Of a stretch of 28,049 nt of DNA, positions 1 through 28,049 are shown piece by piece (the stretch's first letter is position 1; each line of letters starts with the position of its first letter). This DNA is from a virus. The DNA is taken from the IMG/VR virus record IMGVR_UViG_3300049024_000085, positions 1 through 28,049 of that record. One strand, written 5' to 3'. The position numbers and the translations under genes are program-made. A model generated the notes under the pieces. That model saw nothing but the letters and a program-made list of their open reading frames with translations, was not told the origin of the DNA and did no database searches.

Positions 1-1558
1 TTGCGGTGCCGTCGGCGATCGCCAGCTCGCGCATGGCCTGCTCGGCGCGGCGGGCGGCCGTCTCGGCCTGGTCCTTCACCAATCCGCCCACGGCTCCCTT
101 GGCCTGCGCGTTGACGGCCGCGGCGCAGGACGCGCGCGCCGCGGTCTTCGCGTAGTTCAGGGCCTCGTCATACCACCAGCCGAAATCCGTCCCATATTTC
201 TTGTACTTGGCCAGGGAGCCGGCCGCCTTCGCAGCATTGGAGACCGCGGAGGTTTTTCCCCGGTCGGCCGCGCGCGCGGCTTGCTCCGCGGCTTTCGCCG
301 CGGCGGTGCGGGCCGTGGCGGCGGTGCTGGCCTCGCCGGCGGAATGGTCGGCCTTCAGAAGGGCGCCCTCGAAATCGTCCGCCTCCTGGAGGTTGCCCAG
401 GATTTTTTTCAGTAGGTTGACATTCTGTTCCGGGACCTTCGAGGTCTCCAGCTCTTGGATCGCCTCGCGCAGGGCACCCTTGGAGCGCGAAACCGGGACA
501 TTGACGTCCCCGGCCAGGCTCCGCACTTCATTGTAAAGCGCGTCCGCCTGGCGCTTTACATTGAACCGCTTCAGGTTTCCAGAGGCTTGAATAATCCGGT
601 TCCAATCGTCTCCGGACTCCGCGATCTGGCCCAGGATCACCTTGGCCTCGTCGTTTCCTTTGGCCGCGGCGGCATTTAGGGCCTCCATGGATTCAAAGGG
701 CGTGGAGCGCAGCGCATCGCGAAGCTGGCCCACGCGGCGATTGATCGCTTGCGTTACCTGCTCGGCGCCCTCTTGGCGGAAACGGCCGGTCCCGAGGATG
801 CCGGGCAGATTCTCCTGCAGCACTTCCACTTTTTGGATCAGCGGGTTGCCCGTGGCATCGCCCACAGAGAGGTTGATCCCCTCCTGCCGAGCCTGGCGCA
901 CCAGAGCGCCCTCGGCGGGATTGGCGAAGCGGCCCCGGAGCGCGTTCACGCCCTTTCCCAGGGCGCCGATCGCCAGGGAGCCGGCCGCGCCGCCGACGGC
1001 GCCGCCGACGGTGCGGCCGATCCGGCTTTCGCCTTCATTGAGGAACGGGATATTCGCCGCGACGGCGCCGCCGGCGGCACCGGTCAGGGCCATGCGCCCG
1101 AGGCTCGCCGGGGCCCCGCCCGGGATCAGCATGAGCGGCGCAGCCTCGCCGACGATGCGGCCGAAGCTGTTCATTTTATTGCCGGCCGTCGCCTGGTCTA
1201 AGGGCGCGTATTCCTCTTGCCGCTCCTTCGTATAGCGAGCGGTCGATCCCGGTTCCACGACGCCCACCGCCTCGCCGGCCTGCATGCCGAGCTGCTTCAG
1301 GCCCGCGCCCACGTCCATGAGCCCGCGGCCGGCGCCGGCGAGGAACCGATCGCTTGCGGGCATTTCGGAGAAGAATTTTTCCCGGGAGGCTCGGATCTGT
1401 TCCTTCAGGATGGCCGGCCGTTGCGGCAGGATGTCCCGCTCGATCGCGAGGGCGATCTGATCGTCCTCCATGGTCTCGGGGAAGTAAATCGGCTCGCCGA
1501 TGCCCGGGACCAGCACCGCCTTGGTGCCTTCCGGGGCCGGGTTGCGGGGTCCGGCCAT
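1..1558 (-). CDS. Large ejection/internal virion protein, partial (runs off left edge)
   Basis: An open frame of 519 codons starts at ATG 1558 and leaves the window without a stop. The start lies three bases after the stop of the preceding gene. No catalytic motif is visible. Residues about 135-205 form a Gly/Ala-rich, partly hydrophobic stretch, and the part near the window edge is Ala/Lys/Glu-rich and probably coiled-coil. It is the third and longest of three consecutive genes after the tail accessory factors. In P22 that position is held by the ejection (pilot) proteins gp7, gp20 and gp16, which leave the capsid with the DNA. The assignment therefore rests on gene order and composition. 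A lytic transglycosylase domain could lie in the missing C-terminus, but none is seen here. Confidence 0.7.
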   Translation of the reverse strand, partial: MAGPRNPAPEGTKAVLVPGIGEPIYFPETMEDDQIALAIERDILPQRPAILKEQIRASREKFFSEMPASDRFLAGAGRGLMDVGAGLKQLGMQAGEAVGVVEPGSTARYTKERQEEYAPLDQATAGNKMNSFGRIVGEAAPLMLIPGGAPASLGRMALTGAAGGAVAANIPFLNEGESRIGRTVGGAVGGAAGSLAIGALGKGVNALRGRFANPAEGALVRQARQEGINLSVGDATGNPLIQKVEVLQENLPGILGTGRFRQEGAEQVTQAINRRVGQLRDALRSTPFESMEALNAAAAKGNDEAKVILGQIAESGDDWNRIIQASGNLKRFNVKRQADALYNEVRSLAGDVNVPVSRSKGALREAIQELETSKVPEQNVNLLKKILGNLQEADDFEGALLKADHSAGEASTAATARTAAAKAAEQAARAADRGKTSAVSNAAKAAGSLAKYKKYGTDFGWWYDEALNYAKTAARASCAAAVNAQAKGAVGGLVKDQAETAARRAEQAMRELAIADGTA

Positions 1559-1561
1559 GGC

Positions 1562-2848
1562 TTACCCTCCCACCCGGGGGGTGTACATGAGCATGCCGCC
1601 CTTGGTCTTGCGGATCGCCCCTTGCGGGGCCGCGGGCGCCCAATACCCCCGCCGCACCGGGAGGGGCGCCCCGAGCGCGCCGGCGGCGGCCTGGCGGCCC
1701 CCAATGGCCGCGGTAATCTGCTCGCGGTTGTATCCGCCGGCCTCGTATGCCTTGACCAGGCGCTCCGCGCCCTTGCGGGCCAGGTCATACTGCCGCTGGA
1801 GGTTCCGCTGCGCCAGCTCGGGCGCCATGCGGGGCGTGACCACCGTTTTCTCGAATTCGGATTTTTCGCCCGGGGTCAGCGCGCCGCCGAAAAGCCCGTG
1901 GCGAACCTCATTTTTAAAGCTGTCGTAATCCTGCCACCAATTGACGGTTTCGAGGCCCACGCCCAGGGTGCGCATGGCGTCCACCGTGAAATTATTCCCC
2001 AGCTTATTGGCCCAATTGGCGCCGAAGAAATTCGGATTGGCCGTGGTCAGGAGGCGGGAAAACGTGTCCACCTTGCCGCCGATTTCCGAGAGCTTATTTA
2101 CGGCCGCATCGGGCAGGCGCCCAAGGGTTACCTCTTTCGCGCCGGCGGTGGCTTCGGCTTGCATGCGGCCGACGTTCTCCATTTCTTTGTTGTGGCGGGT
2201 CTTCTCCTGGAATTCGGGGCCGGTTTCAAAGGTCTGTTTTGCCGCCTTCAGATCGGCCTCGGTCTTATCGGCCAAGGTCTTGGCGTCCTTCCCCATCTGT
2301 TCCAGCTTTTCCTTCCGGGAAAGCACTTCATCTAAATGGCCCTTCACGGCCTGGGCGTCGAAGCGGCGGGGAAGCCCGTCCAGGTCATCGCCCAAGGCGC
2401 GGAGGCGTTGCAAGCGGCCGGTGTAGTCCTCGGCCGTGGCGCCGTCCAGGATGCGCGATCGCGTGTCGAGGCGGTCCAGGTATTCCTGGCGCTTTTGCTT
2501 CGTCAGGTCCGTGCGGTTTTTCCGGAACTCACTTTGCAAGCCGATCGCGCGCTGGCCATAGCCGAGCCGGTTCAGGTCGGAAATAGTCTGATCCTCATTG
2601 AGCACCAGGCCGCCCGGGGTGTCCTCCGTATTCACCTGGAGGAGCCCGTTTAGGGTCTTTTTGTATTTCTGATCGTCCTGCGCTTCCCCTAATTGGATTT
2701 GCGCGTTTCCGAGTTGCACCTGATTAAGCGTCTGCTGGAGCTTATTCGCGCGGCGCTGATCGCCCATGGCCTGCGCCTGCAAGTAGGCATCCGACAGCTC
2801 ACCGAAATTAAAGCCCCGTACCTGAAGCGGGATCCCGGACTCGATCAC
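1562..2848 (-). CDS. Ejection (DNA transfer)-type protein, 428 aa
   Basis: This 428-residue protein starts with GTG at 2848, whose last bases overlap the stop of the upstream gene (GTGA). It is hydrophilic. Residues about 20-250 are rich in Gln, Lys, Glu and Leu in heptad-like spacing, so long helices or coiled coil are likely. The C-terminus is Gly/Arg-rich. The N-terminal region with its QAMGDQRRANKLQQT segment resembles those of podoviral injection proteins as I know them, but no defined domain was recognised. It sits between the gp7-like gene and the larger partial gene, as expected for the second of three proteins ejected with the genome. No signal peptide or membrane segment is obvious. 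Confidence 0.65.
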   Translation of the reverse strand: MIESGIPLQVRGFNFGELSDAYLQAQAMGDQRRANKLQQTLNQVQLGNAQIQLGEAQDDQKYKKTLNGLLQVNTEDTPGGLVLNEDQTISDLNRLGYGQRAIGLQSEFRKNRTDLTKQKRQEYLDRLDTRSRILDGATAEDYTGRLQRLRALGDDLDGLPRRFDAQAVKGHLDEVLSRKEKLEQMGKDAKTLADKTEADLKAAKQTFETGPEFQEKTRHNKEMENVGRMQAEATAGAKEVTLGRLPDAAVNKLSEIGGKVDTFSRLLTTANPNFFGANWANKLGNNFTVDAMRTLGVGLETVNWWQDYDSFKNEVRHGLFGGALTPGEKSEFEKTVVTPRMAPELAQRNLQRQYDLARKGAERLVKAYEAGGYNREQITAAIGGRQAAAGALGAPLPVRRGYWAPAAPQGAIRKTKGGMLMYTPRVGG

Positions 2849-3831
2849 GATTTACCCCCGTAGTAGGAGGCGATCATCTTCCCCAGCCCCATGGCCGTGT
2901 CGCGCTGCGAGTTGTAGCCGCCGACGATGCCCGCGGCCTGCGCGTTGGCGCCTGCCATGATGTTATTTCCGAGGCTTTGGCCGAGCTGGCCGCTTTGGCC
3001 GCCCAGGCTGTTAGCCGATCCCTGCCCGAGGCCGGCGAGCGAGGCCAGGCGGTTGAATTGGTTCCCCTGGTTCTGATAGAACTCATTCCGGGAGTCGTTA
3101 TAGATCCCGTACTTGGAGAGCTGATTCTGATTGAAGGCGTTCCGGTTTTGGTTGTACTGATCCGATTGCGCCCCATAGCTCTGAAGGGCAAACGTGCGGT
3201 TCAGGGCGTTGAGATTGCTCCCGAAGGTGCGATCGTTCTCATAGCTCTGCCGGCCGCGGTCCCACTCGCCGAGGGAGCGGCCGTATGCGTTTCCGTATTC
3301 TTGCGAGGCGAGGCCCTGGTTCAATTCCGACAGGGCGCGGAGCTTGCCCCCGCCCAGGCCGGCGCCGCGGGCCGAGCTGCTGCGCTCCAAAGCCTTATTC
3401 GCGGCTTCCAGGCGGAACTGCACCCCGGGATCGTTCTGAAGGCTCGCGGGGTCGAACTTGAACGCGGCCGGCGCGGGCCCGGCGCCGGCATAGGCGCCCG
3501 GGTCATTCAGCCGCGGCTGGTCGCCGCCCTGAAACTCCCCGAATTCAAATTGCGGCCCATAGCTCTGATTGAACGCCCCCGAGTTGTAGAGGTCCGCCAG
3601 GCGGTTGATACTCTCCTGTCCAACTTTCAGGAAGGGCGCCTGATCCTCGCGCGTCTTATTGAACATTTGGAGCTGTACGCTGTTCGCCTCGCGCGCGGCT
3701 TGCTGCTGCGCGTCCGCGGCCTTTTTCGACGCGGTGACGCCCGTTACATCGTTCCAGCGGTTGGTGCTGAAGTCTTGCAGGTCATTGAGCCGATCGCCGG
3801 ACCAATTCACCGTATCCGTCCACCATCCCAT
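2845..3831 (-). CDS. P22 gp7-like DNA transfer (ejection) protein, 328 aa
   Basis: The ATG at 3831 shares one base with the preceding TAA (TAATG). The N-terminus carries Trp-rich and Ala/Gln-rich helices (residues about 1-70, with an AADAQQQAAREAN stretch) followed by a DQAPFLKVGQESINRL segment. This arrangement recurs in podoviral DNA transfer proteins. The middle is unusually rich in Asn, Gln, Tyr and Phe. The C-terminal about 70 residues are Gly/Ser/Ala/Gln-rich and weakly hydrophobic. In P22-like phages such proteins sit in the virion and enter the cell envelope ahead of the DNA. The location just after the tail accessory genes supports the call. The exact P22 counterpart (gp7 or gp14) cannot be settled by eye. 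Confidence 0.7.
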   Translation of the reverse strand: MGWWTDTVNWSGDRLNDLQDFSTNRWNDVTGVTASKKAADAQQQAAREANSVQLQMFNKTREDQAPFLKVGQESINRLADLYNSGAFNQSYGPQFEFGEFQGGDQPRLNDPGAYAGAGPAPAAFKFDPASLQNDPGVQFRLEAANKALERSSSARGAGLGGGKLRALSELNQGLASQEYGNAYGRSLGEWDRGRQSYENDRTFGSNLNALNRTFALQSYGAQSDQYNQNRNAFNQNQLSKYGIYNDSRNEFYQNQGNQFNRLASLAGLGQGSANSLGGQSGQLGQSLGNNIMAGANAQAAGIVGGYNSQRDTAMGLGKMIASYYGGKS

Positions 3832-4286
3832 TATGCGTCCTCCGTCCGATAGGTGATGTATCCCGCGTGCGGCGCGTTGGTGGCGCCGAGGGCCGGGAGG
3901 TTTAGCCGCGTAGTGCCCACGGCCGCGTGGACGGCGCCGACGATCGCGAGCGTCGAGAGGTTGACCAGGATCCCCACGGCCTCGTGGCTCGCCGCATAGG
4001 GCAGATTCGAGAGGAAGGACGATCCGAGGGTCAGCGCGAAGGTGCCAGCGGCCACGGGCCGGAAAAGGATCTGCACCTGGACCAGGTTCCGGTCCTTCAC
4101 GTAAACGAGGGTCTTATCCACGGTACCCACGTCCACCACGCCGGTATAAGCCGGCGCCGGCGTGCGGCTATGGTTGTTATTGAAGCTCAAGAGCGCCGCG
4201 ATGTCGCGGAACCACTTCGCCCAAGAGTCCGACAGCCCAGGCGAGAACATGGGATTTTTCAGCGGTGCAGGGCCTAGGACGATCAT
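3831..4286 (-). CDS. Small tail-associated structural protein, function unknown (151 aa)
   Basis: The ATG at 4286 overlaps the stop of the gp10-like gene as ATGA, and the gene ends in TAATG with the next one. Residues about 17-40 include a WAKWFRDIAALL helix. The rest is rich in Val, Leu, Ala, Thr and Gly with alternating hydrophobic residues, consistent with a small beta-sandwich. A W-x-x-W-F segment followed by a beta domain is common in short tail-tip, fibre or needle proteins of podoviruses, but I do not recognise a specific family. It lies where P22 encodes its tail needle (gp26) and gp14, so a tail-tip or plug role is an inference from position only. Confidence 0.55.
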   Translation of the reverse strand: MIVLGPAPLKNPMFSPGLSDSWAKWFRDIAALLSFNNNHSRTPAPAYTGVVDVGTVDKTLVYVKDRNLVQVQILFRPVAAGTFALTLGSSFLSNLPYAASHEAVGILVNLSTLAIVGAVHAAVGTTRLNLPALGATNAPHAGYITYRTEDA

Positions 4287-5722
4287 CCAGGCTCCACTTC
4301 CACATTAGCGACTGCGCCGAGGATGGCCACCTTTACCGGATCCGAAATGGTGATGCGAAACACGCGATCGCGCGAGCGGCCGAGACGGTTCCAGAGAACG
4401 CGCTTCCGGAACTCGCCGAGGCGGCCCATGGAGCGCCAAAGCTCGTTCCCCCAGCTCCGCGCGCCGTCGTTTGAGATCTCCAGCATCACCTGGGGATCCT
4501 CACCCTGGCCGGTGACCAGGCCGATCCCGGCCTCAAGGTCCAGCTCCAGGGACCAGAAGATCAGGCGTTGCCGGCGGTCATGGATATGCGGGCAGGACCG
4601 GATCCGCGCAATGGTGTCGCCATTGTCCGTATAGGTCGCGAGGTCCAGCTCGTAGATCCGATCGTTGGCGTAGTCGATTACCAGATTTTTGCCGTCGAAA
4701 AATGCATGATCGAACGCGCGGTGCATGCCCTGCTCTCCGGAGGACGGATCGCGGTAGGCTTTCTCGAACCACATTTGCGTGGAGAGGTCGAAGCACCAGG
4801 AGGCCGCGCCCGTCGGAAAATTGAGCTGGTAAATCCAATGGCCTTCCTGCTGGTAGCAGAATCCCACGGCGTCGTTAATCGAGCCATAGGTGGCGATCGC
4901 CTGCTCGATCGCGTGCGTGGAAATCCGAACGGCCTGGAAGCCCTGGGACATGAACACGATCCCGAATCCTTCTTTGCTGCCGCCGAGCCAGAAGGTGGAT
5001 CCGCGCATCTTCGTGACGCTATGCTTCGCGGCGCATCCGATTTCCGTCAGGGTGCCCTGCACGCGCTCGAAGGGGAAATCCGGATTGCCGGAGTTGTACC
5101 ACACCTCGAAGCTGCTCTCCCCCATGAGCCAGAGATCGCGACCGTTGGAAATCAGGGAGATCAGCACGTCGGGATTGCCCTCGGCGTTGCCGAAGTCCAG
5201 CGCGTTCCAGCTCGATCCAGAGAGAAGATCCGAGATATAGAACTCGCCGGTATTGGGCTTGGGAACGATGAAATAGCCGTCCTGGAAGGTCACCACCGGA
5301 GCGCCGGCGGGGAAATCCGGATCGGTGATAATCGCGAAGGCATTCGAGGCGAGGGTGAAGATGTACCCCTTGGAGCCGTCCACGATCATAAGCTCGATCC
5401 CGTTGTCCGCGAAGCTCACGCGGCCGAAGCTGGTCGAGAGCGTGGCGCGCACGGTGACCACCGCCACGGTGCTGATCTCCAAGAGCTGATCGAGGACCAC
5501 GGCGAACAGGCGGCCGGTGGACGTGGCGAAAAGCCCGCGGCCGGCGCCGCTCACCCCGAGGGTGACCCACAGCTTCAGCCCAGGCGTGCCGCGCAGCATC
5601 ACCGGGACCTTGGAGGCGGGTCCGCCCAGCTCCGGGAAGAGGTTCACGCACCGCTGGGCATCCAAGACCAAGCTCTGCGATTTATACGCGGCCCCCACGA
5701 AGGGGATCGAAACGATGGGCAT
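4283..5722 (-). CDS. P22 gp10-like tail accessory / packaged-DNA stabilisation protein (479 aa)
   Basis: The protein opens with MPIVSIPFVGAAYKSQS, then LDAQRCVNLFPE. This N-terminal signature belongs to the P22 gp10 family, whose members are about 470-500 residues long. In P22, gp10 assembles on the gp4 ring below the portal, helps keep packaged DNA inside, and links to the tail needle. The body is rich in beta-strand-like segments with repeated aromatic and Gly turns (for example FSNGIEL-type and QEGHWIYQLNF segments), as expected of the family's propeller-like fold. Its ATG shares one base with the TAA of the gp4-like gene (TAATG), matching the P22 order gp4-gp10. Length is normal and no defect is visible. 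Confidence 0.88.
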   Translation of the reverse strand: MPIVSIPFVGAAYKSQSLVLDAQRCVNLFPELGGPASKVPVMLRGTPGLKLWVTLGVSGAGRGLFATSTGRLFAVVLDQLLEISTVAVVTVRATLSTSFGRVSFADNGIELMIVDGSKGYIFTLASNAFAIITDPDFPAGAPVVTFQDGYFIVPKPNTGEFYISDLLSGSSWNALDFGNAEGNPDVLISLISNGRDLWLMGESSFEVWYNSGNPDFPFERVQGTLTEIGCAAKHSVTKMRGSTFWLGGSKEGFGIVFMSQGFQAVRISTHAIEQAIATYGSINDAVGFCYQQEGHWIYQLNFPTGAASWCFDLSTQMWFEKAYRDPSSGEQGMHRAFDHAFFDGKNLVIDYANDRIYELDLATYTDNGDTIARIRSCPHIHDRRQRLIFWSLELDLEAGIGLVTGQGEDPQVMLEISNDGARSWGNELWRSMGRLGEFRKRVLWNRLGRSRDRVFRITISDPVKVAILGAVANVEVEPG

Positions 5723-6441
5723 TAACGGTACCCATCGGATTGGATGTTATAGCCCCCGCGGCGGGAAGGGCGCCGGAGCCCGCGGTCCATGGGCATTTTC
5801 GGGCGGGTGGTATTGATGCGCATCACCGCGGCCTTGCTTTCCGCGGCGATGCCCTGCACGGTCGCGGAGGCGTCCCGGCCGACCCACTCGGGCGCCATGG
5901 TCACGGCCAGGCTATAAGTCAGCATCCGCTTGTACCCGGGCGGCAAGACCACGACGGTGGACGGCGCCGGGAAACTGGAGAGCTGCTTCAGGCTGGAAAT
6001 GGAAAGGGTCACGTCCACCGAAGGGACCGGCCACAGGTAGATTTTCCCGTCGGGCATTTCCGGCGCGTAGTAAATCCACTCCGGCAGGTTATTGGCCTGG
6101 GTCTTCAGCCCGATCGATTGGAAGCCCTCGGAGTTGAGGGTTCGGAGCGGCCAATCGTAGCCTGCCGAATCGCGGATAAAACAACCGTCTTCCAGGCGCG
6201 TGGGCCGCACGGTGACAAAATTCCCCGAGGGTCCGATCGTGCGCGTGGCATTACCGGCCGCCCAGGTGAAGGTCTCATTGAGCACCTGGAACACCACAAG
6301 GCGATCCAGGCTTAACTGCTCCATAAAATCGTTGAGCGAGTCCAGCGCGTCGGAGCTGTCCTCACCCGAGGGCGTGGCCCCCGCTTCCAGGGCGCCCACC
6401 AGGCGCATGGCGCCCTTGATGATGTCCAAAGCGGTGGCCAT
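5722..6441 (-). CDS. P22 gp4-like tail accessory factor (239 aa)
   Basis: The frame is open further upstream, but the sensible start is ATG 6441 (MATALDIIKGAMRLVG), which lies just after the preceding gene's stop at 6447. The upstream extension would be Arg-rich out-of-frame sequence. Residues 1-40 contain the ALDIIKGAMRLVG...SDALDSLNDFMEQL helical segment typical of the gp4 family, followed by Trp/Pro-rich strands (GYDWPLR, YLWPVPS). In P22, twelve gp4 copies bind the portal bottom and form the platform for gp10 and the tailspikes. P22 gp4 itself is about 165 residues and also has muramidase activity. This longer form resembles the family members common in other podoviruses. No muramidase motif was identified. 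Confidence 0.82.
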   Translation of the reverse strand: MATALDIIKGAMRLVGALEAGATPSGEDSSDALDSLNDFMEQLSLDRLVVFQVLNETFTWAAGNATRTIGPSGNFVTVRPTRLEDGCFIRDSAGYDWPLRTLNSEGFQSIGLKTQANNLPEWIYYAPEMPDGKIYLWPVPSVDVTLSISSLKQLSSFPAPSTVVVLPPGYKRMLTYSLAVTMAPEWVGRDASATVQGIAAESKAAVMRINTTRPKMPMDRGLRRPSRRGGYNIQSDGYR

Positions 6442-6446
6442 GCGGC

Positions 6447-6785
6447 TTACTCCCCGTCGCCTTCGTCTTCGTCGCTCTCTTCGGCGCCGGCCTTGGGCGG
6501 GGGCGGCATCTTCACGCGGCTGGCCTTGGCATTTCGGCCGATCGCGGCTTCCATGGCCGCGGTTTTCTCGGCCTTCGTGGCGCTGGCCTTGGCCGGTGCC
6601 TTGGGAGCCGCGGCGGCCTTGGCCACCTCTTCGGGGTTGATCCACGTCGAGGTGTAGCCGTTTGCCTCGGCCTCTTCCTCGGAGTCGGGATCTTCCACCA
6701 CGATCGAGTTTTCCTTGTCGCCCTCCAGATACAGGCGCTTCGGGAATTCCTGGTGGACATAGGGTTTCTGCACGGGATTTTCCAT
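6447..6785 (-). CDS. Hypothetical virion-region protein with charged Ala/Lys-rich tail (112 aa)
   Basis: Starts at ATG 6785 with an upstream AAGGAG-like site and ends at 6447. The N-terminus has a HQEFPKRLYLEGDKENSIVV segment followed by an EEEAEANGYTSTW segment. This F-P-K-x-L-Y plus EE-x-x-A-x-x-x-G-Y/W pattern recurs in small proteins of phage head-tail clusters. The rest is low-complexity: Ala/Lys-rich from residue about 53 to 90, then Pro/Lys, then a very acidic end (EESDEDEGDGE). It lies between the 104-residue beta protein and gp4. No function is known to me; a minor head or connector component is possible from position. Confidence 0.6.
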   Translation of the reverse strand: MENPVQKPYVHQEFPKRLYLEGDKENSIVVEDPDSEEEAEANGYTSTWINPEEVAKAAAAPKAPAKASATKAEKTAAMEAAIGRNAKASRVKMPPPPKAGAEESDEDEGDGE

Positions 6786-6796
6786 TTCAATACTCC

Positions 6797-7111
6797 TTAC
6801 GTCATGTCGCCGGGGATGAGGGAGATCGAGCTATCGGTACCGCCGGCGCGGACATAGCTCAGGTGCGTGGCCCCGTTTGGGACCCCGAGGTAAACCACGG
6901 CGTTGGCCGGCAAGTAAATGCCGGTGGTCCCGTCGGCCACGACGCCGGAGCCGCCGAAGGTGACGAAAATCGGCTGCACGCCCGCGCAGATCATGAGGAC
7001 GGAACCGCCGGAGATGCTGGCGCGCTCCGCGGTCGCGGTCACCGTGGCGTCATTGACGGCCGCGGTAAGCCCGGTATTCCTGGCGGCATTGGGGCGGAAA
7101 AACGGGTTCAT
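6797..7111 (-). CDS. Small beta-rich protein, possible head decoration/fibre (104 aa)
   Basis: The start is ATG 7111, which overlaps the stop of the glycosyltransferase gene as ATGA; the frame upstream of it is not credible coding sequence. The protein begins MNPFFRPNAARNTGLTA and then consists of alternating short hydrophobic strands and Gly/Thr/Ser turns, with no long helix and only one Cys. This is what one expects of a single beta-sandwich domain. It sits between the coat gene and the tail accessory genes. That position fits a decoration or head-completion protein, but no family was recognised. Confidence 0.6.
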   Translation of the reverse strand: MNPFFRPNAARNTGLTAAVNDATVTATAERASISGGSVLMICAGVQPIFVTFGGSGVVADGTTGIYLPANAVVYLGVPNGATHLSYVRAGGTDSSISLIPGDMT

Positions 7112-7794
7112 GGCGTCTCCTTCGGCATCTGCGATAGATAGCGGTGAAAGTTTCCGGGGAATGCCTTGGGCTTGCCCTCGGCGTCCTTCCCGTGGTGCGT
7201 GATGTTCAGATCGGGAACGATCCAGATGTCCCCGCCGGCGTCCACCCAATTCCGGGAAAAGGCGTAATCCTCGCCATACCATGCGCCTTTATGCGCGCCA
7301 TGGTTGAAGAGGTCAATGGAGGGGCTTTCCACCGGGCCGTACATCAGCTCCGGATACTTGGCCATGAAATGCCGGATCGCCTGTCGGGTGACCTTCAGGA
7401 ATCCGGCCGGGATGCGCTGCGCTTTTACGGCGCCGTCGGAAGCACGGCAGGCCGGCGAGCCGTTCAGCTCGCAGACCGCGCCCATGTATTCCTCTTCGTC
7501 CTTCTTGAATCGGTAGGTTCCCGCTACCACGTCGCCGGGCGTTTCCAGCAGGGTGAGCAGGTCTTTGGGGTCCCAGGATAGATCGTAATCGAGGTAAACG
7601 ATCACATCGGCGCCGGCGTCCAGGGCCTTGCGCGTCATGGTCGCTCTCGCGTGCGAAATGTAGGGGCATCCAACTTCCTGCGCGTATGCCTCTTCCCAAC
7701 CGGCGCCCACGATCAAAGGAATGGATTCCTCCAGGGCCTTGATATAGGGCGCGGTCGGGCCGGCAAGCGACGGGGTGCAGAAAACCACCTTCAC
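7108..7794 (-). CDS. GT-A type glycosyltransferase in the virion gene cluster (228 aa)
   Basis: I chose GTG 7794, three bases after the upstream stop; a longer frame exists but would overlap the 78-residue gene. The order of motifs fits a GT-A glycosyltransferase: an N-terminal strand (VVFCTPS), a SHARATMTRKALDAGADVIV helix-strand, a D-x-D metal site at residues 69-71 (YLDYDLSW), and a GEDYAFSRNW segment at 174-183 where the catalytic acid of such enzymes usually lies. A THHG at 199-202 could give the third metal ligand. Such enzymes move a sugar from a nucleotide-sugar to an acceptor. The acceptor is unknown; glycosylation of coat or tail protein is suggested only by its place among structural genes. 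Cytosolic, no signal peptide. Confidence 0.75.
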   Translation of the reverse strand: MKVVFCTPSLAGPTAPYIKALEESIPLIVGAGWEEAYAQEVGCPYISHARATMTRKALDAGADVIVYLDYDLSWDPKDLLTLLETPGDVVAGTYRFKKDEEEYMGAVCELNGSPACRASDGAVKAQRIPAGFLKVTRQAIRHFMAKYPELMYGPVESPSIDLFNHGAHKGAWYGEDYAFSRNWVDAGGDIWIVPDLNITHHGKDAEGKPKAFPGNFHRYLSQMPKETP

Positions 7795-7796
7795 GG

Positions 7797-8033
7797 TTAG
7801 GCCGATCCCTTCCAGGCGCCGAGGCCGATCAGGGTATTGGAAACCTCCAGCATCCACGCCACGATCGAGGTGTTAACCGCGGTCGAAGTCACGGAGATCA
7901 GGGAGGTGGCTTGCGCTGCCGCGGCGCGCTGCGCCACGGGGGTGCCCCCGTAAAGGGCTACCAGGTCGGTGGCGCTGCGGCCGACGCTCGTTCCGTCGGG
8001 GCCGCCATCGCCGAGATATTTCGGATTGGGCAT
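7797..8033 (-). CDS. Small phage structural protein following coat gene (78 aa)
   Basis: Starts at ATG 8033 with GAAGGAG eight or so bases upstream, after a 90-bp gap behind the coat gene. The sequence begins MPNPKYLGDGGPDGTSVGRS, then has an ALYGGTPVAQRAAAAQA helix and a Ser/Thr/Val-rich C-terminal half. The opening LGDGGPDGTS-type loop is familiar from short proteins next to coat genes of podoviruses, but I cannot name a family. A head-stabilising role is an inference from position. The CA-repeat in its leader (TG-repeat on the plus strand at about 8051-8061) is the only simple repeat nearby. Confidence 0.55.
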   Translation of the reverse strand: MPNPKYLGDGGPDGTSVGRSATDLVALYGGTPVAQRAAAAQATSLISVTSTAVNTSIVAWMLEVSNTLIGLGAWKGSA

Positions 8034-8083
8034 TTGAATTCTCCTTCAAAGTGTGTGTGTGAACCGAAAAGACAGGAACCAAA

Positions 8084-8110
8084 GCCGGGGCAAGTACTTC
8101 CCGCCCCGGC
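8084..8110 (-). terminator. Hairpin after coat gene, possible attenuator/terminator
   Basis: Fourteen bases after the coat stop there is a perfect 8-bp stem (GCCGGGGC at 8084-8091 with GCCCCGGC at 8103-8110) around an 11-base loop. In the transcribed (minus) direction it is followed by CTTTGGTTCC, so the U-tract is short. It could partly terminate or protect the 3' end of coat mRNA, which must be abundant, while letting some transcription reach the tail genes. Confidence 0.5.
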
Positions 8111-8123
8111 GCTTCGGATCCGC

Positions 8124-9353
8124 TTATCCCGCGGCGGTACCGATGATGCGGCACGCCCATTCCGGGCGCAACGCTTCGATCCCGTACAGCACGTCCAGGC
8201 GGCACATGAAATCATCGTTCACGGTGTCGAAATCCCGGATCAGGCGGATCGCCATGCCATCCATGTTCTGGCGGCTGGCCATGTCCACGCCCCGGGGCAG
8301 CTCCAGATCCGCCATGGCCAGGGTGAGGAAATCCGAATGATACAGGAGATTCTGCTTGTACCCGGTCGAAGCCGAGCCCACCAGCGTGAGCGCATCGGTC
8401 GAAACCGGCGCGCTGTTCACGTTCTGATAGGGGCCGGTGATGATGCAGGCGGGGCTGATCGAGAGGGTCAGCGCGCCGGCGCCGTCGGCCGTGGCATCCG
8501 CCAGGATCGTGAACTGTTGCAGGTTGCCGGTGCTCTGCTTCGTGTCCGGGTTGACCGAATACACGGCGGGCAGGGTGAACACCGTTCCGGCCTTCAGGGT
8601 CGTGGAGGCGGTCCACGCGGCGGTGATGAGGGATTGGGAGGCGGCCCAGCCCGTGGTCACCTGGTTGGCGCCGTTGACGGTCGGAGAACCGGCTTGGAGG
8701 CCATTGGTGTGCAGCGGGATATTCTGGGTCATGAAGAAATCGGCGCCCAGGGTGTCGGACGCCAGCATGCCCTTGCGGTACTGCGAAGCGAGCTTCCCGG
8801 GATCGTTGAACAGGGCGGAAAGCCCGTTCGCGGTGCGGGCCATCGCCAAGGGCGAAAGGGCCGCATAGCGATCGCCGTCACGCGGCGCGCAGAATTCGTC
8901 CAGGCGCGCGCCGGCGTCCAGCCACACCTGCGCGGTCGCGGGGATGGTACCGGCCGAGCCCACCAGGTTGGCCACCTTGTAGTAGTAGCCGGCGCAATCC
9001 TTGTCGATTTCCGACGCGAGGCGCTGCACGGGGCCCTTGATGTAGCGTTCGGAGAACTCTTCCATCTTCAGGGTGAGATCGGCCGAAGAGAACTTCAGGC
9101 CGACGTGTTTTTGCGTGGTCACGTTCAGGGTGGTCTGGGTTTCCAGCGCATCCTGCTGCACGAAGGTTTTTCCCGTGCTTACGGTGAACTGCACCGGCCG
9201 ACGGATGCGCAGGGCCGATCCGATCTTGGCGCCGTTCTTCGCGAAGGAAGAATCATATTGACGGTTGATGGTCTTGGAAAACTTGATCTCATTCCGGAGC
9301 CGGCGGAGGGCTTCCTTGGTGATGAGGTCTACGGTGAGCTGCGTGTTGGACAC
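8124..9353 (-). CDS. Major coat protein, P22 gp5-like (409 aa)
   Basis: I chose GTG 9353 because TGGAGG lies five bases upstream; an alternative GTG at 9380 adds nine residues. The protein begins SNTQLTVDLITKEALRRLRNEI and ends with MCRLDVLYGIEALRPEWACRI plus a short tail. This matches the P22 coat family, in which an N-terminal arm and spine helix open the protein and a CRI-x-x-x-YG-x-x-A-x-RPE segment closes it. Length is close to P22 coat (430). A Thr/Ser/Val-rich region about residues 210-330 would correspond to the inserted I-domain. Several hundred copies form the HK97-fold icosahedral shell on the scaffold. Its 3' end is partly duplicated at 14224-14273. Confidence 0.88.
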   Translation of the reverse strand: MSNTQLTVDLITKEALRRLRNEIKFSKTINRQYDSSFAKNGAKIGSALRIRRPVQFTVSTGKTFVQQDALETQTTLNVTTQKHVGLKFSSADLTLKMEEFSERYIKGPVQRLASEIDKDCAGYYYKVANLVGSAGTIPATAQVWLDAGARLDEFCAPRDGDRYAALSPLAMARTANGLSALFNDPGKLASQYRKGMLASDTLGADFFMTQNIPLHTNGLQAGSPTVNGANQVTTGWAASQSLITAAWTASTTLKAGTVFTLPAVYSVNPDTKQSTGNLQQFTILADATADGAGALTLSISPACIITGPYQNVNSAPVSTDALTLVGSASTGYKQNLLYHSDFLTLAMADLELPRGVDMASRQNMDGMAIRLIRDFDTVNDDFMCRLDVLYGIEALRPEWACRIIGTAAG

Positions 9354-9410
9354 GGCAACCTCCAGCGGTTCAGGTTTCACCCGTAACCGCGGAGGTGCGT
9401 CTCCTAGCAG

Positions 9411-10367
9411 TTACCGGCGGTTCTTCTTCCGCTCCTTCTGGTCCATATACTTGGCGTATTCCTCCATGCTCATTTTCGAGGGATCCTTTACCGCTTGTGC
9501 CTTCCCGCCTACTGGAGTCATCGGCGCGGGAGCTTTGGAAGGCTTCGCATGTAAAGGAGGTTCCGGGGGCTTCTTCTTGGGAGCGGGGCCTTTCGGCGCG
9601 GCTTCCAAGCGTCCCACCACTTTTCCTATCTCAACCGCCACCTCGTCGGCGGGGAGCAGGGCGATCCGTGCTGATTCGTTCGGGTGCTTGCCAAGCCAGT
9701 ACGCTAACTCGGCCCCGGATTTGTTCTTCAGGACCAGTTGGACCATTGCATCGGAAACCATGAGGTTCGGATTGTTGACCACCTGGTCGAAATCCGAATA
9801 CTTGGCCTTTGCTGCGGTCTCCTGTTCCCGGTATGCCTTCACTTTAACCGGGTCCACCACCGGCTGTCCATTCGCACCCTTGGGGCCGTTGGGGCTGGCG
9901 GGTTGCTTGGGGTTTTTTTCCGCCGCGGCGCGCTCGCTTTTGATCTGGCGCCAATCGTAGAGCGCGTCTTCGTACTCCTCGTCCGTGTCGAAGTCGGCAT
10001 GCTTGGGCCGCGGAGGAAGCGGCGCCGGCGGGGGCTTGGTCTGTTCCAAAAGCTGCCGGTTCATATCGAGGAGCTGCTGCATCTGCGCGCGCTGCTCGTA
10101 AATCGTCGCGGTCAGCTTGTCGATGCGGCGCTCGGCGCCGGGCTTGCGGTGGCCTTTCGCCGGCGGCGCCTGATCGCCTTCTTCTTCTTCCTCGCCGTCG
10201 GTTTCGTCGCCGTCCCCGTCGCCTTCTTCGTCCCCTTCGCCGTCGGCGTCCTCTTCGTCGCCGTCGGCCTCCTCGCCGGCGGGCGCTTCTTCTTCGTCGC
10301 CGGCCTCCTCGTTATCGGGGGTTTCTGGGATTTCCATGTCGGCGGCTTCTTCGGCTTCGATCCTCAT
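9411..10367 (-). CDS. Scaffolding protein (318 aa)
   Basis: ATG 10367 overlaps the portal stop as ATGA. Residues about 1-65 are extremely acidic (long runs of Glu, Asp and Gly). Residues 80-115 form a likely coiled coil (IDKLTATIYEQRAQMQQLLD). The middle is helical and charged, and the C-terminus is a small basic helix (KYMDQKERKKNRR). P22 scaffold (gp8, 303 residues) is similarly helical and polar and binds coat through a basic C-terminal helix-loop-helix. Together with the order portal-scaffold-coat, this makes the call firm even without detailed sequence identity. It would direct procapsid assembly and leave before or during DNA packaging. Confidence 0.82.
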   Translation of the reverse strand: MRIEAEEAADMEIPETPDNEEAGDEEEAPAGEEADGDEEDADGEGDEEGDGDGDETDGEEEEEGDQAPPAKGHRKPGAERRIDKLTATIYEQRAQMQQLLDMNRQLLEQTKPPPAPLPPRPKHADFDTDEEYEDALYDWRQIKSERAAAEKNPKQPASPNGPKGANGQPVVDPVKVKAYREQETAAKAKYSDFDQVVNNPNLMVSDAMVQLVLKNKSGAELAYWLGKHPNESARIALLPADEVAVEIGKVVGRLEAAPKGPAPKKKPPEPPLHAKPSKAPAPMTPVGGKAQAVKDPSKMSMEEYAKYMDQKERKKNRR

Positions 10368-12685
10368 GCGGGCTCCTCTTCGGCCGGTTCCGGGGGCGGC
10401 ATGCCCTCGGGGATTTCCGGCGGTTCATTCTCCGCGGGCGGCGCGGGTTCCGGGGGCATTGGCGCCCCATCCGGGGCCGGGGGCGCCCCTTCGGGTCCTG
10501 AAGCCGGGACAGGGCCGGGAAGGTCCCCGGGGGCGGGCGCGGCGGCGCCCCCCTGCCCCGGCATGCTTTGGAGCTGCATTTCCGCCATGGTCATGCGCAT
10601 CCATTCCAATTGCGTGGTGAGCTGTTCAATCTGCCCGAGGATTTCCGGGGACGGCGCAGCGTTGAGCTGCGCGATCTCCAGCTTGGTCTGGGAGTCGAGG
10701 TACGCCTTCTCGCGGTCCAGGTCGATCTTGGCCTGGTCGCTCTTGGTCTTGTCCTTTTCCTCGTTCAGCGCCGCGGTGAGCTGATCGATCGTTTGGTTCA
10801 TCACCTGCACCTGCTGCTGCATGGCGGCAAGCTGCTGGGTCAGCACCGGCACGGTGGCCTTGCCGTCCTTATCGTCGCCCGGGGCTTTGCCCAGAATCTC
10901 GGGCGGGATCGTCCGCTCCAGGCGATCGGCGAGGTCTTGCATGCCGGGGCCGTCGATGTTCCGAAGGATAATATCCCCGCCGATGTCCATCAGCTTGGGG
11001 TTGGCCTGCACCATTTGGGTTTGGATGTCGGCGGCTTCCTGGCGCTGCGCGGCGTAGGCCGGGCCCATGGATACCACCACGTCATATTCCCCGACGGAGA
11101 GATCGTACATCACCTGCTCGCCGGTCTCGGGATCCTCGAAGGGGTGATTAAAAAGAACCAGCTCCTCGTCCCCATTTTCCCCGAGGATGCGGGCCACGCG
11201 CGCCTCGTCGTACACCTGGCGGATCAGGTCCACACAGATCCGGCCGCAATGCCGAATGGAGCGCGCCAGGTTGTCGATGTAATGGAAGGTCGCGGTGTCG
11301 CTTTCGCTTTGCCGGCGCTGGATCGCGATGCCGGATTTTTCCGGGCCGCGGTCGCCGAGGCCGGCCGAGTAAATGCCCGTGGTCGCCTTCATATCGTCGC
11401 GGGCGGAAAGACGGGCATTCACCACGCCGGCGGGAGGCCCGGCAAAGGGCTGGCGCTGCGGAGGCGGCGCGAGCTGGCCGCCCAGGGTCACGGGCTTGTA
11501 TTCCAGGGCCGCGATATTTTCCACGTGGGAGCGTTCCCAAGCGGCGGGGTCCGCGCTCCCGCTGATCTGGCCCTCGGCCGCGATCCACGGGGCCTTGGGC
11601 GCGAGCGCGATCATTTCGGTTTCAGCCGTCCACCAATAGTTATACATCCGCTGGGGGTCTTTAGCGTTCCGGACCAGGCCGTAATACTTGGTTTCCCCTT
11701 CGATATGCAGCTCTATGCCCAGCACGGGGATGATCGGGATCCATCGGCCGGCCCATTCGCCTTTTTCCAAAATCTCGGCGCCGCTGATCTTGAACCACTT
11801 CACCACGCGCCTATGGCTTTTGCGCTTCTTTACCAGCTTGTAGCCGGCGGGAATCTTCCCCCCCGGCAAGGTGTCGCGGAATGCTTTGATTGTCGGCGGT
11901 GGTTGCTGGCCACCCTCCGGCGCCGGCGCTCCGGTATATTGCAGGAGCAGCAGCTCGGCCGGGGTTTCCTCCACGGTCCAATATTCGGCCACCTTGACGG
12001 TGTTTTCCCCCCACCACGTTTCGTCGGTGTCGCCTTCGCCGGTCTCGCCCCATTCGGTTACCTGCGCATTGGGCCAGCTCTCCCGGAACTCCTCCCGCGG
12101 CATGTCTTCCGTGACGAAGCACCACCGCATATCCGAGAAGTCCGCTTTCTTGGCGGGCCCGGTGTACACGGCGAAGCGGTTCGCGATCCGCTCGATAAAA
12201 ATATCCTGGTCGAAACTTTCTTCATTGCAGTAATCGGTCCGCACGCGGAAAAAGCCAAGGCCAGAAATCACCGCGTCATTGAAGGCGGTATCATAGGCCA
12301 CGTCCGCGGAGCTGTTTTGCTCGATATGGCGTATCAGCCCTTGCAGCTTCTCGGCGGTCTTCACGTCGGCCTTGGAGTCGAAGGGCCGCACGCGGATGGA
12401 GGGTTTATTTTGCCGCTGCTCGTTCGTCACCTGGAAAACGTATTGCGGGAGCATGTTCACGGTGAGGCATGGGCGATCGGAGTCATCCCGATCCTTTTCA
12501 ATGTCGCCATCCCATTGCTTGCCGCCGTAAAAGCGAATATCGTCCAGGGCCTCGGCGCGGTCGCCGCTCCAGCGGTCCACCGCGGACTTGAAGCGGGTCC
12601 GGGCCAGATCCATGAGCGCGCGATCTTCGTCGCTCACCTCGGCCGTGGTTTCCGGTTCATCTTCGTACTGCGTTAATTTGCTCAT
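10364..12685 (-). CDS. Portal protein, P22 gp1-like (773 aa)
   Basis: The start is ATG 12685, which overlaps the terminase-nuclease stop as ATGA; a GTG nine bases upstream is less likely. Length is near P22 portal (725). The N-terminal 120 residues include ARTRFKSAVDRW, YGGKQWDGD and RPCLTVNMLPQYV, a pattern typical of the P22 portal family. A wing/stem region follows, with DKGPEKSGIAIQRRQSE-like Gly/Gln/Arg segments near residue 440. Residues about 600-700 are Gln/Glu-rich coiled coil (QQLAAMQQQVQVM), corresponding to the long barrel of P22, and the last 80 are Pro/Glu/Ala-rich low complexity. Twelve copies form the ring at one vertex through which terminase packs DNA and onto which gp4 docks. 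Confidence 0.9.
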   Translation of the reverse strand: MSKLTQYEDEPETTAEVSDEDRALMDLARTRFKSAVDRWSGDRAEALDDIRFYGGKQWDGDIEKDRDDSDRPCLTVNMLPQYVFQVTNEQRQNKPSIRVRPFDSKADVKTAEKLQGLIRHIEQNSSADVAYDTAFNDAVISGLGFFRVRTDYCNEESFDQDIFIERIANRFAVYTGPAKKADFSDMRWCFVTEDMPREEFRESWPNAQVTEWGETGEGDTDETWWGENTVKVAEYWTVEETPAELLLLQYTGAPAPEGGQQPPPTIKAFRDTLPGGKIPAGYKLVKKRKSHRRVVKWFKISGAEILEKGEWAGRWIPIIPVLGIELHIEGETKYYGLVRNAKDPQRMYNYWWTAETEMIALAPKAPWIAAEGQISGSADPAAWERSHVENIAALEYKPVTLGGQLAPPPQRQPFAGPPAGVVNARLSARDDMKATTGIYSAGLGDRGPEKSGIAIQRRQSESDTATFHYIDNLARSIRHCGRICVDLIRQVYDEARVARILGENGDEELVLFNHPFEDPETGEQVMYDLSVGEYDVVVSMGPAYAAQRQEAADIQTQMVQANPKLMDIGGDIILRNIDGPGMQDLADRLERTIPPEILGKAPGDDKDGKATVPVLTQQLAAMQQQVQVMNQTIDQLTAALNEEKDKTKSDQAKIDLDREKAYLDSQTKLEIAQLNAAPSPEILGQIEQLTTQLEWMRMTMAEMQLQSMPGQGGAAAPAPGDLPGPVPASGPEGAPPAPDGAPMPPEPAPPAENEPPEIPEGMPPPEPAEEEPA

Positions 12686-13419
12686 CGCATCCACCCTCCG
12701 CGGCCACGGCCCAGGGGCTTGGCCTTTCCCCGGTTTTCTTTTTCGACGGGCTTCACGATCATCCGCCCCAAGCCCGACATGATCAGGTAGCGGGTCGCGT
12801 CCATGAGGTGGTCATCGTCTTTGACAACGGCGCCGTGTTCATCGCGCCTGTAGATTCTGTATTCCGCCAGCCAGTTTTTCAACGAACGGAAGACCTTTAG
12901 CCTACCGGAACTCAACCGCTCCCAAACCTGTTGAATGCCGGCCTCGCGCGAATTGTCCGCGCATTCCAGGTTTAACCCAAGGTCTTTATAGATCTCAAGT
13001 AACCGCTGCCCATCAACCTGGGAACGGCCGCGGGCCGCGGGATCGATCACGCCGGGGATCCACAGGCCGCGCGCCTTGAAGCCTTCCGCATGCACGGAGG
13101 GCTCGGCCTGGCCGCGGTAATGCTCCGAAGTCAGGTAAACGACGTTCGCCTCGCGATCGTGCGCGCCCCATATGCCCGCGGTCCGCTTCCATCCCACGTC
13201 CATGCCGAAGCCGCGCGGAAAATGCGACGGGATCGGGAAGTCATCCACCACGATGTCGCTTTCAGGAACGGGATAGATCGCGCCAATGCCGAGGGTCGGC
13301 ACGCCCTTGCTGCGCGCTTCGCGTTGGTACGGAGGCACCGATCCCCACAGGTCCGCCTTCTGCTTTTTGGTGAGGTGCGGAACCTCGTCCCAAGTACATG
13401 AGACCACCTTTTTGGACAT
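12682..13419 (-). CDS. terL: Large terminase, nuclease (C-terminal) half as a separate gene (245 aa)
   Basis: This gene encodes only the RNase H-like nuclease domain of a large terminase. Residues 8-60 (CTWDEVPHLTKKQK, then PPYQREARSKGVPTLG and IYPVPESDI) correspond to the linker after the ATPase domain. Catalytic acids are visible as D74 in FGMDVGW, D126 in GVIDPAARGRSQ, and D207 with H204 in DDDHLMDATRYL. No Walker A or B motif is present. It has its own ATG, 3 bases after the stop of the Dam-like gene, and is coupled by ATGA to portal. The matching ATPase half is about 2.6 kb upstream at 16001-16753. The two products would have to associate to make a working motor that cuts concatemeric DNA. 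Confidence 0.88.
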   Translation of the reverse strand: MSKKVVSCTWDEVPHLTKKQKADLWGSVPPYQREARSKGVPTLGIGAIYPVPESDIVVDDFPIPSHFPRGFGMDVGWKRTAGIWGAHDREANVVYLTSEHYRGQAEPSVHAEGFKARGLWIPGVIDPAARGRSQVDGQRLLEIYKDLGLNLECADNSREAGIQQVWERLSSGRLKVFRSLKNWLAEYRIYRRDEHGAVVKDDDHLMDATRYLIMSGLGRMIVKPVEKENRGKAKPLGRGRGGWMR

Positions 13420-13422
13420 GGC

Positions 13423-14028
13423 CTAGGCTCGGGCTTCGCTATCGCGCAGGGGGCCAAGCCGCCAATCCCACGGCGCCGGCCAAAGGAACGGCCGCGAACG
13501 GTCGAAGACGGCGAGGAGGAGATCCTTCGGGTATGGATCCTTGTTCGGCGTGCCGGCTTTCGCGCAGGGGATCGGGTCCAGGCCCTTGGCCGCGCGCTCG
13601 GCGTTGATCCGCTTCGTCTTGGTGTCCATGTAGTCGAGCGGGTACAGGAACTCGAAGACCAGCCGCGGCCGAAGGAACCGGATCCCGGCCTGGCCGTGAA
13701 GGCTTTCCGCGTACCAATTGGAGCCGACGGCCGCCGGTACCAGGAAAAGGATTTTAGCCCCGTGGCGGGCCTCTTCCGCGGCCTTGGCGGCCCATACTCC
13801 GATATTCCCATATGGGGGATTGAGCCAAAGCCAGCCGCCGAGGCGCCGCCAGGGCCGATCCAATGCCAAAGCGTTGTCCGTTTCCGTCAGGTATTGGAGG
13901 GCTTGCGCATTGTCGGCCGAGGCGGCTAAATCCCAGGTGAGGGGCCCAAACTCGGCGCGGATCACGTCCATGAAATTGCGAGGCGTCCGATAGACGCCCT
14001 GTTTTAGATCCTCGCCTTGGCCGGCCAT
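13423..14028 (-). CDS. Phage Dam-type DNA N6-adenine methyltransferase (201 aa)
   Basis: The protein matches the phage DNA N-6-adenine-methyltransferase (Dam) family. It has VYRTPRNFMDVIRAEFGPLTW near the N-terminus, a DLAASADNAQALQY segment, and the catalytic NPPY motif at residues 70-73 in WLNPPYGNIGVW. A further KILFLVPAAVGSNWY segment follows. The start at ATG 14028 has GAAAGGA upstream; the gene overlaps the zinc-knuckle gene by 25 bases. It would methylate adenine in phage DNA, probably at a GATC-like site, and thereby avoid host restriction or influence packaging. It lies within the block that separates the two terminase halves, directly ahead of the nuclease half. The target sequence cannot be read from the gene. 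Confidence 0.85.
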   Translation of the reverse strand: MAGQGEDLKQGVYRTPRNFMDVIRAEFGPLTWDLAASADNAQALQYLTETDNALALDRPWRRLGGWLWLNPPYGNIGVWAAKAAEEARHGAKILFLVPAAVGSNWYAESLHGQAGIRFLRPRLVFEFLYPLDYMDTKTKRINAERAAKGLDPIPCAKAGTPNKDPYPKDLLLAVFDRSRPFLWPAPWDWRLGPLRDSEARA

Positions 14029-14123
14029 GGTTTCCTTTCGAGTCGATAGGGGCAGCTAGACCAAACGTGATCGGGCCAGCCGCAATAAAGGCAAAGGGGT
14101 TTTGTCCAGCCTGGCCAATTCAT
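14004..14123 (-). CDS. Zinc-knuckle mini-protein (39 aa)
   Basis: ATG 14123 overlaps the preceding stop as ATGA. The 39-residue product carries CLYCGWPDHVWSSCP, which is an exact C-x2-C-x4-H-x4-C zinc knuckle, with a basic Lys/Arg-rich C-terminus. Such knuckles bind single-stranded nucleic acid in other proteins. No other domain fits in this length. The gene could be part of a larger operon function with the Dam-like methyltransferase, whose start it overlaps; no known phage homologue comes to mind. Confidence 0.6.
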   Translation of the reverse strand: MNWPGWTKPLCLYCGWPDHVWSSCPYRLERKPWPAKARI

Positions 14124-14296
14124 TGCAAGTCCGCGGCGCATAGGAGCGCGAGCCAAAGCAACCGAACCACCACGAACCAAAGGAGGGAAACCTCGTCGGT
14201 CTCCTCCTCGGGCTCGCCGGCGCCGACGATTCGGCACGCCCATTCCGGGCGCGGCGCCGTCCAGCCGTACAGCACATCTATGCCGACGGCATTCAC
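14120..14296 (-). CDS. Membrane mini-protein with coat C-terminus copy (58 aa)
   Basis: A GTG at 14296 overlaps the upstream stop as GTGA, and the stop overlaps the next ATG as ATGA, so the frame fits the operon exactly. Residues about 6-25 (IDVLYGWTAPRPEWACRIVG) copy the coat protein end (LDVLYGIEALRPEWACRIIG); at the DNA level 20 bases are identical (14232-14251 and 8149-8168). Residues 28-36 are acidic, and residues about 37-53 (VSLLWFVVVRLLWLALL) look like one membrane helix. Likely a duplication of the coat gene end fused to a membrane segment. Whether it is expressed or is only debris held open by chance is unknown. Coding use of the frame is supported by the coupling. Confidence 0.55.
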   Translation of the reverse strand: MNAVGIDVLYGWTAPRPEWACRIVGAGEPEEETDEVSLLWFVVVRLLWLALLCAADLQ

Positions 14297-14469
14297 CGCG
14301 GCGGCCCCGGTGGCCGGGAGTCGGGGTAGCACACGGGAACGCGGCAGGTGTCGGCCGCAGCCGTATCTACCTTGCGCGCGGCCGGTGGCGTCCCCCGCTC
14401 CTCGGCGTCCATACAAGTGACCAGCAACAGGGCCGAATACAGGAAAAGGAAATAGGCGACCAGGTTCAT
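14293..14469 (-). CDS. Putative small lipoprotein or membrane-anchored peptide (58 aa)
   Basis: ATG 14469 overlaps the upstream stop (ATGA). Residues 1-18 (NLVAYFLFLYSALLLVT) are a strongly hydrophobic N-terminus followed by Cys19, giving a lipobox-like LVTC. The n-region lacks a positive charge, which weakens a lipoprotein call. The remainder is polar and Pro-rich at the end (SRPPGPPR) with two further Cys. Short Pro-rich lipoproteins of the Rz1 type look similar, but no Rz partner gene is seen, so lysis involvement is only a possibility. Confidence 0.5.
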   Translation of the reverse strand: MNLVAYFLFLYSALLLVTCMDAEERGTPPAARKVDTAAADTCRVPVCYPDSRPPGPPR

Positions 14470-14666
14470 GGCTCGGGGCTCCAGCTCTCCGGGCCCTCGG
14501 CGCCTTCTTCGTCGGCTTCCTGGAGGCGCCGCTGCTCTAACCACAGATTGAGCTTGACGATCTCCATGGCCGCCAGCATTTCGCCCAGGGTCACGGTGCC
14601 GCGGTGCTTGTCCACCACCTGCTCCAGGTCATCCTGTACCTGCTGGCATGCCGGTTTCCCGTCCAT
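14466..14666 (-). CDS. Hypothetical helical protein (66 aa)
   Basis: ATG 14666 shares its last base with the preceding TAA (TAATG), and the stop overlaps the next ATG. The sequence has two likely amphipathic helices (QVQDDLEQVVDKHRGT and LAAMEIVKLNLWLEQRRLQEADEE) followed by an acidic tail. No family recognised. The tight coupling on both sides argues that it is translated with its neighbours. Confidence 0.6.
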   Translation of the reverse strand: MDGKPACQQVQDDLEQVVDKHRGTVTLGEMLAAMEIVKLNLWLEQRRLQEADEEGAEGPESWSPEP

Positions 14667-15055
14667 TACTCGTCCTCCGTCTCATCGCCGGCGGCGCCGG
14701 CGGCCCCGTCCTTCGGCTGCATGCTGCCCATGGTGCGGCAGTTGTCGCACAGCTTTTCCGTAAGGTCGGTTCCCACGGTAAATCGCTGCTGGTGATAGCA
14801 GATCGAGCACTCGGCCAGGAGCAGCCGCATCTCCTGTTGCTCGGCTACCTCGCGCCATTCATACCCTTCATTGATCGCAAGCACCAGGTACCAGCCTTCT
14901 TTTTTCAGCGCCTTGATCTTGGCGTTGAGATCGGCCGAATTGGATTTCAGCGTTTCGCGGTGCAGCTCGATTTCCCGATGCACCAGGGCGAGCCGCTGGC
15001 CGCGGTCTTTCACCTCCACGTCGGACAGCTCGTATTTGTATTTGCCTTCGGCCAT
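14666..15055 (-). CDS. Helical protein with C-terminal zinc-ribbon-like motif (129 aa)
   Basis: ATG 15055 has a GGAGGG site upstream. Residues about 1-75 are charged and helical (REIELHRETLKSNSADLNAKIKAL parts) with a coiled-coil look. Residues about 82-110 hold two Cys pairs: C-S-I-C and, 18 residues later, C-D-N-C, spaced as in a zinc ribbon. A GTDLTEKLCDNCRTMG stretch covers the second pair. The end is Gly/Ala/acidic. A coiled-coil plus ribbon suggests a small nucleic-acid- or protein-binding adaptor. No specific family recognised. Confidence 0.62.
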   Translation of the reverse strand: MAEGKYKYELSDVEVKDRGQRLALVHREIELHRETLKSNSADLNAKIKALKKEGWYLVLAINEGYEWREVAEQQEMRLLLAECSICYHQQRFTVGTDLTEKLCDNCRTMGSMQPKDGAAGAAGDETEDE

Positions 15056-15066
15056 CGGGCCCTCCT

Positions 15067-15219
15067 TTATACCGTCACCGGCAATGCGTCGTCATCGTCC
15101 ATGTCGAAATCGTCATCGTCATCATCCTGATCCTCTTCCTCCAGGGCCCCCTGCACCAGCACGGCGCCGACGCCGGCCCATAGCAGGGCCTCGGTGGCCG
15201 CTGCCGCAAAAGGGCTCAC
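15067..15219 (-). CDS. Hydrophobic/poly-acidic mini-protein (50 aa)
   Basis: GTG 15219 overlaps the upstream stop as GTGA. The first half (FAAAATEALLWAGVGAVLVQGAL) could be a single membrane or buried helix, and the second half is a long Asp/Glu run (EEEDQDDDDDDFDMDDDDA). Acidic runs like this can mimic DNA or bind cations, but no function is established. It is one of several tiny genes between the terminase halves. Confidence 0.5.
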   Translation of the reverse strand: MSPFAAAATEALLWAGVGAVLVQGALEEEDQDDDDDDFDMDDDDALPVTV

Positions 15220-15491
15220 CCGGCCGCCTTGAGGAGATTCCCCAGCTCGATCAGGCCCTCGCCGATCGCCGCGGCCGTGAGCGGGCGGGAGCCGCCGCGA
15301 ACGGTATGTTGCGCCAAGGCTCCGGACTCCGGCACGGCCATGCAATCCAGGGCCCACTCCACGCGATCGCTTTCCAGGTTGTAAGCCAACAGCATGCGAA
15401 CGGCTGGGACCGATTGCGCGCCGTGCCGCGGGTCCGGCGCCGGCGGCGCCATCACCTTGACGTTGTACAGGCCCCGCATGATCTGCGCCAT
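15216..15491 (-). CDS. Hypothetical protein (91 aa)
   Basis: ATG 15491 shares a base with the preceding TAA (TAATG). The sequence (MAQIMRGLYNVKVMAPPAPDP...) has a strand-like core (RMLLAYNLESDRVEWALDCMAV) and an Ala/Leu-rich C-terminal helix. No motif or family recognised. It is coupled to both neighbours. Confidence 0.6.
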   Translation of the reverse strand: MAQIMRGLYNVKVMAPPAPDPRHGAQSVPAVRMLLAYNLESDRVEWALDCMAVPESGALAQHTVRGGSRPLTAAAIGEGLIELGNLLKAAG

Positions 15492-15721
15492 TAATCGCCC
15501 TCCCGCTGGTAGCCAGGCCGCGCGCGCGCGGGCCGGTTGGATTCATCGATCACCGTGCAGTTGGAAATAGTCAGCCCTTCCACCTTGACGCCGGCGCCGA
15601 GGACACGGAGAGCCGCCTGCATGGTGGCCCCATCCACGCCAGATCGCAGGATCTCCATGATCGTCCTGCGCAGCTCGCGCACCGCGCCCTCCTGCACGCC
15701 GACGTAAAACCCGGTTTTCAC
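15491..15721 (-). CDS. Hypothetical protein (76 aa)
   Basis: The start at ATG 15721 shares a base with the upstream TAG/TAA region. The N-terminal part is helical (EGAVRELRRTIMEILRSG) and the C-terminal part has a strand (VKVEGLTISNCTVI) and a basic tail. No recognisable domain. Spacing and coupling are as for its neighbours. Confidence 0.58.
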   Translation of the reverse strand: MKTGFYVGVQEGAVRELRRTIMEILRSGVDGATMQAALRVLGAGVKVEGLTISNCTVIDESNRPARARPGYQREGD

Positions 15722-16008
15722 TACCGGCCGCCGTATGCGAGGCGGATCAGGGCCTCGTCAGCCTTGGGCGTGATCTCCTCGGGGATGGACCGGGCCAGGT
15801 GCTCCAGGCTTTCCGCTTCCTCGCGGAGCTGGCGCGCGCGGTTGCGGAGCGCGGCACGGCCGCCGAGCCCGTACTTCGTCATTTCCGGGGCTATATCCAT
15901 ACCGAACGTCATCCCGGGGCCGGGGCCCACGGCCGCGCCGATCCCGTGCATGTTTGCCATGCTTTCGCCTAATGCCGTTTTGATCTTCGCGTGGTCTTCC
16001 TTACACAT
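15721..16008 (-). CDS. Hypothetical protein following terminase ATPase gene (95 aa)
   Basis: ATG 16008 overlaps the end of the terminase ATPase gene by eight bases, so translation is probably linked. A Gly/Pro/Met-rich first half (GIGAAVGPGPGMTFGMD) precedes a charged helix (LRNRARQLREEAESLEHLAR). No family recognised. It occupies the position where the nuclease half of the terminase would be expected to continue. Confidence 0.6.
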   Translation of the reverse strand: MCKEDHAKIKTALGESMANMHGIGAAVGPGPGMTFGMDIAPEMTKYGLGGRAALRNRARQLREEAESLEHLARSIPEEITPKADEALIRLAYGGR

Positions 16009-16753
16009 CGTCTATCTCCTCGGCCTCTTCGGCCGTATCGGGTTCGGGGGTCGGCTCCAGGAACGATTTCACCATTTCGCTGAAGCCAAGCAAAGGGGTG
16101 AAGGTGGTCAGCACGATCCCGTCCGTGGTCATGGTGCGCAAAACGCATTCGGCATGCACCTTGATCGGCGGCTCCTCGTCTTCCCATATGAAATGTTGGG
16201 CCGTGCCCTGGAAGGACAGATCGCCCTGGTCGTAGCTCTTGAACTGCCCGCGGCTCCACTTGCCCGTGGGCTTATGCCGCACGTAGAAGATGTCCACGGC
16301 CTCGGGCGTGCCCGCCTTCGGCCGCCAGCCGCCCAGGGCCTCGGCCGGCAGAAAGCCCGTTCCGAAATGGTTCCATTGGCCCAGCAGCTCGGTTTGGCAA
16401 ATGTCGCGGGTGGTCTTCGCGTCTTTCCCGGCGATCCAGCACTTCACGGGGCCCGGGAATTTCTTCCCCTCCCACCAATGCGGATAACGCCCGGTCATAT
16501 GGCAAACGGTTTCATAAGCGCCGGCCTGGGTCTTGCCCACCCGGTTGGCGGCCATGAACAGGCGCTCCCGGTGCTCCTCACCCTCGCGGAATAATTCCAT
16601 ATGTCGCGGGTACAGCTCACGCCGATACGGCCCGGTATCGGGGAAGTAGGTCTCGAACAGGTTTTTTTGTCGGTACGCCAGCTCGGCCTGCACGGCCGCG
16701 AGGGCAACGGGGATTTCCTCCGGCCGAAGGTTCGCGAGATCCTGGTGGTTCAT
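16001..16753 (-). CDS. terL: Large terminase, ATPase (N-terminal) half as a separate gene (250 aa)
   Basis: ATG 16753 overlaps the methyltransferase stop as ATGA. The product carries the whole packaging-motor ATPase domain: the terminase-type Walker A AANRVGKT at residues 68-75, Walker B HFIWEDEEPP at 187-196 with the catalytic Glu, and coupling motif TTFTP at 216-220. After the coupling motif and a FSEMVKSFLEP segment the protein ends with an acidic tail (DTAEEAEEIDDV) and a TAA. Usual large terminases continue here into a nuclease domain of about 230 residues. In this window that domain is a separate gene at 12682-13419. Length (250) is therefore about half the usual 450-500. The N-terminal FETYFPDTGPYRRELYPRH segment fits the P22-type relatives of this family. 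Confidence 0.88.
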   Translation of the reverse strand: MNHQDLANLRPEEIPVALAAVQAELAYRQKNLFETYFPDTGPYRRELYPRHMELFREGEEHRERLFMAANRVGKTQAGAYETVCHMTGRYPHWWEGKKFPGPVKCWIAGKDAKTTRDICQTELLGQWNHFGTGFLPAEALGGWRPKAGTPEAVDIFYVRHKPTGKWSRGQFKSYDQGDLSFQGTAQHFIWEDEEPPIKVHAECVLRTMTTDGIVLTTFTPLLGFSEMVKSFLEPTPEPDTAEEAEEIDDV

Positions 16754-17442
16754 AGGGCCATGGCCCCCTGCCCCATCCGGCGCGCGGTCACCTCGCAATA
16801 GCGTTCCTCGATCTCGATCCCGATTGCGCGGCGTCCTAGATCTTTGGCGGCGCGTAGCGTGGTACCGGAGCCTGCGAACGGATCCAGGACCAGGCCGCCC
16901 GCCGGCGCATGCTTTTCGATCAGGTACTTGAGGAGCGGGATCGGCTTTTCGGTCGGGTGCTCGCGCGAGCTGCCCACCGGGGGGAACCCCTTGATTACGG
17001 CGCCATCCCTGCGCCCTGCAATCGGCCGGCGTCCATGCGCACCGAACAGGATCACCTCATAGTCCCGAGAATATTCCATTTCCGTATCGCCCATGCCGCC
17101 CCGGTCCTTATGCCAGATCAGCCCGGACTTGATTGGAAAGAGCGCGCTGCAGGCGTCGTAAAAATCGGGCCAGCTCTCCCAATGGCAAAAGACGAGGGCG
17201 TGGGCGTCGGGCTTCATGCGCTCGCCGGCGCAGAAAAGGACTTGCCGCGCCACGCGCACGCCCTGCCGGGCCCCGTCCGCGCGCACGTTGGCCTTCGCCG
17301 TCATCACGCCGGCGCCGGCGAACTGCTGGCCATAAGGTGGATCGGTCAGCACCAGGTCCACCTCGTCGGCCAGGTCGGGCAGCACGTCGCGCGCATCGCC
17401 ATGGTACAGGGTCACGGCCTCGTCCTGGTAATACGGCTTCAA
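16750..17442 (-). CDS. Beta-class DNA amino-methyltransferase (230 aa)
   Basis: I chose TTG 17442, which overlaps the preceding stop as TTGA and gives KPYYQDEAVTLYHGDARDVL; the longer upstream frame is Arg/Pro-rich and overlaps the zinc-protein gene. The catalytic DPPY motif is at residues 34-37 and the S-adenosylmethionine-binding DPFAGSGTT at 187-195. That order (catalytic motif first) defines the beta class, whose members make N6-methyladenine or N4-methylcytosine. A REHPTEKPIPLLKYLI segment precedes the cofactor motif, as usual. It would modify phage DNA. It is directly coupled to the terminase ATPase gene, and a different methyltransferase family lies next to the terminase nuclease gene. 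Confidence 0.85.
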   Translation of the reverse strand: MKPYYQDEAVTLYHGDARDVLPDLADEVDLVLTDPPYGQQFAGAGVMTAKANVRADGARQGVRVARQVLFCAGERMKPDAHALVFCHWESWPDFYDACSALFPIKSGLIWHKDRGGMGDTEMEYSRDYEVILFGAHGRRPIAGRRDGAVIKGFPPVGSSREHPTEKPIPLLKYLIEKHAPAGGLVLDPFAGSGTTLRAAKDLGRRAIGIEIEERYCEVTARRMGQGAMAL

Positions 17443-17675
17443 GCGGGGGCCACTTGCGCCGCGGCGGCGCGCTCTTGCGCCAGCACCTCGCGGGCCCTTT
17501 CGGCGGCCATGTCGGACAGGTGGCGGTACCCGGCGAGCTGGGCATCCTCGCCGGCGAGGCCCCGGGCCTTCAGTTTCCACCGCTCCCGGGCCACGCGATG
17601 CGTGCAGGGGTCGCAGTATTTCCACTTCATCGTCGCCAGGCCGCACACGCGGCACGTGCGCATGATTCGAGACAT
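17439..17675 (-). CDS. Zinc-ribbon-like small protein (78 aa)
   Basis: Residues 1-25 contain C-R-V-C and C-D-P-C pairs about nine residues apart (CRVCGLATMKWKYCDPC), a likely zinc site, then a basic and helical remainder (ARERWKLKARGLAGED). The gene starts at ATG 17675, one base overlapping its neighbour, and its stop overlaps the TTG start of the methyltransferase. Probably a small nucleic-acid-binding protein; phage small genes near HNH or methyltransferase genes often look like this, but no family is assigned. Confidence 0.62.
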   Translation of the reverse strand: MSRIMRTCRVCGLATMKWKYCDPCTHRVARERWKLKARGLAGEDAQLAGYRHLSDMAAERAREVLAQERAAAAQVAPA

Positions 17676-17833
17676 TACGCGGGCTCCTTACTCAAGATGG
17701 ACACAGCCAGGAAAAGGACGGCCAGGCCGAGGCACCAACCGAGATCGGGATCGCGGACATAATTGATCGAGCCAAGGCTAAAGCTCCAGCCCCATTTGTC
17801 GAATCGCCACGCAAAGCGGAACCGGATTTCCAT
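17675..17833 (-). CDS. Single-pass membrane peptide (52 aa)
   Basis: ATG 17833 shares a base with the terminase small-subunit stop (TGATG). The first 25 residues are aromatic and basic (RFRFAWRFDKWGWSFSLG) and the end has a hydrophobic stretch (WCLGLAVLFLAVSIL) that can span a membrane once. No known holin or other family recognised. Confidence 0.52.
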   Translation of the reverse strand: MEIRFRFAWRFDKWGWSFSLGSINYVRDPDLGWCLGLAVLFLAVSILSKEPA

Positions 17834-18219
17834 CACTCGTCCTCCCGTTTCGGGATCAAGGCCGCGAGCTTGGCCGCGAGCGATTCCAATTCCTTGGTTG
17901 GGATCTCGCGCAGGGCGTTGACCCGGATCGGGCTGCCGTCCTCGTCGCCGCCGATCCGGATGTTGTCTTTCTGGCCGAGCACCTGCTTGCCAAGCCATAC
18001 GCCCATAGTGGCGTTTCCGTTTTTGAGGAGCCGCATCTGTTCACGGCGGACCGAGACCTTGAAAAGGAGCGCGCCCTCTTTTATGGCCTCCGCATAATTG
18101 CGGGTCAGTGTATCCGCGGACACGCCCAAGGCCGCGGCCATTTCGTCCAGCGTGCAACCGATTTTCGCGAGGAGCTTCAGCTTCTCCACGTCAACGGGAA
18201 TCTTCGGACGGCCAGCCAT
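17833..18219 (-). CDS. Terminase small subunit-like DNA-binding protein (128 aa)
   Basis: The N-terminal half (KLKLLAKIGCTLDEMAAALG and VSADTLTRNYAEAI) is a helix-turn-helix of the kind found in small terminase subunits of phages with this type of large subunit, and GVWLGKQVLGQKD near residue 80 is a segment I associate with the same proteins. The small subunit recognises the packaging site and loads the ATPase. It lies four genes ahead of the ATPase half. It starts at ATG 18219 with a weak AGGG site, after a 94-bp gap that may hold its own signals, though no promoter was convincing there. Confidence 0.75.
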   Translation of the reverse strand: MAGRPKIPVDVEKLKLLAKIGCTLDEMAAALGVSADTLTRNYAEAIKEGALLFKVSVRREQMRLLKNGNATMGVWLGKQVLGQKDNIRIGGDEDGSPIRVNALREIPTKELESLAAKLAALIPKREDE

Positions 18220-18313
18220 GGCCCTAGGATAGCAGCGCCCGACGGCTTGAGGCTATGCGGGCCCTTGGGGCGCCGTAGTCGCTTGGGTTGTCGCGGTTAG
18301 ATTCTGGCGGGCT

Positions 18314-18526
18314 TCAGCTCGCGGGTGCGGCTGGAGGCGGAAGAAGGGGACGGCGGAGCGGCAGCGATTCTACAACTTCAATCTCTTGGGGCTTCTCTTC
18401 TTCTTCGAGTCGGCGAAGCCATGCCGGCGGGATGTCCACGGCAAGCGGCCGGGGCTCCTGGCGCCGTCGAAGCTCGGCCAGGGTGACCCACTCCCCCGTT
18501 TCCGAGTCCAGGTACAGCGCCGGCAT
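18314..18526 (-). CDS. Hypothetical protein (70 aa)
   Basis: ATG 18526 lies two bases after the upstream stop. The protein begins MPALYLDSETGEWVTLAEL, with a small strand-turn-strand look, and ends in a Pro/Leu/Arg-rich stretch (LPLRRPLLPPPAAPA). No family recognised. It is the last gene of the train before the terminase small subunit. Confidence 0.55.
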   Translation of the reverse strand: MPALYLDSETGEWVTLAELRRRQEPRPLAVDIPPAWLRRLEEEEKPQEIEVVESLPLRRPLLPPPAAPAS

Positions 18527-18528
18527 GG

Positions 18529-18819
18529 TCAATCGGTCCGGGATGGCGAGTCGGCCGCCTTCAGGCTTTGGGGCTCGTAAGTTTCCTCGCACCGGTCCAG
18601 GCGGTCCATGAAATCGCGGAGAACGCCGATATAACCGCTAGGAAGACCCTGGGCGGCGTCATGCTCCAGGATGGCCAAGAGGCGCTCCCCTGCCCTTCGG
18701 CAAACGTGATAGGCATCCTCCAGGCTTTCCTGGGCCTTTTCGAGCTGGTTCCGGTAAGCCTCGATCACGTCGGGGTGGGTGGCGAGGCCGGGACGGGGCG
18801 CGGAAATTTTTGGGATCAC
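18529..18819 (-). CDS. Hypothetical helical protein (96 aa)
   Basis: GTG 18819 overlaps the upstream stop as GTGA. Most of the protein is helical and charged (AYRNQLEKAQESLEDAY and GVLRDFMDRLDRCEETY), suggesting a small coiled-coil bundle. No motif beyond that. Confidence 0.58.
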   Translation of the reverse strand: MIPKISAPRPGLATHPDVIEAYRNQLEKAQESLEDAYHVCRRAGERLLAILEHDAAQGLPSGYIGVLRDFMDRLDRCEETYEPQSLKAADSPSRTD

Positions 18820-19139
18820 GTCTTGGGCCCCATCACCGGCCGGCCGGGAATCCCCGTGAAGGCAACATAAGGCGTCTCACGTTCCCGCGCCGCCTGGGCC
18901 GCGATGGCCTGGGCCCATTCCTCGGCGCTGTCGTAAACGTCTTGGGTCTCCATGTCCTCGCTAAGGGCCACCTGCTTGCCCGTAAGTTGGGGATATAAGG
19001 CCAGGTGACGGTCTCCCAGGCGGCGCATGGCCTTGGAGATTTCCCGCGGGTGAGCCTGGAGCCGTTGCAGGTGGTACACGTCGCCCAGCAGGAAGCGCAG
19101 CTCGGCCCGGTGTTCAGGAAGGATCGGGATTGTCCTCAT
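18816..19139 (-). CDS. Hypothetical protein (107 aa)
   Basis: ATG 19139 overlaps the upstream stop as ATGA. The sequence is helical and charged in the first half (ELRFLLGDVYHLQRLQAHPRE) and includes an EEWAQAIAAQAARERETPY helix later. No domain recognised. Confidence 0.6.
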   Translation of the reverse strand: MRTIPILPEHRAELRFLLGDVYHLQRLQAHPREISKAMRRLGDRHLALYPQLTGKQVALSEDMETQDVYDSAEEWAQAIAAQAARERETPYVAFTGIPGRPVMGPKT

Positions 19140-19351
19140 TCCCCGCGCTCCATGCGGTCGGCAACGTCCAGGGCGTCGATGATCTGGGGGTCCTCGGGCT
19201 CATTCTTCCCGATGCGGATCCGCTCCAGGGCCCAGGCACGGATGGCCGCCGGCGCCGCCTTGTCCCTTCCCAGCAGCACGAAAAGCGGTTCGTCGGGGCG
19301 CGCGCGGTTGAAACAGCTCCGCGGGTCGCTCAATTCTTGGGATCGTAACAT
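19136..19351 (-). CDS. Hypothetical conserved-type phage protein (71 aa)
   Basis: ATG 19351 has a strong AGGAGG site five bases upstream, the best in this stretch. The core (DPRSCFNRARPDEPLFVLLGRD, read in two pieces, then PAAIRAWALERIRIGKN) is of a type I recall from many proteobacterial prophages, always uncharacterised. It overlaps the 3' end of its upstream neighbour by 22 bases. Confidence 0.68.
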   Translation of the reverse strand: MLRSQELSDPRSCFNRARPDEPLFVLLGRDKAAPAAIRAWALERIRIGKNEPEDPQIIDALDVADRMERGE

Positions 19352-19518
19352 GGGTCCTCCTGTTTTCGGGTTTTTCTGTACCAAATATGCACCGCGAGAT
19401 CATGCAGCTCCGCGGAGGGAAACCGAAAGCGCCCGCACACACGGCAGGGATTCCCGTCCAATGGGGAAACGTGCTGCGAGTACAGGCAATGATCCCGGAT
19501 GTCGAAGCGGCGCCCCAT
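19330..19518 (-). CDS. Small Cys/His-containing protein (62 aa)
   Basis: ATG 19518 lies just after the upstream stop. The sequence has DHCLYSQHVSPLDGNPCRVCG, so two or three Cys and two His could bind zinc, followed by a basic segment (WYRKTRKQ). An ATG at 19554 would add 12 residues but overlaps the upstream gene. Function unknown. Confidence 0.55.
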   Translation of the reverse strand: MGRRFDIRDHCLYSQHVSPLDGNPCRVCGRFRFPSAELHDLAVHIWYRKTRKQEDPCYDPKN

Positions 19519-19519
19519 G

Positions 19520-19777
19520 TTATGGGCCAAGCGCCGGCCGGATATCATCCTCATGCCGGGATAGGGTCATGGGCTTGCCCGAGGGCGCCCGATACTTCAG
19601 CGAATACCACCAGCCCCCGCGGGAAAATCCCGGGCTTGAGGCGATGTAATGGCCGTCCGCCACCTCCGCGAGCTGGGGAACCCGGTCCGGCCCGTAGCGC
19701 ATTACCATGATTTCCACCGTTTCGCCTTTGTCGTATAGGTTTGGGAAAGGCGCCGGCGGCCGTTCAAGGCTCGGCAT
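19520..19777 (-). CDS. Hypothetical protein (85 aa)
   Basis: ATG 19777 overlaps the previous gene by 14 bases. Strand-rich sequence (GETVEIMVMRYGPDRVPQL and GGWWYSLKYRAPSG) resembles a small SH3-like or other beta domain. No family assigned. Confidence 0.6.
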   Translation of the reverse strand: MPSLERPPAPFPNLYDKGETVEIMVMRYGPDRVPQLAEVADGHYIASSPGFSRGGWWYSLKYRAPSGKPMTLSRHEDDIRPALGP

Positions 19778-19943
19778 GTTGGCTCCGGCAGGTTCGGCAC
19801 CGGCATGGCCCGCCGTACCCTTCGGGGTGCTCGTCCTCTTTCCCGGTCAATTCCAGCAGCGCGATCGTGCGCGCGTGGGATGCAAAGCGCCGCTGCGCGG
19901 GAGACGTGATCCGCTCCAGCTCTGCCCACTCCTCGGGCGTCAT
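19764..19943 (-). CDS. Small MTPEEW-type protein, tandem copy 2 (59 aa)
   Basis: ATG 19943 overlaps the upstream stop as ATGA. It begins MTPEEWAELERI and ends with EDEHPEGYGGPCRCRTCRS, sharing both ends with the upstream gene (19940-20122), so the two are a tandem duplication that has since diverged in the middle. The three clustered Cys (C-x-C-x2-C) may hold a metal. Function unknown. Confidence 0.6.
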   Translation of the reverse strand: MTPEEWAELERITSPAQRRFASHARTIALLELTGKEDEHPEGYGGPCRCRTCRSQHAEP

Positions 19944-20122
19944 TCGTCCGCGTAACTCCGGCAGCCGCGGCAAAAGCATGGGCCGTTGTAATCGTCCGGG
20001 TGCTGGTCCTCCCATTCCGTGCAGGCGAAAAGGTCAGCCTCGCGGAGAATATCCGCGGACGTGGCCACCTCGATCCGGATTTTCCCGAGGGCTTCCAGCT
20101 CGCGCCACTCCTCCGGCGTCAT
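19940..20122 (-). CDS. Small MTPEEW-type protein, tandem copy 1 (60 aa)
   Basis: ATG 20122 overlaps the upstream stop as ATGA. The sequence starts MTPEEWRELEAL and ends EDQHPDDYNGPCFCRGCRS, paralogous to the next gene. Like that gene it has a C-x-C-x2-C cluster near the end and an otherwise helical body. Function unknown. Confidence 0.6.
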   Translation of the reverse strand: MTPEEWRELEALGKIRIEVATSADILREADLFACTEWEDQHPDDYNGPCFCRGCRSYADE

Positions 20123-20355
20123 GCCCGGCCTTCCTCCAGGGCCAGGACGCGGCCGGCCAGGAAGAAAACCAGGGAGGCGAGATCCTGGCGGGTTGCCTCG
20201 GGGTAAAGGTCGCACGCCCGCGAGCCATAGGACGCGGTGAACAGGGGCTCCGTGGAGCCATTGCGCATAAAGACCAGGCCCCCCTCCAGCTTGATCAGCT
20301 TGTGGAGGTGGCCCTGGGCCAGCACCCGGCCGGCTTCGATTTCTTGGGGCGTCAC
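20119..20355 (-). CDS. Hypothetical protein (78 aa)
   Basis: GTG 20355 overlaps the stop of the membrane peptide gene as GTGA. It begins MTPQEIEAGRVLAQGHLHKL, has a central GGLVFMRNGSTEPLF strand region and a hydrophobic C-terminal helix (ASLVFFLAGRVLALEE). No family recognised. The MTPQE opening resembles the two MTPEEW genes that follow, but the rest does not. Confidence 0.58.
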   Translation of the reverse strand: MTPQEIEAGRVLAQGHLHKLIKLEGGLVFMRNGSTEPLFTASYGSRACDLYPEATRQDLASLVFFLAGRVLALEEGRA

Positions 20356-20486
20356 CCGGCCTCCGCGGACATGAGGATCAGCGCGAGCACCACGGCCACG
20401 ATCACCACGGAAAAGCCCACCAGGAGGCCCAGGGCCAGGTTGCCGGCGCGGCGCATGGCCGCGGCGAAGGCCATAATCTCACCCAT
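20352..20486 (-). CDS. Single-pass membrane mini-protein (44 aa)
   Basis: A 44-codon frame from ATG 20486 encodes MGEIMAFAAAMRRAGNLA followed by a continuous hydrophobic helix (LGLLVGFSVVIVAVVLALIL). The start overlaps the upstream gene by eight bases and the stop overlaps the next GTG (GTGA), so the frame fits the operon precisely. Role unknown; a holin-like or membrane-sensor function cannot be told from one helix. Confidence 0.52.
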   Translation of the reverse strand: MGEIMAFAAAMRRAGNLALGLLVGFSVVIVAVVLALILMSAEAG

Positions 20487-20757
20487 GGGGGGCCTCCCGG
20501 AAACGCGCCTCCGCGCCGTCCAGGGCGCCCAAGATCTGCCGGAAGAGGGCGGCCGAGGTCTGGAAAAAGACGCGCGTTTTCTTGTCCGGCAGGGTCACGA
20601 TAAAGGTTACCGCCGTTGCGCCCGATTCCATGCCATGCTCCAGGATCCCCACCTCGATCGGCTGATCCCCCACGTCGATCAGGGTTTGGCCCTCGAAGGG
20701 CGGGAATAAGGGCTCCGTGTCGCTTTTGCGGCCGATTTTGATTGTCACGCTTGGCAT
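20479..20757 (-). CDS. Hypothetical beta-rich protein (92 aa)
   Basis: ATG 20757 has GAAAGGA upstream. Strand-rich sequence with alternating hydrophobics (VTIKIGRKSD, ATAVTFIVTLPDKKTRVFF) and a C-terminal helix. No family recognised. It follows the DUF5131 gene after nine bases. Confidence 0.6.
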   Translation of the reverse strand: MPSVTIKIGRKSDTEPLFPPFEGQTLIDVGDQPIEVGILEHGMESGATAVTFIVTLPDKKTRVFFQTSAALFRQILGALDGAEARFREAPHG

Positions 20758-20766
20758 GCTGTCCTT

Positions 20767-21537
20767 TCAGGCCGCCAGGGGCAGCCGGGGGTAATCGTCA
20801 TGGGTCCGGCCGTCGAGCACGTGGCCGGCCGAATCGGGACGGTAGCCGCCCCATTGCTTGTGAAGGTAGGCCGTGCCGAAAAAGGCGCATTGGTCGCGCA
20901 GGGCCCGGACCCAATCGATCCGGTCTTCCCGCGGAACCCACCGCGAGCCCACGCGCATGGCCAGGGCGCGCTGCTCGGCGATCACGGGGTCGGACAGGTG
21001 CCGGCCGGACTCCCCGCCGGAAATCAGCCATTGGATGCCCGACAGGTCCAAGGTCAGGGGGGACAGGAGCGGCTCCGCGGAGACAAAGCGGATTTCCGCC
21101 TCGATCTTCTTCAGCACGTCGAGCCGCACGGCCGTGGCCTGGTTCTCGATCGTCACCCCGATCCAGAAGTTCCGCGGGAGCTTGCGCCGGCGCGAGTAGC
21201 GCAGGGCGTTGGCCGGCCGCTTGGTCAATACCTGGTATTCGTGGGGGGTGGCCTCGATCACGTCGAGCACCTTGTCGCGCTCCTCGTCGGAGACCGCATC
21301 CCAGAAAAAATCACTCATCGAATTGACGAAGATCAGGGCCGGCTTCTTCAGGGCCTTGGGTTCGCGCAGCTTATGGGGCCGAAGGGTCAGCTCGAAGCCG
21401 CGGGGGAAGGCGGGCGATCCGCGCTTCCCCTCGGCCAGGGTCTCGGCATAGCAGTACCGGCAGCCCGGGGAAACGCGGTCGCAGCCGCTCCAGGGGTTCC
21501 ACGTCTTTTCCGTCCACCGGATCTTGGTCTCGTTCAC
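20767..21537 (-). CDS. Phage Gp37/Gp68-family (DUF5131) protein (256 aa)
   Basis: GTG 21537 directly follows the TAG of the upstream gene. The N-terminus has TEKTWNPWSGCDRVSPGCRY followed by C-Y-A-E, so Cys19, Cys26 and Cys29 form the three-Cys signature of the Gp37/Gp68 family; in related proteins such cysteines suggest an iron-sulfur cluster and a radical-SAM-like barrel. Later segments (PALIFVNSMSDFFWDAV, EYQVLTKRPANAL, WIGVTIENQ, VSAEPLL) match the conserved blocks of this family. Length is typical. The reaction is not established. It lies in the accessory stretch and is coupled to small genes without predicted function. Confidence 0.82.
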   Translation of the reverse strand: MNETKIRWTEKTWNPWSGCDRVSPGCRYCYAETLAEGKRGSPAFPRGFELTLRPHKLREPKALKKPALIFVNSMSDFFWDAVSDEERDKVLDVIEATPHEYQVLTKRPANALRYSRRRKLPRNFWIGVTIENQATAVRLDVLKKIEAEIRFVSAEPLLSPLTLDLSGIQWLISGGESGRHLSDPVIAEQRALAMRVGSRWVPREDRIDWVRALRDQCAFFGTAYLHKQWGGYRPDSAGHVLDGRTHDDYPRLPLAA

Positions 21538-21663
21538 CTAGGGGCCTTTCTCCGCGGAGCGAGCCCGCCGGGATTCCAAGAATAACACGAAGAGGTGGGC
21601 CAAGGGAAGGGCCAGCAATTGGCTTAAAATCATGCCCAGGATCGCCCATTCGCGGGCCGTCAT
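21538..21663 (-). CDS. Single-pass membrane mini-protein (41 aa)
   Basis: ATG 21663 overlaps the upstream stop as ATGA and the gene ends in TAG directly before the DUF5131 start. The product begins MTAREWAILGMILSQLLALP and continues hydrophobic to residue about 29, then is basic (ESRRARSAEK), giving a plausible membrane anchor with a positive cytosolic tail. Function unknown. Confidence 0.5.
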   Translation of the reverse strand: MTAREWAILGMILSQLLALPLAHLFVLFLESRRARSAEKGP

Positions 21664-21938
21664 CGCCTGGCCTCCGCGGAGGGAATTTCCACGCCCCGCG
21701 GGGGCATGTCCTCGGGGCCCGGGGTCGGCAGGTGGCCGGGGCCTTCCGGGGGGCCGGCCTGAAGCGCCGCGGCGCAGGCCGCCCGGTCACGTGGCGGGAC
21801 CGCGTAGCACTTCCCACCGGCCGCGCTCGCCGGCAGGTAAGCCTCCAAGGTCATTTCCGCGAAGAAGAACCCCCACCGGCGGCCGGCGGCCATGTACGCG
21901 CTTACAAGGGCCTTCAGGGCCATGGCGCGGGGCTTCAC
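21660..21938 (-). CDS. Hypothetical protein (92 aa)
   Basis: GTG 21938 overlaps the upstream stop as GTGA. The first half is helical and moderately hydrophobic (ALKALVSAYMAAGRRWGFFFAE, read in parts), the second half is Ala/Pro/Gly-rich with two Cys. No domain recognised. Confidence 0.5.
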   Translation of the reverse strand: MKPRAMALKALVSAYMAAGRRWGFFFAEMTLEAYLPASAAGGKCYAVPPRDRAACAAALQAGPPEGPGHLPTPGPEDMPPRGVEIPSAEARR

Positions 21939-22111
21939 GGTTTCACCTGCTGCGCTTCGGTCCTGTCCACGGCGGCCGGGTATAGGCTCCGCAGGGTCTT
22001 GAGATCATTCATCCTGGCCATGTACACCTCCAAGCCCGGGAAGACCGCGCGGCCCTCGGGCTCCAGGGTGATCTGGCCGGTGCGGAGATCCTTGATCGCC
22101 ACGTAGATCAC
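21935..22111 (-). CDS. Small hypothetical protein (58 aa)
   Basis: GTG 22111 overlaps the upstream stop as GTGA, and its own stop overlaps the next GTG. It reads MIYVAIKDLRTGQITLEPEG, then an AVFPGLEVYMARMNDLKTL stretch and a polar end. No family recognised, but both overlaps support coding. Confidence 0.55.
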   Translation of the reverse strand: MIYVAIKDLRTGQITLEPEGRAVFPGLEVYMARMNDLKTLRSLYPAAVDRTEAQQVKP

Positions 22112-22482
22112 CGGCCGGCCCTCCGGATCCGGGCGTGCATGCCGTCGCGGAGCGGGATCCCGTTCACGGCATAGTAGCCGCCCAGGCTGGCGCTATGCTC
22201 GATCCGGGTCGGCTGCCACTTGTCGGCGGCCCAAAGCTCCACCGGATCCCCGCTGGTCAATTCGTGGTTGCCTTGGGGCGCCAGGAGCCACCGGCCGCCC
22301 GGCTGCCGGTAGAGCTGGCCCTCCGTGTATTCCGTCCGGGGGCTGGCTTGCCCGTTGAGATAGGCCACCCGCGCCGCGGCCTCCTCCCTCGCGGCATGAT
22401 CGGATTCCGCTTCCCATTTTCCATCAGGGCGATAAAATCCAACGGTATAGAGCCCGGGCTCGCTTCGGATATAAACGTACAT
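22108..22482 (-). CDS. DUF5348-like two-part protein (124 aa)
   Basis: ATG 22482 has GGAGGA upstream; the longer frame is Pro/Arg/Gly-rich out-of-frame sequence. Residues 1-50 (YIRSEPGLYTVGFYRPDGKW, then a REEAAARVAYLNG helix) form one small unit common to prophage proteins. Residues about 75-120 (SGDPVELWAADKWQPTRIEH and GGYYAVNGIPLRDGMHAR) form a second, resembling DUF5348, a small SH3-like beta domain. Function unknown. Confidence 0.68.
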   Translation of the reverse strand: MYVYIRSEPGLYTVGFYRPDGKWEAESDHAAREEAAARVAYLNGQASPRTEYTEGQLYRQPGGRWLLAPQGNHELTSGDPVELWAADKWQPTRIEHSASLGGYYAVNGIPLRDGMHARIRRAGR

Positions 22483-22542
22483 GGCCGATCCTCCTTTTGG
22501 TTCCGGGACTTGGGACCCGGCCCGCTGCCGCGGGGGCCTTCC

Positions 22543-22560
22543 GGCGGGGTCTCCCCCGCC
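22543..22560. repeat. Intergenic GC-rich hairpin
   Basis: A perfect 7-bp inverted repeat (GGCGGGG at 22543-22549 and CCCCGCC at 22554-22560) with a 4-base loop lies between the 68-residue gene and the DUF5348-like gene. No T-tract follows in either direction, so it is a structural element or mRNA stabiliser rather than a standard terminator. Confidence 0.4.
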
Positions 22561-22568
22561 GCCCTCGG

Positions 22569-22775
22569 TCAAGCCGCGCGAATGATCGGCGCCATGGAAT
22601 AACTGCCCATCGGCCGGACGAACTCCACGCCCTCGAAGGAGCCCACGCGAAGGGTTTTCCCGTCGGCCGTCTTCACGGTCTTGGCCGTGCGGCTCACGAT
22701 GGTGATCGAGAAAATGCAATTGTGATCGCAGGCGCTCCGGGCCTGGTAAGTCTTGCTGATCTCGAAAGCCTTCAT
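22569..22775 (-). CDS. Hypothetical conserved-type protein, first gene after operator (68 aa)
   Basis: ATG 22775 has a GAGGAGG site five or so bases upstream, the strongest in the accessory region, as expected for the first gene of a transcript. The sequence (KAFEISKTYQARSACDHNCIF, then TIVSRTAKTVKTADGK) is beta-rich with two Cys close together and resembles uncharacterised proteins seen in prophages and plasmids. Its upstream gap holds the palindrome at 22819-22836. Confidence 0.65.
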   Translation of the reverse strand: MKAFEISKTYQARSACDHNCIFSITIVSRTAKTVKTADGKTLRVGSFEGVEFVRPMGSYSMAPIIRAA

Positions 22776-22806
22776 TTTTCCTCCTCGCCGGTCACGCCGG
22801 CCGATG

Positions 22807-22840
22807 TCTATAAGGTACCATATGACATGTCATATGACAA
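22807..22840 (-). promoter_or_regulatory. Putative promoter/operator with palindrome and direct repeat
   Basis: In a 116-bp gap upstream of the accessory gene train lies CATATGACATGTCATATG (22819-22836), a perfect 18-bp palindrome. It also contains the 9-bp direct repeat CATATGACA at 22819-22827 and 22831-22839. On the minus strand a TTGTCA (22840-22835) and a TATAGA (22812-22807) flank or overlap it, although their spacing is not ideal. The combination suggests a dimeric-repressor operator over a promoter. The HTH protein at 23470 or one of the right-end HTH proteins could bind it. Confidence 0.5.
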
Positions 22841-22891
22841 GGCAAAAGGAAGGAGAATCGAGCGGGTTTTTTTGCGGAAATAGAGGCGAAT

Positions 22892-23473
22892 TTAGGCGGA
22901 TTTCCGGGCGTGCCTCTTGGGGGCTCGAAGGGCCGGCTTCCAGTCGATGGCGATCCCGTCTAGATCTTCGAGCTTATCGAGGTGATCCTGCACGTCCAGC
23001 AGCTTGCCGGCCGGGAAGGTAATCAGGACATGCCGCGGCTTTTCCTCGGGCTCACCGTCGCCGCCGGCGCCGTCTCCCCCATCGTCCGGATCCTCGTCTT
23101 CGTCCAGGCGCAGCTCCGCGGCCGTGAAGCCCTCGGCCAGTAGCTCGTCCAGGTCGAACTCGTTCGCCAATGTATCGTAATCCCACTCCCCGCCGCGGTT
23201 CAATCGGAGATTGGCCTTCCGTTCCATGGCCGGATCGAATTTCACTTCTAGGCAGGGGAATGTCTCGCGCTTCATAGCGCGCGCGATGCGGATCCGCTGG
23301 TGGCCGGCAATGATCACGTTTTCCCTGCCGGGGTACATGTTGATCACCGCCACGCCGAGATCGCCTAGCTCCTCCATGGAGCGGCGAAGCGCCTTGTATT
23401 GCTTTCGGGTCAGGTGGCGGGAGTTGTATTCGGCGGGGCGTAGCTCGGAAATTTTCCGTTCTTTGATCTTCAT
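22892..23473 (-). CDS. ParB/sulfiredoxin-fold N-terminal domain protein (193 aa)
   Basis: ATG 23473 overlaps the HTH gene's stop as ATGA; the longer frame is out of register. Residues 1-70 (IKERKISELRPAEYNSRHLT, then GVAVINMYPG, VIIAGHQRIRIARAM) match the ParB-like nuclease/CTPase domain, with AGHQRI as the counterpart of the GxRR/GHxR box. Residues 75-115 are charged, residues about 135-155 are acidic and Gly-rich, and the end has a basic tail. Phage proteins of this kind often accompany DNA modification or packaging genes. No ParB HTH domain follows, so plasmid-type partition is unlikely. Confidence 0.78.
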   Translation of the reverse strand: MKIKERKISELRPAEYNSRHLTRKQYKALRRSMEELGDLGVAVINMYPGRENVIIAGHQRIRIARAMKRETFPCLEVKFDPAMERKANLRLNRGGEWDYDTLANEFDLDELLAEGFTAAELRLDEDEDPDDGGDGAGGDGEPEEKPRHVLITFPAGKLLDVQDHLDKLEDLDGIAIDWKPALRAPKRHARKSA

Positions 23474-23715
23474 GCCGGCTGAAGGTCGCGCGGCGGCTTC
23501 GCGGTGGCCAGCTCCGGCGGCACGGGGATGCCGTTCCGGCGCAGCAGCTCGGCGATCTCCCACTTGGGGATCCGGCGCGGGCCGCGCTCCAGGCGCGTGA
23601 ACCGGAGGCGCCCCATGTCGCACCAGGCGATGATCGTTTGCGGCGACACGCCGCAATAGCCGGCCGCCTCGCCGGTGGTCAATTCGTCAACGTGGTGCAT
23701 CAGCGGGCGGCTCAT
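23470..23715 (-). CDS. Excisionase/MerR-like helix-turn-helix protein (81 aa)
   Basis: The sequence DELTTGEAAGYCGVSPQTIIAW (read in parts) followed by GRLRFTRLERGPRRIPKWEI is a winged helix-turn-helix of the MerR/excisionase (HTH_17) type. It starts at ATG 23715, overlapping the upstream stop by four bases, and its stop overlaps the ParB-like start. It probably binds DNA as a regulator; an excision role is less likely with no integrase in the window. Confidence 0.75.
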   Translation of the reverse strand: MSRPLMHHVDELTTGEAAGYCGVSPQTIIAWCDMGRLRFTRLERGPRRIPKWEIAELLRRNGIPVPPELATAKPPRDLQPA

Positions 23716-24080
23716 CTGCGCGTCCCTCCTCCAAAAATAGTACGGGTAACGCGGAAGTTACTACGGGTCCCGGCGCGCTTCAGGATGCGCAGGGGCGCGG
23801 GCCCGAACTCTTTCCACAGGTGGCAAATGATCTTAAACCGCTCGGACACGGGGCCTTTCACATCTTCATAAACGCGGCGGCCCGCTTCGATGTAGTCGAA
23901 ATCGGTTTTAAAGTTGACGCCTGGTACCAAGTGTACCACGGTCTGCTCGCGCAAGTCTTTGATTTTGCCGGCCTTCTGTAAACCGTCTAACTCTTTAGCT
24001 CGCGCGCGCTCGGCTCCGGAATCATAGACCCGGTGCAGGTTTCGTCTTTTCTTGATTGGGCCTATCTTCTTTTCCAGCAC
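23712..24080 (-). CDS. DUF1064-family, PDDEXK-like nuclease candidate (122 aa)
   Basis: The pattern YDSGAERARAKELDGLQKAG, then REQTVVHLVPG, NFKTDFDYIEAG and VYEDVKG is that of DUF1064 phage proteins, which are predicted PDDEXK-fold nucleases related to Holliday-junction resolvases. Candidate active-site residues are E24, D60 (or D62) and E72-x2-K75. The C-terminus is basic. It starts at ATG 24080, five bases after its upstream neighbour. A role in phage recombination or concatemer processing is an inference. Confidence 0.75.
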   Translation of the reverse strand: MLEKKIGPIKKRRNLHRVYDSGAERARAKELDGLQKAGKIKDLREQTVVHLVPGVNFKTDFDYIEAGRRVYEDVKGPVSERFKIICHLWKEFGPAPLRILKRAGTRSNFRVTRTIFGGGTRR

Positions 24081-24084
24081 AGAC

Positions 24085-24423
24085 TTACCCGATTTTCCTC
24101 GGCTTGAGCTGTAAGGGCTCGCCGGCGATCTGGGTCATGTCGCCGGCGCGGTTGACTAGATATTTCCGGCCGCCCTCTACTTCCACGATTGATCCGGGCT
24201 TGTTCATGAGCACCACGCGTTGACCAGGAAACTTGGCCTCCAGGGCCTTGACCGCTTCGCGCACGGCGCGCTCCACGTCCCGGCCGCGGGCGCCGGTCAT
24301 GCCCACCTCCGTGGCCACCTGGGCATAATCGATCTCAATCCGCCGGCCGTTCCCGCGCATGCGAAGATTGCCCGGATCGGGTGCGCGGTGGATCGGGCCT
24401 TTCGGCCGGTGACCTTGGCTCAA
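24085..24423 (-). CDS. Hypothetical protein (112 aa)
   Basis: TTG 24423 overlaps the upstream stop as TTGA; an internal ATG (MRGNGRR, 21 residues later) is an alternative start. The first 25 residues are basic and Pro/Gly-rich. Then comes a helical and strand segment (DVERAVREAVKALEAKFPG, VVLMNKPGSIVEVEG). No family recognised. Confidence 0.55.
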   Translation of the reverse strand: MSQGHRPKGPIHRAPDPGNLRMRGNGRRIEIDYAQVATEVGMTGARGRDVERAVREAVKALEAKFPGQRVVLMNKPGSIVEVEGGRKYLVNRAGDMTQIAGEPLQLKPRKIG

Positions 24424-24593
24424 AAGGTGGTCCCCCTATTGTCCGGGTTGAAGGCATGCTCGAAGGCCGCGGCGTCGGCCGGGCTCCCCTCCCCTACCAT
24501 ACACCAGCGCCGATACATGGCCAGCAGCAGTAGCGCCGGCCACGCCATAAGGCCCACGGCCGCGCCGAGGAGAAAGGCGGAAAGGGCGCTCAT
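24420..24593 (-). CDS. Single-pass membrane mini-protein (57 aa)
   Basis: ATG 24593 lies 35 bases after the tRNA gene. The protein starts MSALSAFLLGAAVGLMAWPA and continues hydrophobic to residue about 30 (LLLLAMYRR), then is soluble and mixed-charge. It may be a membrane anchor or holin-like peptide; nothing more can be read. A longer frame upstream crosses the tRNA and is not used. Confidence 0.55.
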   Translation of the reverse strand: MSALSAFLLGAAVGLMAWPALLLLAMYRRWCMVGEGSPADAAAFEHAFNPDNRGTTF

Positions 24594-24628
24594 GCCCAGG
24601 CCCACGGGGCGCCGGGCCGGTCTGCAAT

Positions 24629-24702
24629 TGGTTGCGGGAGCCGGATTTGAACCGGCGTCTCCAGGGTATGAACCTGGCAAGGGACCGCTCCTCCATCCCG
24701 CG
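24629..24702 (-). tRNA. tRNA-Met (CAT), initiator-like, CCA encoded
   Basis: The minus strand folds into a complete 74-nt cloverleaf: 7-bp acceptor stem, 4-bp D stem, 5-bp anticodon stem, 5-bp T stem with TTCAAAT loop, and an encoded ACCA end. The anticodon is CAT. Three bacterial initiator features are visible: an unpaired C1-A72 end, A11-T24 in the D stem, and consecutive G-C pairs at 30-40 and 31-39. The third of the usual three pairs is A29-T41 instead of G-C. The D loop is short. A phage-carried initiator tRNA is possible; an elongator tRNA-Met or tRNA-Ile2 is less likely because those pair position 1 with 72. It is close upstream of genes that would follow it on the same transcript. Confidence 0.85.
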
Positions 24703-25091
24703 TCAATAAGCCCAAGAGCCTACGGAAAGCCTTCATGCTCCGAAGCATGGAATAACCCAAGCAAATGGCGCAAGAGCTTGACTTGAGGCACTTTAGGCGC
24801 TTGGGTCTTCAGAGGAAAAACAGGGGCCCCGGCGCGCGACCCTTTTTAAAAGCGAAGCCTTTTATTTTCTTCCCCCTAACGGCGTATTTTCTGGATTTTC
24901 TCTTTCTTGGGTTTTTTGGCTGCTATAAATGGATCTCCCCGCGCGAAGTCCGCCCCCGCCACTACCCTTACGGGTGGCGGCGCGCGGAGCGCGAGACAGG
25001 AATTGATCTGATTTGGCCCCCCCTCCCCCCGGGCGTACCTCGGGCGGAGGGAAGGCTTTGGCCGAGGGATGGGCGTCTAACTCCCCCTCGC

Positions 25092-25147
25092 CTGTTGCAG
25101 CACCATGCGCGACGGCACGTTGGTACTCGGTTCCCGGGCTGCAACAG
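25092..25147. repeat. Perfect 10-bp inverted repeat with 36-bp spacer
   Basis: CTGTTGCAGC (25092-25101) and GCTGCAACAG (25138-25147) are exact reverse complements. Ten bases in such a spacing are unlikely by chance in one short gap. It could be a long stem-loop or a binding site for a dimeric protein. No T-tract follows, so it is not a standard terminator. Confidence 0.5.
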
Positions 25148-25301
25148 CCCCCCACCCTTCTTACCCCGGGTGGATCTAGGGCCTCGTATTGCCTTCACGG
25201 CGCGGTAGAGGACCACCGAGGGCGCCAATTGGACCGGGCGCCCGGATGCGGTTTTTTTTGACAAAAGCATGACCGCACGCCCGCAGGAAACGGACGCGCA
25301 A

Positions 25302-25322
25302 AAGGGCTTTATGCAAGCCCTT
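25302..25322. repeat. Perfect 8-bp hairpin overlapping the sRNA promoter
   Basis: AAGGGCTT (25302-25309) pairs exactly with AAGCCCTT (25315-25322) around a 5-base loop. Its right end overlaps the first bases of the -35 element of the candidate promoter at 25321, so it could be an operator or a terminator remnant for the upstream side. Confidence 0.45.
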
Positions 25323-25348
25323 GACTTTCATTCGGCGCGTGTTAGATT
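25321..25348 (+). promoter_or_regulatory. Putative sigma70-type promoter for plus-strand sRNA
   Basis: TTGACT (25321-25326) and TAGATT (25343-25348) are separated by 16 bp, with GT before the -10. Five of six and four of six positions match the bacterial consensus. It is the only plus-strand promoter in the window that is followed by a good terminator and no protein gene. Confidence 0.5.
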
Positions 25349-25354
25349 ATGGAA

Positions 25355-25441
25355 AGCGAAAAGGGATTCCGAGGCGCCAGGGAACGCTTGAAAACCTTTC
25401 GATTACAACGAAAAAGCCGGGATTTTGCCTCCCGGCTTTTT
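25355..25441 (+). ncRNA. Candidate small RNA, about 87 nt, plus strand
   Basis: From a start near 25355 (seven bases after the -10) a transcript would end in a textbook Rho-independent terminator: AAAAAGCCGGGA (25411-25422), a 7-base loop, then TCCCGGCTTTTT (25430-25441). The 5' half can form AAGCG/CGCTT (25354-25358 with 25384-25388) continuing into TTCC/GGAA, with an unpaired AAAAGGGA bulge. Between the two hairpins is a single-stranded linker that contains CCTTTCG, which complements Shine-Dalgarno sequences of this phage such as that of the Dam-like gene (TCGAAAGG). No open frame with a plausible start lies in it. Expression is not proven; the position in a noncoding gap on the strand opposite to all genes supports a regulatory RNA. 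Confidence 0.5.
25411..25441. terminator. Bidirectional Rho-independent terminator
   Basis: A perfect 12-bp inverted repeat, AAAAAGCCGGGA and TCCCGGCTTTTT, with a 7-base loop. Both strands show a GC-rich stem followed by at least five T. It would end the plus-strand sRNA and could also stop minus-strand transcripts coming from the right-end genes. Confidence 0.8.
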
Positions 25442-25563
25442 CATTTGTGCCCGCGCTTACCCGATACCCCTCCCGCGGTTTTCAATAGATGTCCACAACG
25501 CCCGTGGATAGGGCGTCCCTGGTGCGGATGGATAGGAAAAGGACGCGCGCCCCTCCGTGGAAA

Positions 25564-25672
25564 TAAGGAGGACCGAAGGCGGCAGCAATCGGTTGGAGAG
25601 GCGCGCGAGGCTTGAAAGTAGTATTATCGGCGTGGCTTGATCCCTCCTTACTTCCCTCGGTCCGGTGCTGCC
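25564..25672. repeat. Three short inverted-repeat pairs in parallel order
   Basis: TAAGGAGG (25564-25571) pairs with CCTCCTTA (25643-25650), GGACCGA (25570-25576) with TCGGTCC (25657-25663), and GGCAGCA (25581-25587) with TGCTGCC (25666-25672). The second arms occur in the same order as the first arms instead of reversed, so they cannot nest into one stem. They may form alternative structures or a pseudoknot, or be coincidental. Confidence 0.35.
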
Positions 25673-25719
25673 ACCCAAAAGACTACATCCCCAAATTCCC
25701 AAGATCAAGCGGAATCCGA

Positions 25720-26256
25720 TCAATTTCGCACGCTTCCCGATAGGTAAGGCTCCGAGCCAGGACCATTCCAAATGGTGATAAATCCCGTACCGCCTTTATC
25801 GTCAAGGGCTTGCACCAACTTGGTGGAGAGGGACCCGAGGATCCAATCATATGCCCGCCGCTCGCGCCCGACCAGCAGGCAGCCCTCGGAATCGGCTGGC
25901 CGGTTGCCCCCGTGCAATAGCACCCCATCGAAGAAGGGCACGTCCAACAGGAGCGGGAGCCGCTTCCCGAAATGCGGGGAATTGTACAGCTTGACCGCAT
26001 AGCGACCGGCCGGGATGCACGTTTCCCCGGGCAGCTTCAGGCCGAAGGGCCGGAGCTGGTCTTCGAGGGTCCACCCCCATGGCTCGTCATCCACGATCAG
26101 GTGGCCGCGCGTCGCGCCGCGGCTGAAGAGGGTCCGCAATACCAGGATTTCCACGCCCTGGGCGGCGCTAGGCAGGCCAAGCGTGGCCAGGCGTAAGGAT
26201 ACCGGGGTAGGGGAGGGGCCGAGCGTCAACGGGCCGGGAAAGGCTTCAGGGGCCAT
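25720..26256 (-). CDS. DUF5675-family protein (178 aa)
   Basis: I chose ATG 26256, which overlaps the upstream gene by 11 bases; a longer frame is not supported. From residue about 36 the DUF5675 pattern is clear: [59 protein letters not shown] (H115), and SEGCLLVG (Cys126). The conserved His, then Ser and Gly-Cys, recalls L,D-transpeptidase active sites, but the short spacing means an enzymatic role is only a suggestion. Residues 1-35 are a Pro/Leu-rich extension. Length is typical for the family plus this extension. Function is not established; phages often carry it near lysis or tail genes. Confidence 0.75.
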
Positions 26257-26443
26257 CGAAGCCGCCTTCGGCCGGCGACCAATCCGGGGGCGCCTCGCCC
26301 AGCTCCGAGGCAAGCCATACCTCCCCGCATAGGGGACAGGTGGCCACGCCGGCATTTTTGTACCAATCGAAGACCAGGCCGGCGGTATGCCGGCAGGGTT
26401 CCGCGGGGCGGGGTCGGATCAGCTTGCGCAGGGAATCCAGCAT
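26246..26443 (-). CDS. Small CxxC protein (65 aa)
   Basis: ATG 26443 has GGAGG six bases upstream. Residues 15-40 contain a C-R-H (Cys17, His19) and, 16 residues later, a C-P-L-C pair ([20 protein letters not shown]), enough for a zinc site. The N-terminus is basic. Function unknown. A weak minus-strand promoter (TTGATC, 18 bp, TAGGAT) could lie in the 67-bp gap upstream. Confidence 0.62.
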
Positions 26444-26510
26444 AGAAAGCCTCCGGGCGCGCCCGAATAGGCGGCCCAGCGGCGATCCTACTATGCCGGG
26501 GTGGGGGGGA

Positions 26511-26813
26511 TCAAGCCTCCGGCGGCGCGTCCTCTTTCAGCTCCAGGGTGTTGGAATCGTCCAGCTCTTGAAGAACCACCAGCTCGCGGCCGGCGTATTC
26601 CCCCTCCAGGATGCGGAATTTTTGGCTCACCACGTAATCGAAGCCCTTCCTGGAAATCCAGGCCGAGAGCCGCTTTACGCGGTAATTCCCCTTGGGTATG
26701 GTGTCCTGTTTCAGGGCGGCCTGCAGGGTGGCGCGGTCGGCTTCGGATAGCTTGGAAAGGTCCGCGCCTTTGAGCCGGTGCAAAAGCTGCTTATGGGTCA
26801 GGTTCTTTTTCAT
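26511..26813 (-). CDS. Hypothetical protein (100 aa)
   Basis: ATG 26813 overlaps the upstream stop as ATGA. It has a helical first half (HKQLLHRLKGADLSKLSEAD) and a beta-rich second half (KGNYRVKRLSAWISRKGFDY, VLQELDDSNTLELKED). No family recognised. Confidence 0.6.
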   Translation of the reverse strand: MKKNLTHKQLLHRLKGADLSKLSEADRATLQAALKQDTIPKGNYRVKRLSAWISRKGFDYVVSQKFRILEGEYAGRELVVLQELDDSNTLELKEDAPPEA

Positions 26814-27022
26814 GCGAACACCGTATCCACCTGGGATTTTTTTTCGGCCAGGATCACCACGCATTCCCCGATAGGGCCCATGATCGGGATCCGGGCGTGC
26901 GCGGTCTGCTTCGCCACCGCCATGGTGGTGCCCTCGGCGCCCTTCACCAGGATCACGCACGGCAGATCGCCGTACTCCTTCACGCGGGCCTGCAGGCGTT
27001 CGATCAGCTCCGTTGTCATCAT
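26810..27022 (-). CDS. Hypothetical protein (70 aa)
   Basis: ATG 27022 is just one base past the upstream TGA. The sequence (IERLQARVKEYGDLPCVILV and HARIPIMGPIGECVVILAEK) is a compact alpha-beta protein with conserved-looking Gly and hydrophobic strands. No family recognised. Confidence 0.6.
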   Translation of the reverse strand: MMTTELIERLQARVKEYGDLPCVILVKGAEGTTMAVAKQTAHARIPIMGPIGECVVILAEKKSQVDTVFA

Positions 27023-27023
27023 G

Positions 27024-27287
27024 TCATTTCTCCGGGATCAGGTCGTGGATGGAACAGCCCAGCACGCGCGCCACCGCGTAGAGGGCCGCAAGGGAAGGAA
27101 GGCAATCACTATGTCGCCAGGCGCGGATCGTTCCCTTCGAGAGTCCCGCGCGCCGCATCAATTCATTGGCGCTCCACTCTTTTTCCTCGCGAAGATCTTC
27201 CAGGCGGCCCATTACTGCGCGGTTCATTTGCGCATAGGCGCGCGGCGCCACGGCGCGAGTACGTGGACGGGGTTTACCGGCGGCCAT
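27024..27287 (-). CDS. Cro/CI-like (XRE) helix-turn-helix regulator, copy 4 (87 aa)
   Basis: ATG 27287 overlaps the upstream gene by 14 bases. Residues about 28-85 (LREEKEWSANELMRRAGLSK, then GTIRAWRHSDCLPSL and LYAVARVLGCSIHDLIPEK) are a five-helix XRE domain with the recognition helix around SKGTIRAWR. The N-terminus is basic. Probably a phage repressor- or Cro-type protein controlling early genes. One of four paralogous genes in a row; its end DLIPEK matches DLIPTK in the first. Confidence 0.8.
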   Translation of the reverse strand: MAAGKPRPRTRAVAPRAYAQMNRAVMGRLEDLREEKEWSANELMRRAGLSKGTIRAWRHSDCLPSLAALYAVARVLGCSIHDLIPEK

Positions 27288-27627
27288 AGGATTCCCCCGG
27301 GACCAAAGCGTGGATCGTGGTTCCCAGCGCGCGAGCGATCGCCCGGAGCTGCACCAGGTTGGGGGCGACCGCGCCACGCTCGATTCCATAGATTCCCTGG
27401 GCGTCGTAAAGGCCCGGCACGCATACGGCGAGGCGGCCCTGGGTCATGCCCTTGCGCACGCGCGCGGCCGTGATGGCCTCGCCGATCGCCACGTTGATAG
27501 CGCGGGGAAGCCCGCGCCGGGAGCGCGAGCGGTCCACCTGGCCGTGGCGGCCGTCCCGGTTCCGTTTCGCCGGCCGCTGCCGAGCCTTCAAGTTGATCAG
27601 GCTTTCGCGTGGTGGCTTGCGCTTCAT
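27274..27627 (-). CDS. Cro/CI-like (XRE) helix-turn-helix regulator, copy 3 (117 aa)
   Basis: ATG 27627 overlaps the upstream stop as ATGA. A basic N-terminal 50 residues (KRKPPRESLINLKARQRPAK) precedes an XRE domain from about residue 55 (ITAARVRKGMTQGRLAVCVP, YGIERGAVAPNLVQLRAIAR, LGTTIHALVPGE). Like its neighbours it lacks a C-terminal protease domain, so if it is a repressor it would not be cleaved like lambda CI. Confidence 0.78.
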   Translation of the reverse strand: MKRKPPRESLINLKARQRPAKRNRDGRHGQVDRSRSRRGLPRAINVAIGEAITAARVRKGMTQGRLAVCVPGLYDAQGIYGIERGAVAPNLVQLRAIARALGTTIHALVPGESYGRR

Positions 27628-27881
27628 GCCCAGCCCCCGGGCGGCAGGATGCAACGGATCGGCACGTCCAGGGCCGCGGCCACGCGGTACAGGGCCAAGA
27701 GCTGAAGGCAGCTCTCCCCGTTCTTCACCTGGCGCGACAGGTTACCCTGCGACACGCCGGCGCGCCTGGCGACGGCGGCCAGGTTTAGGCCCTTTCGCTC
27801 GGCCTCGGCCGCGATCCGGCTTCCGATTGACTTCGCGAGATCGCGGTAAGCCACGTTTTTTAGGGGACTTTCGTACTTCAA
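27624..27881 (-). CDS. Cro/CI-like (XRE) helix-turn-helix regulator, copy 2 (85 aa)
   Basis: TTG 27881 has GAAAGGA about seven bases upstream. Residues about 30-80 (LAAVARRAGVSQGNLSRQVK, then LALYRVAAALDVPIRCILPP) are an XRE domain. The gene's first 140 bases lie inside the 3' end of the upstream HTH gene in another frame. The Shine-Dalgarno TCG/CGAAAGG segment complements a linker of the candidate sRNA. Confidence 0.75.
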   Translation of the reverse strand: MKYESPLKNVAYRDLAKSIGSRIAAEAERKGLNLAAVARRAGVSQGNLSRQVKNGESCLQLLALYRVAAALDVPIRCILPPGGWA

Positions 27882-28049
27882 GGGTCGGTCCTTTCGTGGG
27901 AATAAGATCGTACACGGAGCAATTGAAGACGGCCGCCAGGCGGTACAGGCTCAAGATGGACGGCGAGATCCGGCCGCGCTCCCAATCGCCCACGGTCGCG
28001 GCCGTCTTGCCGACCATGCGGCCGAAGGCTTCCGCGGCGAGGCGCAAAG
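27742..28049 (-). CDS. Cro/CI-like (XRE) regulator, copy 1, partial at right edge
   Basis: The frame is open at the window edge and ends at 27742. Its visible N-terminal part (FGRMVGKTAATVGDWERGRI, then LYRLAAVFNCSVYDLIPTK) is an XRE domain missing its first helix. After DLIPTK, where a sister gene stops, it continues about 50 residues of basic low-complexity sequence (KSPKKRGLPRSREVNRKPDR), overlapping the next gene by 140 bases. That tail may be out-of-frame read-through after loss of a stop, or a genuine basic extension. Confidence 0.7.
   Translation of the reverse strand, partial: LRLAAEAFGRMVGKTAATVGDWERGRISPSILSLYRLAAVFNCSVYDLIPTKGPTLEVRKSPKKRGLPRSREVNRKPDRGRGRAKGPKPGRRRQARRRVAG

Follow-up and report, generated by a model that had tools for sequence, protein, structure and literature searches.

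In the P22 coat protein, the C-terminal residues extend from the P-domain to the A-domain (PMC9965877). Coat regions can also signal to host proteins, as described for the Gol peptide of T4 gp23 and for the coat-sensing CapRel (PMC9712102), and the tail-assembly blocker Tab is directed against the tail tape measure protein (PMC10884400). Here we describe an open reading frame (ORF) of 58 aa on the contig of an uncultivated virus (IMG/VR record IMGVR_UViG_3300049024_000085; the window is the whole stretch of 28,049 nucleotides that was analyzed), whose residues 6–25 are homologous to the last ~20 residues of the P22-type coat (gp5; PF11651). Unlike such a coat, the ORF has only 20 of ~410 residues, lacks an invariant arginine, and places a proline inside a strand; its motif is followed by an acidic linker and a membrane helix, not by a stop codon. 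The coat regions involved in Gol and CapRel sensing, unlike the ORF segment, lie within full-length coats. Tab, as a small phage-encoded protein interfering with the assembly of another phage, may likewise serve as a working analogy for an ORF acting as a decoy.

Results and Discussion

A Coat-Like Segment in a Small Predicted Membrane Protein

The features of the coat gene and of the ORF are as follows.

8124–9380, minus strand: resident major coat protein of 418 aa, a member of the P22 gp5 family with the HK97 fold
8139–8198, minus strand: coat residues 395–414, which take in the later part of strand 390–403 and, past a turn, the greater part of the final strand 409–416
14120–14296, minus strand: 58-aa ORF, with a coat-derived N-terminal segment, an acidic linker, and a C-terminal membrane helix (predicted)
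14222–14281, minus strand: coat-like segment, ORF residues 6–25 (IDVLYGWTAPRPEWACRIVG)
14232–14252: 21 bases identical to 8149–8169
14126–14197, minus strand: predicted membrane helix, ORF residues 34–57 (hydropathy and structure prediction)

The resident coat gene (8124–9380) belongs to the Pfam family P22_CoatProtein (PF11651, E 4.4e-45), and the predicted fold of its product (mean pLDDT 87) matches the coats of Sf6, CUS-3, and P22. Residues 395–414 belong to the most highly conserved portions of P22-type coats. Elsewhere among these coats, those of L015, L021, L024, and L054 are encoded in frames of ~592 aa, extending well beyond the usual C-terminus and possibly adding a C-terminal extra domain.

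ORF residues 6–25 align without gaps to coat residues 395–414, with 15 of the 20 residues identical and a BLOSUM62 score of 85, compared with a mean of 26.6 and a maximum of 53 in 2,000 shuffles of the ORF. The similarity at the DNA level spans ~60–70 bp and is at background level on either side. It includes an exact identity that the preliminary description had given as 20 bases (14232–14251 and 8149–8168) and that extends to 21; no such identity is expected in shuffles, and it is the sole direct repeat of at least 20 bases within the window. With a profile built from 47 distinct coat tails the ORF scores 40.5 bits (E 2.5e-10), whereas the next non-coat match among all loci searched has an E of 0.12. 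The conserved C-terminal motif of the coats, D[VI]LYGx4RPxWACR, is present in the ORF, which retains every one of the most conserved coat positions (D, L, Y, G, R, P, A, R), and most of its differences concern sites that vary from coat to coat. The exception is ORF residue 15, a proline found in none of the coats examined, at what is there a mostly hydrophobic strand position. The similarity has sharp limits at either end and does not include the arginine that precedes the segment in the coat (R394), which is invariant in 90 of 90 distinct coat tails and is a glycine in the ORF; from the motif to the stop codon 53 residues remain in the ORF, versus 20–24 in coats. Descent of the segment from a coat C-terminus is well supported.

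Coding Potential and Predicted Topology

The translation of the ORF (14120–14296, minus strand) is VNAVGIDVLYGWTAPRPEWACRIVGAGEPEEETDEVSLLWFVVVRLLWLALLCAADLQ, 58 aa. Its GTG (14296–14294) shares a 4-bp overlap (GTGA) with the TGA that ends the upstream gene, and its TGA (14122–14120) shares one of 4 bp (ATGA) with the ATG that begins the downstream gene, so that the coupling on both sides reported in the preliminary description is confirmed; the ORF is a member of a chain of small genes with similar spacing. The G+C content by codon position (0.71/0.46/0.80) matches the real genes of the phage, and that of the tail outside the coat-like segment (0.74/0.38/0.79) is also like theirs. Given the 4-bp overlaps and the base composition, the frame is very likely a real coding gene that is translated. 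It is formally open further upstream, giving 98 aa from a TTG, and the coupled GTG is the likelier start.

The hydrophobic helix that had been noted after the coat-like segment is borne out by a hydropathy peak of 2.38 at residues 36–54 and by a helix predicted at residues 34–57, the only part of the protein predicted with confidence in a single-sequence model. As in tail-anchored proteins, this is a single hydrophobic helix near the C-terminus with no other in the protein, and the product probably spans the membrane once, anchored by its C-terminal tail, its expression and its insertion being predicted from these features. Searches of Pfam and PHROGs returned no family match for the ORF, and the full set of coat domains (N-arm, E-loop, P, A, and I domains) is absent from it.

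Distribution of the Motif

The motif was sought by pattern in IMG/VR (two scans) and in bacterial and archaeal genomes (one scan), as well as in the fetched loci and the window, giving at least 139 occurrences among the matches listed. In 138 of these 139 listed occurrences, which include the resident coat and in which a few contigs are counted twice, the motif lies 20–24 residues before the stop codon and follows the upstream sequence of the coat; the exception is the 58-aa ORF. The one match in the bacterial and archaeal genomes is a coat. The same fusion of a coat tail to a membrane protein was found nowhere else: not among the IMG/VR matches listed in the pattern scans, nor in the bacterial and archaeal genomes, and the 47-tail profile gave no other convincing non-coat match in the fetched loci. 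Forty related virus records, searched whole, had at most one motif match each and no second fusion, the matches lying in coat-length open frames apart from one frame truncated at the end of its contig, and in the phage collection only coats matched, together with one chance-level match (E = 9). On the sequence evidence, the ORF is a real gene chimera and is unique among the phages searched.

A Gene Cassette within the Split Large Terminase

The ATPase and nuclease halves of the large terminase are separated by 2.6 kb, within which the ORF lies. This stretch contains nine small genes and a Dam-type methyltransferase gene, most of them with stops and starts that overlap. The features named in the text are the following.

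12682–13419, minus strand: large terminase, nuclease half (Terminase_6C)
13423–14028, minus strand: adenine methyltransferase of the Dam type, encoded by the final gene in the inserted cassette
14004–14123, minus strand: downstream coupled gene, encoding 39 aa with the exact CX2CX4HX4C spacing of a zinc-knuckle-like pattern
14293–14469, minus strand: upstream coupled gene, 58-aa protein with an N-terminal hydrophobic helix, no family
15067–15219, minus strand: 50-aa protein, small membrane protein of the cassette
16001–16798, minus strand: ATPase half of the large terminase (Terminase_6N), with a start coordinate that was set mechanically

Relatives with 47–68% identical terminase C-terminal halves have both halves adjacent and lack the cassette, and the matched parts of their terminases range from overlapping to ~330 bases apart. 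No relative that we found carries the cassette. Three of its small genes had no relatives in IMG/VR, nor did one of these three in the phage collection, and the Dam gene was not found in 15 related records in a search run without a positive control. Neither further scraps of structural genes nor a self-splicing intron or other known RNA was found in the terminase gap, and literature searches on split terminases or on partial duplication of capsid genes gave no useful matches. Both terminase halves (12682–16798, minus strand) look complete, and for this reason the split terminase may work as two polypeptides.

Several other genes of the window were observed in passing. The 50-aa protein of the cassette (15067–15219, minus strand) is hydrophobic in its N-terminal half and strongly acidic in its tail (EEEDQDDDDDDFDMDDDD), and its gene overlaps the upstream gene by GTGA. 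A second DNA methyltransferase (N6_N4_Mtase; 16750–17655, minus strand) is encoded directly upstream of the terminase ATPase half, a tRNA gene is located at 24632–24702 (minus strand), and the region 27024–28047 (minus strand) encodes several short helix-turn-helix-like proteins in tandem, which are similar to each other in a self-match of the window.

The Source of the Segment

The preliminary description read residues 6–25 as a copy of the end of the resident coat protein; the homology holds, but derivation from the resident coat is weakened by comparison with foreign coats and by a codon test. Two foreign coats (L099 and L089) match the ORF segment at 17 of 20 residues, whereas the resident coat matches at 15, and at the nucleotide level the resident coat (45/60 identical) is no closer to the ORF segment than foreign coats are (up to 46/60). 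Among the 15 residues common to the ORF and the resident coat, 11 have an identical codon, slightly over the 7.8 expected from codon preference alone (P ~0.07), and outside the 21 identical bases both synonymous and replacement differences from the resident coat are spread throughout the segment. The 21-base identity is thus largely explained by a conserved peptide encoded in the same preferred codons, and does not constitute evidence of recent copying within the genome. Since foreign coats match better, the DNA identity is no higher, and codon sharing is near expectation, the segment, as far as these comparisons indicate, is an old or foreign fragment of a coat 3′ end, of ~60–70 bp, and not a recent self-copy. 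A partial self-duplication of the 3′ end of the resident coat gene would account for the presence of the 21-base repeat, the only one of its length in the window, and the borderline excess of shared codons makes an old self-copy possible; with a peptide nearer to some other coats, a nucleotide identity that foreign coats equal, and differences all along the segment outside the 21 bases, we regard such a duplication as rather unlikely.

Probable Capture of a Coat Fragment by Recombination

The explanation we favor, and consider probable, is that illegitimate recombination led to the in-frame capture of a scrap of a coat 3′ end, giving rise to a chimeric tail-anchored membrane protein in which the coat part has no capsid role; the degrees of confidence given to this and the other explanations are judgements and not computed probabilities. 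It is based on the homology, the sharp boundaries of the similarity, and the better match of coats other than the resident one. Among the readings offered previously, debris of recombination lies nearest to the data, but the frame has the look of a genuine gene. The recombination would have joined P22-type phages, or would have involved an older coat allele from the same lineage, and would have dropped ~60–70 bp of the coat gene 3′ end into the small-gene cassette between the terminase halves. The fragment would have kept the coat frame and come to encode the N-terminal region of a short protein whose gene is translationally coupled and which is probably a membrane protein with a single pass and a C-tail anchor. 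The coat-derived part would most likely have no capsid role and represent a neutral or co-opted extension, and any function would reside in the acidic linker and the membrane helix.

The retention of conserved positions, together with differences at variable ones, is what would be expected had most differences from the resident coat arisen in a coat gene before the capture. Against the explanation, residues conserved in coats were kept though no longer needed, which suggests that the capture was recent or that the motif has been under selection. The searches also found neither a donor nor an intermediate for the captured segment and, as no cassette-bearing relative was found either, no date can be put on the event.

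The proposals that the protein is a decoy for coat or for superinfecting phage, or anchors procapsids to the membrane, found no support. In the form that we considered, a membrane-anchored mimic of the coat C-terminus would poison the assembly of superinfecting P22-type phages or titrate a host coat sensor. Such a role would fit the high conservation of the motif in P22-type coats, the gene-like appearance of the frame, and the predicted membrane anchor, and there are precedents both for host systems that sense capsids (CapRel and the T4 Gol peptide; PMC9712102) and for prophage-encoded blocking of assembly (Tab; PMC10884400). However, the corresponding coat segment (395–414) belongs to composite sheets, of which it contributes part of one strand and the last strand, and judging from the predicted fold it is unlikely to fold alone; in the single-sequence model of the ORF the segment has a pLDDT of ~50 and no strand. 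The proline at ORF residue 15 lies inside a strand and never occurs in coats, the invariant arginine before the segment is missing, no second case was found in the searches, and a peptide common to the resident coat would risk poisoning the phage's own assembly. We consider a mimic of this kind quite improbable.

An artefact in the assembly of the metagenomic contig is very improbable: The record is an uncultivated virus contig and the junction is seen on no second one, but a 60-bp insert that preserves the frame, both 4-bp overlaps, and the codon-position composition of the phage is atypical of misassembly. Chance convergence of an unrelated peptide on the coat tail, for which one could cite a segment of just 20 residues and the long open frames common in a G+C-rich genome, is rejected because the alignment extends beyond the 21-base identity over all 20 residues, and is refuted for practical purposes by the shuffle scores (85 against a maximum of 53) and the coat-tail profile (E 2.5e-10, next non-coat match 0.12).

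Read as a capture by recombination, the ORF provides a clean example of a small phage gene taking up, in frame, ~20 codons from the end of a structural gene, and new small membrane genes may originate through short in-frame captures of this kind. Were the motif under selection in the ORF, this would point to cellular recognition of the coat C-terminus, which would be new.

Follow-up and report, generated by a model that had tools for sequence, protein, structure and literature searches.

A functional-looking phage initiator tRNA with an anticodon-loop variant enriched in viruses

The window analyzed here, a stretch of 28,049 nucleotides, is an IMG/VR virus record of 28,049 bp, a linear piece to which no host genome is joined. 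It carries what appears to be a functional phage initiator tRNA gene, the anticodon loop of which is a variant that is enriched in viruses: it reads UUCAUAC, with U32 and C38, instead of the canonical initiator CUCAUAA (Table 1). C38 sits at the A38|C39 bond, the known VapC cleavage site in tRNA-fMet. CUCAUAA is the usual loop in cells, but it may not be required. Initiator-type tRNAs are already known and annotated in phages; the informative feature of this gene is its altered anticodon loop, which is missing from a first-pass annotation of the same DNA.

Table 1. Features of the window, with the evidence on which each assignment rests.
Feature	Position	Strand	Evidence
Initiator-type tRNA-Met(CAT), 74 nt, encoded CCA	24629..24702	(-)	ARAGORN; Rfam RF00005; position parse
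Anticodon loop UUCAUAC (tRNA positions 32-38); U32 and C38 replace canonical C32 and A38	24664..24670	(-)	Sequence; loop tally
57-aa ORF with hydrophobic N-terminal stretch, directly downstream of tRNA	24420..24593	(-)	Sequence reading
Phage gene, PHROG 190 (Holliday junction resolvase class), downstream side of tRNA	23712..24080	(-)	PHROGs E 1.2e-11
DUF5675 / PHROG 1501 gene, other side of tRNA	25720..26355	(-)	Pfam E 1.5e-21; PHROGs E 2.6e-11
P22-type coat gene	8124..9380	(-)	PF11651 E 4.4e-45
P22-like portal gene, types the virus	10364..12694	(-)	PF16510 E 3.3e-181; PHROG 156
Terminase large subunit, nuclease ORF	12682..13419	(-)	
Terminase large subunit, ATPase ORF	16001..16798	(-)	
DUF5131 / PHROG 2045 protein, function unknown	20767..21537	(-)	E 9e-74
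Candidate small RNA	25321..25445	(+)	
Three small Cro/C1-type HTH regulators in tandem, at contig end	27024..28047	(-)	

ARAGORN, run on the whole window, returned exactly one tRNA, a tRNA-Met(CAT) on the minus strand, and the Rfam RF00005 match spans 24632-24702 (54.6 bits, E 2.4e-9). Both confirm the tRNA with CAT anticodon and encoded CCA proposed in the first-pass annotation, which gave no strand. The position parse likewise bears out the two initiator marks named there, C1xA72 (that is, no Watson-Crick pair at 1-72) and A11-U24, and G2-C71 and C3-G70 are present as well; C1xA72, G2:C71, C3:G70 and A11:U24 form the formylation set described, together with the role of the three G-C pairs (3GC), in PMC7949028. 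As had also been noted, the anticodon stem (A29-U41, G30-C40, G31-C39) retains two of the three initiator G-C pairs, the inner two. This reservation probably has little weight, since A29-U41 is common among viral-contig initiators, being found in 69 of the 120 among the matches listed (full 3GC only in 28) and also in 33 of the 51 listed copies that lie within 1 kb of a contig end.

The nearest E. coli tRNAs show 79.2% identity over all 74 nt; 5375 of 5426 genomes contain them, at a median of 4 places each. These presumably correspond to the four initiator genes metZWV and metY, indicating that the match to initiators is not due to chance. The window tRNA and E. coli tRNA-fMet of the metZWV/metY type are alike in C1xA72, G2-C71, C3-G70, A11-U24, the CAT anticodon and the encoded CCA, and differ in U32 and C38, A29-U41, C21 and in the length of 74 nt, which results from a shorter D loop (7 nt) and variable loop (4 nt). 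The C at position 21, replacing the usual A21, could make for a weaker tRNA core. The minimum-energy fold of the window tRNA as plain RNA is not the cloverleaf, which is common for unmodified tRNAs and does not count against the gene. The sequence features support an initiator-type tRNA, and neither elongator Met nor Ile2, the identities that a tRNA finder was to be checked for, is supported. No support was obtained, on the other hand, for the earlier suggestion that an extra initiator serves the many GTG, TTG and overlapping starts of the phage: a CAU initiator reads AUG, GUG and UUG alike, and the start codons in the ORF list are mechanical.

We then tallied the loops of 120 viral-contig initiators, the matches listed of at least 120, using proximity to a contig end as an imperfect stand-in for a host copy. 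Among distinct sequences, non-canonical loops are found in 20 of 62 initiators beyond 1 kb of a contig end versus 2 of 37 within that distance (Fisher p 0.0022). Considered by itself, position 38 is altered in 9 of these 62 versus 1 of 37 contig-end copies, a difference that is not significant among the matches listed (p 0.085). Within the same matches, the positions that are invariant in 24 distinct contig-end initiators and most changed in the 62 others are 26 (17), 32 (16), 38 (9), 37 (7) and 44 (6), with deviations from the host-invariant set also at position 21, and position 38 is altered only where position 32 is altered too (9/9). A second set, on another backbone and comprising at least 119 viral stretches with 38 other than A (100 of 119 analyzed, the remainder including earlier loci), contains many C32 tRNAs with C38 or U38; the substitutions at 38 in the 100 analyzed are C, U and G, and changes at 32 or 37 frequently accompany them.

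By pattern searches, the U32/C38 loop is common among predicted initiator tRNAs of viruses and almost never seen in those of cells. The U32/C38 initiator pattern is present in 78 viral contigs, in all cases as a called CAT tRNA (60 distinct). One genome each of 84,980 species yielded 22 stretches, 3 of which are not tRNAs, leaving 19 genes in 18 genomes, and 15 of these 18 genomes also hold a canonical initiator. Of 299 Pseudomonadota genomes, 213 have the backbone irrespective of its loop (212 of 298 without the chosen center), and U32/C38 was found in the chosen center and in 1 of the 298 others, the latter in a tail-gene context. None of the 298 drawn Pseudomonadota genomes (the backbone being present in 212) showed a residue other than A at position 38 on the TGGAG backbone, against at least 119 such stretches in viral contigs, and all the Pseudomonadota matches listed read GCTCATAACC except the center's own prophage copy. 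A position 38 other than A is seen in 9 of 62 viral initiators (among the matches listed) versus 0 of 212 cellular ones (p about 1e-6), a comparison to be taken with care because it rests on two different patterns. Searches for the variant only gave 0 of 147 Bacteroidota genomes beside the chosen center and 0 of 148 Actinomycetota genomes.

The genome copies in Comamonas, Bacteroides pyogenes and Mesorhizobium have at least 6 kb in common with viral contigs. Six of the nine genome-copy contexts examined are phage, with portal, coat and terminase genes (G035), tail and baseplate genes (G222), a transposase and 6.2 kb in common with L195 (G028), a terminase (G017), an integrase (G026) or 6.1 kb in common with L221 (G033); the other three (G021, G022, G024) are without phage assignment. 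In the Comamonas copy, the tRNA has a P22-type portal gene on one side and a coat gene on the other, of the same gene family as in the window.

On the evidence of their stems, the U32/C38 tRNAs look like altered but working initiators. In 60 parsed U32/C38 tRNAs (59 viral and that of the window), every stem pair except 1-72 is intact in 51-60 of its 53-60 readable cells. Most stem positions show several kinds of pair, many of them compensatory, and 1-72 is unpaired in 43 of 53. The 30-40 pair, which the pattern does not constrain, is G-C in 60/60, while the pairs fixed by the search patterns (11-24, 12-23 and 31-39) were left out of the evidence. Furthermore, the 32.38 pair is Watson-Crick in 0 of 87 distinct tRNAs in which 38 is not A, compared to 4.9 expected if the two positions were independent.

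The replacement of a host initiator cut by a nuclease is the likeliest role that these sequences suggest. VapC of Shigella and Salmonella is reported in PMC4105405 to cleave tRNA-fMet between A38 and C39. Our preferred reading, which we hold with slightly less than even confidence, is that the window gene is a phage-owned working initiator with U32/C38, supplied to replace nuclease-cut host tRNA-fMet. Under this reading, a VapC-type nuclease, for which A38|C39 is the known bond, would cleave host tRNA-fMet in its anticodon loop, and the phage would supply its own initiator after infection, so that phage translation could still start. The change at 38, together with that at 32, would remove the sequence that VapC cuts, and the loop would keep a non-Watson-Crick 32.38 pair with which initiation could still work. 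The gene would also have to be expressed, its product to resist cleavage and the phage to benefit. Phage tRNA-Tyr and tRNA-Lys are reported to restore infection against the tRNA-cutting defenses retron-Eco7 and PrrC170 (PMC11555353), and extra metZWV to partly relieve VapC toxicity (PMC8522696). The nuclease-insensitive phage tRNAs of van den Berg et al. 2023 (PMC10264068) resemble the window tRNA in having anticodon-loop changes near a nuclease site.

Several observations speak against nuclease escape. Many phage initiators keep CUCAUAA, including 11 of the 20 copies read from named phages picked by hand from listings, two of them from mycobacteriophages. Position 26 varies as much as position 32, which fits relaxed constraint, and nothing in this analysis indicates that any known anticodon-loop nuclease needs position 26. 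In addition, phages of VapC-LT2 hosts generally avoid tRNA-fMet according to PMC10264068, whereas the window virus carries the initiator itself, in altered form; against the avoidance described there, the counts obtained here suggest that at least many phages carry tRNA-fMet, some of it altered. The literature searched yielded no report on whether C38 blocks VapC.

The main competing explanation is that the gene is a spare copy under relaxed constraint, which adds dosage late in infection and whose loop drifts since translation in a single cell relies on it only briefly, the loop change having no special role. The deviations from the host-invariant set at 26, 44 and 21 are in agreement with such drift, as are the existence of many loop variants instead of one and the many phage copies that are canonical. 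Speaking against drift are the intact stems bearing compensatory changes and a uniform G30-C40 pair, the recurrence of the U32/C38 loop on 60 distinct viral backbones and the avoidance of Watson-Crick 32-38 pairs; we regard the spare copy as rather unlikely, if far from negligible.

A broader version of replacement after nuclease attack, to which we give only tentative credence, less than to its application to the window gene, would have phages maintaining an initiator class of their own, remade at 32 and 38 with every initiation mark kept, as a nuclease-proof start once the host cuts tRNA-fMet. A virus-enriched initiator class altered at 32 and 38 was not found in the PMC literature searched. 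Initiation is the only step required by all genes of a phage, and toxins are known to attack host tRNA-fMet. Should viral initiators prove to be altered at precisely the host cut site, position 38 would be a readable signature of conflict, and the question of why phages carry tRNAs would, if this is true, get a clean test involving one RNA, one bond and one substitution. The loop sequence could also serve annotators as a simple rule for distinguishing phage initiators from host copies that mark attachment sites.

Two further explanations assign the loop another role. It is improbable that U32/C38 acts by changing P-site pairing and so biases the tRNA toward particular start codons or starts: codon-anticodon strength during elongation is reportedly tuned by the 32-38 pair (PMC6720975), but one loop is common to very different phages. 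Marginally less probable again is an escape from some other effector on the initiator loop, be it a non-VapC anticodon-loop nuclease or a modification enzyme. The several substitutions at 38, often accompanied by changes at 32 or 37, appear as if more than one recognizer were being avoided; however, AtaT, another effector that hits the initiator, targets the charged methionine rather than the loop (PMC7180214). Finally, a leftover host initiator at a prophage attachment site, as the first-pass annotation had contemplated, would fit the 51 of 120 listed viral-contig initiators within 1 kb of a contig end but is most improbable here, given that 3,347 nt separate the gene from the contig end, that phage-type genes flank it, that a 20-nt stretch of its 3' part occurs only once in the window (the far genome end lies outside the contig), and that single copies within 300 nt of a contig end have CUCAUAA in 35/35 cases (24 distinct, among the matches listed).

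Comparison with named phages shows that tRNA-Met or tRNA-fMet genes of Justusliebigvirus phi92, Caulobacter CcrSC, Mycobacterium Myrna and others are likewise of initiator type and located inside the phage genome, the phi92 loop being UUCAUAU versus UUCAUAC in the window. Ochrobactrum POI1126, Mesorhizobium Cp1R7A-A1, Pseudomonas PaMx74 and CBW1004C-Prop1 have an initiator-like tRNA with the UUCAUAC loop, as in the window, on backbones other than that of the window tRNA; in PaMx74, POI1126 and CBW1004C-Prop1, no tRNA is annotated at this locus. The closest tRNA found, on a 116 kb IMG/VR phage contig (L230), has the D arm, loop and variable loop of the window tRNA, with a compensated 7-66 pair (A-U to U-A) and other changes that keep G-U pairs, but its 1-72 is CxU and, unlike the window gene, it has no encoded CCA. 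On that contig (1833-2390), this nearest initiator tRNA is directly followed by a tmRNA gene and an array of tRNA genes. The exact 18-nt start of the window tRNA gave no match as a query, and the D-arm pattern was found among viral contigs only in L091 and L192, with no match in genomes. These two contigs represent a Mu-like phage from two metagenomes, with a near-identical D arm, the same loop and proteins unrelated to those of the window virus.

The proteins encoded in the window identify it, by profile and sequence similarity, as a fragment of a P22-like podovirus. Scaffold, head closure and terminase genes were matched in profile searches in addition to portal and coat, and the nearest named portals, including those of Rhodoferax phage P26218, EBPR podovirus 1 and Xanthomonas phage PBR31, are 35-43% identical. 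No tRNA was found in four named P22-like relatives, and 61 portal relatives from viral contigs have none of the window type, with only tRNA-Arg in three and tRNA-Pro in one. The terminase large subunit is apparently encoded in two pieces: separate ATPase and nuclease ORFs lie 2.6 kb from each other, and an adenine methyltransferase gene and several small ORFs occupy the interval, whereas the four named relatives have one annotated terminase ORF each.

Around the tRNA gene, a search of the minus strand for a sigma-70 promoter found none. The 57-aa ORF, for which no Pfam or PHROG match was found, is possibly cotranscribed with the tRNA, and a neighboring 112-aa ORF used as query returned no relatives. 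The candidate small RNA, of about 90 nt, has no Rfam match at threshold; it presents a promoter-like TTGACT-16-TAGATT with TG, a strong terminal hairpin with a T run and a fold z-score of -3.2. The tandem Cro/C1-type regulators at the contig end suggest a temperate phage.
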